From the NCBI RefSeq assembly GCF_018811945.1, contig NZ_JACRVU010000003.1:186001-250000 (forward strand): 64,000 nt of DNA, given 5' to 3'. This DNA is from Gluconobacter sp. P1C6_b (GTDB lineage Bacteria > Pseudomonadota > Alphaproteobacteria > Acetobacterales > Acetobacteraceae). A model generated the notes under the pieces. That model saw only the letters and a program-made list of their open reading frames with translations. It was not told the DNA's origin and ran no database searches. This document shows positions 1 through 64,000 of this stretch, in pieces. Positions within the stretch are counted from its first letter, which is position 1, and each line of letters begins with the position of its first letter. A program made the position numbers and the translations under genes.

Positions 1-29
1 ATGGCATTTTTCATTTGGCTGACAGGTGC

Positions 30-497
30 ATGACCAGTTTTCTTTTCGTATGTACGGGCAATATCTGCCGCTCACCTCTGGCCGAACTGGCCATGCGCCG
101 CGAAGCCAGCCTTCGCGGACTGACCCTCGATATCGACTCTGCGGCAACCGGACGCTGGAATCTCGGCGAGGCTCCTGACCCCCGTGCCCGTGTCGTCGCG
201 TCCAGACAGGGTCTGGATGCGTCACCGCTTCGGGCACGCCTGGTCACCGAAGAAGACTTCGACCGGTTTGACCACGTCATTGCGATGGACCGCTCCCATC
301 TCGCCATCCTCAGACAGATGCGCCCTCACCAGTCAAAAGCGCGCCTTTCCCTGATGCTGGATCATATTCCCACCCGTGCCGGACAGGACGTCATCGACCC
401 CTATTACGGTCCGGATGAAGGGTTCGTAACGACATGGGAGGACGTCGAGGCCGCTTGTGCAGCCCTTGCCAGAACAGTTCTTGGTCCCCGCCTCTGA
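30..497 (+). CDS. Low-molecular-weight protein-tyrosine phosphatase
   Basis: Predicted cytoplasmic phosphatase of 155 aa that removes phosphate from tyrosine residues, and possibly from arginine or small substrates. The N-terminus carries the family P-loop CX5R signature 'VCTGNICRSP', with the nucleophilic Cys near residue 8. The C-terminal 'DPYYG' supplies the general-acid Asp. Length matches the family (about 150-160 aa). An ATG at 30 is preferred because the P-loop then lies a few residues from the N-terminus, as in homologues; a TTG at 15 is the alternative. The next gene begins 38 bp downstream on the same strand, so the two may be co-transcribed. The physiological target cannot be read from the sequence. 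Confidence 0.88.
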   Translation: MTSFLFVCTGNICRSPLAELAMRREASLRGLTLDIDSAATGRWNLGEAPDPRARVVASRQGLDASPLRARLVTEEDFDRFDHVIAMDRSHLAILRQMRPHQSKARLSLMLDHIPTRAGQDVIDPYYGPDEGFVTTWEDVEAACAALARTVLGPRL

Positions 498-534
498 AGC
501 TTATAGCTTGAGCGGAACAGAAATGGAGATTCCC

Positions 535-1467
535 ATGTCATCCAAACCTGACATTCTGACGATTGATCCCCTCGTGCCGGTCATGAAGGAAAGGCTGGAG
601 AAATCGTTTACACTCCACCCCTATACATCGCTGGAAAACCTGAAGAGCATTGCTCCTGCCATTCGCGGGATCACGACAGGTGGCGGATCCGGGGTTCCTT
701 CCGAAATCATGGACGCCCTGCCCAATCTTGAAGTCATTTCCGTTAACGGTGTGGGCACGGACCGCATCAATCTTGATGAAGCAAGACGCCGCAACATCGG
801 GGTCGCCACAACCCAGAACACCCTGACGGACGACGTGGCCGACATGGCTGTCGCGCTGATGATGACAGTGATGCGGGGTATCGTAACGAACGATGCCTTC
901 GTCCGTGCTGGAAAATGGCCTTCAGCCACGCCTCCCCTCGGACGAAGCCTGACACGGAAAAAAGTGGGCATCGCAGGATTTGGACATATCGGCCAGGCGA
1001 TTGCCAAACGCGTCTCGGCGTTCGGAATGGAGGTGGCCTACTTCAACTCACACGCCCGACCTGAAAGCACTTGCCACTTCGAGCCTGATCTGAAGGCGCT
1101 GGCAACCTGGTGCGACGTCCTGATCCTGGCGGTCTCAGGCGGTCCACGGTCCGCCAACATGATCGACAGGGACATCCTGAATGCTCTGGGCAAGGACGGC
1201 TTCCTGGTCAATATCGCGCGAGGAACAGTAGTGGACGAAGCAGCACTTCTAAGCGCCCTGCAGGAAAAACGCATCGCCGGCGCCGGACTGGACGTTTTCC
1301 AGAACGAACCGAATATCAATCCGGCTTTTCTAAGCCTGCCCAACACCGTTCTGCAGGCCCATCAGGCATCGGCCACAGTCGAAACCAGAACAGCCATGGC
1401 TCATCTGGTCGTGGACAACCTCATTGCCTATTTCACCGACAAAACCCTGCTTACGCCCGTAATCTAA
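535..1467 (+). CDS. D-isomer-specific 2-hydroxyacid dehydrogenase (glyoxylate/hydroxypyruvate reductase-like)
   Basis: NAD(P)H-dependent oxidoreductase of 310 aa that interconverts 2-keto acids and D-2-hydroxyacids. The nucleotide-binding motif 'GFGHIGQAIAKRV' lies near residue 150. The catalytic Arg is in 'NIARGTVVDE', a Glu follows in 'FQNEP', and the catalytic His is in 'QAHQASAT', all in the usual order. The ATG at 535 is chosen because GGAG sits 6 nt upstream; an in-frame ATG at 523 is possible. Close relatives act on glyoxylate, hydroxypyruvate or 2-ketogluconate. The last would suit an acetic acid bacterium, but the substrate is inference. Confidence 0.87.
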   Translation: MSSKPDILTIDPLVPVMKERLEKSFTLHPYTSLENLKSIAPAIRGITTGGGSGVPSEIMDALPNLEVISVNGVGTDRINLDEARRRNIGVATTQNTLTDDVADMAVALMMTVMRGIVTNDAFVRAGKWPSATPPLGRSLTRKKVGIAGFGHIGQAIAKRVSAFGMEVAYFNSHARPESTCHFEPDLKALATWCDVLILAVSGGPRSANMIDRDILNALGKDGFLVNIARGTVVDEAALLSALQEKRIAGAGLDVFQNEPNINPAFLSLPNTVLQAHQASATVETRTAMAHLVVDNLIAYFTDKTLLTPVI

Positions 1468-1470
1468 GAC

Positions 1471-2229
1471 CTATGCCACGAACTGTTCGGCAATGATCCG
1501 CTCTGAAAGGCCGTGATCAGGATCGAACAGGATCGTGGCTTTCCGGGAGCGGTCTTCCCGAACAACAACCTCCGCCACATCACGGATTTCGGTAAAATCC
1601 GCTACAGCCGCTGTTGCCCTCTTCTCGGTATCAAGCAGTGTCAATTTAACGACTGCGCTCGACGGCAGCAGAGCCCCCCGCCAACGACGAGGCCGAAAAG
1701 CGGAAATTGGTGTAAGAGGAAGAATATTGGCGCTCAAAGGCACAATAGGTCCGTGGGCGGACAGGTTGTAAGCTGTCGAACCGGCCGGTGTGGAAACGAT
1801 TATGCCGTCACAAATCAGTTCTTCAAGTCGCAACCGACCATCTATTTCTATCCGGATACGGGACGTCTGACGTGTCTGACGGAAAAGAAACACATCATTG
1901 AATGCCAGTGCGCTTTTGACTTCTCCCTCCACTGTCGTAGCGGTCATGTGCAGTGGGTGAAGAACCGAAGGCTGAGCATTTTCGAGACGCTTTAAAAGGT
2001 CCCCCTCATCGGCAGCATTCATCAAGAATCCAACCGTTCCATAATTCATGCCGTAAATGGCTATGCTTTTATCCAGAACCTTGTGCAGGGCCTCGAGCAT
2101 GAAACCGTCCCCTCCCAGACAGACCACAACATCTGCCTCGTGAAGCCGCACATTTCCATATTTCTGTGAAAGTCGGGCCAGCGCAGCTTGGGCGCTGTCA
2201 GTGGAAGAGGCAACAAAATGAATTTTCAT
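1471..2229 (-). CDS. nadK: NAD kinase
   Basis: Phosphorylates NAD to NADP with ATP or polyphosphate in the cytoplasm. The 252-aa protein shows the diagnostic 'GGDGFML' (GGDG) motif near residue 39, '[10 protein letters not shown]', and the C-terminal substrate motif '[16 protein letters not shown]'. It is about 40 aa shorter than enterobacterial NadK, which is usual for alphaproteobacterial members. The gene converges on the hydroxyacid dehydrogenase with only 3 bp between stop codons. Upstream lies a degraded IS remnant and no obvious cotranscribed gene, so it probably has its own promoter in the AT-rich stretch 2230-2300. Confidence 0.93.
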
Positions 2230-2449
2230 AACAAAATCGTATCAGCCTGAAATCAGCAGAGATCATTTTCCCTATTCCCGGACTCCTTAGCAGATGAACG
2301 GCTTGAAGGAGCATTATTTTTCAGAGCCAACAGTAGGATCGAAAATCGAATACCAGATCTGAGAACGCTCACCCACACGCCACTGGCCGAGCTTTAAAGC
2401 AGAGTGACATCAGAAATATCTGCATTTCTCAGAACTGGATCGACAACAA
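2230..2449. other. Intergenic stretch with possible gene remnants beside the IS relic
   Basis: This 220-bp stretch lies between nadK and the truncated transposase. It should hold the nadK promoter near its left end. On the minus strand two short open frames run through it without start codons. One ends in a stop at about 2392 (...DPVLRNADISDVTLL), and the other ends near 2312 (...LGQWRVGERSQIWYSIFDPT...). They could be tails of genes broken by the IS, or chance frames. No gene was recognised. Confidence 0.3.
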
Positions 2450-2870
2450 AAGCTCAGCGGTCGTCCGTTCTGATCGGTGACCGCATGCAGCCTGGTGTTC
2501 ATCCCGCCTTTCGTGCGACCGATCAGGCGGCCTGGATCCCCTTTTTTAGCCGCAGGCTCGAAGCCGTGCGGTGCGCCTTGAGATACGTCGCATCAATCAT
2601 AATCGTCTGAGGCTCGGTTTTCGCAGCAGACAGGCCATCCATCATCCGCATGAAAATGCCCATGTCGTCCCAACGCTTCCGATGGTTGTAGAGCGTCTTG
2701 TGCGGACCGTATTCCCGGGGCGTATCACACCAACGCATACCATTGCGATTCACAAAAATGATGCCGCTCAGCACGCGGCGGTCATCAACTCAGAGTTTAC
2801 CATGGCTCTTCGGAAAAAAGGGCCGCAGACGCTCCATCTGTTCATTCGTCAGCTAAAACAGGTCGCTCAT
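2450..2870 (-). pseudogene. IS5-family transposase, truncated with stops and a frameshift
   Basis: Translation from the ATG at 2870 gives a recognisable IS5-type transposase N-terminus but meets an in-frame TAG at codon 6 and a TGA at codon 28. After 'AHRTASSLRLKKG' the frame shifts at GCTAAAAAAGGGG (about 2541-2553). In the shifted frame the expected 'GRLIGRTKGGMN' continues to about 2450 and then stops matching. Some IS5 relatives use a programmed frameshift on an A-run, so the shift alone might be functional. The nonsense codons and the missing 3' end make the gene dead. Confidence 0.8.
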
Positions 2871-2935
2871 CTTCAGTCTCCTCACAGAGCCTGAAACAGT
2901 TTTTCGCAATCAAATCAATGGGTCCTGAGCCTAAA
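2450..2935 (-). mobile_element. Remnant of an IS5-family insertion sequence
   Basis: The minus strand carries the 5' half of an IS5-family element. The transposase coding relic is recognised by 'LTNEQMERLRPFFPKSHG', 'GMRWCDTPREYG' and 'MIDATYLKAHRTA'. Similarity to the family ceases near 2450, so the 3' half is missing. The right edge is placed near 2935, where 'GGGTCCTGAGCC' could be a terminal repeat, but no matching left terminal repeat or target duplication was found. Edges are therefore approximate. The element lies directly behind flhA. Confidence 0.75.
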
Positions 2936-2959
2936 CAACTCAGGTCGGCCACCCCAAAG

Positions 2960-2977
2960 TATAATAAATTTATTATA
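2960..2977. repeat. 18-bp perfect AT palindrome over the flhA stop codon
   Basis: TATAATAAATTTATTATA is its own reverse complement and contains the flhA stop codon (2973-2975). It is not a GC-rich terminator. It could be a protein-binding site, a fold-back at the mRNA end, or chance in AT-rich DNA. Confidence 0.6.
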
Positions 2978-5105
2978 TTGATCCAATAGTACGTATTTTA
3001 ACGCGTGGGAAAATTTCCTCTTGCGCCAAAACACTTATAGAAGGCTGCACACGCTCTATTATACGCCGTATGGGAAGGCGTATACTTCTCGAAACCAATA
3101 TTACTGGCACCTCTGCTTGCTTGGAGGCACTATCAAGACAGAATTTAACGCGAGAAACGAATTCATTCATTTTTGACGGCGAAAAATTAATCTGCTTTTC
3201 TTCGCCCGAATTAGACAAATGATCCAAAATAAACATCTCCCAGTCAGGACTGAGGGTCACAATGGGGATATATCCCTGAGGTCCAAGGACTGATGAGCTG
3301 ATTTGACGAGCCAGCCTGATCCGAACATGCGCAACTAACGCTGAAACAGTTTTTAATCCTTGGCTACATCCCTCCTGCAAAGCTTCCAAAATACTAACCA
3401 GATCACGGATTGATACCCGCTCTTCAAGAAGGGACTGCAGAGTTCTTTGTATTACACTCACTGAAATCTGAGAGGGAACCAGATCTACGACCAATTTCTG
3501 CTGCTCTCTAGGCATCTCATCCAGCAGTTTTTGCGTCTCCGAATAAGAAAGAAGATCTGGCATATTATCTTTAACCAATTCGGTTAAATGCGTGATGATT
3601 ACACTTGCAGGATCAACAACAGTATATCCCTGAACAATGGCATTCTCCCGCAAATTTTGATCTATCCACAATGCAGGCAAACCAAAAGCTGGTTCTTTGG
3701 TTTTTTCTCCCTCGAGATTTGGCTCTCCACCCCGTGGATCCATCGCTAAAAGCTTATTCAGTCTGACTTCACCATGACCAACCTCTATCTCCTTAATAGA
3801 AACAGAATAAGAATCAGGCGGCAAAAGCAGGTTATCTTGGATGCGAACAGGCGGAAGGACAAAACCCATATCGCTTGCAATTGTTCGGCGAAGTATTTTT
3901 ATTTTTTCTGTTAAGCGCGTCCCCTCACCGCTTGCTATCGCCAACAAATTAAAGCCCAATTCCAGTCTCAAAAGATCTACCTTCAAGCTTTCCGAAATGG
4001 GAAACTCTGCGGGAACAGAATTTTCGGGAACTACAACGGAATCTCCATCATTATCCGTATCAACAACAGGCGTCCGGTACCTTATCCAAGCCGCTCCCCC
4101 CGCCAAAACAGCTAGAAACAAAAAGGGAAATGTCGGCAAACCTGGTATTAACGCCAACACCACTGCCGAGCCGGAAGCCAGGGCAAGCGGTTTAGAATTA
4201 CCACCTAATTGACGGACAAGAGCAACGTCAGCTCCTCCTTCAGTCCCCCCCGTTGTTACGACAATACCTGAGGCTGTAGAAACCAACAGGGCTGGGATTT
4301 GCGAAACAAGGCCATCACCTATCGTCAACGTCGTAAACGAGGTAGCTGCATCTGCTATCTGCATACCGTGGCGAACAACACCTATAGTTAATCCGCCTAC
4401 AATATTGATAGCGGTTATAATTAGACTAGCAATTGCATCTCCTCGCACGAATTTGGCCGCACCATCCATCGCGCCATAAAAACCACTTTCTTCTTCAAGT
4501 TCTCTACGTTTTTTACGTGCGACAGAATCAGTAATAGCACCTGAAGATAGTTCAGCATCAATTGCCATTTGTTTTCCCGGCATGGAATCCAGAGAAAACC
4601 TGGCCGCAACCTCGGCAATACGTCCCGAACCTTTTGTAATAACCATAAAGTTAACAACCAGAAGTATCGAGAACAAGATAGCCCCGATAACTACGTCTCC
4701 GCCCATCAAGAAGCCACCAAAAGCCGCAACAACATGGCCAGCGGCATAGGTGCCTTCATATCCGTGGCTCAGAATCAAACGTGTGGTTGCCACCTCGAGT
4801 GAGAGTCTGAGTAGAGTTGTCAGTAGAAGAAGTGTAGGAAAAGATGTGAAATCAAGCGGCTTATTTAAAAATAATGCCACCATCAGAACCAGAATGGACA
4901 ATGTAACCGACAACGACAATCCGACGTCTAAAACAAACGTCGGAAGAGGCAGAACCAGTATCGACAACAGTGCAGAGACAGAGAGAGCAAGCCCGATATC
5001 TGAGCCAGGAACCCATTTTTTTAAAGCAAGCACGCTCTGAGGAATGTTATTTGATGAAAAAATTCTTCCGACCTCGGAAGAGAAACTTTTTTTTATATTA
5101 TTCAT
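2973..5105 (-). CDS. flhA: Flagellar export gate protein FlhA
   Basis: Integral membrane component of the flagellar type III export gate that recruits chaperone-substrate complexes and couples export to the proton gradient. The 710-aa length is typical. The N-terminal half (about residues 35-340) has multiple hydrophobic helices and the FHIPEP-family cytoplasmic loop around 'KGSGRIAEVAARFSLDSMPG'. The C-terminal half is the soluble FlhA-C domain. It is the last gene of fliF-fliG-fliH-fliN-flhA and lies 20 bp behind fliN. Base composition is lower in GC than most of the window. The reading frame is intact although an IS relic begins immediately downstream. Confidence 0.96.
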   Translation of the reverse strand: MNNIKKSFSSEVGRIFSSNNIPQSVLALKKWVPGSDIGLALSVSALLSILVLPLPTFVLDVGLSLSVTLSILVLMVALFLNKPLDFTSFPTLLLLTTLLRLSLEVATTRLILSHGYEGTYAAGHVVAAFGGFLMGGDVVIGAILFSILLVVNFMVITKGSGRIAEVAARFSLDSMPGKQMAIDAELSSGAITDSVARKKRRELEEESGFYGAMDGAAKFVRGDAIASLIITAINIVGGLTIGVVRHGMQIADAATSFTTLTIGDGLVSQIPALLVSTASGIVVTTGGTEGGADVALVRQLGGNSKPLALASGSAVVLALIPGLPTFPFLFLAVLAGGAAWIRYRTPVVDTDNDGDSVVVPENSVPAEFPISESLKVDLLRLELGFNLLAIASGEGTRLTEKIKILRRTIASDMGFVLPPVRIQDNLLLPPDSYSVSIKEIEVGHGEVRLNKLLAMDPRGGEPNLEGEKTKEPAFGLPALWIDQNLRENAIVQGYTVVDPASVIITHLTELVKDNMPDLLSYSETQKLLDEMPREQQKLVVDLVPSQISVSVIQRTLQSLLEERVSIRDLVSILEALQEGCSQGLKTVSALVAHVRIRLARQISSSVLGPQGYIPIVTLSPDWEMFILDHLSNSGEEKQINFSPSKMNEFVSRVKFCLDSASKQAEVPVILVSRSIRLPIRRIIERVQPSISVLAQEEIFPRVKIRTIGSI

Positions 5106-5125
5106 TTTTCTTCCGATATGGTTTT

Positions 5126-5449
5126 TTAATTTTCTGACTTCACGATTTCAGTCATGGTTACGCCTAAACGCGTCTCATCCACCATGACTACCTCGCCTCT
5201 TGCAATTAAGCGATTATTGACAAGAATATCGATTGGATCTCCAATCTTCCGGTCCAACTCCACTACAGCCCCTCGCCCCAGCTTCAACAATTGGTTTATC
5301 GGCATTGTAGCTCGCCCCAATACTGCACTTACTGTAACAGGTATGTCATAAATAGCCTGTAAATCGTTAGGCGTCTTATCCCCTGAAATTTCTTCTTTTG
5401 AAAACTGTTCTCTTTCTACACTGAAATCATCTTCATCTTTATCCAGCAT
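5126..5449 (-). CDS. fliN: Flagellar motor switch protein FliN
   Basis: Forms part of the C-ring that sets the direction of flagellar rotation. The 107-aa protein has an acidic, poorly conserved N-terminus (about residues 1-27) and a SpoA/FliN domain from about residue 30 to 105. Typical FliN features are 'DIPVTVSAVLGRATM', 'LLKLGRGAVVELDR' and the closing 'RLGVTMTEIV'. Length fits short alphaproteobacterial FliN. It sits 8 bp after fliH and 20 bp before flhA in the same transcription direction, confirming a flagellar role. Confidence 0.93.
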   Translation of the reverse strand: MLDKDEDDFSVEREQFSKEEISGDKTPNDLQAIYDIPVTVSAVLGRATMPINQLLKLGRGAVVELDRKIGDPIDILVNNRLIARGEVVMVDETRLGVTMTEIVKSEN

Positions 5450-5457
5450 TTTTTTTC

Positions 5458-6108
5458 CTATTTTTCATGAGAGAGCGAGAGAATTTCTGACGTTATTTCA
5501 GAAACAACTTTATCCGCATTGCGAACAAACAGACCTGTATCCCAAGAAATCTTAAAATCTCCGCCTTTCTTCGTTTCATCCACAATAATATTTATTGTTT
5601 TTTGTGTGGATTCTCTAAAGCATCCTTCTATTTTTTCAGAAAGTTCTTGAGAACAAGTTAATTCTAATTGGAATTTATCTTTCATGAATAAATTAATTTT
5701 TTCGATCGTTCGCTTTGCCTCTTCTACTCCACATTTCATCAAAAGCTCCGGAAACAAATTCATAAGAATTTTTAGAAAGAAAGACGTAACCTGCTTGGAA
5801 ATATCCTTCTCTATAATTTTTATATTATCATATATTTCATATATTTCTTTTTTTATTTCATTTTTATAAAAATTCTCTATGCTTATCTTTTCATCATCAA
5901 ATAATTTTTTTCCTAATAATTTTCCTTTTTGTATTCCTTTTTGATAAGATTCTTCTAAAAGCTCATCAGATAGCGTATTATTGTCTTCACTCTCGGTGGA
6001 CGAGGGTATATTGTCTTTTTTCTCTACATTGTCTGGTAAGACCCTATCAAAGTCCTCCGCGTAGAGAATTCCAGAAGCATTATTTCCTGCTGAGAAATTG
6101 TGGGCCAT
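5458..6108 (-). CDS. FliH-like flagellar assembly protein
   Basis: Probable FliH, the partner that regulates the export ATPase FliI. The 216-aa protein is charged, rich in Lys, Glu and Ile, and has predicted helical or coiled segments in the middle (about residues 50-120), the usual FliH layout. Assignment rests largely on position between fliG and fliN, because primary-sequence motifs in FliH are weak. The start ATG overlaps the fliG stop (TAATG), so translation is coupled. Base composition is extreme: stretches such as 5821-5940 are only about 10-22% GC, whereas flanking operons are near 60%. This suggests foreign origin or relaxed selection. Confidence 0.62.
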   Translation of the reverse strand: MAHNFSAGNNASGILYAEDFDRVLPDNVEKKDNIPSSTESEDNNTLSDELLEESYQKGIQKGKLLGKKLFDDEKISIENFYKNEIKKEIYEIYDNIKIIEKDISKQVTSFFLKILMNLFPELLMKCGVEEAKRTIEKINLFMKDKFQLELTCSQELSEKIEGCFRESTQKTINIIVDETKKGGDFKISWDTGLFVRNADKVVSEITSEILSLSHEK

Positions 6109-7112
6109 TAGACAATCATCTCATTTCCAGGCTGTTCTTGATCAATCAGATCAATTTCGCCTCGGTCCACAAGATCTTTCGCAATAACAAGAATTTGGTT
6201 CTGCGCAGTATCAACATCTTTTACTCTCACAGGACCCAAATCTTCAATTTCATCCATAAGAATACGGCCTGCACGCTCCGACATGGAAGCAAGAAATGCC
6301 TGTCTCAATTTATCGCTTGCACCTTTAAGTGCTAGCGGAAGGCTTTCCCGAGGTATCTGATTCAGCAACACTATCAAACTCTCACTGGAAATATTGACGA
6401 GTTCCTCAAAAGTAAACATAAGACTTTTAATCTGCTCGGCATCATCCTGACTTCGCTCTTCCAGAGCAGTCATAAATCTACCTTCAATGCGCCTGTCAAA
6501 ATTGTTGAATATATCTGCCAGAACCTCATGACTATTACGGTTTATTCCACGCGGAATATTTGATACAAATTCCGATCTCAGTGTCTTTTCAACGCTTTGA
6601 AGAACGTTTTTCTGTATTGTTTCCGTTTTAAGCATTCTCATCATGATATCTAATGAAAATTCTTCCGGGAAAAGCGCCAGAACTTTAGCTGCATGAGAAG
6701 GTTTGATCCGACTCAATATAACGGCGACAGTCTGTGGGTATTCATTTTTCAAATAATTCGCGAGAACGGTCTCTGATACATTACCGAGCTTATCCCACAT
6801 TGTACGCCCGGCAGGCCCACGGATTTCTTCCATGATTGCTGCAGCCCGATTGGCGGGAAGAGCATTTTTGAGAAGTTTTTCCGTACTTTCCAGATCTCCC
6901 ACTACACCTTCAGCAGACCCCAAACCCTGACTAAATTCGTGGCATATTTTTTCGACGGTATTTGACGAAACAATACCCAGCTGAGCCATTGCAGATGAAA
7001 TTTCTCTGATTTCTTCCTCATGCATCTGCTCGAACAAACGAGAACAATTTTCTTCGCCCAGGGCCATCATCAGAATGGCTGCTTTTTGTGCGCCGGAGAT
7101 ATTCTTTTCCAT
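6108..7112 (-). CDS. fliG: Flagellar motor switch protein FliG
   Basis: C-ring protein that contacts FliF and transmits torque from the stator. The 334-aa product begins with 'GAQKAAILMMALGEE', the typical FliG N-terminus. The middle domain contains a form of the EHPQ motif ('NEYPQTVAVILSRIKP'). The C-terminal domain contains the charged torque helix 'MSERAGRILMDEIEDLGPV'. Three in-frame ATGs (7121, 7118, 7112) cluster at the fliF stop. The one at 7112 is preferred because GGGAGG lies about 9 nt upstream. GC is lower than in fliF. Confidence 0.94.
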   Translation of the reverse strand: MEKNISGAQKAAILMMALGEENCSRLFEQMHEEEIREISSAMAQLGIVSSNTVEKICHEFSQGLGSAEGVVGDLESTEKLLKNALPANRAAAIMEEIRGPAGRTMWDKLGNVSETVLANYLKNEYPQTVAVILSRIKPSHAAKVLALFPEEFSLDIMMRMLKTETIQKNVLQSVEKTLRSEFVSNIPRGINRNSHEVLADIFNNFDRRIEGRFMTALEERSQDDAEQIKSLMFTFEELVNISSESLIVLLNQIPRESLPLALKGASDKLRQAFLASMSERAGRILMDEIEDLGPVRVKDVDTAQNQILVIAKDLVDRGEIDLIDQEQPGNEMIV

Positions 7113-7117
7113 ATCCA

Positions 7118-8797
7118 TCATCCTCCCGCTCCTTCTTGAGAAGGCATCAACCATCCCCTTACCAAGGCAATACTTTCAGATGGATGAGTTTCTACAAGAT
7201 CTACGACCTTTTGAACGGAAGAAGCTCTAATCCTTCCCTGTACCCCACTGACAGAGACTGTTTCTTCATCAAGAGGTTCAGCATTTACATAAGCGGCCTC
7301 GAGCATAGGAGTTCCCGCTCTCTCGGACTGACTGTCGGGCAGATAAACAGTCCCTTGCGAAGAAAGATCGGCACCCGGGATACGGGCTTCAGAAGCGGCA
7401 AAATTGAGCAATTTTCCAGAGCTGGACTCTCCAATCGGCCGGAGTAATGGTCGCACGACAAAGAACAGAACCATCGCCAGGCAAGCTGCGAATAATCCAA
7501 ATCTTATCGCCTCCATCTGATTTGAATGGGTGAAAAACTTGCTCCAACCGGAGGCCTCTGGCTTCATTTCCATGTCCATATCCGTAAATTTCATGGACAT
7601 TACGGTGACTACGTCACCTCTGCTCTGATCGAAGCCAACAGCACTTTTTGTCAACGCAGTCAGTCGGCCAAGTTCTTCCTGATTGCGCGGCTGCCATGAA
7701 GCGTGGCCTTTTCCATCAGACTGGCTGATACCATCGACCATGACGGCCATACTGATACGAGCAATACGTGGCTGATCCTGTATCAGAGTCCGGACTGTCT
7801 TACTTATCTCATAATTATTTATTTGTTCCTGCCGGTTGCTCTGACTTCCATTCTGCTGCTGTCCCGCATTGGCGTTCGGAAGATTATTTGACACCGTCGT
7901 GTTGGTGGAGCCTTGGGTATTGATACTTTTTTCTGTCTTGGTCTGTTGCGATCGCAGAACCTGCTGGTCGGGATCATAATTTTCCTGGGTTTCCCGAACA
8001 TGATCGTTATTCATGGTGACACTGGCTTCTACACGCACATGTCCAGGCCCCAGTGAAGATCCCAGCAGATCCTCGACTTCACGCGCGATACGCTGTTCAA
8101 TCAATTGCCGCTGCTCTTCCGCCGACTGACCGCCATTTGAGTTTCCTTCTCCCTGCTTAAGAAGAACATGACCACGATTGTCGATCAGGGAGATGTTGTG
8201 GACGTCCAGCCCGGGAACCGCGGCGGAAACCAGGTTAACGACTGCGGCAATGTTTTCCTCATCCAGCCGACGTCCACTATCCATTGAAAGAAGGACGCTC
8301 GCCTGAGCATTCTGCTCGTCTGTTGAAAAAAGCTCCCTGTGACGCAGCACAAGATGCACCCTGGCGTTCCGGACACCATGGATCAGACGGATTGAACGTT
8401 CCAGTTCACCCTCGAGTGCACGAGTTTCATTGATCGTCTGTTCGAATTGCGTGGCGGTAAAGCTGTTGCCCTTGTCGAATATCTCGTATCCGACAGACCC
8501 GCCTGATGGCAGGCCACTTTGAGCCAGAAGCAATCTGGCACGTGCAACGTCGTCATCAGGCACCATGATCGTGCTGCCCTGATCCTGAAGACGATATTTG
8601 ATGTGGGCTTTTGCAAGCTGCTCTACGATTTCACCCGCTTCATGCGCTTCCAGATCACGGTAAAGCAGGCCGTTTGTGGCGTTGACCCCATGAAGGACAA
8701 GAACGCCAAGCAGGACCAGCATTGCAACGCCAACGCCGCCAAGAGCAGCCAGACGTGGCAGGCCCAACTGCTTGAGGTTTGCTAGAAGCGCTTTCAC
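7118..8797 (-). CDS. fliF: Flagellar MS-ring protein FliF
   Basis: Builds the membrane-embedded MS ring that houses the export gate. The 559-aa protein has an N-terminal membrane helix (about residues 17-38), ring-building domains with 'AHIKYRLQDQGSTIMVP' and 'GSVGYEIFDKGNSFTATQFE', a Ser/Asn/Gln-rich linker near 300-330, a second membrane helix (about 432-452) and a C-terminal FliG-binding tail. It starts with GTG at 8797. The fliF stop codon overlaps potential fliG starts. The 175-bp gap upstream, after flgD, probably holds the promoter for fliF-flhA. Confidence 0.95.
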   Translation of the reverse strand: MKALLANLKQLGLPRLAALGGVGVAMLVLLGVLVLHGVNATNGLLYRDLEAHEAGEIVEQLAKAHIKYRLQDQGSTIMVPDDDVARARLLLAQSGLPSGGSVGYEIFDKGNSFTATQFEQTINETRALEGELERSIRLIHGVRNARVHLVLRHRELFSTDEQNAQASVLLSMDSGRRLDEENIAAVVNLVSAAVPGLDVHNISLIDNRGHVLLKQGEGNSNGGQSAEEQRQLIEQRIAREVEDLLGSSLGPGHVRVEASVTMNNDHVRETQENYDPDQQVLRSQQTKTEKSINTQGSTNTTVSNNLPNANAGQQQNGSQSNRQEQINNYEISKTVRTLIQDQPRIARISMAVMVDGISQSDGKGHASWQPRNQEELGRLTALTKSAVGFDQSRGDVVTVMSMKFTDMDMEMKPEASGWSKFFTHSNQMEAIRFGLFAACLAMVLFFVVRPLLRPIGESSSGKLLNFAASEARIPGADLSSQGTVYLPDSQSERAGTPMLEAAYVNAEPLDEETVSVSGVQGRIRASSVQKVVDLVETHPSESIALVRGWLMPSQEGAGG

Positions 8798-8971
8798 CGG
8801 CTGCTCTCTTTCCGGTTTTTCAGTGAATCGTCATCCTGGCGACTCTCTTTAGAAAAACCTTCCTGCACTGCCCACATGAGCACTTACCCCTAAACCCAAC
8901 TGTCAATAACGCTGATTGTGGAGCAAAAAGGTTAACGTACGCCTAACAATGAGCATTATCAGTCGCTGGAA

Positions 8972-9712
8972 TCAGGTGGTCGAAAATCCGGTCAGATCGC
9001 TCATGTCAATAGTAGCATCCCCCATATCAATATTAACGCCCGTTGTTCCCTTTGAAACACCAGTGACAGTCCCCGTTATCGTGGTCGGAAGAGCAACGCC
9101 GGTACCATCAGTAGAGCTTCCCTCTACAGCAACCGTATAAGCGCCATCGCTCAACTGCGTACCGCTGTTGTTTTTGCCGTCCCATGTCCAGGTATTTGTT
9201 CCCGCGGACGCATTGACTGTTTCGGACTTCACGACCGTACCTGTACTATCCGTCACGGCAATCGCGACATCTTCTGCCTGCGGCGCGGTAAACGACAGGG
9301 ATGCAGAACCGCTCTGAAGCGGCAGACTGGAGCTGCTTGCAGTTGTCGTCTTACCGATCAGGCTGACCGCTGAAGCCATCTGGTTGTCCTGCGTCGCGGA
9401 AATCAGGCTGGTCAGATTTGTATTGGTCTCGACCTGCTGCTGAACACCGGCAAACTGAGCGAGCTCGGCCGTGAAGGAATCAGTGCTGGTTGGGTTACTG
9501 GGGTCCTGATGTTGCAGCTGTGTTGTAAGCAGCGTGAGGAACTGGTTGAAATTCCCTCCCAGAGATGACAGCGAACTGCTCGAACTGCTGGCACTCGTTG
9601 ACGTACTGGAAGAAGCAGCGGCTGCATTTGCTGCCGCATTGCTTTTCGCGGCCGCAATGGCCTGGCTTAAAAGCGACGTACTGGCGGTCGTGGTGCCAAC
9701 TGAAGAAACCAT
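8972..9712 (-). CDS. flgD: Flagellar hook-capping protein FlgD
   Basis: Scaffold that caps the growing hook and is needed to polymerise hook subunits outside the cell. The 246-aa protein has a low-complexity Ala/Ser/Thr-rich N-terminus (residues 1-52). This is followed by the conserved FlgD segment 'FNQFLTLLTTQLQHQDPSNP' and 'AQFAGVQQQVETN' (about 55-100). The C-terminal half has Ig-like and Tudor-like beta domains with 'WDGKNNSGTQLSDGAYTV'. It starts 15 bp after the fliK-like gene, so the two form an operon. Confidence 0.94.
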   Translation of the reverse strand: MVSSVGTTTASTSLLSQAIAAAKSNAAANAAAASSSTSTSASSSSSSLSSLGGNFNQFLTLLTTQLQHQDPSNPTSTDSFTAELAQFAGVQQQVETNTNLTSLISATQDNQMASAVSLIGKTTTASSSSLPLQSGSASLSFTAPQAEDVAIAVTDSTGTVVKSETVNASAGTNTWTWDGKNNSGTQLSDGAYTVAVEGSSTDGTGVALPTTITGTVTGVSKGTTGVNIDMGDATIDMSDLTGFSTT

Positions 9713-9727
9713 GTTTCGAATCCTATG

Positions 9728-11056
9728 TTAGACGGTGAGATCGACGACGCCACGCAGAAATCGGCGTTCAGGGACTGGAGCATCAGTCGCAGATGAGGTC
9801 CCCCTTGCCCCCCCTCCTGACTGGTTATTGCTTTCCTGCCGCTCATCCTGGGATGACATGCCCAGGAAAGAGGGTTGTGAAAGACTGATCTGGATATCCG
9901 GGGGGATGATGCTCTGCGAGGCAGTCACGGAAACGGCACTTTGCGCCAGGCTTTCGAGCAATGTATCGCGGTCGTCTTTGAGTGACTGGTAGACTTCCGG
10001 ATTGTCCGTATTGATGTGGATCCGCTGCTCCCTGGCAGCCGTTTCACCAATTTCTACATGGACTTTTTCGTGGTGGCCGACATTCATTTCAATATGAGTT
10101 GTCGTGCTCCCGTTACTGTTCTTCTGATAGAGCAAAGGCTGCTGCTCATCATGACGGAAGACCTGTTCATTATTGTCTGCCGTCGCTGAAGCATTTTCTG
10201 ACTGAGCGGCATGAGACGTCTCGACTGCTGAATCAGTAGATGTTTTCTCCGCGGATACAGAGTCCTGTTGAAATGCCGGAACGCTCTCTGCTGCCGTCGT
10301 CACATCCGAAACAGTATTTTCTTTTACTTCTGCAATATCCTGTTTTTCTGCTGAAAATCTGGTGTCTTTCTGAGTGGATGCTTCGATCCCACCTGTTTCT
10401 GAATTCGACTGTGCGGCGTCAGCTAATGACACGTGGTCTTTCTGCCCCACATCGTCCGCAGCAGCGACGTTCGATCCAGCCACAGGGATATTTACCTGTG
10501 ACGATGCACTCTCCGCTGAATGTTCATCGACAGCCTCAACCCCCTCATCCTGCGTCAGGGCAGGTTTTTCTGCCTTCTGCCCATCAGCAACCGAACATTT
10601 GTCACTGCTCTTTTCTGCATTCGTTGGAGACGCCTTCTGCCGCCCATCCCCGACGACTTTTTGAGACTGTCCCTTATTAGCTACCATGGCGCTCGTCTGA
10701 GCAGCATGGAGCGACACAGTATTCTGAGCTGTTGCACTGACCTGCTTCGCAGCAGCAGACTGCTGCTGCGGACTTGCAGCTTCGTTGCGCTTCGGGGCGG
10801 CGGCCATTCCAGAACTGGTTTTCTGACCCTGGGTCTGATCCTTCTCCACGGATGAGGCTGCGGCCGCTTTTATGGCGCGGGGCTTGTCTGTTGACGCTTT
10901 CTGGCTGTCATCTGCATGTGCAGGGGTTTTCTGGTGCACATAGCTATCCAGAAAATCGCGAAAACGCTCATTCGACGCCATCTGGGTTTGCGGTAGGGTT
11001 GCGAGCCGCCCTGCCCCCGTTGTCGTTACAACTGCGGATGTCGTGACATGTGACAA
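9728..11056 (-). CDS. FliK-like flagellar hook-length control protein
   Basis: Probable secreted ruler protein that sets hook length and switches export specificity. The 442-aa product is low-complexity for most of its length (Ala, Ser, Gln, Lys and Asp rich, with many 'QK' and 'AE' steps). It ends in a more ordered region with 'IEMNVGHHEKVHVEI' and 'LKDDRDTLLESLAQSA', resembling the FliK C-terminal domain. Adjacency to flgD supports this. Start choice: a TTG at 11056 has GGAGG 9 nt upstream, whereas the first plausible ATG (10981) has no Shine-Dalgarno sequence. Symbol withheld because similarity is weak. Confidence 0.7.
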   Translation of the reverse strand: MSHVTTSAVVTTTGAGRLATLPQTQMASNERFRDFLDSYVHQKTPAHADDSQKASTDKPRAIKAAAASSVEKDQTQGQKTSSGMAAAPKRNEAASPQQQSAAAKQVSATAQNTVSLHAAQTSAMVANKGQSQKVVGDGRQKASPTNAEKSSDKCSVADGQKAEKPALTQDEGVEAVDEHSAESASSQVNIPVAGSNVAAADDVGQKDHVSLADAAQSNSETGGIEASTQKDTRFSAEKQDIAEVKENTVSDVTTAAESVPAFQQDSVSAEKTSTDSAVETSHAAQSENASATADNNEQVFRHDEQQPLLYQKNSNGSTTTHIEMNVGHHEKVHVEIGETAAREQRIHINTDNPEVYQSLKDDRDTLLESLAQSAVSVTASQSIIPPDIQISLSQPSFLGMSSQDERQESNNQSGGGARGTSSATDAPVPERRFLRGVVDLTV

Positions 11057-11150
11057 AACTCTGTGCCTCCGGATCCGCTGACAATGGGAAACCCGAGAAA
11101 CTGTTGGCACAGGAACAGTAAAGAAAGCGTTTAGCGACCCCAAAAGCATA

Positions 11151-11189
11151 CGCCCCGGAGAAAACCTTTTTCAGGCCTTTTCCGGGGCG
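11151..11189. repeat. GC-rich inverted repeat between the fliK-like gene and the secreted-protein gene
   Basis: CGCCCCGGA (11151-11159) pairs with TCCGGGGCG (11181-11189). Three further A-T pairs follow after a one-base bulge, giving a 12-bp stem. No T-run follows on either strand, so it is not a classical Rho-independent terminator. It could still block transcription from the upstream purH-side operon into fliK. Confidence 0.6.
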
Positions 11190-11264
11190 CTAGAGCATAA
11201 ATCACGGCTACAGAACTGAAAGGCTCATCCCTTCAGAATTATGAAACGACCGGCACGCCATGCC

Positions 11265-11615
11265 TTAGGGATGGATCGCATCATAAGCCGGAGACCCCGC
11301 AAAAGGTCCGCGCGGGATGGTAGGCGCGCTGGGGCATACAGGCGGGTTGCCTTCCAGAGCCAGTGCCTGAACCGTATGCGTCGTCGTAGAGACCAGCCCC
11401 CTGACGGCCAGTTTCTGGTTCAGCCGGACACCTGCCAGAAGTTCGTCCGGCAGAATGATCGTGGTTCCATCGCGCAATTTCACGCCCGTAGGCGTGATGC
11501 CGGAGACGATCCCCTGCGTGACAGGCAGCGGCGACATGTCATAGACGCAGGGAGCAGCCTCTGCTGCAGAGACGGAGAGCGCCAGGACCAGACTGGCGAA
11601 AGCAAGATTTTTCAA
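11265..11615 (-). CDS. Small secreted protein of unknown function
   Basis: The 116-aa product starts with a clear Sec signal peptide (about residues 1-20, cleavage near AEA/APC). A short beta-rich module follows in which '[19 protein letters not shown]' resembles DUF1344-like or OB-like small periplasmic domains; this is only a shape resemblance. Two Cys remain in the mature part (near residues 23 and 94) and could form a disulfide. Its ATG overlaps the purH stop (ATGA), so it is co-translated with purH. No metabolic link to purine synthesis is apparent. Confidence 0.75.
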
Positions 11616-13189
11616 TGTCGGAAATGCCTCATGCCGGTGAATACCATGGCGATCCCGGCAGCATCTGCCGCATCGATCACCTCCTGATCGCGAATAGACC
11701 CGCCTGGCTGAATGACAGCCACAGCACCCGCTGCAACGACGCTCTCAAGACCGTCCGCGAAGGGGAAGAAGGCGTCCGAAGCCGCGACCGAACCGGTTGT
11801 CAGCGGTGCGCGTTCTCCGGCTTCCTTCGCAGCGTCCTCGCTCTTGCGCGCTGCAATACGTGCGCTGTCCACCCGGGACATCTGTCCGGCACCGATGCCG
11901 ACTGTTGCCCCGTTACGGACATAGATGACAGCGTTTGACTTCACGTGTTTTGCAACACGGAACGCAAACAGCAGGTCCTTCATTTCCTGAGCCGTCGGTG
12001 CGCGTTTGGTCACGACCTTCAGATCGGCTTCCGTCACACGACCCGAATCACGGGTCTGAGCCAGGAAGCCCCCCGCTACGAAGCGGAACGCCAGTCCTTC
12101 CGCAGCCGGATCCGGCACGCCCTGAGTCAGCAGCAGACGCAGGTTCTTCTTGCGCGACAGGACTTCGATTGCTTCCGCATCGGCATCGGGAGCCACGATC
12201 ACTTCGGTGAAGATCTTGCTGATCCTCTGGGCCGTAGCGCCATTCAGCGTCCGGTTGACTGCAACGATGCCACCGAAGGCGGAGACCGGATCACAGCGCA
12301 GGGCGGCGATCCAAGCCTGTTCCAGAGTGGTAGCAGAAGCCACACCACACGGATTGGCATGCTTGACGATCACAACCGTCGGTTCATCGAACTCGGCGAC
12401 GGCTTCGAATGCGGCGTCCGTGTCGTTGATGTTGTTGTAGCTCAGGGCCTTCCCCTGAACCTGACGCGCACTTGCAACGCCCGGACGCTGGCTGCCGTCG
12501 CGATAGAAGGCGGCCTTCTGGTGCGGGTTCTCACCATAGCGCAGCAGATCATCGCGGGTCCCGCTCAGGGTCAGAACGGGAGGAAGGATCTCACCAGCCT
12601 GCTTCGCGAACCAGCGGGAGATCATGCTGTCATAAGCAGCCGTATGGGCATAGGCGAAAGCAGCGTAATCACGACGTTCCGCCAGAACCGTGCCGCCCTG
12701 TTCGAGAGAGGCGATGACAGCCGCATACTGCTGCGGATCGGTCAGGATCGTGACGTGATCGAAGTTCTTGGCAGCAGCGCGGATCATGGCTGGCCCGCCG
12801 ATATCGATGTTCTCGATGCAGTCCTCGTCCCCTGCCCCAGACGCGACGGTCGCGGCAAAAGGATAGAGATTCACGCAGACCAGATCGATCGGCGCAATGC
12901 CGTGTTCCGCCATCTGCGCGACATGTGCCGGAAGATCGCGGCGTCCGAGGATGCCACCATGCACCTGCGGGACGAGGGTCTTGACCCGACCGTCCAGGAT
13001 TTCAGGGAAACCGGTGTGTTCCGAGACATCCTTGACTGTCAGACCCGCTTCACGAAGGGCTTTCGCAGACCCTCCCGTCGAAAGCAGTTCCGCACCGTGG
13101 GCGGCGAGCGCACGCCCCAGTTCGATCAGTCCCGTCTTGTCAGAAACGGAGAGGAGGGCGCGACGGACGGGGAGTCGGGTCTCAGTCAT
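11612..13189 (-). CDS. purH: Bifunctional AICAR formyltransferase / IMP cyclohydrolase
   Basis: Catalyses the last two steps of de novo IMP synthesis in the cytoplasm. The 525-aa length matches the bifunctional family. The N-terminal MGS-like cyclohydrolase domain has '[18 protein letters not shown]' and '[15 protein letters not shown]'. The C-terminal formyltransferase has '[14 protein letters not shown]', '[10 protein letters not shown]' with the catalytic Lys-His pair, and '[10 protein letters not shown]'. The ATG overlaps the stop of the YdjM-like gene upstream, so purH lies in a coupled minus-strand operon downstream of edd-eda. Confidence 0.97.
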
Positions 13190-13749
13190 GATGAGAATGA
13201 AATATCCTTCAAAACATGTCCGCGCAACCGCGAGTGATGCGCAGAGGGAGGAACATGACCCGGAACAGGGCCACTACCGGAAAATCCTGCCCAACCCAGA
13301 AGGCAGAGGATGGGCACAAGAAGCATGATTTCTCCGATCCCGCCAGTCCGGACATAAGGCCACAGCGAGAGTCGCGAGCGGCTGAGGGGCGCGAAGAGCT
13401 GGCATCCCCCTGTCGGAAGGTCGGCTGCGATATGCGTCCCTGCCCCCAGCAGAAGCGCGCCACAGGGCCCACGCAGGCTCTCGGGGCCCATCAGACCGTT
13501 CAGCACGGCCGCGGCCAGAAGCAGCATTATGCCGGAATGTGTAAGGCCACGATGACCAAAGGTCTTTGCCAGAAAACGGGAGAGAAATTTCAGCCGGCTG
13601 CCGAGCATGGAACGTTCGGTATCGATGTCTGGCAGAAGACTGCCCAGCAGTCCCGTGCAGACGGAGAGCGGTTCAGGCGACAGGATATGCCAGCGCATCG
13701 CGCACAACACGGCAAAGCCGCCAATCAGCAGATGGGAACGTCCGGTCAC
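13186..13749 (-). CDS. YdjM-like membrane-bound metal-dependent hydrolase family protein
   Basis: Predicted inner-membrane protein of 187 aa resembling Escherichia coli YdjM, a LexA-regulated protein of the DUF457 group. The pattern is 'SHLLIG', '[15 protein letters not shown]', 'GHRGLTHS', then '[12 protein letters not shown]'. The Asp/His residues are the presumed metal ligands. Three or four hydrophobic helices are visible. GTG at 13749 places the start as in YdjM; TTG at 13839 would add 30 aa with no obvious role. The stop overlaps the purH start. Biochemical function is unknown in the family. Confidence 0.78.
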
Positions 13750-13851
13750 GCGCCCTATATGGTCTGCTTCGACGTGTCTCGCAAACCATTTGTTCACAAA
13801 ACGTTCACGGATGCCGCAACATTCTGACGGCACCCGCAAAACGCTCGAAGA

Positions 13852-14475
13852 TCAGATCGTGAAGAGCGCCGCAGCCGTGGCGCGCTGACGGACCTTGTCC
13901 GCATCGAACGCTCCGGCCGTGACCCAGGACCCGCCGACGCAGGTAACGGACGGCAGGGCCAGCCAGTCCGGCGCGCTCTCTTCCGTAATGCCGCCCGTGG
14001 GGCAGAAACGGACATTGCTGCCGAAAACGCTTGCCAGGCTCTTGAGCGCGGGAATGCCACCGTTCGTTACGGCCGGGAAGAACTTGAAGCGCGACAGGCC
14101 CAGATCCAGACCCCGCATGATGTCGCCCGCATTGGCCACACCCGGCAGGAACGGGACGTCATGCTCGACCGAAGCTTTTGCCAGCGCCTCGGTCAGACCC
14201 GGGCTGACGATGAAGCGCGCACCCGCCTTTACGGCATGGTCCATGTCGGACGGATTCAGCACTGTCCCCGCACCGACCAGCGCTCCCGGCACTTTCGACA
14301 TTTCCTGAATGACTTCCAGAGCGCAGGGTGTGCGCAACGTGACTTCCAGCGTGGACAGTCCACCGGCCACCAGTGCCTCGGCCATCGGACGGGCCTGCGC
14401 CACGTCATTGACCACCAGTACCGGCATGACCGGACAGCGGCTCATGACGGCGTCGAGTTTGGCAGTATCGATCAT
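13852..14475 (-). CDS. eda: KDPG/KHG aldolase
   Basis: Cleaves 2-keto-3-deoxy-6-phosphogluconate to pyruvate and glyceraldehyde-3-phosphate, the final Entner-Doudoroff reaction. The 207-aa TIM-barrel shows the active-site segment 'EVTLRTPCALEVI' near residue 45, 'GAGTVLNPSDMDHAVKAGA', and the Schiff-base Lys in 'RFKFFPA' near residue 133. The C-terminal 'GGSWVT' phosphate-binding segment is present. It lies 12 bp behind edd and is surely co-transcribed with it. Confidence 0.96.
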   Translation of the reverse strand: MIDTAKLDAVMSRCPVMPVLVVNDVAQARPMAEALVAGGLSTLEVTLRTPCALEVIQEMSKVPGALVGAGTVLNPSDMDHAVKAGARFIVSPGLTEALAKASVEHDVPFLPGVANAGDIMRGLDLGLSRFKFFPAVTNGGIPALKSLASVFGSNVRFCPTGGITEESAPDWLALPSVTCVGGSWVTAGAFDADKVRQRATAAALFTI

Positions 14476-14487
14476 CAGAACTCTTCC

Positions 14488-16335
14488 TTAGTGAATGTCG
14501 TCGCCAACGGCTTCGATCACGCGATCCATCTGGGCCAGCATCGCGGATCCGCCAGCCTCGGCCGGATCATGCACCGAACGCATCAGCGCGAACAGTTCGC
14601 GGCCCGTTCCCAATGCCGGGAGCGGCGGCGGAACCGGCTTGCGGCTCTCCCACTCGGCAGCATCCACCAGAACCTCGATCTGTCCCGTCACGGCGCAGAC
14701 ACGGATCATGTCGCCGTCCCGCACGCGGGCGATCGGTCCGCCAACCTGCGCTTCAGGACCAACATGAATGGCTGCCGGCACCTTGCCGCTCGCACCCGAC
14801 ATGCGTCCATCCGTCAGCAGAGCCACCTTGAAGCCGCGATCCTGAAGCACACCCAGAGTCGGGGTCAGCTTGTGAAGCTCCGGCATGCCGTTGGCTTCCG
14901 GTCCCTGGAACCGGACGACCACGACGACATCACGCTCCAGCTCGCCATTCTGATAGGCCGTGATGACATCATGCTGGTCCTGGAAAACCCGTGCCGGGGC
15001 TTCCACCGTCAGATGCTCGGCCGCAATGGCGCTGCTTTTGTAGATCGCGCGCCCCAGATTACCGGTCATCAGGCGCATACCGCCATCGGGACGGAAAGGC
15101 GCAGCAACATCGCGCAGGATATCGGTGTCCGTAGACGGCTTCGCATGGCTGTAGACGAGTTCGTCGCCTTCGAGCGAGGCACGGCGGGCGTAATCCGCGA
15201 AACCGCCACGCGAAACCGTCAGGATATCCTTGTGCAGCATACCGGCGCGCGTCAGTTCGGCGATCACGGTCGGCATACCACCTACGCGGTTGAACGCGTT
15301 CACGTCCTCGGAACCGCTCGGATAAACACGAGTGATCAGCGGAACCGCGGACGACAGGCGGCTGATATCTTCCCAGTCGATCAGGATACCGGCGGCACGG
15401 GCGATCGCCGGAAGATGAATCGAATGGTTGGTTGACCCCCCCGTGGCCAGCAGCCCCACCGCCGCGTTCACGATGGCCTTTTCATCCACGCAATGCGCCA
15501 GCGGGCGGACATCCTCGCCGTTCAGGCCGATTTCCGCCAGACGGTGGATTCCCGAGCGCGTCATGGCCTGACGCAGCTTCGTGTTGGGATTGATGAAGGC
15601 TGAGTCTGGCATCATCAGGCCCATGATCTCAACCATCATCTGGTTCGTATTGGCCGTGCCGTAGAAAGTGCAGGTGCCCGGGCTGTGATAGGAGGCGTTT
15701 TCTGCCTCCATCAGTTCGTCCTGCCCGACCTTGCCCTGCACATAGAGCTGGCGGATGCGCTGCTTTTCCTTGTTAGGCAAACCGGACGGCATCGGGCCTG
15801 CCGGGATCAGCATGGCCGGGAGATGACCGAAGCGCAGGGCGCCCATCAGAAGGCCCGGCACGATCTTGTCACAGATACCCAGCAGCGCCACGCCTTCGAA
15901 CATACCGTGGCTCAGCCCGACCGCCGTGGACATGGCGATCACGTCACGGGAGAACAGGGAAAGCTCCATGCCCTCCTGCCCCTGCGTTACACCGTCACAC
16001 ATGGCCGGCGCGCCACCTGCTACCTGGGCCGTTGCACCAACTTCACGGGCGAACAGCTTGATCTGCTCAGGGTAGCGACCATAGGGCTGATGCGCCGAGA
16101 GCATGTCGTTATAGGTCGTGATGACGCCGATATTGGTCCCGGTGGGACGCATCAGATCCGGCTTGTCAGGACTTGATGCCGCGATGGCATGGGCCAGATT
16201 CCCGCAGGCCAGCTTGGGCCGGAGCACACCTTTGGCCCGGTTGCGCTCCATCAGGGCGAGATACCGACGTCGCGAGATTTTCGAACGCTCGATGATACGG
16301 GCAGTCACGCTCTCGACGACGGAATTCAGAGACAT
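14488..16335 (-). CDS. edd: 6-phosphogluconate dehydratase
   Basis: Iron-sulfur dehydratase that converts 6-phosphogluconate to KDPG. The 615-aa length is typical. IlvD/Edd-family segments are visible: 'NIGVITTYNDMLSAHQPYG', 'MCDGVTQGQEGMELSLFSRD' and 'GICDKIVPG'. Cluster-ligand Cys candidates lie in the first and third of these conserved regions, and 'LLTDGRMSGASGKVPAA' is near the C-terminus. With eda it completes the Entner-Doudoroff branch, a main catabolic route in organisms lacking full upper glycolysis. Transcription probably starts in the 412-bp gap upstream (16336-16747). Confidence 0.97.
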   Translation of the reverse strand: MSLNSVVESVTARIIERSKISRRRYLALMERNRAKGVLRPKLACGNLAHAIAASSPDKPDLMRPTGTNIGVITTYNDMLSAHQPYGRYPEQIKLFAREVGATAQVAGGAPAMCDGVTQGQEGMELSLFSRDVIAMSTAVGLSHGMFEGVALLGICDKIVPGLLMGALRFGHLPAMLIPAGPMPSGLPNKEKQRIRQLYVQGKVGQDELMEAENASYHSPGTCTFYGTANTNQMMVEIMGLMMPDSAFINPNTKLRQAMTRSGIHRLAEIGLNGEDVRPLAHCVDEKAIVNAAVGLLATGGSTNHSIHLPAIARAAGILIDWEDISRLSSAVPLITRVYPSGSEDVNAFNRVGGMPTVIAELTRAGMLHKDILTVSRGGFADYARRASLEGDELVYSHAKPSTDTDILRDVAAPFRPDGGMRLMTGNLGRAIYKSSAIAAEHLTVEAPARVFQDQHDVITAYQNGELERDVVVVVRFQGPEANGMPELHKLTPTLGVLQDRGFKVALLTDGRMSGASGKVPAAIHVGPEAQVGGPIARVRDGDMIRVCAVTGQIEVLVDAAEWESRKPVPPPLPALGTGRELFALMRSVHDPAEAGGSAMLAQMDRVIEAVGDDIH

Positions 16336-16747
16336 CTGGAAATACTCGCTACTCGGCTGATGCCTGCAATGCGTTCAGGAAAGGCCGACTTTCCGGCGCA
16401 AGGCACGGTATCGTGATTGAGGCACCGTACATACGGAAAGCCCCCCCCCAGAGCAAGCCATCCGCCCACGAAAACCTTGATATTCTCATTTTTATTTCAA
16501 GACATCATGCCTGATGCTCTCTTAGTTCCAAAAATAACACCATCAGAGCAACAATATGAATGATATATGTTAATACCGGTTTTCAGAAATCCCGCATGGC
16601 CAGGCACGGGCTCTGACGCGCAGACCGGGGCGCGACCGCAAAAGAAACCAGCGGACCCCACAGTCACTAAATGATCGGTAATTTGCCCGATCTGTCACCA
16701 TGAAATATCCATGAGAGTCAGAACCGAATATTCACGGAGACGATATC
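16336..16747. promoter_or_regulatory. Divergent intergenic region between edd and yfdX
   Basis: This 412-bp noncoding stretch must contain the edd promoter (leftward) and the yfdX promoter (rightward). Visible features are a run of C at 16441-16449, an AT-rich patch around 16480-16575, and a short inverted repeat GATCGG (16673-16678)/CCGATC (16687-16692) about 55 bp before the yfdX start. The yfdX ribosome-binding site is the ACGGAGA at 16735-16741. No small ORF or RNA was recognised. Confidence 0.5.
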
Positions 16748-17467
<720 letters not shown>

Positions 17468-17491
17468 TCTTCAAGGGCCCCGCCCTCAGAT

Positions 17492-17530
17492 AAAAAAAGC
17501 GCTGCAGGTCTGGCCTGCAGCGCTTTTTTT
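17492..17530. terminator. Bidirectional intrinsic terminator
   Basis: A perfect 10-bp stem, GCGCTGCAGG with CCTGCAGCGC, closes a 5-nt loop and is flanked by seven A on the left and seven T on the right. It can therefore terminate transcripts from both directions. It sits between the convergent ends of yfdX and the NIPSNAP-accC operon. Confidence 0.95.
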
Positions 17531-17552
17531 GTACCTGTTTTTTTAGAATGTC

Positions 17553-18122
17553 TCAGCTCCAGGCGGAGCCCTGTGCCGGAAGCAGGATCGTATTTTCCAT
17601 GGCAACCAGACCAGCACCGATCTTCGGCGGCCACACACCGCTGGCCACGGCCTGAGCCCGGATTTCCAGACGGGCATTCATATCCGCATACGGCCAGATA
17701 TGAGCCAATCGCGGTGTTCCCTCGATCGAGATCATCCCGCAAAGCAGCGGGGAGAGTTCCAGCCGTGCCGGAACAGCAGTGGCAAAAGCCTCTTCCACGT
17801 TCCCGACCTGTCCAAGCTTCAGATCGTAGCAGCGCCATTCATAGAGGCTGCCGTGCTCCCCGGCCGGAAGCAGCGGGGAAATGATACGCCAGCTTGTCAC
17901 CGCGACATTCTGCACAGGTTCTTCAGGAATGGCTGCCAGCACATCCGGACGCCCTTCCAGAAGGGCATCATAGGTGTCAGCCGTCCGGAAGAGGACAACC
18001 CGGTTCAGGACACCGATCTCACTCACCCAGACGGCGAGCCCATCACGGCCCGTGAGAGCAGAAACCACCTGCGGCATCTGTCCGACGCGGACATCAAGAA
18101 CGATGGTTTCTGCGTAACTCAT
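17553..18122 (-). CDS. NIPSNAP family protein
   Basis: The 189-aa protein contains the ferredoxin-like NIPSNAP fold, best seen in 'SLYEWRCYDLK' and the conserved 'LAHIWPYADMNARLEIRAQA'. The tail is 'SGVWPPK'. The molecular role of bacterial NIPSNAP proteins is poorly defined. The gene starts 14 bp after accC ends and is the last of the aroQ-accB-accC transcript, so it may be expressed with fatty-acid synthesis. No signal peptide or membrane segment is seen. Confidence 0.82.
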   Translation of the reverse strand: MSYAETIVLDVRVGQMPQVVSALTGRDGLAVWVSEIGVLNRVVLFRTADTYDALLEGRPDVLAAIPEEPVQNVAVTSWRIISPLLPAGEHGSLYEWRCYDLKLGQVGNVEEAFATAVPARLELSPLLCGMISIEGTPRLAHIWPYADMNARLEIRAQAVASGVWPPKIGAGLVAMENTILLPAQGSAWS

Positions 18123-18136
18123 GGGCTGTCTCCGGT

Positions 18137-19489
18137 TTATTTCCCTGCCTGCTGGGCAGCGACAAAGTTCTCCAGCCAGTGGATCGTATAATCCCCCTTC
18201 TGGAAAGACGGATCCGCCAAAATTTTCTGATGCAGCGGAATAACCGTTTTCACACCGTCAACCACACATTCATCCAGAGCACGCTGCATACGGGCAATGG
18301 CTTCGGCCCGGGTCGGAGCATGCACGATCAGCTTGGCGATCATGCTGTCGTAGTAAGGCGGGATGCGATAGCCAGCGTAGATCGCGCTGTCCATACGGAC
18401 ACCCAGCCCACCCGGAGCATGGAAAACCTTGATCGTGCCGGGGCTCGGCATGAAGGTTTCCGGATCTTCCGCATTGATGCGACACTCGATCGCATGGCCG
18501 GACATCTTGACGTCAGCCTGCGTGTAACCAAGCGGCTCACCGGATGCGATACGGATCTGCTCGCGCACGAGATCCACATTGCAGACCATCTCCGTCACCG
18601 GATGCTCGACCTGCAGACGCGTGTTCATCTCGATGAAGCAGAACTGACCGTCCTGATACAGGAACTCGAGCGTTCCGGCATTACGATACCCCATCCGTGA
18701 CAGGGCCTCGGTCGCGGTGCGGCCGATTTCCTCACGCTCGGCATCCGTCAAGGCCGGCGAACCGGCTTCTTCCAGAAGCTTCTGGTGACGGCGCTGGAGC
18801 GAACAGTCACGCTCACCGAAATGCACGACATTACCGTGCGCATCGCCAAGGATCTGAAGCTCGATGTGACGCGGACGGTTGAGATACTTCTCAAGATAGA
18901 CTTCGTCATTGCCGAAGGCTGCACGGGCTTCGGCACGGGCCACCGACCAGGCTTCCTCGATGTCGTCCGCCGTCATCGCGACCTTCATGCCGCGCCCACC
19001 GCCACCGGCAGCAGCCTTGATCAGGACCGGATAACCGACCTTCTCGGCGACTTCCCGGGCTGCCTGCAGATCCGGCAGGGCGCCGTCAGAACCCGGCACC
19101 AGCGGCACACCGAGCGCGCGCATGGTCGTCTTGGCCGTGATCTTGTCGCCCATCGTGCGGATGTGCTCGGCCGTCGGACCGATGAACGCGAGGCCGTGTT
19201 CTTCCACGGTCTCGGCGAACTCGGCGTTTTCCGACAGGAAGCCATAGCCCGGATGAATGGCGTCAGCACCCGTGATCGTTGCGGCCGAGAGAATGGCAGC
19301 CACGTTCAGATAGGAGTCGCGTGCGCTCGGCGGACCGATGCAGACGGCTTCATCGGCAAGACGCACATGCATCGCGTCGGCATCTGCCGTCGAATGCACG
19401 GCAACGGTTTTGATGCCCATCTCACGGCAGGCGCGCTGGATACGCAGCGCGATCTCGCCACGATTGGCAATGAGGACCTTGGAAATCAT
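18137..19489 (-). CDS. accC: Acetyl-CoA carboxylase, biotin carboxylase subunit
   Basis: Carboxylates the biotin carried by AccB using ATP and bicarbonate, the first half-reaction of malonyl-CoA formation. The 450-aa length is standard. Landmarks include '[20 protein letters not shown]' at the N-terminus, the glycine-rich ATP loop '[12 protein letters not shown]', '[16 protein letters not shown]', and '[17 protein letters not shown]' with catalytic Glu/Asn/Arg residues. Its ATG overlaps the accB stop (TAATG), so translation is coupled. Confidence 0.98.
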
Positions 19490-19944
19490 TACTCGATGAT
19501 CGCCAGGGCTTCGCCGAACTCGACCGGCTGACCGGACTCGACCAGGAACTTCGTCAGCGTACCGGCACGCGGGGCCTTGATCTGGTTGAAGGTCTTCATG
19601 GCTTCAATCAGCATGATCGTCTGCCCGGCAGCGACCGGCTGACCTTCAACTGCGAATGGCGGGGAAGCCGGATCCGGCGTCAGATAGGCCACGCCGACCA
19701 TCGGGCTCGGAACCATGCCCGGATGCTTGGCCGGATCTGCCGGAGCGGCCACGGGCACTGCAGCGACCGGGGCAACAGGTGCCGCCGGGGCGGCGGCCGG
19801 AGCAGCAGCCTGGACCACGCTGACATTGCGGGCCACACGGATCCGGCTGTCAGCTTCGGAAATCTCGATTTCGGTCAGGCCGGTTTCCGTCAGAATATCG
19901 GCCAATGCCCGAATGGCATCCTTGTCCACGAGCATACGGCTCAT
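19489..19944 (-). CDS. accB: Biotin carboxyl carrier protein of acetyl-CoA carboxylase
   Basis: Carries the biotin shuttled between AccC and the carboxyltransferase. The 151-aa product has an N-terminal domain (1-45), an Ala/Pro/Val-rich mobile linker (about 45-75) and a C-terminal biotinyl domain. The biotinylated Lys is in '[13 protein letters not shown]'; the residue after Lys is Thr rather than the usual Met, a variant also found in some other bacteria. The gene overlaps aroQ upstream (ATGA) and accC downstream (TAATG). Confidence 0.96.
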
Positions 19945-20423
19945 CCTTCGTCTTCGATCATGTCGGTTATTGCCTGAAGCGCGTGCGCGTATCCCCTGAC
20001 GCCGAGGCCGCAGATCACGCCGATGGCGGCCTGCGAGACGTAGGTGTGATGACGGAACGGCTCCCTGCGATGGATATTGGAAATATGAACCTCAACCACG
20101 GGCAACTCGACCGCCAGAAGCGCATCGAGCAGGGCAATCGAGGTATGCCCGTAGGCGGCAGGATTGATCACGATTCCGTCTGCACGGCCGCGACATTCCT
20201 GCACCCAGGACACGAGTTCACCCTCTCCGTTCGTCTGGCGGAAATCAATGGCGACATCAAGCCGTTCGGCAGCCTGAATGCACACCTGCTCGACATCATC
20301 GAGCGTGGCGTGACCATAGATTCCGGGCTGGCGAAGACCCAGCATGTTGAGATTCGGACCGTTGAGAACGGTGATCAGAGGGCGTTTCATCTGGCCGCGC
20401 GATAGCACTTTCGGAGCTGTCAT
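19941..20423 (-). CDS. aroQ: 3-dehydroquinate dehydratase, type II
   Basis: Converts 3-dehydroquinate to 3-dehydroshikimate in the shikimate pathway. The 160-aa protein shows the type II signature 'NGPNLNMLGLRQPGIYG' with the catalytic Tyr, 'INPAAYGHTSIALLDAL', and 'VEVHISNIHRREPFRHH' with the catalytic His region. The ATG at 20423 is used; an ATG 33 bp later (20390) would begin 'MKRPLITVLNG' and is an equally plausible start. It heads the aroQ-accB-accC-NIPSNAP operon, an arrangement common in proteobacteria. Confidence 0.95.
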   Translation of the reverse strand: MTAPKVLSRGQMKRPLITVLNGPNLNMLGLRQPGIYGHATLDDVEQVCIQAAERLDVAIDFRQTNGEGELVSWVQECRGRADGIVINPAAYGHTSIALLDALLAVELPVVEVHISNIHRREPFRHHTYVSQAAIGVICGLGVRGYAHALQAITDMIEDEG

Positions 20424-20543
20424 GAAAGCGTCATTGCCCTATTGCTGCCGTCTTCAGGGTGTCCAAAAGGGGACAGGGCCGCATTTTTGTGCTATCTGGT
20501 GCGATCTGAGCCCGTCCCGTCCACTGGAGAAGAACCTGATATA

Positions 20544-21194
20544 GTGCGCTTTGATCTGTCTGTCCTTCGCAATCCCCTACGTTCCATTCCCCTGCGCAGC
20601 ATGACGTTCGCCGTGGCGCTTGCCGGGCTGGCCAGTCATCACGCCGCTCATGCGAGCGACGATTCTGCCGCTGATGGAACGCCGAAGACGAGCTGGGCAG
20701 ACTCCGTTCGAGCCGCACTTGCAAACCGTGCCCACCAGGCCGCTCACGCTTGGTCCCAGCACGGTATGGCGAGCTGGTATGGACGGCATTTTCATGGACG
20801 GCGCACGGCCAGCGGGACGACATTCAACACCAACGATCTGACGGCAGCGCATCCTTCCCTGCCGCTCGGCACGAAGCTTCTTGTAACATCGCAGGATACG
20901 GGACGTTCCGTCGTGGTGACGGTCAATGACCGTGGGCCTTTCAACAGCCGCATCATCGACCTGTCCCATGCCGCTGCCGCAAAGATCGGCATGCTCGGCG
21001 CGGGCACGGCCCATGTCACGATTGCGAAGATAACGGATATCGCGCCGTCCATGCATCCCGCCACAGAGCCGGAAGTAGCCGAGGCGGATCCTTCGGACAC
21101 GAGCGCACAGGCCATTCAGGCGTCAGGAACCAGCATCGCCCCCGCCTCACGGCAGGGCAGCGGCACACATCGTACACCGCACCACCATCACTGA
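20544..21194 (+). CDS. RlpA-like septal ring lytic transglycosylase family protein
   Basis: Probable secreted cell-wall enzyme of 216 aa. A hydrophobic signal-like segment lies at about residues 18-35. The double-psi beta-barrel follows, with 'GMASWYGRHFHGRRTASG', 'AAHPSLPLGTKLLVTS' and 'VTVNDRGPFNSRIIDLS', which includes the catalytic Asp. There is no C-terminal SPOR domain. The end is a disordered, His-rich tail closing in four consecutive His. GTG at 20544 is chosen so that a signal peptide is formed; an ATG at 20604 would remove part of it. Confidence 0.85.
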   Translation: MRFDLSVLRNPLRSIPLRSMTFAVALAGLASHHAAHASDDSAADGTPKTSWADSVRAALANRAHQAAHAWSQHGMASWYGRHFHGRRTASGTTFNTNDLTAAHPSLPLGTKLLVTSQDTGRSVVVTVNDRGPFNSRIIDLSHAAAAKIGMLGAGTAHVTIAKITDIAPSMHPATEPEVAEADPSDTSAQAIQASGTSIAPASRQGSGTHRTPHHHH

Positions 21195-21219
21195 TCTTTA
21201 CGGTGGCCTGACCTGACTG

Positions 21220-22374
21220 TCAGGCCGCCTCGGTCTGAGGAGGAACTTCCTGACTCTGACCCGCCCGGGCTTCGAGGCTGGCATTCAGCTCCGCCCCGAA
21301 CAGCACCACATAAGCACTCACGAAAAACCACATCATGATGGCGGCCACGGCACCGAGCGGCCCGTAGGTTGCGCCGTAACTCGCGAAATGCGCGACATAC
21401 CATGAGAAACCCAGCGACGTGATGACCCACAGGATGGTCGCCAGTGCCGAACCCGGAAAAATCCAGCGCCACTGCGTATGCACGCGACAGGGCGCAAAGC
21501 GGTAGAGCAGTGTCACAGCGATAAAGACGAACAGCAGCATCAGCAGCGGCGCGAGCGTGTGCACGACCATCGGCGCGCCGTAAGAGAGCAGCAGATCAAC
21601 CGGAAATGGCGGATCGCTCAGGAAACTGACATGACGCGGCAGGTAATCCACCAGTGCCGGTGCGGCCACCATCAGAGCCAGTGTCAGCGCAGCCCCCAGA
21701 ATGGCCGTCAGCGTAGTGGACAGTGCGATGGCCTGGAACTTCAGGAAGCTCCGGGTTTCCTGTGCATTATAGGCCATGTTGAGCGCGGAAAGGATCGACT
21801 TCGTGCTTGCCGAAGCCGACCACAGGGCGACCGCGAGCGAGAAGATCAGCCCGATCGTCAGTGACGAATGAGGCTGAGAAATCAGTTCGTGAATCCGGTC
21901 CCCGATCAGATCGTAAGCCGAGGGCGGCAGGAGATGCCGGAGGACTTCGAGCTGCGGCTCGACTGTCTGCAGGTCGAACGCCAGACCGTAGAGGGAAATC
22001 AGGCTGGAAATGGCCGGGAAAAGGGAAAGCGTGGCATAGAAGGCGCAACCCGCAGCCGACAACGATGTCTGGCTTGAGCCCACTTCGGCAAACAGATGCT
22101 TCGCGATGACGCGCCAAGCCGCATGGTGCAGCCGGTCCGGAGACGATGCAGCATCCGAATCAGCCGTGCCTGCCGCAGCAGGTGAATGTCCGGCTTCCGA
22201 AGGTACGGCATGTCCCGACACGGTTCGGGAGCCGGAGAGGGTCGCAGATTCGGGTGTCAAACTCACGCAGGGTGTCCTCGGCAGTTTCCTGTTGGGGGCA
22301 GCAGTCTTGGCGTCTTTGCCGCTTTGTACCGGGCTGTCCGTAACGAACAGTCCGGATTGAACGACATGAGCCAT
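21220..22374 (-). CDS. YihY/BrkB family inner-membrane protein
   Basis: The 384-aa protein has a disordered N-terminus (about 1-85) followed by the YihY core with five or six transmembrane helices. Family features are 'AAGCAFYATLSLFPAISSLI' in the first helix, the 'ALWSASASTKSILSALN' loop, and the late 'YGATYGPLGAVAAIMMWFF' segment. Members were once called ribonuclease BN by mistake; the transported substrate is not established. The long N-terminal extension lacks recognised motifs, so a shorter internal start cannot be excluded. Confidence 0.85.
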   Translation of the reverse strand: MAHVVQSGLFVTDSPVQSGKDAKTAAPNRKLPRTPCVSLTPESATLSGSRTVSGHAVPSEAGHSPAAAGTADSDAASSPDRLHHAAWRVIAKHLFAEVGSSQTSLSAAGCAFYATLSLFPAISSLISLYGLAFDLQTVEPQLEVLRHLLPPSAYDLIGDRIHELISQPHSSLTIGLIFSLAVALWSASASTKSILSALNMAYNAQETRSFLKFQAIALSTTLTAILGAALTLALMVAAPALVDYLPRHVSFLSDPPFPVDLLLSYGAPMVVHTLAPLLMLLFVFIAVTLLYRFAPCRVHTQWRWIFPGSALATILWVITSLGFSWYVAHFASYGATYGPLGAVAAIMMWFFVSAYVVLFGAELNASLEARAGQSQEVPPQTEAA

Positions 22375-22681
22375 GTACAGACGCGGAAGATGCCTTCAGC
22401 GTTCCGAATTCGCCCTGATTCAGCTCACCAATATTGGTAAAACCATCACAATGCAAAATTATCGGTTGCGTGACGGGTGATTTGGTCTCATATCCCGCCC
22501 TCACGCAGCAACGCACGTGCCACTGGCCCACTCGAGGTTACGCAACGACGTCAAGCGTTCTGGCCTTCAGGAATCCACCCTTTACGGATTCCCGCTATTC
22601 GCCGGTCCGTTCGACCGTTTCGCAACATACTCGCAGGGCGATATCGTTCCCTGACGAGTCCGGTTCTGGGAATTGAGTGTC
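22375..22681. promoter_or_regulatory. Divergent intergenic region with a 12-bp palindrome
   Basis: This 307-bp gap separates the YihY-family gene (leftward) from the PLP decarboxylase (rightward) and should hold both promoters. A perfect palindrome ACCAATATTGGT occurs at 22427-22438, about 53 bp from the YihY start, a suitable place for an operator. No RNA or small gene was recognised. Confidence 0.45.
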
Positions 22682-23821
22682 ATGACTCCCAAAATCACCC
22701 GCTTCCTTGCCGAGCAGCAGCCGGCAACCCCTTGCCTCGTCGTCGATCTCGACGTCGTCGGGGCGCATTACCGTGCCCTGCACGATGCGCTCCCGGAAGC
22801 GAAAATCTATTACGCCATCAAGGCCAACCCGGCCCCGGCCATCCTCGACCGCCTCGTTGCCCTGGGCTCGTCCTTCGATGTCGCATCCCCTGCGGAAATC
22901 CGGATGTGCCTGGACGCCGGCGCGACACCGGACCGGATTTCCTACGGCAACACGCTGAAGAAAGCCGAGTGGATCCGCGAAGCGCATGATCTGGGCATCA
23001 GCCTGTTCGTTTTCGACAGCATCGAAGAACTGGAAAAGCTTGCAAAGCATGCTCCTGGTGCGCGCGTTTTTTGCCGCCTCGCAGTCGAGAACGAAGGCGC
23101 GGACTGGCCCCTGTCGCGCAAGTTCGGCACCACGCTGAGCAACGCGCGCGCGCTGATGCTGCGTACCCGTGAACTGGGCCTGAAGCCTTACGGCCTGTCC
23201 TTCCATGTCGGCAGCCAGCAGACGGGAGTTGCCGCCTACGATCATGCAATCGCCAAGGCTGCAGGGCTTTATCATGACCTGCGCGCGCAGGGTGTCGACC
23301 TTCAGATGCTCAATCTGGGTGGTGGATTCCCGACGCATTACCGCGAGAACGTGCCCTCTGTTCAGGATTTCGCCGACACGATCCATGCGTCCCTCAAAAC
23401 GCATTTCCCGGACGGTGCTCCTGAAATCCTGCTGGAGCCGGGCCGCTACATGGTCGGGCAGTCCGGCGTGGTGTCGAGCGAGGTCATTCTCGTCAGTCGC
23501 CGCGGCGGCGCCGTAACTGATCCGCGCTGGGTCTATCTTGATATCGGACGCTTCGGTGGCCTGGCCGAGACGGAAGGTGAAGCCATCCGCTACACTTTCC
23601 GCACGTCCCGCGATTCAGAGGATGCCACCCGCTCTCCCTGCGTGGTCGCCGGCCCAAGCTGCGACGGCGTGGACATCATGTACGAGAAGAACCGAATCCC
23701 GCTACCGGACTCTCTGGAATGTGGGGACCGCGTCGAGATCCTCGCCACGGGCGCGTATGTCTCGACCTACTGCTCCATCGGCTTCAACGGCTTCCCGCCG
23801 CTGACTGAATATTACATCTGA
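22682..23821 (+). CDS. PLP-dependent ornithine decarboxylase-like enzyme (fold type III)
   Basis: Likely converts ornithine to putrescine, the entry to polyamine synthesis; lysine could be an alternative substrate. The 379-aa protein has the alanine-racemase-like barrel with PLP Lys in 'IYYAIKANPAP' (about residue 45), 'LNLGGGFPT' for the phosphate, and the catalytic Cys in 'GPSCDGVDIM' (about 325). Length fits compact eukaryote-like ODCs. The ATG at 22682 is preferred over TTG at 22673. A hairpin terminator follows directly. Confidence 0.88.
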   Translation: MTPKITRFLAEQQPATPCLVVDLDVVGAHYRALHDALPEAKIYYAIKANPAPAILDRLVALGSSFDVASPAEIRMCLDAGATPDRISYGNTLKKAEWIREAHDLGISLFVFDSIEELEKLAKHAPGARVFCRLAVENEGADWPLSRKFGTTLSNARALMLRTRELGLKPYGLSFHVGSQQTGVAAYDHAIAKAAGLYHDLRAQGVDLQMLNLGGGFPTHYRENVPSVQDFADTIHASLKTHFPDGAPEILLEPGRYMVGQSGVVSSEVILVSRRGGAVTDPRWVYLDIGRFGGLAETEGEAIRYTFRTSRDSEDATRSPCVVAGPSCDGVDIMYEKNRIPLPDSLECGDRVEILATGAYVSTYCSIGFNGFPPLTEYYI

Positions 23822-23826
23822 AAACG

Positions 23827-23862
23827 GCCTCTCCGGACCAATCGGGGTCCGGAGGCATTTTC
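23827..23862 (+). terminator. Intrinsic terminator after the decarboxylase gene
   Basis: GCCTCTCCGGACC (23827-23839) pairs with GGTCCGGAGGC (23846-23856) with a 2-nt bulge and a short loop, followed by ATTTTCC. It starts 6 bp after the stop codon. Confidence 0.8.
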
Positions 23863-23951
23863 CTTTACCCGTCTCTCTGGACGCAGGTGTGAAGCCTGCC
23901 GATATGGGACAGACAGGCATTCCTGTCTGTCATCCAGGGGAAGGTTTTTTC

Positions 23952-24158
23952 ATGAAGCTCAGCGCACGTAACCAGCTCAAGGGCCGGATCACGAATATTC
24001 TCAAGGGCGCGACGACGTCCCACATCACCATCGATGTCAACGGCACGGTCATCACCAGCGCCATTACCAACGAAGCCGTCGCGGATCTTGGCCTCGAAAT
24101 CGGCAAAGAGGCCTATGCCGTCATCAAGGCCTCCAGCGTCATGGTCGGCGTAGACTGA
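23952..24158 (+). CDS. Molbindin (Mop/TOBE-domain molybdate-binding protein)
   Basis: Small cytoplasmic protein of 68 aa consisting of a single TOBE/Mop domain, which oligomerises to bind molybdate. The family pattern is 'SARNQLKGRI', 'ILKGATTSHITID' and 'KEAYAVIKASSVMVGVD'. The ATG at 23952 is supported by AGGGGAAGG about 7 nt upstream. It lies near the molybdenum-cofactor operon, consistent with molybdate storage or homeostasis. The last 20 bp overlap the end of a convergent hypothetical gene. Confidence 0.9.
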   Translation: MKLSARNQLKGRITNILKGATTSHITIDVNGTVITSAITNEAVADLGLEIGKEAYAVIKASSVMVGVD

Positions 24159-24399
24159 TTGTTCCGCAAGCGCTTCGGGAGCCTAAACTCCTGAAAGACG
24201 CTTCCAGCCCGGACTGGTATCCCAGCGCGGATAGCAGATCATCTGCGGAAATTTCGAGGTTCAGGCAGGCTATCCAGCAGAACCCGACCACTCCGACAGC
24301 CAGCAGCAGCAGACACACCGTCATGTGTTCCAGCTCCTCAAGTCCCGGACGCTGCGGTGTTGCCCCGTTCCGGGCGGGGCGTCCGCTCAGCGACATCAT
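24139..24399 (-). CDS. Small hypothetical membrane protein, coupled to the gene upstream
   Basis: Possible gene of 86 aa with one strong hydrophobic segment (about residues 26-45, 'MTVCLLLLAVGVVGFCW'). Its ATG overlaps the stop of the upstream gene as TGATG, a typical coupling arrangement. Against it, the 3' end overlaps the molbindin gene on the other strand by 20 bp, and the first 25 residues and the tail look low in conservation. No family was recognised. The product could be a small membrane partner of the preceding protein. Confidence 0.45.
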   Translation of the reverse strand: MMSLSGRPARNGATPQRPGLEELEHMTVCLLLLAVGVVGFCWIACLNLEISADDLLSALGYQSGLEASFRSLGSRSACGTISLRRP

Positions 24400-24989
24400 C
24401 AGTGCATCACCCGGCTGGCGTCATGCGACATGCCAGCATGTAAAGGCCCGCTATCCTGCGGCCACAGAACCCGCATCCGAGACGGGCTGACCGATCGCCA
24501 GCGGTTGATCGAGGACAGCGCCCCTCCCCCCGAAATGGTGGTCTCGTCTTTCAGCAGTTTCTTGGGTAGCCAGTGCCCGGCTCCCCCAAGACAGTCCGCC
24601 AGCAGGGTCAGCGCGGTGGCCAGGCAGCCCTGAACGAACCTGTCGGGGAAGACTTCGGCAAGCAGTACGAAAACCTCGCGCTGGCCCTCGTTCTGGGCTG
24701 CGATGATCCCTCGCAGGAAACGTTCCTCCAGAGAGGTCAGGGACTGCATGCCCGGTGCGTTCACCGCAAGGCGTGGCTGATCCGCAACCTTCAGAAGATG
24801 GGTGGCGTCCGCAAAAGCCCCTTCCGCGGCATCAAGGGCCGGGCGAAAACAGGCGGGAAACAGACCATCAGTCGTTTTTGTCTCGGGACAGCTTGGCAAG
24901 CGGTAATGGCTGATGAGGCAGCGGATACTCCACAGCGCGAGCCGTTCACAGCAGCAGAGGTCGGACAGGGAAAGCGACAGCCGTGTCAT
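24399..24989 (-). CDS. Hypothetical cysteine-containing protein behind a Fur-like box
   Basis: The 196-aa product was not recognised. It has a Cys cluster near the N-terminus ('LSDLCCCERLALWSIRCLI'), further single Cys residues, and a helical core ('LTSLEERFLRGIIAAQ', 'REVFVLLAEVFPDRFVQGC'). There is no clear signal peptide. The ATG at 24989 is supported by GGAG 7 nt upstream. Third codon positions are GC-rich, as in known genes here, so the gene is probably real. A Fur-like box lies 37-57 bp upstream, suggesting iron control. It couples to the small membrane ORF downstream. Confidence 0.68.
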   Translation of the reverse strand: MTRLSLSLSDLCCCERLALWSIRCLISHYRLPSCPETKTTDGLFPACFRPALDAAEGAFADATHLLKVADQPRLAVNAPGMQSLTSLEERFLRGIIAAQNEGQREVFVLLAEVFPDRFVQGCLATALTLLADCLGGAGHWLPKKLLKDETTISGGGALSSINRWRSVSPSRMRVLWPQDSGPLHAGMSHDASRVMH

Positions 24990-25025
24990 GGGAAAACTCC
25001 GAATCAGCAGAACCGGAGTCACCCT

Positions 25026-25046
25026 AATTGAGAATGATTTGCAATT
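25026..25046 (-). promoter_or_regulatory. Fur-box-like operator
   Basis: The 21-bp site has core TTGAGAATGATTTGCAA and perfectly inverted 5-bp arms (AATTG/CAATT). Its 'AATGATT' centre resembles known Fur boxes of iron-regulated genes. It lies just upstream of the unknown gene starting at 24989 and after the moa-operon terminator, the place expected for a promoter operator. Not tested against a matrix. Confidence 0.55.
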
Positions 25047-25054
25047 ACAACTTA

Positions 25055-25093
25055 AAAACGCTCCGCAGGGCATAAAGATACGGCCCTGCGGAA
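25055..25093 (-). terminator. Intrinsic terminator of the molybdenum-cofactor operon
   Basis: On the minus strand a perfect 10-bp stem (TCCGCAGGGC with GCCCTGCGGA; 25083-25092 and 25062-25071) is followed by GCGTTTTTAAG. It begins about 10 bp after the moaE stop. Confidence 0.85.
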
Positions 25094-25101
25094 ACGCTCA
25101 G

Positions 25102-25608
25102 TCAGTGATGATGGTGGCCGCAGCTTCCATGATCGTGGCCGTGGTCAGGGTCATGCGTCCCGGTCTCCGAGGCGCGCGGCGCGCTCTGGCAGTGATGACA
25201 GGCCACCCATTCGGCATCCCCGTCCAGATAATGCTCTTTCTTCCAGATGGGCACCCGGTGCTTGATCTCGTCGATGATGTAACGACAGGCGCGGAACGCC
25301 GCATCCCGGTGAGGTGCCGACACGCCGATCCAGACCGCGACATCCCCGACCTTCAGGCTCCCCGTGCGGTGCATCGCCACGGCCTGGCTGATCTCGAAAC
25401 GCTCCAGCGCCTCGGCCACGATCCGCTCGCCTTCAAGCTGGGCCAGCGCCTCATAGGATTCATATTCCAGACCATCCACCGGACGGCCCTCGTTCCTGTT
25501 ACGGACCCAGCCTTCAAAGGTGCAGAATCCACCTGCCTCGGCCAGATGCAGATCCTCACGCAGCATGTTCAGATCCACGGGCGCGGACGCCATGCGAAAG
25601 CGGCTCAT
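25102..25608 (-). CDS. moaE: Molybdopterin synthase catalytic subunit MoaE with His-rich tail
   Basis: Together with thiocarboxylated MoaD, converts cyclic pyranopterin monophosphate to molybdopterin. The 168-aa protein shows 'GGFCTFEGWVRNRNEGRPVD', 'LEYESYEALAQLEGERI', 'AMHRTGSLKVGDVAVWIGVS' and 'IIDEIKHRVPIWKKEHYLDG', including the conserved catalytic Lys residues. The start ATG overlaps the mobA-moaD stop (ATGA). The C-terminal 20 residues (His, Asp, Gly, one Cys) form a likely metal-binding tail that standard MoaE lacks. Confidence 0.96.
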   Translation of the reverse strand: MSRFRMASAPVDLNMLREDLHLAEAGGFCTFEGWVRNRNEGRPVDGLEYESYEALAQLEGERIVAEALERFEISQAVAMHRTGSLKVGDVAVWIGVSAPHRDAAFRACRYIIDEIKHRVPIWKKEHYLDGDAEWVACHHCQSAPRASETGTHDPDHGHDHGSCGHHHH

Positions 25609-26444
25609 CCGCCCGTCACCGGCGGGATGAACACGATATGGTCCCCGTCCTTCAAAGCCTGTGTCCAGGGCGCGAAATCGCCGTTGATCGCCACGCGGAG
25701 CTTCGAGGCTTCGAACGGAAAGGCGTATTTTTCGCGGAGCTCCTCGTAAAGCGGTCCCACGGTCACGCATGCAGTCTCAAGCGACTGTTCGCGCGTTCCG
25801 GCCAATTCCCGTAGTTGCGCGAAATATTCCAGTGTCAGACGAATCATCGGCCCTCCCGGCAGATCCTTCAGACGCCGGGCCGCATCGTCGCGTTCCTCCG
25901 GCGTGTTGATGTTATCGAGCGCACCACGCCGATGCGGTTCCAACAGCTTCGTCGGGCTGTTGATCAGGAGCTTACGCGGGCAGATCCGCCCACCCACGAC
26001 CTGCTTTTCCAGTCGATCGAGCGCTTCCGGCTCCCAGATGGCGCAGAGCGGCTCCGGCAGACCATCAAACTCGCTACGATAGGACACTGCGACATGGCAT
26101 GCGTCCCGCGCTGCAATCAGGGTATCGAGCGTGCCCCGGTCCAGCATCGGCAGATCACAGGCCAGAACCAGCCAGGCCACACCCGGATAAGCCCGATGGG
26201 CCGACAGCAGACCCGCCGCCGGTCCATCGACGTCCACCGCATCGACAATCTGTGGAAAGCTGGACCGCAGAGGATCGGCCGTCTGGTCCGGCCTCACCGA
26301 GACGAAGCATTTTTCCACCAAAGGAGACAGGACGTCGAACGCCACCTGAAGCTGCGGCTTGCCGTGATAGTCGAGCGCGGCCTTGTCCGTTCCCATGCGT
26401 TTGCTGGCACCGCCCGCAAGGATCAGACCGTAAAGTGGTGTCAT
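25605..26444 (-). CDS. MobA-MoaD fusion: molybdopterin nucleotidyltransferase plus synthase small subunit
   Basis: One 279-aa reading frame joins two enzymes. Residues 1 to about 195 are MobA-like: 'LILAGGASKRMGTDKAAL' is the nucleotide-binding signature, with 'LACDLPML' and 'NINTPEE'. Residues about 200-279 are MoaD: 'MIRLTLEYFAQLRELAG', 'INGDF' and the C-terminal 'TGG' needed for thiocarboxylation. The join falls at 'LKDLPGGPMIRL'. GGGAGGG lies 4-5 nt upstream of the internal ATG (about 25847), so a separate MoaD may also be translated. It overlaps moaC and moaE by 4 bp each. MobA makes the GMP dinucleotide form of the cofactor. Confidence 0.9.
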   Translation of the reverse strand: MTPLYGLILAGGASKRMGTDKAALDYHGKPQLQVAFDVLSPLVEKCFVSVRPDQTADPLRSSFPQIVDAVDVDGPAAGLLSAHRAYPGVAWLVLACDLPMLDRGTLDTLIAARDACHVAVSYRSEFDGLPEPLCAIWEPEALDRLEKQVVGGRICPRKLLINSPTKLLEPHRRGALDNINTPEERDDAARRLKDLPGGPMIRLTLEYFAQLRELAGTREQSLETACVTVGPLYEELREKYAFPFEASKLRVAINGDFAPWTQALKDGDHIVFIPPVTGG

Positions 26445-26923
26445 GATTCAATCCGCTGGAAGTCGCGTTTTCCGCCGGCCTTGCCCATCAGCCGCACTTC
26501 ACGAATGACCATGTCATGGGACATGGCCTTGCACATATCATAGATCGTAAGCGCGGCCACGGAGGCACCCGTCAGCGCTTCCATTTCCACGCCCGTGCGC
26601 CCCTTGCAAGACACGCGGCAGTCGATTACCGCCTCATCACCTTCGATCGTGATGTCCACCCGACAGCCACTGAGCGACAGCGGATGACACAGCGGAATCA
26701 GCTGCGACGTCGATTTCACGCCCATCACGCCCGCAATCTGCGCCACGGTCAGCACCGCACCCTTGGCCGTCATGAACCCGGCATCCGACAGGGTCCGCGC
26801 CATCTCGGACGGGAAAACCAGACGTGCCTGGGCATGAGCGCTGCGTTCGGTCACATCCTTGCCGCTGATATCGACCATGCGCGGATCCTCGCCGCGCTCG
26901 TTGACATGGGTGAGCGTCTTCAT
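26441..26923 (-). CDS. moaC: Cyclic pyranopterin monophosphate synthase accessory protein MoaC
   Basis: Acts after MoaA to form cyclic pyranopterin monophosphate, the first stable intermediate of molybdenum-cofactor synthesis. The 160-aa length is standard. Family segments are 'MVDISGKDVTERSAHAQA', 'KSTSQLIPLCHPL', and 'GRTGVEMEALTGASVAALTI' with 'YDMCKA'. The stop overlaps the start of the mobA-moaD fusion (ATGA). It lies 32 bp after moaA in the moe/moa transcript. Confidence 0.97.
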   Translation of the reverse strand: MKTLTHVNERGEDPRMVDISGKDVTERSAHAQARLVFPSEMARTLSDAGFMTAKGAVLTVAQIAGVMGVKSTSQLIPLCHPLSLSGCRVDITIEGDEAVIDCRVSCKGRTGVEMEALTGASVAALTIYDMCKAMSHDMVIREVRLMGKAGGKRDFQRIES

Positions 26924-26955
26924 TGTCTTCGATCTCCCGGTCGGGTCACCTAATT

Positions 26956-27990
26956 CTAACCGCCGATATAGTTCATCTCGATGCGGCGTCGTGCTGGCGC
27001 ATCCGAAGAGGCGGCCCGCTCCTCACTATACCTGTCCGTCCGGCCGCGCCACACCCCGGCCAGAAGGTCCCGCAGAGCTGCGTCATCCGCATCGCTACGC
27101 AGAAGCGTGCGGAGATCCGTCCCTTCCGAGGCGAACAGACAGGTATAAAGCTGCCCTTCCGACGACAGGCGGGCGCGAGAACAGTCTCCGCAGAACGGCG
27201 CCGTGACGGAAGAAATGAAACCAACTTCTCCGGCCCCGTCGCAATAGCGGTACCGCTGCGCCACTTCCCCGCGATAATGCGCATCCACCGGCTCAAGCGG
27301 CCAGCACGCATCAATCCGCTCGCGCAGTTCACGGGACGGGACCACTTCGGCGCGCTCCCAGTGATTGCGCGTTCCAACATCCATGTATTCGATGAAGCGC
27401 AGCACGACCCCGGTATGACGAAAGCGTTCGGCCAGAGCCTCGACACCCGCATCGCTCAGCCCGCGCTGAATGACGGTATTGAGCTTCACACCTCCGGAAA
27501 ATCCAGCCTGTGTGGCACTGTCGATCGCCTCCAGAACCGGTTCAAGCTGCGCCCGGCCGCCACTCATCCGCGCAAACACTGCCGGATCCAGACTGTCGAG
27601 ACTGACCGTCACGCGGTTCAGCCCGGCCTCTTTCAGATCCCGCACATGCCGCTCCAGCAGGACGCCATTGGTGGTCAGGGCAATGTCTTCCACACCCTCA
27701 ATGGCGGCCAGACGCGCTACGAGTTCCGGCAGTTTTGGACGCAGCAGCGGCTCCCCACCCGTCAGGCGCAGCTTGCGGACGCCGAGCGAGACCGCCACAC
27801 GCGCAACACGTTCGATCTCGTCGAAGCTCAGGCGTTCTTTCGGTTCCAGAAAGCGGAAATGTTCGTGATAGGTCGCTTCCGGCATGCAGTAGGGGCAACG
27901 GAAATTGCAGCGGTCCATGACGGAAATCCGCAGATCATGCAGCGGACGGCTGAAGCGATCTGCCAGAACAGGCGTCTGGTTACCAGCCAT
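26956..27990 (-). CDS. moaA: GTP 3',8-cyclase MoaA (radical SAM)
   Basis: Radical-SAM enzyme that rearranges GTP at the first step of molybdenum-cofactor synthesis. The 344-aa product has the N-terminal cluster motif CX3CX2C in 'CNFRCPYC', a second cluster motif in 'CGDCSRARLSSEGQLYTC', and the C-terminal Gly-Gly. 'LRLTGGEPLLRP' is the SAM-binding segment. The ATG at 27990 overlaps the end of moeA by 11 bp; upstream in-frame codons are not supported by homology. Confidence 0.97.
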   Translation of the reverse strand: MAGNQTPVLADRFSRPLHDLRISVMDRCNFRCPYCMPEATYHEHFRFLEPKERLSFDEIERVARVAVSLGVRKLRLTGGEPLLRPKLPELVARLAAIEGVEDIALTTNGVLLERHVRDLKEAGLNRVTVSLDSLDPAVFARMSGGRAQLEPVLEAIDSATQAGFSGGVKLNTVIQRGLSDAGVEALAERFRHTGVVLRFIEYMDVGTRNHWERAEVVPSRELRERIDACWPLEPVDAHYRGEVAQRYRYCDGAGEVGFISSVTAPFCGDCSRARLSSEGQLYTCLFASEGTDLRTLLRSDADDAALRDLLAGVWRGRTDRYSEERAASSDAPARRRIEMNYIGG

Positions 27991-29176
27991 GAAACATCGC
28001 AGCTGTTCCACGGGGAGCCACACCTTCACCGCGCGGCAGTTCCATAAATCCGTCCGTAGACGCCAGGAAACTGAAATCACCGGAGGTCGGCATCGGGCAC
28101 GGCGTTGCGAGAGCCTGTCCCGTAGCGTCATGACGGAGTTTGACCGGCAGAAACCGGGTGAGCGTCGGGATCAGATCGGCTTCTGCATCGAGCATGACCG
28201 TGTAAGGCTCGGGACGGCAGAGCCCCTGTCCGGCCAGAAGCATGGGCATGACATAACGCACGCCGCAGGTCGTGGCAGACACCGGATTGCCCGGCAGACC
28301 GAACACGCGCTGTCCCTCTGGCCCCACACCAAACCACAGCGGCTTGCCCGGACGCTGTGCCACCTTGTGGAAGACCCGCTCCACCCCGATTTTCGACAGC
28401 GCTTTGGGGACATGATCGAACGCCCCCATCGACACACCGCCGCTCAGGATCAGGACGTCATGACGCGAGAGCTGTTCGCGCAGGGCCACGACCGTCTCCG
28501 CAAGATCATCGGGTACAACGGACCGCTCGATGCAGTTGAACCCGCGCGACAGCAGAGCACCCGTCAGGGCATATTCGTTGGAGCGCCGGATTTCCCAGTC
28601 CCGCACAGGGGCGCTGACATCCACAAGCTCATCGCCCGTCGCCACGATCCCGATAGACGGAATCCGCGATACGCTGACCTGCGCATGACCATTTCCCGCC
28701 AGAACCGCGAGGGCGGGGCCATCAAGGCGCTGGCCTGGCGCGAGGAGTTCCGTTCCTGCGGCACAGTCGGACCCCCGGCGATGGATGAACTGCCCCTTGC
28801 GCGGCTCATAATCCTCTTCAAAGCGAATCAGCCGACCTTCACGCACAAGACGTTCGACCGGAACAACCGTATCCGCACCGTCTGGCAGCACGGCACCCGT
28901 CATGACTTCGAGGCAGACATGCCCCTCCGGCAATACCTGCCCGGGTGCCCCGGCACGCTGGATTCCGTGCGATATCAGCGTCGGACCGCTCCCGTGGCGG
29001 AAGGCAATGCCGTCCATCATCACCCGGTCATAGGGTGGCTGGGCGCGTTCGGCGCGGACCGTCTGCCGGAGGATGCGCCCGGCCGCCATCGTCAGATCAA
29101 CCGTCTCGGTCCCGAAGCTACCGGCATAATCCAGCACAAGCTCCATGGCCCGTGTAACGCTCAGGAGTTCACTCAT
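27980..29176 (-). CDS. moeA: Molybdopterin molybdenumtransferase MoeA
   Basis: Inserts molybdate into adenylylated molybdopterin. The 398-aa protein begins 'ELLSVTRAMELVLDYAG' and has 'PPYDRVMMDGIAFRHG', the central 'VATGDELVD', 'LILSGGVSMGAFDHVP', and 'GLPGNPVSATTC', all MoeA landmarks. It is the first gene of moeA-moaA-moaC-mobA/moaD-moaE. Its promoter must lie in the 169-bp gap shared with the divergent xdhC gene. No gephyrin-type fusion partner is present. Confidence 0.95.
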   Translation of the reverse strand: MSELLSVTRAMELVLDYAGSFGTETVDLTMAAGRILRQTVRAERAQPPYDRVMMDGIAFRHGSGPTLISHGIQRAGAPGQVLPEGHVCLEVMTGAVLPDGADTVVPVERLVREGRLIRFEEDYEPRKGQFIHRRGSDCAAGTELLAPGQRLDGPALAVLAGNGHAQVSVSRIPSIGIVATGDELVDVSAPVRDWEIRRSNEYALTGALLSRGFNCIERSVVPDDLAETVVALREQLSRHDVLILSGGVSMGAFDHVPKALSKIGVERVFHKVAQRPGKPLWFGVGPEGQRVFGLPGNPVSATTCGVRYVMPMLLAGQGLCRPEPYTVMLDAEADLIPTLTRFLPVKLRHDATGQALATPCPMPTSGDFSFLASTDGFMELPRGEGVAPRGTAAMFHGW

Positions 29177-29281
29177 TTCCGCTCCGGTCGCTGCCGTGTC
29201 TGTTCCGCTGGCTGAAGTGCCGACGCTGTATTCCCTGCCGATATAGACCTCATGGCCGAAGGATCAACAGTCTGAGGGTGA

Positions 29282-29328
29282 AAGGGTATGTCATAATCGT
29301 CTTTGGCGTTACCCTTATGCCACCAAAG
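29282..29328 (+). promoter_or_regulatory. Interleaved inverted repeats (possible pseudoknot) in front of xdhC
   Basis: AAGGGTA (29282-29288) can pair with TACCCTT (29310-29316), and CTTTGG (29301-29306) with CCAAAG (29323-29328). The two stems interleave in H-type pseudoknot order. The AGGA ribosome-binding site of xdhC follows at 29335-29338, so a folded leader could affect translation. Transcription of this stretch is not proven; the repeats could instead be DNA operators. Confidence 0.35.
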
Positions 29329-29345
29329 AACATCAGGACCCCTCC

Positions 29346-30317
29346 ATGACGGCCGCGGCACAGTTTTCTCCCCTTCCCCAGTGGCCGCTTTATGGCCTGA
29401 CAGATGACCTGTTTCCCGCACTGGAACGCTGGTCCGCTGAGGGAAAACTCGCTGCCCTGGCAACGTTGGTCAGCATCACCGGCTCTTCCCCGCGTCCGCT
29501 GGGGAGCGAAATGGCGATCTGCGAGGACGGAGAGGTTCAGGGCTATGTGTCCGGCGGCTGCGTGGAAGCAGCCGTGCGCGCGGAGGCCCTGGAGAGCCTG
29601 AAAGACGGACAGCCACGGATGCTGGATTATGGCGCGGGCAGTCCGGTTCTGGACATCCAGCTGACCTGTGGTGGCCGCATCGGAATTTTCGTGCGCGCCC
29701 TGCCTGACCTGGCAGCTCATGTCGCTACCCTCAAGGCCGCGCGGGAAAACCGCCGCCCCATTACGCTTCTGACCGATCTCGACACCGGGGCCATGCAGTT
29801 CTGCGCGGAAGCACGTGCTACCGGTCTGGAAGGCCGGATGTTCGTCCGCCAGTACCTGCCGCCCCTGCGTCTGATCCTCTCTGGCGGGGATCCCATTACG
29901 CTTGCGCTCCTGAGCCTGTCCCCCCTCATGGGCCTCGAGACCACCCTGCTCCGGTCCTACGGTCCCCCCGAACCGCCGCCCGGCCTCTCGCCCACACGCT
30001 ATATCCGCGGCAGTCTGGACGCGGCCCTTCCCACGCTCTCACTCGATCGATGGACAGTTGTCTACAGCCTGACGCACGACGCTCTTTCGGACCTGACGCT
30101 CACAGCCCATGCCCTGAAATCCGAGGCATTCTGCGTCGGCATTCTCGGAAGCCGGCGCAAGATTCCGGGCCGGCTTGAAGCCCTCAGGACGGCCGGGGTC
30201 CCGGAAGAAGCATTCAGCCGCCTGCACCTGCCCGCGGGACTGGAAATCGGCGCCCGGACCCCGATGGAAATCGCGCTCTCCATCCTGACCCAGATGATCG
30301 CGACGCGGCCACGATGA
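29346..30317 (+). CDS. XdhC-family molybdenum-enzyme maturation protein
   Basis: Accessory protein of 323 aa that binds molybdenum cofactor and helps sulfurate and insert it into xanthine-dehydrogenase-family or aldehyde-oxidising enzymes. The N-terminal XdhC/CoxI domain contains 'VSITGSSPRPLGSEMAICED' and 'GYVSGGCVEAAVR' (about 40-85). The C-terminal Rossmann-like domain contains 'LSLDRWTVVYSLTHDALSD' and 'VGILGSRRK'. It overlaps the nucleotidyltransferase gene by 4 bp. The molybdoenzyme served is not in this window. Confidence 0.88.
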   Translation: MTAAAQFSPLPQWPLYGLTDDLFPALERWSAEGKLAALATLVSITGSSPRPLGSEMAICEDGEVQGYVSGGCVEAAVRAEALESLKDGQPRMLDYGAGSPVLDIQLTCGGRIGIFVRALPDLAAHVATLKAARENRRPITLLTDLDTGAMQFCAEARATGLEGRMFVRQYLPPLRLILSGGDPITLALLSLSPLMGLETTLLRSYGPPEPPPGLSPTRYIRGSLDAALPTLSLDRWTVVYSLTHDALSDLTLTAHALKSEAFCVGILGSRRKIPGRLEALRTAGVPEEAFSRLHLPAGLEIGARTPMEIALSILTQMIATRPR

Positions 30318-30910
30318 TCCGCCATTCCGCCCTTCTTCTGGCGGCAGGGGGAAGCACCCGCCTCGGTCGTCCCAAACAGCTTCTGAGCATCAACAGTGTC
30401 CCTCTGGTGCGACATATCGCCCGGCTCCTGCTGGCAACGCGACCGGAGCATCTTGTTGTCGTGACGGGCGGTGCTGAAGCCGCGATACAACAGACCCTTG
30501 CTGGGCTCGATGTCGTTCTGGTGCGGAATGAAGACTGGCAGACCGGCATGGCGTCATCGCTCAGATGCGGTCATCAGGCGCTCGCCGGGAGCAGCCTCCC
30601 GCTCCTGATCGCCGGAACGGATCAGCCCTGCCTGACCGAGCGGCATCTTCACGTTCTGCTGGAACAGGACGCCGATGGGAAAGATGTCATCACGTCTTAT
30701 GGCGAAGACGGGCGGGGCATTCCGGTACTGCTAAGCCCGACAACACAAGAACGTATCCAGGACCTGCAGGGCGATACCGGCCTGCGGCAACTCTGGAAGA
30801 ACACGCAAACTGCGCCGATCTGCGTCTGCGCGCCCGAACTCGGCTTCGATATCGACACGCCGGAACAGCTTGATGCTGCGGTTCGTGCCGGCTGGATCGA
30901 CCGGGACTGA
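30314..30910 (+). CDS. MocA-like molybdenum cofactor cytidylyltransferase family protein
   Basis: Predicted nucleotidyltransferase of 198 aa. 'LLLAAGGSTRLGRPKQLL' is the nucleotide-binding signature at the N-terminus, followed by 'NEDWQTGMASSLRCGHQAL', typical of MocA/YgfJ proteins, and a catalytic Asp-containing 'AGTDQPCL'. Such enzymes form the cytosine dinucleotide form of the cofactor used by xanthine-oxidase-type enzymes, which fits its coupling to xdhC (ATGA). Together with MobA this implies both GMP- and CMP-type cofactors are made. Confidence 0.85.
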   Translation: MIRHSALLLAAGGSTRLGRPKQLLSINSVPLVRHIARLLLATRPEHLVVVTGGAEAAIQQTLAGLDVVLVRNEDWQTGMASSLRCGHQALAGSSLPLLIAGTDQPCLTERHLHVLLEQDADGKDVITSYGEDGRGIPVLLSPTTQERIQDLQGDTGLRQLWKNTQTAPICVCAPELGFDIDTPEQLDAAVRAGWIDRD

Positions 30911-30912
30911 AA

Positions 30913-30937
30913 AGCCGGGCTCTTTACGAACCCGGCT
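30913..30937. terminator. Convergent terminator between the mocA-like gene and ilvE
   Basis: AGCCGGG and CCCGGCT form a 7-bp stem with an 11-nt loop. On the minus strand it is followed by TTTTC, so it best serves ilvE; on the plus strand it lacks a T-run. Confidence 0.7.
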
Positions 30938-30945
30938 GACAGGCG

Positions 30946-32025
30946 TCAGGAAATGCGGTGGATCCAGCCATGGACGTCGTTGGTGCGACCACCCTGCACA
31001 TCCGTCAGGGTCTTCTTGAGCTGCTGCGAGACCGGGCCGGGCGTCTTGCCGTCCCCAAACACGGCGTCACCCGTCGGACGCACGAATTTGCCGATCGGCG
31101 AAAGAACCGCCGCCGTGCCGCAGGCGAAGGCTTCCGTGTATTTGCCCGACGCTGCACCCGAGAAAAGCTCGTCGATATCGACCGGCTCTTCAAGCACCTC
31201 GATCCCTTGATCGGCGGCAAGCTGGATCAGGCTGTTGCGGGTAATGCCACGCAGGATGGTGCCACCCAGAGGCGGAGTGACGATCTTGCCGTCCTTGCGA
31301 ACGAACATCACGTTCATGCCGCCCATTTCCTCAACGAAGCGACGCTCCCGCGCATCAAGGAACAGAACCTGGTCGCAGCCCTTGTCCTTGGCTTCCGCCT
31401 GGGCAATCAGGCTGCCGGCATAGTTACCGCCACACTTGGCTTCACCCGTGCCACCGATGGCAGCGCGCGTGTAGTGCTCGGACACCCAGACGGAGACGCA
31501 GCCAGCGCTGAAATAGGCGCCGACCGGACATGCGATGACGATGAACAGGTATTCCGTCGCCGGCTTCACGCCCAGGAACACTTCGTTGGAGATCATGAAC
31601 GGACGCAGATAAAGGCTCTGCCCCTCACCAGACGGCACCCAGTCCTGATCCACCCGCACCAGCTCATCCACGGCCTGAACGAACAGATCTTCCGGCAGCT
31701 CGGCCATGCCCATGCGCCGGGCGGAAGCGGCAAAGCGCGATGCATTCGCTTCGGGACGGAAGGTGGCGACATGACCGTCCTTCTCGCGATAGGCCTTCAT
31801 CCCCTCGAAAATCTCCTGCCCGTAATGCAGGACTGTCGAAGCCGGATCGATGCTCAGCGGGCGGCGCGGCGTAATTTTCGCATCATGCCAGCCCTTGTCA
31901 GCGGAGTAGCTGATGAGGGCCATATGATCAGTGAAAACACGTCCGAAAGACGGGTTGGCGAGCAGTTCGGTCCGCTTCACGGGATCGGTCGGGGTTTCGG
32001 TCTTTTCAATGATGAAGGGCGTCAT
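30946..32025 (-). CDS. ilvE: Branched-chain amino acid aminotransferase
   Basis: PLP-dependent fold-type IV transaminase of 359 aa for leucine, isoleucine and valine. Landmarks are 'HYGQEIFEGMKAYR', the PLP Lys in 'GTGEAKCGGNYAGS', 'VEEMGGMNVMFV', and 'GGTILRGITRNSLI'. Length matches the long (group II, about 355-aa) class rather than the 300-aa enterobacterial class. The ATG at 32025 is chosen by alignment to family starts; an upstream in-frame codon at 32085 would add 20 unconserved residues. An AT-rich promoter region lies upstream. Confidence 0.95.
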   Translation of the reverse strand: MTPFIIEKTETPTDPVKRTELLANPSFGRVFTDHMALISYSADKGWHDAKITPRRPLSIDPASTVLHYGQEIFEGMKAYREKDGHVATFRPEANASRFAASARRMGMAELPEDLFVQAVDELVRVDQDWVPSGEGQSLYLRPFMISNEVFLGVKPATEYLFIVIACPVGAYFSAGCVSVWVSEHYTRAAIGGTGEAKCGGNYAGSLIAQAEAKDKGCDQVLFLDARERRFVEEMGGMNVMFVRKDGKIVTPPLGGTILRGITRNSLIQLAADQGIEVLEEPVDIDELFSGAASGKYTEAFACGTAAVLSPIGKFVRPTGDAVFGDGKTPGPVSQQLKKTLTDVQGGRTNDVHGWIHRIS

Positions 32026-32211
32026 GGGGAAAACATCTTCCGAAGATTCTGGTCTCAAAAACAGCGACTCCACTCTGCCATACATGCTTCCCGGTGGCGA
32101 TACGGAAAGTTTGTTTCGTTTTGAATTTATTTATTGGAATTAAAATCCGATATTGAGGCTATTTTAGGTTTTTTCTTCAAAACAAAGCTCATGTTTCCCG
32201 AAATCAGACAC

Positions 32212-32242
32212 AAAAAAACCCGGCCATTTCTGGCCGGGTTTT
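32212..32242. terminator. Terminator after rpsI
   Basis: AACCCGGCCA/TGGCCGGGTT gives a 10-bp stem with a 4-nt loop. On the minus strand it ends in seven T. It lies 25 bp past the rpsI stop and can also act on the plus strand through TTTT. Confidence 0.93.
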
Positions 32243-32266
32243 CCGTCGTCCGAAAAGGCTGAAGGA

Positions 32267-32758
32267 TCAGCGCTTCGAGAACTGGAAGGAACGACGTGCC
32301 TTCGCACGGCCGTACTTCTTACGCTCGACAATACGGCTGTCACGCGTCAGGAAGCCGGCAGCCTTCAGAATGCCGCGCAGGCTCGGCTCGTAGTACGTCA
32401 GTGCACGGGAGATACCGTGACGGACAGCACCAGCCTGACCGGACAGACCACCACCGGTCACCGTGCAGTACACGTCGAACTGGTTGTAGCGGTCAGCAAT
32501 CAGGAACGGCTGCGTGAGGAGCATACGCAGGACCGGACGGGCAAAATACGTCGTGACCGGACGGCCGTTGACGATGATGTCACCCTTGCCAGGCTTGATC
32601 CACACGCGGGCCACGGCGTCCTTACGACGGCCGGTTGCGTAGGAACGGCCCTGGGCATCACGCTTGACTTCGTGAACCGGGGCGGCGTTGGAGGTAACGG
32701 CAGGAGCAACGCTCGCAAGGTCCTGCAGCGTGCCGGTGCGCTCTTGGGTCTCGGACAT
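32267..32758 (-). CDS. rpsI: 30S ribosomal protein S9
   Basis: Small-subunit ribosomal protein whose basic tail reaches the P-site tRNA. The 163-aa protein carries a non-conserved N-terminal extension (about residues 1-35). The S9 core follows with '[18 protein letters not shown]' and '[18 protein letters not shown]', and the basic tail with '[19 protein letters not shown]'. Such an N-terminal extension is usual in alphaproteobacteria. It is 10 bp behind rplM, the conserved L13-S9 pair. Confidence 0.98.
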
Positions 32759-32768
32759 GATACAGGCC

Positions 32769-33242
32769 TTACGACTCGTGGGTTACGGTGTTTTTGCGGT
32801 TCATCGCAGCAACGTCCAGCTTGACAGGCTTCTGGCCGTCATGCGGATGCTCGGAACCGGCATAGACATACAGGTGCTTCATCTGGGCGCGCTGCAGAGG
32901 ACCACGGGTGATCATGCGCTCGACGGCCTTCTCGACAACTTCACCCGGGTTCTTGCCCGTAAGACGCTGCGTGATGGTGCGCCCCTTGATACCGCCCGGG
33001 TGACCCGTGTGGTAGTGGAACAGCTTCTGGCCAACCTTGTTGCCCGTCAGAACGACCTTCTCGGCGTTGATGACGACGATGTTGTCGCCGCAATCAACGT
33101 GCGGGGTGAACTGCGGCTTGTGCTTTCCGCGCAGGCGGGTGGCGATGATGGTGGCGAGACGGCCGAGAACGAGCCCTTCGGCGTCGATCAGCACCCAGTT
33201 CTTCGTCACCTCCGCTGGCTTCAGCGAACGTGTGGTCTTCAT
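32769..33242 (-). CDS. rplM: 50S ribosomal protein L13
   Basis: Large-subunit assembly protein of 157 aa. Typical segments are '[16 protein letters not shown]', '[17 protein letters not shown]', '[13 protein letters not shown]' and '[19 protein letters not shown]'. The start at 33242 ('[12 protein letters not shown]') fits the alphaproteobacterial L13 N-terminus; ATGs at 33251 and 33266 are alternatives. The rplM-rpsI promoter should lie in the 329-bp gap upstream. Confidence 0.97.
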
Positions 33243-33571
33243 TAGTGACATTCCAGCTTGGGGCACGACCCTCAGGCCGCACCGTGGATGGCGCTTGCAA
33301 AGAAAAGACGATGCTCGAAAGCACCCTCTTTTCCGGCGAAGCGGATCAGGTGGGGCCTTATTGCCGTCTCCAGCGCGCGCGTCAAGCCCCGTTCACACAT
33401 TGAATTATGTGATTCGCAGGAGTTTTCCGCCATTTTTAGCTATATGGTATCCTGTTACCGCAACAAAAACGACGTCTGCATTGCTCCGTGTCGCGACAAT
33501 GGTATCCTGCCGCAACACAGACCGTTCGCGCCCGACGCCTGTGCGGGGCCGTTTCAGACAGGAACATCAAC
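33243..33571. promoter_or_regulatory. Divergent intergenic region with a long direct repeat
   Basis: This 329-bp gap lies between rplM (leftward) and an exported-protein gene (rightward). It holds an imperfect direct repeat: ATGGTATCCTG followed by CCGCAACA at 33444-33465 (with a 3-bp TTA insertion) and again at 33499-33517. The copies are 55 bp apart. No small gene or known RNA family was recognised. Confidence 0.5.
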
Positions 33572-34978
33572 GTGAAAAGACCCTGGCTCACGGCGAGCCT
33601 GATTTCGGTAACGGCCGTGATCGGCATGGCCGGCGTTCACCACGAAGCCCACATGGAGCTGGTCCGCGGCCTTTCAAGCTTCCGCGCGGCTCTTCCGCCC
33701 GGGACGACATTTACTTATGGAAGTGCGCACCCGGCCATCCTCTCGCTAGGGGCGACCCTGACCGATATCACCCTGCGGGACGGGTCACTTACCCTGCGCG
33801 CCTCCCGGATGCGGCTGGGCCATCCCCGTCCGACACCGGATGGTGGCCTCTCCATCCGCGCCGTTGAAGTCCGCGAGCCGTTCCTTCAGACGCCGACACA
33901 GATCATCCATGGAAGCACGCTCAGCCTGCGCCAGCTGGTTCTGCCGCCCTCCCGGCCCGCAACGGAGGGCCATTCCCGAATCGATCCGGCACATATCGCT
34001 CTTGCTCACGGGCAGATCGAACAGCTTTCGGTCCAGAACCTCGTCCCGTCGCCCTCACCCGGCCCGATCAATGTGCATAGCCTGTTTTCCGGTCGTCTCA
34101 CGCTGGACAACTACGGTCCCGCCCTCGTCACAACGCTACGCACCGAAGGGTCGACCATCGCGTACGAGCGGACTGTTCACGCCCCCGGTCAGGAGCCGCA
34201 GCTTGTCAGCGGGCAGGCCAGTCTGGAGCGGCTGGACCTGAAGCAGAAGGATCTCGCCGCACAGGTTGCAGCCCTGTGGGACCACCATCCCCTGCCGCCG
34301 CACATGGCCCCGCCCGAGAGTTTTGCGGCCCGTAATTTCAGGCTGAGCATGACATCAGGCACAATCCGGCTCGATGAACTGCACGGGACGGGAACGCTTA
34401 AGAACCAGACCGCGACCATGACGCAGGATCTGAAGGGCTTCCATTTCCAGAGCGACGAGAAGCTGCCTTTCCCGATCAACGGCGCAGGCTCGACCGCCCA
34501 CTCTGTCCAGATCTCGAATCTGGACGATCACACCTCCCAAACCGACGCATCCCTCACAGTCCCGGGCTTCATGACCCTGACGGCCAGTGCCCGGACCGTT
34601 CAGACGGATTTTGCGCAAGGCCATTCCTCTCCGCAGCAGATGCTCCAGTCGACGGCCCTGCAGAAGGTGACCTTCTCGCTGAAGGGAGACAGGCTTCTCG
34701 ATACCGGTTTTGTCCTGTCCGCCCGGCAGGCCGGGAATGGCATGACGGCGGACCAGCTTCGCCAGCAGGCCGCGCAGGTTCTGCAGACGGCCCTTTCCGT
34801 CAATCCGGCGCTGAGCGCGATTCCGGATTATGTCGCCAATCCGGCTGGCCGCATCCTGACGGTAACCTATGCTTCCGGAACACCCGTCTCCCTCCGGGTC
34901 CTCAATGACGCCTTTTCTTCCCCGGCCTCGATGCTGGCATTTCTCGCATCCCCCGACCTGAAGGCTTCCGCGCAATGA
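33572..34978 (+). CDS. Hypothetical exported protein (DUF2125/AsmA-like appearance)
   Basis: The 468-aa product begins with a hydrophobic segment (about residues 5-22) that may be a signal peptide or membrane anchor. The rest is beta-rich with repeated 'LTLR', 'LRQLVLPPS' and 'TLTASART' type strands, reminiscent of DUF2125 or AsmA-like periplasmic lipid-transport proteins. This resemblance is weak. GTG at 33572 has AGGA 8 nt upstream and is preferred to an ATG at 33488, which would bury the signal peptide. The stop overlaps the next gene (ATGA), so both are in one operon. Confidence 0.7.
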   Translation: MKRPWLTASLISVTAVIGMAGVHHEAHMELVRGLSSFRAALPPGTTFTYGSAHPAILSLGATLTDITLRDGSLTLRASRMRLGHPRPTPDGGLSIRAVEVREPFLQTPTQIIHGSTLSLRQLVLPPSRPATEGHSRIDPAHIALAHGQIEQLSVQNLVPSPSPGPINVHSLFSGRLTLDNYGPALVTTLRTEGSTIAYERTVHAPGQEPQLVSGQASLERLDLKQKDLAAQVAALWDHHPLPPHMAPPESFAARNFRLSMTSGTIRLDELHGTGTLKNQTATMTQDLKGFHFQSDEKLPFPINGAGSTAHSVQISNLDDHTSQTDASLTVPGFMTLTASARTVQTDFAQGHSSPQQMLQSTALQKVTFSLKGDRLLDTGFVLSARQAGNGMTADQLRQQAAQVLQTALSVNPALSAIPDYVANPAGRILTVTYASGTPVSLRVLNDAFSSPASMLAFLASPDLKASAQ

Positions 34979-35898
34979 CGACCGGCAACATCCCAGACCC
35001 GTCATCGCCTGCGAAGGGCCCGGTCTGCATCATCGGCGCCAGCGGACGCTCGGGGTCCGCGCTCTGCCGCGCCCTTCTGGCTGAAGGTCAGAAAATCATT
35101 GCCGTCGTGCGCAGCCAGGGCAATCTCGCGCCCGACATCGCCGAAGCCTGTCAGGCCGTGCGGATCGCAGACCTCACGGACAGTGCCACGCTTGAACTGG
35201 CGTTCGAAAATGCGGCCGTTGTCGTCAACACGGCCCATGCGCGCCACCTGGCCGCCATTCTGGCCGCCACGAAAGCCCCTATCGTAGCGCTGGGCAGCAC
35301 CCGCAAATTCACGCGCTGGCCCGACGAACACGGACGGGGCGTTCTGGCGGGTGAGGCCGCCCTCAAGGCCGACGGTCGCCCGTCGATCATCCTGCATCCG
35401 ACCATGATCTATGGTGCTCAGGGCGAAGACAATGTGCAGCGGCTGGCGAAGCTTCTGGAACGTCTGCCCGTCATCCCCCTTCCCGGTGGTGGCCGCGCCC
35501 TTGTTCAGCCCATCGAGCAGCGGGATGTCACGCGCTGTCTGGTCTCGGCCATACATCTGATCCAGAACGGAGACGTCACGGGGCCGGAGAGCATCGTGAT
35601 TGCTGGTCCGACGGCGGTGGCTTACCGGACCTTCGTGCGCATGGTGCTGTATTTTGCAGGGCTTGGCGGCCGTCCCATCATCTCCCTGCCGGGATGGATG
35701 CTCATGGCGCTGTCTCATCTGACGCGGCATATCCGCAGGCTGCCGCAGATCGCGCCGGAAGAAATCCGCCGCCTTCTGGAAGACAAGAATTTCGATGTCG
35801 GTCCGATGGAGCAGCGTCTGGGCGTCATCCCTGTTCCGCTCGCCAACGGGCTGCACCACCTCTTCGGCCACCGAACGCACCAGAAGCAGGAGCCCTGA
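34975..35898 (+). CDS. NAD(P)-binding epimerase-like protein (NDUFA9-type atypical SDR)
   Basis: The 307-aa protein has the Rossmann motif 'IIGASGRSGSALCRALLAEG' near the N-terminus, a middle segment 'LHPTMIYGAQGEDNVQRLAK', and 'LVQPIEQRDVTRCLVSAI', a pattern of atypical short-chain dehydrogenases related to complex I subunit NDUFA9 and SDR-a5. The usual YxxxK catalytic pair is not obvious, so it may bind nucleotide or act as an assembly factor rather than reduce a substrate. It is translationally coupled to the exported-protein gene upstream. Confidence 0.78.
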   Translation: MTTGNIPDPSSPAKGPVCIIGASGRSGSALCRALLAEGQKIIAVVRSQGNLAPDIAEACQAVRIADLTDSATLELAFENAAVVVNTAHARHLAAILAATKAPIVALGSTRKFTRWPDEHGRGVLAGEAALKADGRPSIILHPTMIYGAQGEDNVQRLAKLLERLPVIPLPGGGRALVQPIEQRDVTRCLVSAIHLIQNGDVTGPESIVIAGPTAVAYRTFVRMVLYFAGLGGRPIISLPGWMLMALSHLTRHIRRLPQIAPEEIRRLLEDKNFDVGPMEQRLGVIPVPLANGLHHLFGHRTHQKQEP

Positions 35899-35928
35899 TC
35901 CGCGAAGGATCAGGGCCTCCGTCCCGCA

Positions 35929-37350
35929 TCAGTTCCGGGAGTAGACGTCCTCGATGCGGACGATATCGTCTTCGCCCAGATAAGGCCCGGACTGCACCTC
36001 AATGAGGGTCAGCGGAATCCTCCCCGGATTCTCAAGCCGGTGAACACAGCCCAGCGGCAGATAGACGCTTTCGTTTTCACGCACCATGATCTGGTCAGCA
36101 TCACGGGTGACGACCGCCGTACCACCCACGACGACCCAGTGCTCGGCGCGATGGAAATGCTTCTGCAGCGAGAGTTTCTGGCCCGGCTCAACCACGATCC
36201 GCTTCACCTGGAACCGGTCCGCCTGGATCAGACTTTCATAGAAGCCCCACGGGCGATACATACGGTTATGGGCCGTGGCTTCCTTGCGTCCGGCCTTCTT
36301 CAGACGACTGACCATGTGTTTGACGTCCTGCGCCCGGTCACGATGCGAGACCATGACAGCGTCCTGCGTCACGACGACGATCAGATCTTCCACACCCGCG
36401 ACCGTGGCCACAATCCCATCCGAGCGGACATAGCAGTTCCGCGCGTCATCCAGGAAAACATCCCCGAATGTCGCGTTGCCCGCTTCATCCTTGGACGTCA
36501 GCTCCCACAGCGCATCCCAGCTTCCGATATCCGACCAGCCGAATGTTCCGGGTACCACGGCCGCCCGCTTCGTCCGTTCGGCCACTGCATAGTCGACCGA
36601 GATATCCGGTGCCTGACGGAAGCTCGCATCGTCCAGCCGGTCGAAATCAAGGTCACTCTGCCGGGTCCGGACGGCCTGTCCGACATGCTCGTAGAGCGCA
36701 GGCTCGAAGGTCTGGATCTCGGAGAGAAAAACGCCAGCCTGCGTCACAAACATGCCGGAATTCCACAGATACCGGCCATCACGGAAAAATGCTTCCGCCG
36801 TCGCGGCATCCGGCTTCTCGACAAAGCGCGAGACTTCGCAAACGCCTTCAAGGCCTGAAAGGGGCGCACCGCTCTCGATATAACCATAGCCCGTCTCGAC
36901 ACGCGTGGGCTTCATTCCGAACGTCACGATCCGCCCCTGCCCTGCGGCAGCAACGGCATGGTCAAGCGCGGAGTAGAGAGCTGCCTCATCGGTAATGGCC
37001 GCATCCGCAGCCATGATCCACAGAACGGCGTCCGGATCAGTTTCGGCCACCAGGAAAGCAGCTGCCGCTATGGCCGGGGCGGAATTGCGGCCTACGGGTT
37101 CGAGAACGATCCGGGCGTTTTCAACCCCGACATCCCGCAGCTGTTCCGCGACGATGAAGCGGTGCTCGGCATTACAGATCACAATCGGATCCGCCAGCCC
37201 TGCCCGCGCACCGCGCAGCGCCGTTTCCTGGATCAGGCTATGCTTCGACAGGAGAGGCCAGAACTGCTTGGGGTAGCTGCTGCGCGAAACCGGCCACAGA
37301 CGGCTGCCTGATCCACCGGAGAGAATAACTGGAACGATCTTCTGGGACAT
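35929..37350 (-). CDS. manC: Mannose-1-phosphate guanylyltransferase / mannose-6-phosphate isomerase
   Basis: Bifunctional type II enzyme that supplies GDP-mannose for exopolysaccharide or lipopolysaccharide. The 473-aa length fits. The N-terminal pyrophosphorylase has 'ILSGGSGSRLWPVSRSSYPK' and 'VSRFVEKPDAATAE'. The C-terminal cupin isomerase has 'WGFYESL', 'LSLQKHFHRAEHWVVVGGTA' with metal-binding His residues, and 'YLPLGCVHRLENPG'. It stands alone between convergent and divergent genes. Confidence 0.94.
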   Translation of the reverse strand: MSQKIVPVILSGGSGSRLWPVSRSSYPKQFWPLLSKHSLIQETALRGARAGLADPIVICNAEHRFIVAEQLRDVGVENARIVLEPVGRNSAPAIAAAAFLVAETDPDAVLWIMAADAAITDEAALYSALDHAVAAAGQGRIVTFGMKPTRVETGYGYIESGAPLSGLEGVCEVSRFVEKPDAATAEAFFRDGRYLWNSGMFVTQAGVFLSEIQTFEPALYEHVGQAVRTRQSDLDFDRLDDASFRQAPDISVDYAVAERTKRAAVVPGTFGWSDIGSWDALWELTSKDEAGNATFGDVFLDDARNCYVRSDGIVATVAGVEDLIVVVTQDAVMVSHRDRAQDVKHMVSRLKKAGRKEATAHNRMYRPWGFYESLIQADRFQVKRIVVEPGQKLSLQKHFHRAEHWVVVGGTAVVTRDADQIMVRENESVYLPLGCVHRLENPGRIPLTLIEVQSGPYLGEDDIVRIEDVYSRN

Positions 37351-37585
37351 GGGGGCTTACGCTTTTTCATCCACAAGATGGGGGCCGTAGGGCTTCCCCG
37401 AAGGGCGCGCATCCTACATCAAGGTCGCGACCTTTCCAATTTTGCCCCCAGTCCTGTTCCTGCTCCCAATAATGAGCGGAGCATCAGAAAAGACCCTTCC
37501 GGAAATCTGAAACATTGACTGTCAGCGCAAGCAGGTTTCCTTATCCCCGGATGGGAATCAGCTTTACCCGCGGAGAAACAGACTC

Positions 37586-38518
37586 ATGAAACAGAATATT
37601 TTCTCCTCCGGTATTCTTCTGGCGCTTCTGGGCTATGCCGCCTTTTCCATCAGCGATGCCTGCTCAAAAGGACTTGCGGGGCATCTGGACCCTTTTGAAG
37701 TCGCGTTTTCAGGCGGCGTCTTCGGATTCATTCTCCTGCCTTTCATCCGCCGCCCCGACGAACCCTATTCCGACATTTTCGCGACGACCCGCCCGGGGAT
37801 GTGGATTCTGCGCGCGGTTTCGACATTCATCTCGACGGCCGCAAGCGTCATGGCCTTCATGCTGCTGCCCATGCCCGAAGCCCTGTCGCTGATGTTCCTG
37901 ATGCCCTTCTTCGTCACCATCATTTCCGTAACGATCCTCAAGGAAAAGGTCTCGTTCTGGACCTGGCTGTCCGTCGCGGTCGGATTTCTCGGTGTCCTGA
38001 TTGTCCTGCGACCCGGCGCACGGACGTTCCATCTGGGCCATGTCTGCGCCATCGTCGCAGCCCTCGCCAATGCCAGCAGCGTCGTGGCCTACCGGCTGGC
38101 GGGAGATGGCAGTGCCAGGCTTTCCCTGTTTGGATCAAGCCTGTTCGGCCCACTGATCGGCGACGGACTTCTCATGATCGCCCATGCCTCCTGGCCCCAT
38201 GGCTGGAAGGTCTGGTCCATTCTGTTCGGATACGGTTTTCTCGCCGCTCTGGGTCAGCTTTTCATGATGATGGCCACAGCCGTCGCCCCCGCGAACCGGG
38301 TTGCCCTTCCACAATACAGCCAGATGGTCTGGGCGGTTGCGTTCAGCTATCTGCTGTTCAAGCAGCCGCTGGACAACTGGACTTTCGTGGGGATCGTGGT
38401 CGTCACACTCTCAGGCATGCTGAACTGGATCCGCCAGAAACTGCGCTTCGAGCGTATGGCGCTGGAAGAACACTGGGAACACAGACACTATCAGCAGGCT
38501 GATGTCGCAAAACCCTGA
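37586..38518 (+). CDS. DMT-superfamily transporter (EamA family)
   Basis: Inner-membrane permease of 310 aa with about ten predicted helices, formed by two EamA repeats (about residues 8-145 and 155-295). Hydrophobic blocks such as 'LLALLGYAAFSISDACSK' and 'VAVGFLGVLIVLRPG' are typical. The substrate cannot be inferred; relatives export metabolites or amino acids. It has a purine-rich ribosome-binding site (CGGAGAAA, about 37570) and ends about 30 bp before a convergent tRNA-His. Confidence 0.87.
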   Translation: MKQNIFSSGILLALLGYAAFSISDACSKGLAGHLDPFEVAFSGGVFGFILLPFIRRPDEPYSDIFATTRPGMWILRAVSTFISTAASVMAFMLLPMPEALSLMFLMPFFVTIISVTILKEKVSFWTWLSVAVGFLGVLIVLRPGARTFHLGHVCAIVAALANASSVVAYRLAGDGSARLSLFGSSLFGPLIGDGLLMIAHASWPHGWKVWSILFGYGFLAALGQLFMMMATAVAPANRVALPQYSQMVWAVAFSYLLFKQPLDNWTFVGIVVVTLSGMLNWIRQKLRFERMALEEHWEHRHYQQADVAKP

Positions 38519-38551
38519 GGGCAATATTCAGATTTTTTGGAAAAGGATTGC

Positions 38552-38628
38552 TGGGGCGAATGACGGGGATCGAACCCGCGACAACCGGTACCACAAACCG
38601 GCGCTCTACCAACTGAGCTACATCCGCC
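38552..38628 (-). tRNA. tRNA-His (anticodon GTG)
   Basis: The minus strand folds into a full cloverleaf. The acceptor stem GCGGATG pairs with CATTCGC. The anticodon stem is CCGGT/ACCGG around loop TTGTGGT with anticodon GTG. The T arm GCGGG/CCCGT contains TTCGATC, and CCA is encoded. The extra G at position -1, the histidine identity element, is present at 38628 opposite the discriminator C. Confidence 0.97.
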
Positions 38629-38728
38629 ACACAGCGACGCATTCTCTAGAGGAAGGTTGGGGTTGTCGTCCAGTCCTTTGACGCAATTTTTTTTACACTC
38701 CGGATTTTTCCGACCACCCCGTTCCGAC

Positions 38729-39592
38729 TCAGATAACCGGTGTCCCCCCGGTGACGGCAATCGTGGCGCCCGAGACATAGCTGGCGTCATCACTGGCCAG
38801 GAAAACATACGCCCCGGCCAACTCCGCCGGCTGTCCCGGGCGCTTCATCGGCGTATCAGCGCCAAAGCGTTCCACGTGTTCGACATCCATGGTCGCAGGA
38901 ATCAGCGGCGTCCAGATCGGGCCAGGCGCCACCACGTTGGAGCGGATTCCCTTCTCGCCCAGCAACTGTGCCAGACCACCGCTGAAGTTCTGGATGGCAC
39001 TTTTGGTTGCGGAATAGGCCAGAAGCTTCGGCTTGGGCTGATCTGCATTGACCGACACCGTATGGATCAGCGCGCCACCCCGCGGCATGTGCGGCAGGGC
39101 CAGACGCGACAGCCGGAACGCGGAACCGGCGTTGATATCGAACGTCTTGTCCCATTCCTCCTCACTGACATCCGCCAGTGAGGAGCGTTCGATCTGGAAG
39201 GCCGCGTTGTTCACCAGAATGTCTATCTGCCCAAACTCCGCGACTGTCCGGTCCACCAATTCGGCGCAGACATCCCTGTCCCGCAGGTCTCCGGGAACAA
39301 GGAGGGCGCGCCGTCCCGCCTTGCGTACCCAGGATTCGGTTTCGCGGGCATCGTCCATTTCCTCGGGCAGGAATGACAGGACGACATCCACGCCTTCGCG
39401 CGCAAACGCGATCGCAACCGCCCGGCCGATACCGGAATCCCCGCCCGTGATGATCGCAATCTTTCCGCGCAGACGGTCATGGCCAACATAACTCTGCTCA
39501 CCATGATCGGGCTTCGGCGTCATGAGGGACGTCTGGCCGGGAATATGATCCTGATGCGGGGTGTTGAACGGCGGGGCGGGATAGTTGGCCAT
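38729..39592 (-). CDS. SDR-family oxidoreductase with N-terminal extension
   Basis: NAD(P)-dependent short-chain dehydrogenase of 287 aa. The first 45 residues are a Pro/His-rich extension ('PPFNTPHQDHIPGQ') typical of the YghA/general-stress subgroup. The core has 'IITGGDSGIGRAVAIAFARE', 'ILVNNAAFQ', Ser in 'HTVSVN', and the catalytic 'YSATK'. 'VAPGPIWTPLI' follows. The ATG at 39592 has GGAG 6 nt upstream. Physiological substrate unknown; related proteins reduce aldehydes or are stress-induced. Confidence 0.9.
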   Translation of the reverse strand: MANYPAPPFNTPHQDHIPGQTSLMTPKPDHGEQSYVGHDRLRGKIAIITGGDSGIGRAVAIAFAREGVDVVLSFLPEEMDDARETESWVRKAGRRALLVPGDLRDRDVCAELVDRTVAEFGQIDILVNNAAFQIERSSLADVSEEEWDKTFDINAGSAFRLSRLALPHMPRGGALIHTVSVNADQPKPKLLAYSATKSAIQNFSGGLAQLLGEKGIRSNVVAPGPIWTPLIPATMDVEHVERFGADTPMKRPGQPAELAGAYVFLASDDASYVSGATIAVTGGTPVI

Positions 39593-39815
39593 GATATGCT
39601 CCAGATGAAGGAAGGTCTGTTCCGTCCCAACGCAAAGACGCCGCCCGCTGTTCAATTCGCGAGGAGAACATCCCCCGCCGAAACCCATCCCTTCCACTTC
39701 AGGTTCATTCCAGACCTTCAATCCTGAACCCAGCCGGGTTACACTATACGCCTCATTGCCGCGCCGGGCCTGAATACGTCGCACCCTGTTCACGCCCTGC
39801 CTGCAAGGATCCTTC

Positions 39816-41270
39816 ATGACTCCCGCTCTCTATCGTCGCCAGTGGGCACAGAACCCGCTGCGCGAAGTGCTGGCCGGAATGGTCGGCACCTTTGCCCTCA
39901 TTCCCGAGGTCATTGCCTTCTCCTACATCGCCGGCGTCTCTCCGGCCGTTTCGCTGTTCGCGTCCTTCGTCATTTCCGTCTCGATCGCCATTTTCGGCGG
40001 ACGCCCGGGCATGATTTCCGGCGCTGCCGGTTCGGTGGCTCTGGTCGCAGCACCGCTGGTTCATGCTCATGGTGTACAGGCCATGCTGCTCGCCACGCTT
40101 GTCGCTGGTGCATTTCAGGTCGTGTTCGGTCTGCTGCGTCTTCAGGCCGTCATGCGGTTTGTGCCAGCCGAAGTCCGCACCGGCTTCGTCAACGCGCTGG
40201 CCATCATGATCTTCTCCGCGCAGCTCCCGCAGATGCTGGGCGTGACCTGGCATACCTATGCGCTGATCGGGCTGGGGCTTGTCATCATCTATCTGCTGCC
40301 GCGCCTGTCGGATGCCATCCCCTCGCCCCTGATCTGCATTGTCATTCTGACCGCCATCACGATGCTGCATCCGATGCCGGTTCATACCGTCTCGGATCTC
40401 GGCGACCTGCCGACCGGACTGCCCAGCCTGACCTTCCCGCATATCGCCCTGGACTGGGCGACGTGGTCGGTCGTGCTGCCTTACGCGCTGGCCATGGCTG
40501 CCGTGGGCCTGCTGGAATCGATGATGACGGCCTCCGTCGTTGATGACATTACCGATACCCATGGCGACCAGCGCATGGAATGCACGGGCCTCGGCATTTC
40601 CAACATTCTCGTTGGCGCATTTGGCGGCATTGCAGGCTGCGGCATGATCGGCCAGACCGTCGGCAACCTGCGCTATGGCGGACGCGGCCGCCTGTCCACC
40701 TTCACCGCCGGCGCGTTTCTGCTGGCTCTCATGGTCCTGCTGCATCGCTGGGTGGGGCAGGTTCCGATGGCTGCCCTTGTCGCCATCATGATCATGGTCT
40801 CCGCCAGCACGTTCTCCTGGAGCAGCCTGCGCGACCTGACACGTCATCCGCGCCTGTCCAGCCTGACCATGCTCGTCACGGTCGCCGTGGTCGTCATGAC
40901 CCACGACCTTGCTGCCGGTGTTGCGGTCGGTGTCATGCTCTCGGGTGTGTTCTTCGCGTGGCATGCCGCAAAGCTCCTGCGTGTTACGGAAGAGCGGTCG
41001 GGGGAGACGCTGACATACCGGGCGTCCGGACAGGTCTTTTTCGCGTCCGCAGACAGCCTGTCTGACGCCATCGACTATCATACTGACGCCAAAACCGTGG
41101 TTCTCGACCTCACCCATGCCCGTTTCTGGGACATCACCTCCGTTCAGGTTCTGGAGAAGATCATCGGCAAGCTCCAGTCCCACGACCATACGGTCGAAGT
41201 CACGGGACTTCATCACGACCAGCATGGCATCATCGCCACGCAGTCCAACGAGAGCCTGCTTGCACTGTAA
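39816..41270 (+). CDS. SulP-family anion transporter with STAS domain
   Basis: Membrane transporter of 484 aa for sulfate, bicarbonate or related anions. About 12 hydrophobic helices occupy residues 15-390, with family segments 'EVLAGMVGTFALIPEVIAFS', 'GMISGAAGSVALVAAPLV' and 'GCGMIGQTVGNLRYGGRGRL'. A STAS domain follows (about 395-480; 'TVVLDLTHARFWDITSVQVL'). The second half of the core resembles the YchM/SulP type. No neighbouring sulfur or carbonic-anhydrase gene identifies the ion. Confidence 0.9.
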   Translation: MTPALYRRQWAQNPLREVLAGMVGTFALIPEVIAFSYIAGVSPAVSLFASFVISVSIAIFGGRPGMISGAAGSVALVAAPLVHAHGVQAMLLATLVAGAFQVVFGLLRLQAVMRFVPAEVRTGFVNALAIMIFSAQLPQMLGVTWHTYALIGLGLVIIYLLPRLSDAIPSPLICIVILTAITMLHPMPVHTVSDLGDLPTGLPSLTFPHIALDWATWSVVLPYALAMAAVGLLESMMTASVVDDITDTHGDQRMECTGLGISNILVGAFGGIAGCGMIGQTVGNLRYGGRGRLSTFTAGAFLLALMVLLHRWVGQVPMAALVAIMIMVSASTFSWSSLRDLTRHPRLSSLTMLVTVAVVVMTHDLAAGVAVGVMLSGVFFAWHAAKLLRVTEERSGETLTYRASGQVFFASADSLSDAIDYHTDAKTVVLDLTHARFWDITSVQVLEKIIGKLQSHDHTVEVTGLHHDQHGIIATQSNESLLAL

Positions 41271-41352
41271 GGCTCAGCGGGAGCTGAAATCGCAAAACCG
41301 TGCGGATGCCTGACTGTTATAAGGGCATTCCCGAGCGGTCCGGAGAGACGCG

Positions 41353-41988
41353 TTGCGCAGCATGATTGATTTCAGTTCCTGGCACAGCCTGCTGGCCACC
41401 CTGATCGGGCTGGCGCTCTTTACGCTGATTGGCGTCGGCATCCGCCTGTTGACGATGCTGACTATCCAGCAGCGCCGGGAACGGATGAATCGCCAGATCA
41501 ACGAGCGTCTCCGGGTGCTGATGGCCGCCTATCGCACACTGGGCGGTTCGTTCACCGGCACTCTCCTCGTGGATCCGACGCATAAACGGGATCTGGGGTC
41601 TGACCAGCTTTCCGGCTCGGACCGCAACCGCCGCATCCGCGATGCTGTCGAAGCCGCGCTGTCCGACATCATCCTGCTTGGAACGGAAGAACAGGTCCGG
41701 ATGGCGGGCCGCGCAGCGGCGGAGCTTGTGGCCGGACGCCCTGTCCCCACTCATGATCTGGTGGTGTCCCTGCGTAACTTCATCCGCAAGGCTCTGAACC
41801 TTGAAAGCCTGCCCTCCGATCTCGTCCTTCCCGAACAGGGGCCTGCCCGCCCTTCCTCGAACGGCGGGAACAAGGGTGATGGCAAGGAAGGCGGAAAAGG
41901 CGGGGGCGGGGGAGGCGGCGGGATGGGCATGCAGGGCGGAATGGACCCGGCCCTGCATCATTCAGAGACGGACAGCCACACTCTGTAA
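41353..41988 (+). CDS. Conserved hypothetical inner-membrane protein with Gly-rich tail
   Basis: The 211-aa protein has one N-terminal membrane helix (about residues 12-35) and a soluble domain with 'RLRVLMAAYRTLGGSFTGTL' and 'DAVEAALSDIILLGTEEQVR'. I recall similar segments in uncharacterised proteobacterial proteins. The tail is rich in Gly, Lys and Met ('GGKGGGGGGGGMGMQGG') and likely disordered. TTG at 41353 is chosen because GGAGAG lies 5 nt upstream; ATG at 41362 is the alternative. No function is known. Confidence 0.78.
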   Translation: MRSMIDFSSWHSLLATLIGLALFTLIGVGIRLLTMLTIQQRRERMNRQINERLRVLMAAYRTLGGSFTGTLLVDPTHKRDLGSDQLSGSDRNRRIRDAVEAALSDIILLGTEEQVRMAGRAAAELVAGRPVPTHDLVVSLRNFIRKALNLESLPSDLVLPEQGPARPSSNGGNKGDGKEGGKGGGGGGGGMGMQGGMDPALHHSETDSHTL

Positions 41989-42062
41989 TTCCGTCCAATC
42001 TTTAATCTGACCGTAACGACTCACCCATACCCCTCCCCCCGTACTGACGATAAGAAGAAGTC

Positions 42063-43223
42063 ATGGAGCCGCCCCAACAGCCCCCTGCAGCTTTAGCGCG
42101 CAAGACCCCCCGCGATCACCGCGTGGATGCGCTGCGCGGAATCGCCCTGTTGATGATGCTCGTGGATCACGTTCCTGATGATCTGCTCAACCGCATCACC
42201 ATCCGCAATTTCGGCTTCGCGGACGCAGCCGAGATCTTCGTCATGCTGGCGGGCTATGCGTCCTATCTGGCCTATGGGCGCCTGATTGACCGTCAGGGCT
42301 GGAAAATCGGCATTCACCGGATTCTTGCCCGATGCCTCAGACTTTATCTGTATCAGACCGGCATGACGCTGGTTTTCGTCTGGACCGTGCGTCAGTGGCG
42401 CCATTACCAGCCCCTGCCCGAATATACGATCGAACCCCAGCTCGCGCATGGCTATAGCTGGCTGTGGCGTATCCTGACATTCGACGCCCTGCCGAGCTAC
42501 CTGAACATCCTGCCGCTCTATGTCGTGCTTCTGGCGCTGTTCCCGCTGATTTACTGGGTTCTCAAGCGCAGTGTATGGCTTCTGCTGGCGCTCAGCATCT
42601 GTGTCTGGGCCATCGCCAATCTGGACCCGCGCATTACCATCCCGAACTGGCTTGATCCCAATGGCTGGTATCTCAACCCGTTCGGCTGGCAGTTCCTCTA
42701 TATCCTGGGCATTCTGGGCGCCGTCTGGGCCTCGAAACACAATGGCGATCTGCCCTATCGCCCATGGGCCAAGGCCTTATGCCTGACCTATCTGGCAGGC
42801 GCTTTCGTGTTGTGCTTTCCGTATGAATACTGGCACGTCCCGTTTCTGCGGATTTTTCCGGCCCCGCCTAATACAGGCAAATCCACTCTCGCCATCTGGC
42901 GCCTGCTGGACATTATGGCGATCTTCTATCTGGTGCAGTCGTCCAAGGCCCTGCGCCGCATTTCCGCCGACCGGATCGGTCAGAGCCTCGCTTTGCTCGG
43001 GCGGAATTCTCTGGAAGTCTTTGCGTGCAGCACGGTCCTGGACCTGCTGGGACGACTGATGTTCGCAAGCTTTGGCATCAATCTGTGGGACCAAATCGTG
43101 ATGAACGTGGTCGGCCTCGGCCTGACCTACGCGCTGGCCATCCCGTTGGACCGTGCCCGTCAGCGGGCCAAGGCAGCCCGCCTGTCTTCGGGCCCGGCAC
43201 GCCCCGTGCCAGCACCCGAATAG
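42063..43223 (+). CDS. OpgC-family membrane acyltransferase
   Basis: The 386-aa integral membrane protein matches OpgC, which adds succinyl groups to periplasmic glucans. Landmarks are the N-terminal 'HRVDALRGIALLMMLVDHVP', 'GFADAAEIFVMLAGYASYL', and 'LPSYLNILPLYVVLLALFPL'. Around ten helices are visible. Whether the substrate here is an osmoregulated glucan is inference, since no opgG or opgH is in view. It is 74 bp after the hypothetical membrane protein on the same strand. Confidence 0.88.
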   Translation: MEPPQQPPAALARKTPRDHRVDALRGIALLMMLVDHVPDDLLNRITIRNFGFADAAEIFVMLAGYASYLAYGRLIDRQGWKIGIHRILARCLRLYLYQTGMTLVFVWTVRQWRHYQPLPEYTIEPQLAHGYSWLWRILTFDALPSYLNILPLYVVLLALFPLIYWVLKRSVWLLLALSICVWAIANLDPRITIPNWLDPNGWYLNPFGWQFLYILGILGAVWASKHNGDLPYRPWAKALCLTYLAGAFVLCFPYEYWHVPFLRIFPAPPNTGKSTLAIWRLLDIMAIFYLVQSSKALRRISADRIGQSLALLGRNSLEVFACSTVLDLLGRLMFASFGINLWDQIVMNVVGLGLTYALAIPLDRARQRAKAARLSSGPARPVPAPE

Positions 43224-43233
43224 CAGCGTTCGT

Positions 43234-44547
43234 TCAGCCTTCCGGCTGTAGAATGCGGTTCGGGTGCAGCAGTTCGAACCGCTCCAGATCCGCGGAGAAA
43301 AGACGGACCTGCACGTCCATCCCGTCTTCGCGATCCGTCCGACCAACCACTTCGCCATGCTGGTAAAGCCAGGCGAGGGCCGCGCCGTCCGTGATCGGAA
43401 GACGCACTTCCACGGATTTCATCGATCGCGTCAGATACTGGTCCAGGATCTCGAACAGATCCGGTAGCCCCTCGCCCGTAATGGCCGAGATCGCCACCGC
43501 GTTTTCACGCTTCGGCACAGCCTCGACACCGCCGACCAGATCGGCCTTGTTCAGCACTTCGATCGTGCGGTCCGGCCAGTGCGCGTCGAGCATCCCGTCC
43601 CGCACCATGCCGTCCAGCACGTTCAGCACATCCGCCCGCTGGGCGGCACTGTCAGGATGTGAGATGTCACGGACATGCAGGATCACATCCGCCTGCGCCA
43701 CTTCCTCAAGCGTCGCACGGAAGGCCGCGATCAGTTCAGTGGGCAGTTCACTGATGAATCCCACAGTATCGGACAGGATCACATTACGGCCCGACGGCAG
43801 GCGCAGCCCGCGCATCGTCGGGTCCAGCGTGGCGAAAAGCTGGTCCTGCGCATGGACGGATGCCCCCGTCAGGGCATTGAACAGCGTGGATTTCCCCGCG
43901 TTGGTATAGCCCACCAGAGCCACGACCGGGAACGGCACGCGCTTGCGGGAGTCACGATGCAGACCGCGCGTCCGGCGCACCTGCTCCAGCTCTTTCTTGA
44001 TCTTGCCGATGCGCTCGGCCAGCATCCGGCGATCCGCTTCCATCTGCGTTTCACCCGGGCCGCCAAGGAAGCCGAAACCACCGCGCTGACGCTCAAGATG
44101 GGTCCACAGCCGGACAAGACGCGAGCGCTGGTATTCCAGATGGGCCAGCTCGACCTGAAGTACACCTTCACGGGTCGCCGCGCGCGCCCCGAAAATATCG
44201 AGGATCAGCCCCGTCCGGTCCACGACCTTGCAGCCCAGAGCCTTCTCGAGATTGCGCTGCTGCCCCGGAGACAGACGCGCATCAATGACAACCACATCCA
44301 CATTGTCGAGCTTGACCGCTTCGGCCAGCTGTTCGACCTGACCGCTTCCCAGCAGGGTCGCCGGACGGCGGGCGCGCAGCAGAATGGCCGCCTGACGCAC
44401 CACGACCAGCCCGATCGACGCCGTCAGCCCGACCGCTTCTTCAAGCCGCGCATCGGCCGCGCGGATTTCCTCCTGCGGTCCCGACTTCTCCCAGGGCAGG
44501 ATGACGGCCGCACGGGTTGCAGGTTTTTTGGTGTCGAAACCGCTCAA
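43234..44547 (-). CDS. hflX: GTPase HflX
   Basis: Ribosome-associated GTPase that splits stalled ribosomes. The 437-aa protein has the N-terminal HflX domain ('[20 protein letters not shown]', '[17 protein letters not shown]'), the coiled linker with '[15 protein letters not shown]', and the GTPase domain with G1 '[12 protein letters not shown]', G3 'DTVGFI' and G4 'NKAD'. The stop is 11 bp past the convergent opgC stop. Its start overlaps hfq (ATGA), the classic hfq-hflX pair. Confidence 0.97.
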
Positions 44548-44798
44548 AGTTCTTCTTCCACAAAATGGGACATGGCCGCCACCGGCATGATCGTGCTGAC
44601 AGCGTGTTTGTAGACAAGCTGCACATGGCCATCACGACGGAGCAGCAGGGTGTGCGCATCGGACTGGGCAACGATGCCCTGAAGCTTCACGCCGTTGACC
44701 AGAAAGACGGTCACGGACGCTTCGGTCCTGCGCAGATGGTCGAGGAAAACCTCCTGCACGGCCCGGGAGCCGGCAGAAGAGGAAGGTTCTGAAGTCAC
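44544..44798 (-). CDS. hfq: RNA chaperone Hfq
   Basis: Hexameric Sm-like protein that pairs small RNAs with mRNAs. The 84-aa length is usual for alphaproteobacteria. Sm1 motif '[20 protein letters not shown]' and Sm2 motif '[10 protein letters not shown]' are intact. The N-terminus carries a short Ser-rich lead before '[12 protein letters not shown]'. It lies between ntrX and hflX, the order typical of alphaproteobacteria. Confidence 0.97.
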
Positions 44799-44846
44799 GC
44801 TGTTAACAGTCGAGAGAAGGAAAAGGGAAAAAGACGGTTCGACATC

Positions 44847-46259
44847 TCAGCCACTCACCGGCGTGGAAGGTGCGGTATTACGCTCTTCATTCGTCGTCAC
44901 CCCAAGCTGCTTGAGCTTGCGGTGCAGTGCACTGCGCTCCATGCAGACGAAGCTGGCCGTCCGGCTGATATTGCCGCCAAACCGCATGAGCTGCACCTGA
45001 AGATACTGCGTCTCGAACAGGTCCCGCGCCTCACGCAGCGGCAGACTCATGACATCCGCTCCGGAATTCAGGCGCGTCATCGAGGGTGCGCCCTGGCTGA
45101 TGGTGGCCGGCAGCATGTCAGCCCGGATCGGATCATTCCCCGTCCCTGGCATCATGATCAGCAGCCGTTCCATCAGATTGCGCAATTCACGCACATTGCC
45201 AGGCCATTCATAGGATTGCAGGGCGGCGAGCGCATCCACGGAGAGTTCCCGGACCGGAAGGCCGGAAGACTGAGCACAGCGCTCAAGGAAATGCCGCGCC
45301 AGACCCGGAATATCCTCGCGCCGTTCGCGCAGGGACGGAATGCGCAGAGGAACAACCGCAAGGCGGTAATACAGGTCCTCGCGGAAGCGGTGCGCGGCGA
45401 TTTCGGACTGGAGATCCCGGTTGGTGGTGGCGATGACACGGATGTCCACCTTCACCCGGGTATTGCCGCCCAGACGCTCGAATGTCTGATCCTGAAGCGC
45501 ACGAACGATCTTGCCCTGCGTTTCAGGCGGCATGTCGGCGACCTCGTCCAGCAGCAGCGTCCCGCGATGGGCCCGCTCCAGCACGCCGCGGCGCATCGGC
45601 TGACCGTCCTCACCCTCAAGGCCGAAAAGCTCTTCTTCGAATCGGTTGGGCGCCAGTGTGGCACAGTTCAGGGCAATGAACGGCCCTTCCGCACGGCGGG
45701 AGCGCGCATGGATCATGCGAGCTGCCACTTCCTTGCCCGATCCGGCCGGACCGCTGATCAGCACGCGGGAATTGGTGGGGGCGACACGCTCGATCTGGGC
45801 ACGAACGGCCGAAATAACGGCGCCGTCCCCCGACAGCGTCGTCTCCGGACCGGCCCGCAGACGCAGTTCCGCATTCTCCCGCCGAAGCCGCGCGGCTTCC
45901 AGCGCACGCCGCACCACGACCAGAAGCCGGTCCGACTGGAACGGCTTCTCGATGAAGTCATAAGCTCCGAGCTTGAGGCTGGATACCGCCGTCTCGATGG
46001 TCCCGTGACCAGAAATCATCAGCGTCGGCAGGCCCGGCTCCTCGGTCTGGAAGATCTTGAGGAGTTCGATCCCGTCCAGCCGGGATCCCTGAAGCCAGAT
46101 ATCCAGAATCGCCAGCGACGGACAATGCGCACGGAAGAGTTCGAGCGCCTGATCCGAATTGGCGGCGGTCCGGGTCTTGTAGCCCTCGTCGTTCAGAATG
46201 CCCTCGATGAGAAACCGGATATCCGGTTCGTCATCGACGATCAGGATCTCATGTTCCAT
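44847..46259 (-). CDS. ntrX: Response regulator NtrX
   Basis: NtrC-family regulator of 470 aa and partner of NtrY. The receiver domain (1-120) has phospho-acceptor Asp53 in 'LAILDIWL'. The AAA+ domain has Walker A 'GPAGSGKE' and Walker B 'GTLLLDEVAD'. A Fis-type helix-turn-helix is at the C-terminus ('ISRTASFVCMERSALHRKLK'). The GAFTGA loop needed to contact sigma-54 is replaced ('LFGLEGEDGQPMRRG'), as in other alphaproteobacterial NtrX, so it probably acts on sigma-70-type promoters. It overlaps ntrY by 11 bp. Confidence 0.92.
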   Translation of the reverse strand: MEHEILIVDDEPDIRFLIEGILNDEGYKTRTAANSDQALELFRAHCPSLAILDIWLQGSRLDGIELLKIFQTEEPGLPTLMISGHGTIETAVSSLKLGAYDFIEKPFQSDRLLVVVRRALEAARLRRENAELRLRAGPETTLSGDGAVISAVRAQIERVAPTNSRVLISGPAGSGKEVAARMIHARSRRAEGPFIALNCATLAPNRFEEELFGLEGEDGQPMRRGVLERAHRGTLLLDEVADMPPETQGKIVRALQDQTFERLGGNTRVKVDIRVIATTNRDLQSEIAAHRFREDLYYRLAVVPLRIPSLRERREDIPGLARHFLERCAQSSGLPVRELSVDALAALQSYEWPGNVRELRNLMERLLIMMPGTGNDPIRADMLPATISQGAPSMTRLNSGADVMSLPLREARDLFETQYLQVQLMRFGGNISRTASFVCMERSALHRKLKQLGVTTNEERNTAPSTPVSG

Positions 46260-48636
46260 CTGCTGTCCTCATGGTCTGAAGGTCCGTTCCACCCGGGACA
46301 TGGCTCTCCTGCTCCCATAACGGCAGGGACAGGGTGACACGCGTTCCCCGCTGCCCGGGCGACGCGCCACGGGACTGGTCTGGTGCCCGATCAGTGAGTT
46401 GAAGCATCCCGGAATGGTCCTCCATGATCTTCTTGACGATCGCAAGGCCGAGGCCGGTGCCCTTCGCCTTGTGGGTTACATAAGGCTCGGTCAGCCGGTG
46501 GCGTTCCACCGTCGGCAGGCCGATCCCGTCATCTTCTATGTCTAGCAGGACATGCCCGCTGCGAATGTGCAAGCCCACCACAATGTGTCCAATTGGCTGC
46601 ACTGGCTGCCCGGAAGCATTTTCTCCCGGTTTTCCGCGGCCTGCCATGCTGATGGCATCAGCGGCATTCTGTAGAAGGTTTGTCAGCGCCTGGCCGATGA
46701 GTCGCCGGTCACAGCGCACGATCGGCCCAGAGGGCGGCAGTCCGGTCGTCTCGAACACGATTTCGGGATGAGCGTTCCGCTGGAGCACCAGCGCCTCCCG
46801 GCAAAGCCGTGAAAAGTCTTCCGGCTGCATGACGGGCTGCGGCATCCGCGCAAAGGCGGAGAACTCGTCCACCATGCGCCCGATGTCTCCGACCTGCCGC
46901 ACGATCGTGTCCACAAGCTGCGTATAGGTCTCGGGGTCGGAGTGAATTTCCTTGAGGAAGCGCCGTTTGAGCCGCTCTGCCGCAAGCTGGATCGGGGTCA
47001 GCGGATTCTTGATCTCGTGCGCCACACGCCGCGCCACATCGGCCCAGGCCGCCTTTCGCTGTGCGGACTGAAGGTCCGTGATGTCATCGAAGGTCACGAC
47101 ATAGCCCGCGACCTCCTGCCCCCGCAGCTCCGCCACGACCCGCACGAGAAGCGTCCGCCCCGCACCGGCCCCTGCGCCCTCACCCGGACCACCCGGACGC
47201 TGCGCGCCTTCCGTATCCACCTGGATTTCGGCGGTATGGACACGCTCTGGCGCCATGCGGGCGGCCTCCAGAAGGCCCGAGAACTCCGGCACACGATCCG
47301 TCAGCTTCATCCCAATGGCTGGCTGAAGATCGCGCTGGAGCACGCTGGACGCCGCGCGGTTCGGCAGTTCGATGACCTGCATCCGGTCCAGCCCGATCAC
47401 ACCGGCCGATACACCGGCCAGCACGGTCTCGGTAAAACGGCGGCGCTCATTGATCTGATCATAGGCCTGCATCAGTTCGGAACGCTGGCTTTCGAGCTGG
47501 TCCGTCATGCTGTTGAAAGCGCGGGACAGGCCCGTCACTTCGTCGTCCTTGTCCTGCCCCGCATCGTCGGGGACGGGCACCCGCACCCCCAGATCGCCTT
47601 TGGAAATCCGCTGGGCTGCCAGAATGAGCAGTCCGAGCGGGTTTGCAATACGGTTCGCCAGCGCCAGTCCGGTCAGCATTCCGACGGCCAGCACCAGCAG
47701 GCCCATCAGGGCGAAAATGACCGCGAACAGGACCTGCGTCTTGCCGCGATTGGTGATCAGCCGCTGGTAATCCGCCACCAGCGTATCCGTGCGGCGCATG
47801 TGTTCCACGACATCCGGGTCAACCGGACGCGTTATAACCAGCATGAGACCGGAATTGCCGCCCAGTGCGACCACGGCACGCACCCTGCGCTGATCCGGGC
47901 GGTCGAGAATCACGGCTTCGCCATGTCGTGCCAGTTCCACCACGGATTTGGGTGGCAATGGCGGTGCAGTCGTCATGTCAGCATCGCTGCCCAGCAGACC
48001 GCCCACCGCCAGAACCTTGTAGGTCAGCGGATCGAACACCTCTGCATCTGTCAGGCCGCGCTCGGTGACTTCATCGTCCAGGAACTCCTGAAGACGTGCG
48101 GGATCGTGAAAAAGATCAGTCCCACGGGAGAAAAGCTCGTCGTTCTGGACGGTAATGAGCGTGTTCGCGAGCGCGAAAGCTTCCGTCCGTGCGTTGTCGT
48201 TATGCTCCTGCAAATAGCCGACCGCGACGGACCGCGCCTCGTTCAGCGCATCGTTGACACGGTTGGAGAACCAGATTTCCACGCCGTAATGGAAGAACAG
48301 CGTCGCGACTGCTCCCACCACGATGGTCGGAGCAACAGCCACGATGCCGAACAGCGTGATCAGCCGGACATGCAGCCGTGCGCCAGCCAGACCAAGCCTG
48401 CGCTCGGCCAGCATCCGCCCGATCTGCACCACGGCCGCCGCCGCAATCAGCATGAGCATGATAAAGTCGAGCAGAAAGACGATCGCCTGCACCTGTGGGC
48501 GATGCGCCAGAGACATGCCCCCCGACAGCACGACGAACGTCGCAAAGGCGAGCACCAGCGCCATGACTGTCAGAAGAACCGCCCCATTGGCACTCGTCAG
48601 CCTTGCAAACAGGCGCCTCAGGGAAGGAAGTCTCAC
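46249..48636 (-). CDS. ntrY: Membrane sensor histidine kinase NtrY
   Basis: The 795-aa sensor has three or four N-terminal membrane helices (about residues 15-110 and 305-330) around a periplasmic domain. A HAMP domain follows ('LALANRIANPLGLLILAAQR'), then PAS, HisKA with phospho-acceptor His in 'RRVAHEIKNPLTPIQLAAER', and an ATPase domain with 'NLLQNAADAISMAGRG' and 'DIEDDGIGLP'. It controls NtrX; the signal (nitrogen or redox state in relatives) is inferred. It overlaps both neighbours. Confidence 0.95.
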   Translation of the reverse strand: MRLPSLRRLFARLTSANGAVLLTVMALVLAFATFVVLSGGMSLAHRPQVQAIVFLLDFIMLMLIAAAAVVQIGRMLAERRLGLAGARLHVRLITLFGIVAVAPTIVVGAVATLFFHYGVEIWFSNRVNDALNEARSVAVGYLQEHNDNARTEAFALANTLITVQNDELFSRGTDLFHDPARLQEFLDDEVTERGLTDAEVFDPLTYKVLAVGGLLGSDADMTTAPPLPPKSVVELARHGEAVILDRPDQRRVRAVVALGGNSGLMLVITRPVDPDVVEHMRRTDTLVADYQRLITNRGKTQVLFAVIFALMGLLVLAVGMLTGLALANRIANPLGLLILAAQRISKGDLGVRVPVPDDAGQDKDDEVTGLSRAFNSMTDQLESQRSELMQAYDQINERRRFTETVLAGVSAGVIGLDRMQVIELPNRAASSVLQRDLQPAIGMKLTDRVPEFSGLLEAARMAPERVHTAEIQVDTEGAQRPGGPGEGAGAGAGRTLLVRVVAELRGQEVAGYVVTFDDITDLQSAQRKAAWADVARRVAHEIKNPLTPIQLAAERLKRRFLKEIHSDPETYTQLVDTIVRQVGDIGRMVDEFSAFARMPQPVMQPEDFSRLCREALVLQRNAHPEIVFETTGLPPSGPIVRCDRRLIGQALTNLLQNAADAISMAGRGKPGENASGQPVQPIGHIVVGLHIRSGHVLLDIEDDGIGLPTVERHRLTEPYVTHKAKGTGLGLAIVKKIMEDHSGMLQLTDRAPDQSRGASPGQRGTRVTLSLPLWEQESHVPGGTDLQTMRTADGT

Positions 48637-49373
48637 TCGTCGATGCCTTTCGGGATCGTGATGTCCAGTTCACGGATGCGCTTGCGCAGGGTGTTGCGGT
48701 TTACACCCAGAATGGCGGCAGCGCGCAACTGGTTACCGCAGGTCCGCCGCAGAACCATCGTGATCAGCGGCCGTTCGACCTCGCCCACCACACAGGCATG
48801 CAGATCACCCGCCCCGTTTTCCAGATCGCCTTCAAGATATTCAGCCAGGGGCCGTTCCAGCGCCCGCTCCAACCCGCGGGGACGCGCCGTGCCTGTGCCA
48901 GCCGCCAGCCGACAGACCGCGCTGATCCGCTCCGGCCCCAAACGCTGCGCAGAGGGCAGCGCCGACAGCCAGCGATGCAGGGCTGTGGACAATCCCCCCT
49001 GCCGGAGCAGAAGAACAGGATCGTGACGGCTCCCCGCGATCACGCGCAGATCCGTGCCCTCCTGTGCGAGCCATTCCATGAACCGGTCCTGCATCAGGGG
49101 GCACAGACAGTCGATCTCATCCAGCAGCAGGGTCCCGCCCTGCGCCTGCTGGATCCAGCCGGCCTCACCATTTCCGAAAAGGGCCGCTTCACGAAGCGCG
49201 CGCGGCGTCGCGGTCAGGGCGGCAATCACAAACGGATTTTGTGCACGCGGGCTGTGACTGTGCAATCGCCGGGCAACATCCTGCCGGTCCAGGCGGGACG
49301 CGCCGTACAGGAACACCGGATGGCAGCCCTGCTCGACCAGACCTGAAGCAGACTGCTCCGTCATGGCTGACAC
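48633..49373 (-). CDS. Degenerate NtrC-like regulator lacking receiver domain and Walker A
   Basis: The 246-aa protein occupies the ntrC position and is coupled to ntrY (ATGA). It has no receiver domain and begins directly in a shrunken AAA+ region. The Walker A position reads 'GASRLDRQ' instead of GxxGxGK, Walker B-like 'GGTLLLDEID' persists (about 79-88), and no GAFTGA loop or arginine-finger region is apparent. A Fis-type helix-turn-helix survives ('LRAAAILGVNRNTLRKRIRE'). It probably binds DNA but should not hydrolyse ATP, be phosphorylated or activate sigma-54. The frame is open and GC3-rich, so it appears maintained. Confidence 0.85.
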   Translation of the reverse strand: MSAMTEQSASGLVEQGCHPVFLYGASRLDRQDVARRLHSHSPRAQNPFVIAALTATPRALREAALFGNGEAGWIQQAQGGTLLLDEIDCLCPLMQDRFMEWLAQEGTDLRVIAGSRHDPVLLLRQGGLSTALHRWLSALPSAQRLGPERISAVCRLAAGTGTARPRGLERALERPLAEYLEGDLENGAGDLHACVVGEVERPLITMVLRRTCGNQLRAAAILGVNRNTLRKRIRELDITIPKGIDE

Positions 49374-49397
49374 GGAAGGGCCGGACGTCTCACGCCC

Positions 49398-50513
49398 TCA
49401 GGCCGCTTCACGCGTGCCGTCGCGGCTCAGACTGCCCGTCGGGCCGGCCTCACGGTTGCGCACGACACCGGCCTCAATATGACGGTCATAGAATGCAGTC
49501 AGCAGCGCAATGGCCTCGGCTGCGCTCTCAACACCATTGATGGTAGAGCGGAACGTCGCAGAGCCCGGCAGCCCGGCGGAATACCAGGAGACATGCTTGC
49601 GCGCGAGACGCAGGCCCGGCCGTTCGCCGAAATGATCGAGCATCATCCGGTAATGCCGCAGGGCGATTTCCTTTTCGGTCGCCAGATCCGGGTCGAGCAC
49701 ATCTTCACCGGTCCGCAGGGACTGCGCCACCTGCGCCGTAAACCATGGCCGTCCATAACACCCGCGCCCGATCATGACGCCATCGGCCTGCGACTGGTGC
49801 AGTGCCTCCCGCGCATCGCGAATGGTGTTGATGTCTCCGTTGACGATGACCGGCAGCGAGACCGCGTCCTTCACCGTTTTAACGAAACGCCAGTCCGCCG
49901 TGCCGTTATAGAACATCTGCCGGGTGCGACCGTGGACGGTCACAAGCCGGATTCCGCTCTCTTCCGCGATCTTCGCCAGACGCGGTGCATTGAGCGAATT
50001 GTGGTCCCAGCCCATGCGCATCTTGAGCGTCACCGGCACATTCACGGCCCGCGCTGTCGCTTCGAGCAGCTTCCCGGCCAGAACCTCGTCCCGCATCAGC
50101 GCAGAACCAGCCATCTGCCCGATCGCGACCTTCTTCACCGGGCAGCCGAAATTGATGTCAATGAGGTTCGCGCCCCCATCCACCGAAATCTTCGCTGCCT
50201 GCGCCATGGCCTCGGGATCACATCCGGCAAGCTGGACCGCATTTGGCCCCCGCTCGGCCATCCGCGCCATGCGCATGGTGTTCTCGTTCTCGCGGATCAT
50301 CGCCCAGGACGCGATCATTTCCGACACGACGAGTCCTGCCCCGAGATCACGGGCAAGCTGACGGAACGGTAGATCCGTAACACCCGAAAGCGGAGCAAGG
50401 ATCACCGGATCCTCGATCACCACGCCCTGTCCCAGATCGATGGGTTTCAGGACACGGTTCGGGGGTGCAGCGGCAGGCGCATCAGGAGCGGCGGAAGGAG
50501 CGGAAGCAGTCAT
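49398..50513 (-). CDS. dusB: tRNA-dihydrouridine synthase DusB (NifR3)
   Basis: FMN-dependent enzyme that reduces uridine to dihydrouridine in tRNA. The 371-aa protein has '[20 protein letters not shown]' near residue 38, catalytic Cys in 'NFGCPVKKV', '[10 protein letters not shown]', '[17 protein letters not shown]' and '[11 protein letters not shown]'. An Ala/Pro-rich lead of about 22 aa precedes the core. It starts the ntr cluster, as nifR3 does in other alphaproteobacteria, but no ntrB lies between it and the ntrC remnant (24-bp gap). Confidence 0.95.
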
Positions 50514-50643
50514 GGCAGGATCAATTTAGCGGCCCGCCTCCGCAAGCGCAAACGCTCCTTTGCACGCAACCCCGCCCCCTGTCCGTGCGCTATTCCCCAG
50601 ACAGTCTTCACGCCACTTCCACCATTCCTTCATGGAGAAGAGC

Positions 50644-51453
50644 ATGCCGCATATTACGACCAGCGACGGAACCCGCATCCATTACGAGGAACAGGGACAC
50701 GGACGTCCCATCGTCATGATCCACGGCTGGACCTTCTCGGGACGTTTCTTCCACCGCAATGTCGGCCCGATCTCCGAACAGGCCCGCGTCATCACCATGG
50801 ACCTGCGCGGACACGGACGCTCCGAAAAACCGCAGCATGGCTATCGCATCTCCCGTCTGGCCGCCGATCTGCGCGACCTTCTGGTCGCGCTGAACCTTCA
50901 GGACGTGACGGTTCTGGGCTGGTCGATCGGGTGCCCCGTCATCTGGTCGTATCTGGAGCTGTTCGGGTCAGAGCGCATCCGCAACGCCATTTTCGTCCAG
51001 CAGACCCCCAAGCAGTACTATTCCGCCGACTGGAAGCTCGGTCACGCCGCCTGTTTCGATCAGGCTGGCCTGACAGCCGTGCAGCAGCAGCTCACCCTCA
51101 CACCGGACGAGTTCGACAGAGGCAATCTGGAAAGCTGCATCTGCCACCCTCTGCCCGAAGACGAGAAAGCGCTCCTGCTCCGGGAAATGGCGCAGAGTCC
51201 CGCCCATGCCCGCAGCGCCATGATGGCGGATCACACCACGCAGGACTGGCGTGACATCCTGCCCCGCTTCACCCTTCCCGCCCTCATGATGATCGCCCGC
51301 AAGGACAAGGTCCTGAATCCGGACGGTCCCGCCTGGGTGGCGCAGCACATGCCCAACTGCACCGGCGTGGAGTTCGAGGACAGCGCGCACATGGTTTTTC
51401 TCGACGAGACAGAAAAGTTCAACCGCACTGTTCTCGACTTCCTGAAGAGGTAA
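50644..51453 (+). CDS. Alpha/beta hydrolase
   Basis: The 269-aa hydrolase has the nucleophile elbow 'GWSIG' (Ser near residue 97), the acid in 'ARKDKV', and catalytic His in 'DSAHMVF'. The 'IHGWTFSGRFF' oxyanion region and 'DLRGHGRSEKP' are typical of esterases and haloperoxidase-like hydrolases. No signal peptide. ATG at 50644 is chosen because GGAG lies 6 nt upstream. The next gene begins 4 bp after its stop, so the two are an operon; the substrate is unknown. Confidence 0.88.
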   Translation: MPHITTSDGTRIHYEEQGHGRPIVMIHGWTFSGRFFHRNVGPISEQARVITMDLRGHGRSEKPQHGYRISRLAADLRDLLVALNLQDVTVLGWSIGCPVIWSYLELFGSERIRNAIFVQQTPKQYYSADWKLGHAACFDQAGLTAVQQQLTLTPDEFDRGNLESCICHPLPEDEKALLLREMAQSPAHARSAMMADHTTQDWRDILPRFTLPALMMIARKDKVLNPDGPAWVAQHMPNCTGVEFEDSAHMVFLDETEKFNRTVLDFLKR

Positions 51454-51457
51454 TCCC

Positions 51458-52318
51458 ATGACGAAACTCCCCTTCCCTTTCGGCATGAACGAATTCACGA
51501 CCCAGCCCTGGTCGTTCGAGGAAGACGTGGCGCGTTACCGTGACCTCGGCGTGGATGCGATCGAGATCTGTGAAGCCAAGCTCGATCCGGATCGCATCGG
51601 GGAGCAGATGCGCCTCGTCAGGGAGAGCGGGCTGAGAGTCAGTGCGGTCCAGCCTCTGGTGCGGACCTTCTTCGGAAGCGCGATGGTCCCCGAACCTGAA
51701 GCGCCTGAAGCCCGCGTCAAACGTCTTGCCCAAAGCCTGAAAACGCTCGCGCCTCATGTCCCCGGCAGCGTCTTCGTGACCAATACCGGCGCGCCACCAA
51801 AGGGCAACATGCGCCGTACCATGGACGAGACGGTGCGTTATCTGAAGGAACTCTGTCCCCTTGCCGACGATCTGGGCGTTTCCCTATCGCTGGAGCCGCT
51901 CAACCCGACCTCAGTGAACACCGAAAGCGCCATCTGGACCATTGAACAGGCCATGGACATCGTTGACGACGTCGGCCATCCGGCGATGGGTCTGTGTCTG
52001 GATTACTGGAACATCTGGCAACAGAAGGATGTCTGCGCGGCCATCCGCGCTGCGGGAAGCAAAATCAACGTCCTTCAGGTCAGCGACTGGCGTACGCCCT
52101 ATTCCGCTGCCGACCGCCTGATCCCCGGCGATGGCTGCATTCCGCTGCATGAAATGCTGCAGGCAACATGGGACGCGGGCTTCCGGGGCGCCTGCACGGT
52201 CGAGATTTTTTCCTCAGACGTGCCGGACAGCCTTTACGACCGCGATCTGAGCGACGTCATCCGCTTCTGCCGCGAGGGACTGGATCAGGCCTGGAACGGC
52301 GAGGACGGCGAGACCTGA
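51458..52318 (+). CDS. Sugar phosphate isomerase/epimerase-like TIM-barrel protein
   Basis: The 286-aa protein is a xylose-isomerase-like TIM barrel. Characteristic segments are 'GVDAIEICEAKLDPD', 'LSLEPLNPT' with a metal-binding Glu, 'GLCLDYWNIW', 'VLQVSDWRTP', and 'GACTVEIFSSDVP' with a second acid. Such proteins include hydroxypyruvate isomerases and sugar epimerases. It follows the alpha/beta hydrolase by 4 bp, suggesting a shared degradation route, but the substrate is not evident. Confidence 0.85.
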   Translation: MTKLPFPFGMNEFTTQPWSFEEDVARYRDLGVDAIEICEAKLDPDRIGEQMRLVRESGLRVSAVQPLVRTFFGSAMVPEPEAPEARVKRLAQSLKTLAPHVPGSVFVTNTGAPPKGNMRRTMDETVRYLKELCPLADDLGVSLSLEPLNPTSVNTESAIWTIEQAMDIVDDVGHPAMGLCLDYWNIWQQKDVCAAIRAAGSKINVLQVSDWRTPYSAADRLIPGDGCIPLHEMLQATWDAGFRGACTVEIFSSDVPDSLYDRDLSDVIRFCREGLDQAWNGEDGET

Positions 52319-52320
52319 CG

Positions 52321-52560
52321 TCACTCTGTCGGGCCGATTTCCTCGCAGTGTCGTTTCAGGCCGTCCTGCGTGATGACGAAACGCCCGTCATCACGCAGTT
52401 TCGACAGTCCGAGCCGTTCCAGCCGCTCAAGACAGGGCTGGTCCTTCAGCCCTGTCGGTCGCCCCGTCGGCGCACACAGCAAAAGCCGGTGCAGCGTCGA
52501 GCGGCAGCACGTCTCCAGATAAGGCTCGTCGTAGGATTCAGCAGCGGATGCGTCGGACAT
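52321..52560 (-). CDS. Small hypothetical protein with winged-helix-like end
   Basis: The 79-aa product is helical, with a Cys pair in 'LETCCRSTLHRLLL' and a C-terminal segment 'RLGLSKLRDDGRFVITQDGL' that looks like a small winged helix. ATG at 52560 is likely; an upstream in-frame start at 52596 adds 12 unconvincing residues. It converges on the TIM-barrel gene with 2 bp between stops. No family was recognised, but composition and compact spacing favour a real gene. Confidence 0.6.
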   Translation of the reverse strand: MSDASAAESYDEPYLETCCRSTLHRLLLCAPTGRPTGLKDQPCLERLERLGLSKLRDDGRFVITQDGLKRHCEEIGPTE

Positions 52561-52686
52561 GCGTTCGCGTCTATCGCGTCCCTGCGCCACCGCCAAGACA
52601 AAACGCCATCAGATACACTCCGGGGATGTAAGCCAGACGCGCGAAGCTGATGCGTCACACCGCGGATTAGGGTATGGAAACGATTC

Positions 52687-53760
52687 ATGATCGATCTCGG
52701 AACGCTCGTCACTCCACTCCTGCACCGCTTCGACACCGAAACGGCGCACGAACTCGCCATTCACTCCCTTGCCCTCGGCCTTGGCGGCCAGGCGCCAAAG
52801 GATGTGCCGGCCCTCTCGACCCGCACGCTCGGCCTGCGCTTTCCCAACCCGATCGGCCTGGCTGCCGGATTCGACAAGGATGCCCGTGCCATCCGTCCGC
52901 TGGCCAAACTGGGCTTCGGCCATATCGAGGCCGGGACCGTGACGCCCCGCCCCCAGCCCGGCAATCCCGGCCCCCGCCTGTTCCGGCTGGTCGAAGATGG
53001 TGCGATCATCAACCGCATGGGCTTCAATGGCTGCGGCGTGGACCGCTTCTGCCGTCGTCTCGCCCGGCTGCACCGCCCGATGCCCAATGGCAGGATGCGC
53101 GGTCCGACTGTCCCGCTGGGCGTGAATATCGGGATCAACAAGACCGGCTCCGACCCGCTGCGGGACTACCCGGACCTCGTGGCCCGCGTGCGGCCCTATG
53201 CCGATTACATCACGATGAACCTGTCGTCTCCCAACACGCCGGGGCTGCGCGATCTTCAGTCGGCAACGATGCTGAAAGAGCTTCTGGACGCCATCAATAC
53301 CCGCAATCCGGAGCGTCCTCCGCTTCTGGTCAAGCTCGCGCCCGATCTGGATGACAGCTCCTACGAGCCGATCCTCGAAGCCGCCATCGAAGGCGGCGCG
53401 CAGGGTCTGATCCTGACCAACACGACCATCGCCCGTCCCGCCACCCTGCGTGATCCGGCGGCCCGCGAGAGCGGTGGCCTCTCTGGTCGCCCACTCACCC
53501 CGCGCTCCCGCGAGGTTCTGCGGATCGTCTCGGGTCTGAACAAGGGCCGTCTGGCGCTGATTTCGTGTGGCGGCATCGAAACCGGCGAAGACATTCTCGC
53601 CCGCATCCGCATGGGCGCGGATATGGTGCAGATCTATTCGTCCTTCATCCTTCAGGGCCCCGGCATCCTGACCCGCATGAAGACGGAACTGCTCGACGCC
53701 ATGCGCCGCGACGGCTTCGAGACGATCGCCGATGCCCACGGCGTTGACCGGCCGAACTGA
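52687..53760 (+). CDS. pyrD: Dihydroorotate dehydrogenase (quinone), class 2
   Basis: Membrane-associated flavoenzyme that oxidises dihydroorotate to orotate in pyrimidine synthesis and passes electrons to ubiquinone. The 357-aa protein has an N-terminal amphipathic helical region (about 1-40) for membrane binding. It also has 'GLAAGFDKDARAI', 'NRMGFNGCGVD', 'NLSSPNTPGLR' with the catalytic Ser, 'LVKLAPDLDD' and 'ISCGGIETGEDILARI', the class 2 order. A strong terminator follows. Confidence 0.97.
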   Translation: MIDLGTLVTPLLHRFDTETAHELAIHSLALGLGGQAPKDVPALSTRTLGLRFPNPIGLAAGFDKDARAIRPLAKLGFGHIEAGTVTPRPQPGNPGPRLFRLVEDGAIINRMGFNGCGVDRFCRRLARLHRPMPNGRMRGPTVPLGVNIGINKTGSDPLRDYPDLVARVRPYADYITMNLSSPNTPGLRDLQSATMLKELLDAINTRNPERPPLLVKLAPDLDDSSYEPILEAAIEGGAQGLILTNTTIARPATLRDPAARESGGLSGRPLTPRSREVLRIVSGLNKGRLALISCGGIETGEDILARIRMGADMVQIYSSFILQGPGILTRMKTELLDAMRRDGFETIADAHGVDRPN

Positions 53761-53782
53761 CGGACTGCTCAGCTCCCGTCTC

Positions 53783-53818
53783 AGGGCATCTTTCCCTTCG
53801 GGGGAAGGTGCCCTTTTT
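53783..53818 (+). terminator. Terminator after pyrD
   Basis: AGGGCATCTTTCCC (53783-53796) pairs with GGGGAAGGTGCCCT (53801-53814) through 14 bp with two G-T wobbles and a TTCG loop, followed by TTTT. Confidence 0.94.
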
Positions 53819-53924
53819 CGTATCCATCCGCCCGGCGCAATGAACCGCTTCAAGGCGGAAATCGAACCCCGGCGAACGCAAGCCGTTGAAAACCCCATCA
53901 AGACACTGGACGGAACACCTTCGC

Positions 53925-56348
53925 ATGACCACACGGCCTCCCGCGCGCGCCTTTTCACCTCTCCGCAGCCCGCGCCCCGGAACAACCTGTGGATACATGC
54001 TGGGCGCTCTACCCCTCGTTTTCGGTCTGCTCTGCGCAGGTGTGACGACACCCGCCGCGCTGGCGGCCGCTGCACAGACCGCGCCGGCTCCGACCAGAGA
54101 AGCGCCCAGGGATGCCGACAAGACCCAGCAGTCAGATCCTGCCAATTCCGGGCTGGGCTGGAACGCTGTCTCCACTTCCATCAGCCGTCAGCTCGATGAC
54201 AGCGCGGCGGTATTGAAGCAGGTTTTCGCGACGCTGAACCGCAAGGACGTCAACACGGGCAATAACGAACTCGACGCCCTGTCGGCCCAGGTTCAGAAGG
54301 TCCAGCAGAACACGCAGGACGCGGTTACGCAGATCCAGTCCTATGACAGCATCACCGAATCCTTCCTGAAAATCCTTGGCCCCAAGGCCGCGGAAAACGA
54401 GGACGCGTCCGTCACTGCACAGCGCCAGCGGATGCAGCAGAATTCGCAATCCGTGAAATCGGCGCTGATGCGGGCCAAGCTCTATAATCTTCAGGCCCAG
54501 CAGCTCAACACGGCCATCAATGCGCGGCGCACCCGCCTGCAACACGCGGCCCTGTCCGAACGGACGGTCTCGCCGCTCGCGCCACGCTTCTGGAACACGC
54601 TCCTGACCGAACGGGCGGAAAACCGCTATTCACTCCATGCTGGCGGCGTGCTGTCCGACTGGCTCTATCTCCTGATCGGTTGCGCGATCACCTTCGCGGC
54701 CATTGGTCTGAGTTCACCGCTGATCCTGCGTCTGCTCAAACGCTGCGGCGCCCATTTCCGCCCCGCCACCGAAGACAGCGTAAAGGAAGCCCTCTCCAGC
54801 AGCATCATCGCCATCACACTGAATGGCGCGCTGGAAGCCCTGATCGCCACGCTGGGCTGGTTCATCTGGGCAGCCGCCGTCCTACCTGATGGCGGGGGTC
54901 CGATCGGCGCGATCATCGGGGAGACGGTCCCCGTCTGCGGCTTCATTATTGGTGCCGGGCTGCCCGTCTTCGGACGGAACGGTGTTCTGGCTCAGGGAAA
55001 TCCGGGCGAACGCAAGGCGCTGCGGGGGGTGGACTGGATCCTTGCGATCAGCATTCTACTGCTGGACCTGCTGCGGGCCTTTCAGGCTCAGGACACCTTT
55101 GGCCAGACGCTTCAGCTCCTGCTGGAAATCGCGTTCTCGATCGCTATCGGCCTCTGCGCCGTGGACACATTCCGCCGCCTCAGCAACCAGAACGATACCC
55201 GCGGCTTCGCGCCTTCCGCTCTGGGCGTTTCCAGCCTTCTGCTGGCGGTTACGGTCATCTCCATCCTGCTGGGCTATGTAGCTTTCGCCTTCACGCTCAA
55301 TGGGTGGCTGCTCTCGCTGGGTACGGGTGTTGCCATCGTGACGCTTCTGGGGCTGTGCTGGCGCGACGTACTGGACCGGCTGTTTTCGGAGGGTGGCTTC
55401 TTCAGCCTGCGCCTGGGCCAGCTCGGCCTGACGCAGCGCCGCCTGTCACAGATCGGCGTGATCCTCTCAGGGCTCGGGAACGTCCTGCTCCTGCTGCTCC
55501 TGTTCTCCATCGCACAGACGGATGGCAGCTTCAGCGTTGCTGACATCACGAACCGGCTGTGGCTTCTGTTCGTCGGCAATACCATCCATGGCGTGAAGAT
55601 CTCGCTCGATACCGTGGTGCTGGCCATCGTTCTGCTGGTGGTGGCCTATTACGCAATCCGCCAGACACGCTCCTGGCTGCGGGATCGCTTCTTCCCCACC
55701 ACGCGCCTCGATATCGGCAGTCGTACCTCGATCCTGAGCATCTTCACCTACTGCGCCTGGATCCTCGTCGGTCTCGGCATCCTGTCCATCGCCGGTGTCT
55801 CGGTCCAGAACCTGACCTGGGTGGTCAGCGCACTCTCGGTCGGTATTGGTTTCGGCCTGCAGTCCATCGTGCAGAACTTTGTCTCTGGCGTAATCCTGAT
55901 GGCCGAACGTCCCGTGCGCGTCGGCGATATGGTCGAGATCGCCGGCACGCGCGGTGACGTCAAACGCATCAGCATCCGCGCCACTGATATCGGCCTGAGC
56001 GATGGCTCGACCATGATCGTCCCGAACTCCCAGTTCATCACGACCAGCATCAAGAACGCGACGCTGAGCGGTGCCACCGGCGTCCTGACCCTGACGTTCA
56101 AGATCCCCCTGACGACGGATCCCGAGAAGGCGAAGGCCATGCTGCTGGAAGTCGCGGCCCATCGTGACGAAGTCCTCGCAACGCCATCGCCGAAAGTCCG
56201 GGTGAGCGCGATTGCCGACGATAGTCTGACCATGACCCTGAGCGTCGCCCTCATCTCGGCCCGTGACGGCGGAAGTGTGCAGGACGCCATTCTTTTTGAC
56301 GTCTTCCGCCGTTTCCATGCCGAAGACGTCGCCATCACAACAGCATGA
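53925..56348 (+). CDS. Large MscS-family mechanosensitive channel with DUF3772 region
   Basis: The 807-aa protein has a signal/anchor segment (about residues 20-52) and a periplasmic helical domain of the DUF3772 type (about 80-230, Gln-rich heptads). Some nine membrane helices follow, then the MscS core. The pore helix 'VGIGFGLQSIVQNFVSGVIL' and the following 'ERPVRVGDMVEIAG' beta domain are diagnostic. It likely releases solutes on osmotic downshock. ATG at 53925 is preferred to TTG at 53886. About 100 bp separate it from the pyrD terminator. Confidence 0.9.
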   Translation: MTTRPPARAFSPLRSPRPGTTCGYMLGALPLVFGLLCAGVTTPAALAAAAQTAPAPTREAPRDADKTQQSDPANSGLGWNAVSTSISRQLDDSAAVLKQVFATLNRKDVNTGNNELDALSAQVQKVQQNTQDAVTQIQSYDSITESFLKILGPKAAENEDASVTAQRQRMQQNSQSVKSALMRAKLYNLQAQQLNTAINARRTRLQHAALSERTVSPLAPRFWNTLLTERAENRYSLHAGGVLSDWLYLLIGCAITFAAIGLSSPLILRLLKRCGAHFRPATEDSVKEALSSSIIAITLNGALEALIATLGWFIWAAAVLPDGGGPIGAIIGETVPVCGFIIGAGLPVFGRNGVLAQGNPGERKALRGVDWILAISILLLDLLRAFQAQDTFGQTLQLLLEIAFSIAIGLCAVDTFRRLSNQNDTRGFAPSALGVSSLLLAVTVISILLGYVAFAFTLNGWLLSLGTGVAIVTLLGLCWRDVLDRLFSEGGFFSLRLGQLGLTQRRLSQIGVILSGLGNVLLLLLLFSIAQTDGSFSVADITNRLWLLFVGNTIHGVKISLDTVVLAIVLLVVAYYAIRQTRSWLRDRFFPTTRLDIGSRTSILSIFTYCAWILVGLGILSIAGVSVQNLTWVVSALSVGIGFGLQSIVQNFVSGVILMAERPVRVGDMVEIAGTRGDVKRISIRATDIGLSDGSTMIVPNSQFITTSIKNATLSGATGVLTLTFKIPLTTDPEKAKAMLLEVAAHRDEVLATPSPKVRVSAIADDSLTMTLSVALISARDGGSVQDAILFDVFRRFHAEDVAITTA

Positions 56349-56442
56349 TCGGAAAATACTTTCCGGGACTCCGCGCAATACTCGATTTCCAGACGGACTG
56401 GTCCTAAGGTCAGTTCGTCCAGAGAGGCCAGGATCCAGACCG

Positions 56443-56757
56443 ATGCCATCCCCGACACAAATTTCCGGAGACAAGACGCCGGGTCAGGTTTTTCACCTGC
56501 CCGTTCGCTCCAAGACGCTCTCGATGGCGGAAGCCGCGGTTCATCTCGGGCTGCCGGAACGCCGGATGAAGCTGCTTGCCCTGCTCGGCACGGGGCCGGC
56601 GCGGACGCAGGCGCCCGACGGGAAAATCGCGTATCGCCGCGAAGATCTGGAACTCTATCTCACAGCCCTGCACGAAAAGGCCGATATCTCCGGCACGGAA
56701 ATGATGCGCCGCCGCGCCCAGGCCGCAGCCAGCCGCCAGCCGCCAGCGTGCGCTTGA
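56443..56757 (+). CDS. Small helix-turn-helix-like protein, apparently frameshifted by a 7-bp repeat
   Basis: As read, this is a 104-aa protein with a MerR/excisionase-like segment ('TLSMAEAAVHLGLPERRMKL', 'GKIAYRREDLELYLTALHE'). It ends in an unnatural 'SRQPPACA' at a tandem 7-bp repeat (agccgcc twice, 56731-56744). Removing one copy restores a single frame continuing to 56935 for about 160 aa, ending in a membrane helix ('CFFVIKVMALFGLIMLCIS'). Either a slippage mutation has split the gene or the repeat toggles it. Function not recognised. Confidence 0.65.
   Translation: MPSPTQISGDKTPGQVFHLPVRSKTLSMAEAAVHLGLPERRMKLLALLGTGPARTQAPDGKIAYRREDLELYLTALHEKADISGTEMMRRRAQAAASRQPPACA
56731..56744. 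repeat. 7-bp tandem repeat (2 copies) inside a reading frame
   Basis: AGCCGCC occurs twice in direct tandem and is followed by a partial third copy (AGC). The unit length is not a multiple of three, so gain or loss of a unit changes the reading frame of the surrounding gene. Confidence 0.85.
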
Positions 56758-56935
56758 ACTCGTCCAGATCGGCAGCAAAACGGGCTTTCCCGATCCCGAT
56801 CCATTCATGATGCTGGCTACCGGTGCCGATGCCCGTCAGCACGCCTGTTTTTTTGTCATCAAGGTCATGGCGCTGTTCGGACTGATCATGCTCTGCATCT
56901 CGTCCACCCCGCTGCTCCGGGCGCATTTCAACTGA
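56745..56935 (+). pseudogene. Out-of-frame C-terminal part of the preceding gene
   Basis: In the shifted frame the sequence reads 'RALELVQIGSKTGF', 'DPFMMLATGADARQH' and one hydrophobic helix, then stops at 56933-56935. It has no convincing start of its own and joins the upstream protein perfectly if one 7-bp repeat unit is removed. It is therefore best regarded as its detached 3' end. Confidence 0.65.
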
Positions 56936-56966
56936 CGGGCCATTCCTGCCCGTCAGCTGACAGTCC

Positions 56967-57980
56967 TTACTCAAAGCCGCAGAGCACGGCCTTTCCAATA
57001 CCCTTGCCGCTTTCGAGCAGTTCATGCGCCCGGCGCAGATTGGCAAGAGTGACCGGCCCCAGCATCTCATGCAGGGTCGTCTTCAGAAGACCAGCCTCCA
57101 CAAGCGAGGCCACCTGCGCAAGAATTCTGCCCTGTTCGGGCATGTCCGGCGTCTCGAACATCGGACGTGCGAACATGTATTCCCAATGCACGGAGAGGGC
57201 TTTGCGCTTGAAGGGCATGATGTCGAATTCGCCCGGATCGTCGATCAGAGCCAGCGCACCCTGCGGCGCGAGGGAGCGTATGATCGCATCCCTGTGCTCA
57301 CCGGATGCGGTCAGACCAGCGACATAGCGCACCTGTGGAATTCCGATCCGCGCCAGTTCCTGATCAAGCGGCCGGCGATGATCGATGACATGGTGCGCCC
57401 CCATTTCCCGGCACCACTCCGTCGTCTCCGGACGGGATGCCGTGGCAATGACCGTCAGACCCGTGAGACGGCGCGCGATCTGCGTAAGGATCGAACCCAC
57501 GCCACCCGCCCCGCCGATGATCATAAGCGCATCCGGGTTGTCCATCTCACCCAGCCGCACGCCCAGTCGGTCGAACAGCAGTTCCCAGGCCGTAAGCGCA
57601 GTCAGCGGCAAGGCTGCAGCTTCGGCATCGGAGAGGCTTTTCGGCGCCAGCGCGATCAGGCGCTCATCGACAGCCTGAAATCGCGCATCACTCCCCTGCC
57701 GGTTGGCAGTGCCCGCATAGAAAACGCGATCCCCGGCCCGGAAACCCCGGACCTGACCACCCGTGGCAACAACAGTTCCGACCGCGTCATATCCCAGAAC
57801 CCGTGGTTCATCGCCCGGCGGGTCCATCGACCGCAGCTTGGTATCGACCGGATTGACCGAAACTGCCCGGATTTCCACAACGACATCCCGCGGCCCCGGA
57901 ACAGGGGTCGGAATGTCGAGTTCGACCAGCGCATCGGTGTCGTCCATGCAGGTTGCACGTCTGTGCCCGAAAGCCTTCAT
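56967..57980 (-). CDS. Zinc-type alcohol dehydrogenase-like / quinone oxidoreductase-like protein
   Basis: The 337-aa MDR-superfamily enzyme has an N-terminal GroES-like domain and a Rossmann domain with 'IIGGAGGVGSILTQIARRL' (about residue 155). It lacks the GHE zinc motif, reading 'LGYDAVGTV' instead, so it resembles zinc-independent quinone or enone reductases (the ZADH1/QOR groups). NADPH is the likely cofactor. It is 41 bp behind the UbiH-type gene in the same direction, so co-transcription is possible. The substrate is unknown. Confidence 0.87.
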   Translation of the reverse strand: MKAFGHRRATCMDDTDALVELDIPTPVPGPRDVVVEIRAVSVNPVDTKLRSMDPPGDEPRVLGYDAVGTVVATGGQVRGFRAGDRVFYAGTANRQGSDARFQAVDERLIALAPKSLSDAEAAALPLTALTAWELLFDRLGVRLGEMDNPDALMIIGGAGGVGSILTQIARRLTGLTVIATASRPETTEWCREMGAHHVIDHRRPLDQELARIGIPQVRYVAGLTASGEHRDAIIRSLAPQGALALIDDPGEFDIMPFKRKALSVHWEYMFARPMFETPDMPEQGRILAQVASLVEAGLLKTTLHEMLGPVTLANLRRAHELLESGKGIGKAVLCGFE

Positions 57981-58021
57981 GGGAGATATCTCCTAACTCA
58001 GAAAGAGCGCTGCCAGAGGGG

Positions 58022-59206
58022 TCAGCCGTGGCGGTCCATCAGCATGTTCGTCACCGCTGCCTTGAACGGCAGCAGACGGTTGGCCACCGCCAGCCCCGCC
58101 CGCCGTGCCATCAGGAATGGCGGCTCATCGCGGGTATAAACCGTAGCGATCGCATTGGTCGCCGCAAAGAGCGGCACCGTTGCCAAACGATGCGTGCGCT
58201 CGAAACGCGACAGAACGGATGGATCGCCTGCATCCCCCGGACCATCGGCAATCGCCCGCGCCAGTACTTCCTGCCCCTTCAGGCCCAGATTGAACCCGTG
58301 CGCCGTAATCGGATGCATGCCCACAGCCGCATCACCAATCAGCGCCAGGCGCGGAGCCTGGAAACGATGCGCGTAGACCGCCTTGAGCGGGTAGACGCAG
58401 CGTGCGCTTTCCAGCGTCATCTGCCCCATGCGTCCCTGCGTCCGGGCCGTGATGTCTTCGCTGAAAGCCTTGCCATCAAGCGCCTTGAGGCGCGCGATTT
58501 CATCCGGCTCCAGCGTCAGGACCAGCGACGAGCACGATCCGGACCGGTCGTCGGGAGCGACGGGCAGAAGGGCGATCGTCTGTCCCTCGTCAAACCACTG
58601 AAGCGCTGTATTGGCATGAGGCTCCGGGTGGCGCATGCGGCAGACCATGATGTTGCGCTGGAAATCATGCACGATCGCGCCGATCCCCGATTCGGCCCGC
58701 AGACGCGAAAACCGCCCATCCGCCGCAACCAGAAGATCCGCCTCGATCTGCTCCCCATTGGCCAGAACGACACCAGCCGACCGGGTATCGTGCCACGAAC
58801 TGGCAATGCCTTCCCCGGCCCGGATGTCTACACCCGGCGTTCGCAAAGCGACACGATACAGGGCACGGCGGATCAGGTAATTCGCCACCATGTGCCCCAG
58901 CGCATCGGGACCATCGGAAGGCGCATCGAACAGCAGGGGGGGATTTCCAGCCTTCCCGGTCTCGATCCGGGCCGTATACATCGGGCAAATGCTGCCAGCG
59001 GGGATTTCATCCCATGCACCGACACTTTTCAGCCATTCCGACGCATGATGCGTCAGCGCGATCTCACGGCCATCAAACGGCGGATCAGCCAGCACACTCG
59101 CTGGTGACCGCTCGACCACACAGACTTTCCGCCCGTCGCGCCCGAGCGAAATGGCGCAGGCCAGACCGACAGGGCCGCCGCCCGCAACAATGACGTCGTA
59201 ACGCAT
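58022..59206 (-). CDS. UbiH/UbiF-family FAD-dependent monooxygenase
   Basis: Probable ubiquinone-ring hydroxylase of 394 aa. 'DVIVAGGGPVGLACAISLGR' binds FAD, the 'DG' motif is in 'LLVAADGRFSRLR', and the third motif is 'GDAAVGMHPITAHGFN'. This order is typical of the UbiH/UbiF/VisC/COQ6 family. The ring position modified cannot be decided from the sequence. ATG at 59206 is chosen; in-frame sequence up to 59386 overlaps the nitroreductase gene. It lies 4 bp after that gene. Confidence 0.9.
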   Translation of the reverse strand: MRYDVIVAGGGPVGLACAISLGRDGRKVCVVERSPASVLADPPFDGREIALTHHASEWLKSVGAWDEIPAGSICPMYTARIETGKAGNPPLLFDAPSDGPDALGHMVANYLIRRALYRVALRTPGVDIRAGEGIASSWHDTRSAGVVLANGEQIEADLLVAADGRFSRLRAESGIGAIVHDFQRNIMVCRMRHPEPHANTALQWFDEGQTIALLPVAPDDRSGSCSSLVLTLEPDEIARLKALDGKAFSEDITARTQGRMGQMTLESARCVYPLKAVYAHRFQAPRLALIGDAAVGMHPITAHGFNLGLKGQEVLARAIADGPGDAGDPSVLSRFERTHRLATVPLFAATNAIATVYTRDEPPFLMARRAGLAVANRLLPFKAAVTNMLMDRHG

Positions 59207-59210
59207 CAGA

Positions 59211-59813
59211 TCAACCGGCGTCCGCAGGGAACTTGATGGCATCCCCTTTCCAGACAGCCATGTAATCATTGATCTCGGGCCGCTTGCGCTCATCCGAATG
59301 CCTGGCAGGCGTTCCGACGAACAGGAAACCGGCCAGACGATGCGGCTCGGGTAGACCCAGCGACTCAAGAAGCACCCGGTCCTCACAGAACGGTCCCGTC
59401 ACCCACATGCCGCCGAATCCGGCAGCATGCAGCGCGTTCAGGACGTTCATCGCCCCTGCCGCAACGGCCATTTCCTGCTCGATCACCGGGATCTTCCCGT
59501 CCGGCTGTAGATGCATGCCCAGAGCGATAATCATGGGCATGTTGGCGAAGCGGTGGTGCCGCTTGGTCTTCTTCGCCTCGGGCGCGTCAGGCTCCTGCCG
59601 CCCCATCGCTTCCACCACGAGATCGGCAAACGCCTCGCGGTGCTTGCCCTTGATCACCGTATAGCGCCACGGACGCATCTTCCCATGGTCCGGAGCCCGC
59701 AAGCCGGCGGACAGGATGGTCCGGAGCTCATCCCCCTTCGGCGGGGGCTCGACGAGATGGTCCGTCGAAGCGCGGGAGAGAAGGACGTCGAGGGGGGAAT
59801 GATGATGTGCCAT
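59211..59813 (-). CDS. Nitroreductase family protein (YdjA-like)
   Basis: FMN-dependent oxidoreductase of 200 aa. The segment 'AGLRAPDHGKMRPWRYTVIK' and 'EQEMAVAAGAMNVLNALHAA' match the short YdjA subgroup, and 'GFGGMWVTGPFCEDRVLLES' follows. These enzymes reduce nitro compounds or quinones with NAD(P)H. It is the first gene of a minus-strand set with the UbiH-type gene, divergent from hisB; the 200-bp gap (59814-60013) holds both promoters. Confidence 0.9.
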   Translation of the reverse strand: MAHHHSPLDVLLSRASTDHLVEPPPKGDELRTILSAGLRAPDHGKMRPWRYTVIKGKHREAFADLVVEAMGRQEPDAPEAKKTKRHHRFANMPMIIALGMHLQPDGKIPVIEQEMAVAAGAMNVLNALHAAGFGGMWVTGPFCEDRVLLESLGLPEPHRLAGFLFVGTPARHSDERKRPEINDYMAVWKGDAIKFPADAG

Positions 59814-60013
59814 AATCAGGAAATATGGCCCGATCTCCCCACTCCGCCAAGGGCAATTTCCAGACTCAGCCATTCTCAAGGAATAGTGACACCTCCTCGT
59901 GCTGGTCGATACGGATCGGCATCCCGGATTTATCCCTGTCTGCCAACGTATTTTGCAGCCATCTTTGCCAGACAGCGTGGAAATCCGCGTCGTGCTGGTG
60001 TAGCAGGAAGAAC

Positions 60014-60610
60014 ATGAACGAAAGCCGCCACGCCCGCCTGCATCGCGCCACCAGCGAAACCGACATCACCCTTGCCCTCACGCTCGACGGCCAAGGCCGC
60101 TCCGACGTGGACAGCGGCATCGGTTTCTTCGACCACATGCTGACGGCACTGGCCAAGCATGGTGGCTTTGACCTTGAGCTAAAAGCCAAGGGCGACCTGC
60201 ATATTGACGGCCATCATACCGTCGAGGACGTCGGTATCGTCTTCGGGCAGGCCTTCCGTCAGGCCGTCGGTGACAAGCGCGGGATCGAGCGTTTCGGCCA
60301 TGCCCTCGTGCCGCTGGACGAAGCCCTGTGCGAGGCCGTGGTCGATATTTCCGGCCGTCCCTACCTCGCCTGGAACGTCGTCTTCCCGCGCGAGAAGATC
60401 GGCACGATGGACACGGAACTGTTCGAAGAATTCTTCCGCGCCTTCGCCATGTCCGCCCATATTGCCCTGCACCTGACCTGCAAGGCGGGTACCAACGCCC
60501 ACCACATCGCGGAAAGCGGTTTCAAGGCCGTCGCCCGTGCCCTGAAGGTTGCGGTTTCGCATGATCCCCGCTCGGCAGGCGCTATCCCGTCGACCAAAGG
60601 CGTGCTGTGA
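60014..60610 (+). CDS. hisB: Imidazoleglycerol-phosphate dehydratase
   Basis: Dehydrates imidazoleglycerol phosphate to imidazoleacetol phosphate in histidine synthesis. The 198-aa monofunctional form shows metal-binding 'FFDHMLTALAKHGG', 'DGHHTVEDVGIVFGQA', and 'NAHHIAESGFKAVARALKVA', which carry the Mn-binding His and Glu residues. No phosphatase domain is fused. It leads the his operon visible here and overlaps the DUF2628 gene (GTGA). Confidence 0.97.
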   Translation: MNESRHARLHRATSETDITLALTLDGQGRSDVDSGIGFFDHMLTALAKHGGFDLELKAKGDLHIDGHHTVEDVGIVFGQAFRQAVGDKRGIERFGHALVPLDEALCEAVVDISGRPYLAWNVVFPREKIGTMDTELFEEFFRAFAMSAHIALHLTCKAGTNAHHIAESGFKAVARALKVAVSHDPRSAGAIPSTKGVL

Positions 60611-61011
60611 AGCTTTATATTCCCTGCACGAAACCGGACGCCGCCGGCCCGCAGATGCCTGTCATGGTGCAGGACGGATTTTCATGGCGCGTCCTGTTCT
60701 TCGGCTGGCTCGGACTGCTGACATACGGCGCATGGATTTCCGCCCTGCTGGCCGCAGCCGCCACCATGATCACGCTGCATGTTTTCATGGGTTTCTGGTC
60801 CCGGCTTGACCTGATCGTGGCCATCCATGCCGTCCTCGCCAGCTTCACGGCTGAGATCCGCCTGTGGGAACAGCGCCTGAACGGCCGCGTTACCGGTACG
60901 CCGATCGCGGCCCCCAGCCGGGACATCGCCCTCCTGCGCTGGCTGGACCAGCAGCACTACGCCGCCCCTTACGGCAGCACATCTCCGGAGTTTCCATGCG
61001 CGTCGTCGTAA
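60607..61011 (+). CDS. DUF2628-like membrane protein in the his operon
   Basis: The 134-aa protein has two close membrane helices (about residues 30-70) and a 'MKLYIPCTKPD' start followed by 'VQDGFSWRVLFFGWLGLLTY', matching the DUF2628 pattern. Function is unknown. It uses GTG at 60607 overlapping the hisB stop, and its 3' end overlaps the hisH start (60996) by 16 bp, so it is firmly embedded in the operon. No link to histidine chemistry is known. Confidence 0.82.
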   Translation: MKLYIPCTKPDAAGPQMPVMVQDGFSWRVLFFGWLGLLTYGAWISALLAAAATMITLHVFMGFWSRLDLIVAIHAVLASFTAEIRLWEQRLNGRVTGTPIAAPSRDIALLRWLDQQHYAAPYGSTSPEFPCASS

Positions 61012-61634
61012 TTGACTACAATGGCGGAAATCTCGCCTCGGCCGCACAGGCAGCCCGCAAGGCCGCAATCCGCAAGGGGATCGAGGCCGATGTCGTCATC
61101 TCCCGCGATGCGACCGACATCCTGAATGCAGACCGCCTGATCCTCCCCGGACAGGGCGCCTTCGCCGACTGCGCGCAGGGCCTTGGCCCCGAGCTACGCA
61201 ACATGCTCGAAACCGCGACCGCCAATGGCACGCCGTTCCTCGGCATCTGCGTCGGCATGCAGCTCATGTGCGAATACGGGCTCGAACATGGCCGCACCGA
61301 GGGCCTGGGCTGGATTTCCGGCAATATCCGTCGCATGGACGAGGCCGCAAATGTCGGTCTGCGCCTGCCACATATGGGCTGGAACACGCTGGACTTCACG
61401 CCCGGCGCCCATCTACTGACAGATGGCCTCACGCCCGGCAATCACGGCTATTTCGTTCATTCCTATGCCCTGCATGACGGCACGGACAGCGATCTGGTCG
61501 CAACCGCGCAATATGGCACGCAGGTTCCGGCCATCGTCGCGCGCGGAAACCGCTGCGGCACGCAGTTCCATGTCGAAAAGAGTCAGGATGTTGGTCTGAC
61601 GATCCTCGGCAACTTCCTGCGGTGGACCTCATGA
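60996..61634 (+). CDS. hisH: Imidazole glycerol phosphate synthase, glutaminase subunit
   Basis: Provides ammonia from glutamine to HisF. The 212-aa protein has the class I amidotransferase triad: Cys in 'FLGICVGMQLMCEYG' and His/Glu in 'GTQFHVEKSQ'. 'VIDYNGGNLASAAQAARKA' starts the fold. The ATG at 60996 lies within the DUF2628 gene, and the stop overlaps the GNAT-hisA start (ATGA). Confidence 0.96.
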   Translation: MRVVVIDYNGGNLASAAQAARKAAIRKGIEADVVISRDATDILNADRLILPGQGAFADCAQGLGPELRNMLETATANGTPFLGICVGMQLMCEYGLEHGRTEGLGWISGNIRRMDEAANVGLRLPHMGWNTLDFTPGAHLLTDGLTPGNHGYFVHSYALHDGTDSDLVATAQYGTQVPAIVARGNRCGTQFHVEKSQDVGLTILGNFLRWTS

Positions 61635-62983
61635 CCATCACCTGTGAACGCGTCGTCTCCCCGCTTCCGCCTGAAGATCTGGACGCGCTGATCGAAGCCA
61701 CCTCCGCCGGTATTCTGGACGGCGGCGGTTTCGGCTGGCTTCAGCCTCCCGGCCATCAGGCTCTGGCCCGCTATTTCGAAGGCCTGCTGCTGGTGCCGGA
61801 GCGTAGCTTCTACGTCGTACGTGAGAATGGCGTGATCTGTGGCGCAGGCCAGCTCGTCCGCCCACCGGCAAGTTATGAAGCCCATGCCGCCACCGCCAAT
61901 CTGACAGGTTTCTTTGTTGCCCCCTATGCCCGCGGCCGCGGTCTGGGACGCGCGCTGCTGGAAGCCATGCTCAAGGGAGCGAAGGCCATTGGCTGCAAAG
62001 TTGTAAACTGCGACATCCGCGAAACGCATGTCGCAGCCATCGGGCTGTTCCGGTCGTTCGAATTCGAACACTGGGGAACCCATCCCTATTATGCACGGAT
62101 CGGAGGGCAGACGGTGCGCGGACTTTTTCTCTCGAAACTTCTGGCAAACGAGAACGAGGCCGCCCGCTGGCAGTCCAGCATCGCCATGCCCGACACCAGC
62201 AGCGCGGCTTCAGACACAATGACCGATACACCCACCCCGGCTCACGACCTGACACTCTACCCGGCCATCGATCTCAAGGACGGCGCCTGCGTCCGTCTGC
62301 GTCGCGGCGAGATGGAAGATGCCACCCATTATTCCGATGATCCAGGCGCACAGGCCAAGCTGTTCGCGGAAGCGGGCTGCCGTCACCTGCACGTCGTAGA
62401 CCTGAACGGAGCCTTCGCCGGTCGTTCCACCAATATTCCGGCCATTGAATCCATCGTGAAAGCCACGAACCTGCCCGTGCAGCTCGGTGGTGGCATCCGG
62501 GATATGGCCGCGATCGAGCGCTGGCTCGAAGCCGGCGTCTCACGCGTCATTCTCGGCTCAGTGGCCGTCAAGGACCCCGAACTGGTCCGTCAGGCCGCCC
62601 GAGCCTTCCCGGGCCGGATTGTTGCTGGCATCGATGCCCGACAGGGGCGCGTCGCCACGGAAGGCTGGGCAGAGGTTTCCGAACTAGAGGCCAATGACCT
62701 CGCCCTGCGCATGGAAGATGCCGGGGTCGCGGCCGTAATTTTCACCGAGATCACACGGGACGGCATGCTGGCCGGACTGGACCTTGAACAGACGGCGGAC
62801 ATGGCCCGCCGTCTCTCCATCCCTGTCATCGCCAGCGGCGGGGTGGGCAGTCTGGAGCACCTCAAGGCCCTGCGCGATGTCGCCCGCGATGTTCCGGGCA
62901 TTTCCGGCGCGATTGTCGGACGTGCTCTCTATGACGGTCGCATCGCCCTCAAAGACGCTCTGGACGTCCTCGGCTCATGCTGA
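61631..62983 (+). CDS. GNAT acetyltransferase-HisA fusion protein
   Basis: A single 450-aa frame. Residues 1-180 form a GNAT domain with the acetyl-CoA motif '[19 protein letters not shown]' (about 92-110) and '[17 protein letters not shown]'. A linker ('[20 protein letters not shown]') leads to HisA (about 205-450), the phosphoribosylformimino-AICAR isomerase. HisA has catalytic Asp residues in '[15 protein letters not shown]' and '[14 protein letters not shown]', and '[14 protein letters not shown]'. An internal ATG at 62219 would give free HisA but has no clear ribosome-binding site. The start overlaps hisH; the end overlaps hisF. Confidence 0.93.
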
Positions 62984-63738
62984 AACTCCGCGTCATCCCC
63001 TGTCTGGACGTCAAGGACGGCCGCGTCGTCAAAGGGGTGAACTTCGTCTCCCTGCGCGATGCGGGTGATCCGGTCGAACAGGCCAAACTCTACGACGCTG
63101 CCGGTGCCGATGAACTCACCTTTCTCGACATCACCGCCAGCGTCGAAAACCGCGACACCATTCTCGATGTCGTCCGCCGCACAGCCGAGGCCATCTGTCT
63201 GCCCCTGACTGTAGGCGGGGGTGTCCGCACCTGCGAAGACATGCGCCGCCTGCTTCTGGCGGGTGCAGACAAATGCGCCGTCAATTCCGCCGCCATCAAA
63301 AACCCCGACCTGATCCGCGAAGCGTCCGAACGTTTCGGCAGCCAGTGCATCGTTCTCGCGATCGACGCCCGTTCAAACGGCAAAGGCGGCTGGGAAGTCT
63401 ATGCCAAGGGCGGCCGCGAGCCCACGGGTCTAGACGTCGTGGAATGGGCAAAGAGAATGCAGGATCTGGGAGCCGGCGAAATTCTGCTCACCAGCATGGA
63501 CCGTGATGGCACCCGCGCAGGCTTCGATCTGGATCTGCTTCGTGCCGTCTGCGGCGCCGTGACTGTTCCGGTTGTCGCTTCGGGTGGCGTGGGTGAACTG
63601 CAGCATTTCGTGGAAGGCGCCGAAGTCGGCGCAAGTGGCCTTCTGGCGGCAAGTGTGTTCCACTTCGGCCAGTTCCGTATCGATGAAGTCAAGAACGCGC
63701 TGAACAAGGCCGGACTGCCGGTCAGGCTTGGAGAGTAA
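62977..63738 (+). CDS. hisF: Imidazole glycerol phosphate synthase, cyclase subunit
   Basis: Uses ammonia from HisH to close the imidazole ring, releasing AICAR. The 253-aa barrel shows catalytic Asp residues in '[16 protein letters not shown]' and '[14 protein letters not shown]', and phosphate sites '[13 protein letters not shown]' and '[17 protein letters not shown]'. It overlaps the GNAT-hisA gene by 7 bp and is followed after 4 bp by hisE. Confidence 0.98.
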
Positions 63739-63742
63739 GACC

Positions 63743-64000
63743 ATGGGAAAACCCGCTACCAAACCGGCCCCGAAGCCTTCGAAGCAGCAGGACGATAAAA
63801 AATCGGACCTTCAGCAGGAACTGGTTCTCCAGCGCCTGTATGACACGGTCCAGTCCCGTCGCGGCACTGACCCGTCCCTCAGCCACTCCGCACGCCTGAT
63901 GGCCCGTGGCCGCAACAAGATCGCCCAGAAATTCGGCGAGGAAGCCGTCGAATGTCTGATCGAAGCCGTCAACGGCAACCGCAAGGAACTGATCGGTGAA
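63743..64000 (+). CDS. hisE: Phosphoribosyl-ATP pyrophosphatase (partial at window end)
   Basis: The first 86 codons of hisE are present; the gene runs off the window. After a Lys/Pro-rich N-terminus (about 20 aa), the MazG-like fold appears with '[20 protein letters not shown]', then '[20 protein letters not shown]', which contains the metal-binding Glu residues. ATG at 63743 has GGAGAG about 6 nt upstream. It hydrolyses phosphoribosyl-ATP in histidine synthesis. Confidence 0.92.

Follow-up and report, generated by a model that had tools for sequence, protein, structure and literature searches.

A selected NtrC remnant with a Fis-type DNA-binding domain occupies the slot between dusB and ntrYX in Gluconobacter

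Fis, a classic nucleoid protein that is abundant, controlled by growth phase and bends DNA, is said to descend from NtrC, as Morett and Bork reportedly proposed in 1998; the step has so far been inferred from its two end points. A Fis-type DNA-binding domain is also carried by FleQ and VpsR. In Caulobacter, NtrC lacks GAFTGA, acts as both activator and repressor at sigma-70 promoters and has a ChIP motif akin to that of Fis (PMC10274813). In the same text, growth on ammonium is not supported by DNA-binding NtrC without the receiver or the AAA domain, all three domains being required, and ntrC alleles minus either domain cause worse growth than the null in complex medium (PMC10274813). NtrC of Rhodobacter capsulatus is described there as GAFTGA-less and active at sigma-70 promoters, with a reported need for phosphorylation (PMC10274813).

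The window is the whole 64,000-nucleotide stretch of Gluconobacter DNA analyzed here. The features of the dusB-ntrX locus are as follows.

44847..46259, minus strand: ntrX response regulator, complete, with the expected domains (692 bits; curated cut-off 600)
46249..48636, minus strand: ntrY sensor kinase, complete (NtrY_N, HAMP, HisKA, HATPase_c)
48633..49373, minus strand: NtrC remnant, 246 aa, GTG start, alternative ATG at 49364 (codon 4); open in 19/19 loci titled Gluconobacter
48657..48881, minus strand: Fis-type domain for DNA binding and predicted dimerisation, residues 165-239 (best PDB sequence match; AlphaFold2 helices)
48669..48731, minus strand: helix-turn-helix with recognition helix NRNTLRKRIREL (PF02954; alignments)
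48894..49325, minus strand: pseudo-AAA core, residues 17-160, four strands, without lid, P-loop or GAFTGA (Pfam PF00158/PF14532; AlphaFold2 model; Foldseek matches to NtrC-family AAA domains)
49113..49130, minus strand: Walker B-like strand LLLDEI (sequence, alignment)
49281..49304, minus strand: GASRLDRQ in place of the P-loop GxxGxGK (sequence, alignments)
49398..50513, minus strand: dusB (nifR3) (TIGR00737, 381 bits; cut-off 293)

The order in the operon is dusB, NtrC remnant, ntrY, ntrX, which places the remnant in the ntrC slot, in keeping with descent from that gene. It starts 24 bp past dusB and overlaps ntrY by 4 bp (GTGA), an overlap of slot gene and ntrY start found in many of the genomes compared. 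In the 246-aa protein, Pfam and NCBIfam searches matched residues 17-105 to part of a sigma-54 AAA domain and residues 197-235 to HTH_8. Neither these searches nor the sequence revealed a receiver domain with a phospho-acceptor Asp; Walker A was not found in the protein, its site being occupied by GASRLDRQ, nor was a GAFTGA loop for sigma-54 found by sequence and alignment. GAFTGA is likewise missing from the window NtrX, as from 66/66 NtrX compared. LLLDEID survives in the AAA core, and an NtrC-type recognition helix is present on the Fis-type domain (PF02954, alignments). Against the NtrC model TIGR01818 the remnant scored 96 bits (cut-off 559, precisely 558.6). The earlier note had described an NtrC relic without receiver, Walker A or GAFTGA but with a Walker B-like strand and a full Fis helix-turn-helix, in an open frame 24 bp past dusB and overlapping ntrY; domain searches, sequence and coordinates agree with it.

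The C-terminal domain had residues 29-94 of E. coli Fis as its best PDB sequence match, and helices were modelled by AlphaFold2 at residues 168-181 (low confidence), 188-210, 215-222 and 226-235. By sequence this four-helix domain is homologous to Fis (the helices being taken from the model), and its dimerisation is predicted. The best Foldseek matches of the pseudo-AAA core were to NtrX of Brucella, the matches being to NtrC-family AAA domains generally; the AAA domains of VpsR and FleQ were among the matches by sequence and fold.

The rest of the Gluconobacter genome (99.99% complete) was searched for Ntr components. No full ntrC was found: the best TIGR01818 match (E 3.8e-104) scored about as NtrX does (352 bits), far under the 558.6-bit cut-off. 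The NtrB model NF008293 gave no match over its cut-off; since just 1 control genome out of 14 cleared that cut-off, the NtrBs of relatives were also compared with a set of kinase ORFs from this genome. For the NtrBs of four family genomes, the five best matches each reached 27-31% identity and 72-89 bits; for reference, one of those NtrBs scored 333-598 bits against five others. A full-length ntrBC elsewhere in the genome was rejected on these three lines. A kinase/NtrC-like regulator pair at about 336.8-339.2 kb of G000:C1 was also rejected as ntrBC (23-30% identity to the NtrB and NtrC of relatives). That pair, the only other such pair met, adjoins an HlyD-family gene. The genome does carry rpoN, and its product shows all three Pfam domains. 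The checks proposed earlier for ntrB, a full ntrC and rpoN thus returned the last only, and the claims that ntrB and any full ntrC are absent and that NtrYX is intact (by its domains and NtrX score) and the only full Ntr pair agree with these searches. The analysis supports the dismantling of NtrBC in this Gluconobacter, with NtrYX the only full Ntr pair found.

The remnant is under purifying selection in both halves. Against the window, dN/dS within Gluconobacter was 0.037-0.149 for the whole gene, 0.025-0.141 for the pseudo-AAA core where computable, and 0-0.108 for the DNA-binding domain (up to 0.157 in one pair for the 32-residue helix-turn-helix alone). Since it is in place and open at all 19 loci titled Gluconobacter and so constrained, the gene is not a chance frame. 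It is very improbable that it is a dying remnant whose frame survives just to couple the translation of dusB and ntrY: the 4-bp overlaps, the loss of the gene from two lineages and a rate of change faster than in dusB, ntrY and ntrX would fit such a role, but the dN/dS values and the constancy of NRNTLRK in the 32/32 family rows compared with a gene in the slot argue against it, as do 20 Gluconobacter genes that are all free of stops and frameshifts. Decay, for which the earlier note had proposed a test in sister strains, was rejected by dN/dS and open frames, although two related lineages are without the gene.

The same slot holds a graded series in related acetic acid bacteria. At its fullest it carries NtrB and full NtrC, followed by NtrB minus the phospho-histidine with an eroded NtrC, receiverless proteins of 309-349 aa, proteins of 246-277 aa (the window protein among them), a 95-aa gene that is the DNA-binding domain alone (G025) and, in two lineages, no gene. 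A TIGR01818 match over the cut-off was missing in 49 of 249 family genomes, the slot being examined in part of those 49. rpoN was absent in 10 of the 12 relic genomes tested, so sigma-54 is not needed there. Each of 15 NtrB-less genomes had one PII gene, and the pair of NtrBC genomes tested had two and three; in the window's own genome the PII gene precedes an ammonium transporter. The window protein is one stage of a series recurring at one slot, in parallel to dusB-fis; series and parallel go beyond what had been seen earlier.

Outside acetic acid bacteria, nine genomes from seven alphaproteobacterial families have a gene of 86-105 aa between dusB and ntrY that holds only the DNA-binding domain. 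Seemingly short or cut genes in G595, G346, G318, G598 and G404 were rejected as contig-edge pieces of NtrC and kept off the tree, as were nine further relic genomes and lower-ranked listed genomes; G210 was dropped (no ntr genes in 3.8 kb of contig past dusB), and the long-branch rows G256, G266 and G402 were removed for the clade tests. A single origin of all ten domain-only genes was rejected (p-AU 2.7e-49); for the nine non-acetic ones the rejection went no further than p 0.011, on a data set with long branches and unusual composition. Six small-genome rows may form one clade (p 0.77) and, separately, G347, G553 and G362 another (p 0.80), the groups being named after inspection of the tree. 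Because the quick tree missed both groupings, change counts taken from it are inexact. At least two separate origins are firmly indicated, and three are likely.

The selected AAA remnant in Gluconobacter points to some role beyond that of a pure Fis-like protein, and two such roles were weighed. Partnership mainly with NtrYX, the core joining NtrX oligomers or competing with NtrX for DNA and so tuning the neighbouring system, is unlikely. The constraint on the core, the Brucella NtrX matches and the position just before ntrY with its frequent 4-bp overlap speak for it, but that position is simply the ancestral ntrC slot, domain-only lineages keep it without an AAA core, and the fold matches extend to NtrC-family AAA domains generally. 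Nor is it probable that the core senses a ligand in the manner of FleQ or VpsR, for instance a nucleotide second messenger, and thereby controls DNA binding: it is conserved without a P-loop and matches the AAA domains of both proteins, but it is missing in G025 and the nine non-acetic genomes.

Likeness to Fis was also scored. With the curated Fis model (cut-off 99 bits) the remnant domain alone gave 57 bits, E. coli Fis 181 and a normal alphaproteobacterial NtrC C-terminus 80; since the normal C-terminus exceeds the remnant, the score was rejected as non-diagnostic and is no proof of Fis kinship. Sequence identity of E. coli Fis is 24% with the C-terminus of NtrC from the same species and averages 34% over those of 36 full-length alphaproteobacterial NtrCs; the values accord with the old proposal and go no further. 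On a tree of the 94-column domain E. coli Fis falls among long branches and has no firm placement.

The earlier note had suggested that the remnant may sit at old NtrC sites as a repressor or nucleoid-type protein. The enterobacterial NtrC palindrome has the consensus TGCAC-N7-GTGCA. This consensus occurred once in the own genome, no more than the reversed control. For five genomes of the genus, a search of the 420 bp preceding the PII gene found no GCAC-N6-9-GTGC; across 20 PII genes of 17 genomes it occurred once (G025), and the NtrBC genomes G030 and G060, likewise siteless, provide no positive control, so this search says little.

We consider it likely that the remnant is a constitutive Fis-like regulator predicted to bind DNA independently of phosphorylation, ATP and sigma-54, the surviving end of ntrC. 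Phosphorylation independence had been suggested before and is supported, the receiver and ntrB being missing; the DNA-binding domain is intact, and selection maintains it. The analysis establishes the loss of ntrB, of the receiver, of ATP hydrolysis and of sigma-54 contact, along with the conserved place in the dusB-ntrYX operon, the selection on the gene and an intact DNA-binding domain of Fis/NtrC type. Beyond this, the protein may form a Fis-like dimer whose DNA binding is constitutive, and at sigma-70 promoters it may repress, co-activate or bend DNA; its amount, through co-expression with dusB and ntrYX, may replace phosphorylation as control. The pseudo-AAA core probably offers a surface for assembly or protein contact; in other lineages the DNA-binding domain persists without such a core. 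This reading is backed by the anatomy, Fis as best solved relative, selection, rpoN loss, PII counts, the graded series, the short genes, dusB-fis and Caulobacter NtrC. It is weakened by the unenriched NtrC site, the selected AAA core, fast change, two gene-less lineages, the sub-cut-off Fis score and the Caulobacter ammonium result.

More tentatively, the slot after dusB may be a recurrent birthplace of Fis-like proteins, in which NtrC, once NtrB and sigma-54 control are lost, would shrink to its DNA-binding domain and be kept as a free-standing constitutive regulator. Within Alphaproteobacteria this would probably have taken place three or more times: in acetic acid bacteria, in a set of small-genome lineages and in the G347/G553/G362 group. 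The Fis proteins of other proteobacteria would then go back to an earlier case of such shrinkage, and the window protein would be a living, selected intermediate. Intermediate steps coexist at one slot in living bacteria (sigma-54 contact loss, kinase death, receiver loss, ATPase erosion, a Fis-sized protein), with more examples across the class. With the series, bench experiments can ask how a signal-controlled activator becomes a constitutive DNA-binding protein, and whether regulon or nucleoid role comes first. It would imply nitrogen control without the NtrB-NtrC arm in acetic acid bacteria of this clade.

FleQ and VpsR are, like the remnant, divergent NtrC-family AAA proteins, but have full-size AAA domains; c-di-GMP binding is given in the titles of their structure entries. 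The NtrCs of Caulobacter and R. capsulatus lack the sigma-54 contact loop, as the remnant does; Caulobacter retains NtrB, receiver and ATPase, none of which this genome or protein has. Alphaproteobacterial NtrC (NR-I) shares with the remnant the operon slot, homology of the AAA core and an almost identical recognition helix, but has the receiver, P-loop, GAFTGA, lid and partner kinase, all five missing here. E. coli Fis, encoded 25 bp past dusB, compared with 24 bp for the remnant, has a DNA-binding domain homologous to the remnant's C-terminal domain. At about 98 aa Fis consists of that domain only, whereas the 246-aa remnant keeps a pseudo-AAA core and still has ntrYX downstream; a Fis-like size is reached not by the remnant but by the 95-aa gene of G025 and the 86-105 aa genes of the nine other genomes.

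The NtrC relic of Gluconobacter sp. P1C6_b (genome G000, in which the window lies on contig 23) was located within the following gene order (window coordinates; relic frame annotated with Pfam and NCBIfam).

44544-44798, minus strand, hfq
44847-46259, minus strand, ntrX
46249-48636, minus strand, ntrY
48633-49373, minus strand, NtrC relic, 246-aa frame
49398-50513, minus strand, dusB

The relic begins 24 bp past dusB and shares 4 bp with ntrY. Part of a sigma-54 AAA domain and a helix-turn-helix of the Fis type were recognised in it by Pfam and NCBIfam models, which gave no receiver domain. The P-loop position reads GASRLDRQ, LLLDEID is still in place and the sequence holds no GAFTGA. The anatomy given in the earlier note (gap, ntrY overlap, lack of receiver, Walker A and GAFTGA, a Walker B-like strand and a Fis helix-turn-helix) was thus confirmed in detail. 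Identity to the counterpart of G. oxydans NBRC 14819 is 97-98%.

A full NtrC and an NtrB were sought elsewhere in G000. The best match to the NtrC model (TIGR01818, cut-off 558.6 bits) scored at about the level of NtrX (352 bits), and no kinase exceeded the cut-off of the NtrB model (NF008293). Because 13 of 14 control genomes also miss the latter cut-off, NtrB was compared directly between genomes: the NtrBs of four genomes of the family (Acetobacteraceae) each gave five top matches of 72-89 bits (27-31% identity) among the G000 kinase ORFs compared, the yardstick being 333-598 bits for the NtrB of G060 against five others. Neither ntrB nor a full ntrC was therefore found by model searches or direct comparison, in line with the dismantled NtrBC proposed earlier, and the relic is independent of NtrB. 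Contig 1 carries another pair of a kinase and an NtrC-like regulator (locus L261, 2270-4660; 401 and 394 aa), which adjoins an HlyD-family gene; its regulator has a P-loop and no GAFTGA.

The rpoN gene was found in G000. PF00158 gave eight matches, of which five were inspected, the other three being weaker and lying in frames of 507-871 aa. Among these five, GAFTGA occurs only in PspF, adjoining pspA, and is lacking in NtrX, the relic, the extra contig-1 regulator and one AAA protein. With PspF the only such activator among five of eight matches, sigma-54 may serve little in G000 besides the phage-shock response. PspF and PspA (L001, contig 29, 667-2511) each scored above their own curated cut-off.

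One PII gene is present in G000 (L162, contig 1), and an ammonium transporter follows it. A single PII was counted in each of the 15 NtrB-less acetic genomes tested, against two and three in the two NtrBC genomes tested, where the extra PII includes a second sequence type (PII loci L147-L166); an NtrB-linked PII therefore seems to have been lost too, the contrast group being two genomes only. The transporter directly follows PII in three of four inspected loci of NtrB-less genomes.

Decay of the frame in sister strains, named in the earlier note as evidence against its proposal, was not seen: the gene lies in the dusB-ntrY slot and is open in 19/19 loci titled Gluconobacter (one a metagenome bin). 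Matches spanning residue 19 or earlier to 240 or later were obtained in 16 of 249 family genomes, all 16 in the same slot. dN/dS was calculated by the Nei-Gojobori method for the window against 19 relatives; saturation of synonymous sites left L034 without a value for the gene or either half, and L036 and L037 without one for the AAA half. The whole gene gave 0.037-0.149, the AAA remnant 0.025-0.141, the DNA-binding domain 0-0.108 and the 32-residue helix-turn-helix alone 0-0.157, compared with 0.010-0.060 for dusB, 0.018-0.091 for ntrY and 0.007-0.051 for ntrX. With two other reference genomes the upper values were 0.147 (AAA half) and 0.114 (DNA-binding domain). The relic is clearly constrained in both halves, yet evolves faster than dusB, ntrY and ntrX.

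The dusB-ntrY slot was read in 35 family loci (one, G210, without a class; several genomes are drafts). NtrB with full-length NtrC was present in 13/35, and a receiverless NtrC of 309-349 aa without NtrB in 10/35, with a P-loop match in four of these (G022, G008, G079, G037) and none in six. The 246-277 aa form occupied 6/35, the window being additional; G025 retains 95 aa, the DNA-binding domain alone, and the slot is empty in G116, G029 and G066. G048 (L122) looks like a step just ahead of the loss of both proteins: the NtrB part of its 585-aa frame reads LARGVRNP in place of LAHEVKNP, so that the phospho-accepting histidine is gone, and its 531-aa NtrC has neither a clean P-loop nor GAFTGA. 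In a quick DusB+NtrY+NtrX tree of 68 rows, whose branches are long and whose composition is uneven, G048 adjoins the 21 NtrB-less acetic rows; G025 is nested within the receiverless forms, and the empty-slot genomes in two places within the 246-277 aa forms. A branch with support 97 sets the 21 rows apart from all others. In G126 (L124, 2253-4618) ntrY is split between overlapping frames of 274 and 543 aa, which may reflect a frameshift or an assembly error; in the close relative G046 the gene is a single frame.

The rpoN gene was present in 15 of 40 genomes tested, among them G000, G218, G025 and seven receiverless genomes, and absent from 10/12 relic, 3/10 receiverless and 3/3 empty-slot genomes. 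The relic cannot, therefore, depend generally on sigma-54. In the 13 family genomes tested that have a full-length NtrC, this protein carries GAFTGA or GAFSGA in four of the five with rpoN (exception G048); where rpoN is missing, the motif is lost in seven of eight (G073 reads GAFAGA). Within genus g41 (L133, L135, L136, L138) the two losses go together, rpoN and GAFTGA both occurring in G214 and neither in G246, G040 or G122.

Outside the acetic acid bacteria, the 95-aa protein used as query (40 relatives) retrieved short frames in four other families. A class search with a model built on those four frames (385 genomes, 305 matching) listed more of them. Among the matches listed, slots reading dusB-[86-105 aa]-ntrY without ntrB occur in at least nine genomes, which represent seven families (G250, G261, G254, G253/G566/G486, G347, G553, G362), four of the nine being rows of the search model itself. 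The G250 frame is 109 aa from an upstream start and 87 aa from the likely ATG. ntrX follows in eight of nine; none lies within the stretch read for G254. On quick trees that likewise have long branches and uneven composition, a single clade was rejected for all ten short genes (p 2.7e-49) and for the nine outside acetic bacteria (p 0.011), and therefore at least two origins of the short form are firm and three are likely; two sub-groups of the nine may each be one clade. G367 (L239), from another alphaproteobacterial family, has a receiverless 355-aa NtrC with a P-loop, no GAFTGA and no ntrB, and is a separate case of the first reduction steps.

Among the titles and abstract openings listed, a coverage outside which most subscription papers fall, no receiverless or Fis-sized NtrC from acetic or other alphaproteobacteria appeared, and the available parts of PMC12753109, PMC5756330 and PMC6191907 held nothing relevant to reduced NtrC. 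Those of other papers report NtrB and a 1443-bp ntrC in Acetobacter pasteurianus Ab3 (PMC5017713), ntrB and ntrC in Gluconacetobacter diazotrophicus (PMC2765452), ntrB, ntrC, ntrX and ntrY in Komagataeibacter rhaeticus (PMC8970348) and up-regulation of some NtrC-family gene with inhibitors in G. oxydans NL71 (PMC5403930).

The AlphaFold2 model of the relic (24 rows; mean pLDDT 74, pTM 0.58) predicts a four-stranded alpha/beta core followed by C-terminal helices, with low confidence at residues 159-189, which contain the first of these helices. Foldseek matched it to NtrX, ZraR and further NtrC-family AAA domains. The best PDB matches were Fis entries, relic residues 170-235 aligning with Fis 29-94, and seven of ten Fis residues taken to be DNA contacts are identical in the relic (Fis numbering: N73, R76, N84, R85, T87, R89, K90). 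For each of the ten short proteins the top-scoring model was one or the other of two Fis models, at 52-76 bits and below cut-off; since an ordinary NtrC C-terminus reaches 80 bits, likewise below cut-off, this score cannot separate Fis from NtrC domains.

The best reading is that the relic would bind DNA constitutively, in a Fis-like manner, at sigma-70 promoters; we infer the binding, its targets, the sign of regulation and the role of the pseudo-AAA core. A link between Fis and NtrC was reportedly drawn by Morett and Bork in 1998. A precedent for this reading is Caulobacter NtrC, which lacks GAFTGA, both activates and represses at sigma-70 promoters and has a motif akin to the Fis motif; its alleles without the receiver or AAA domain grow more poorly than the null in complex medium and do not support growth on ammonium (PMC10274813). 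Overlap between the sites of this NtrC and those of the nucleoid-associated protein GapR is described in PMC12421884. PMC7166090, PMC11407668 and PMC7482072 link Fis with NtrC and describe the operon dusB-fis. In E. coli K-12 fis starts 25 bp past dusB, and in the window the relic starts 24 bp past it.
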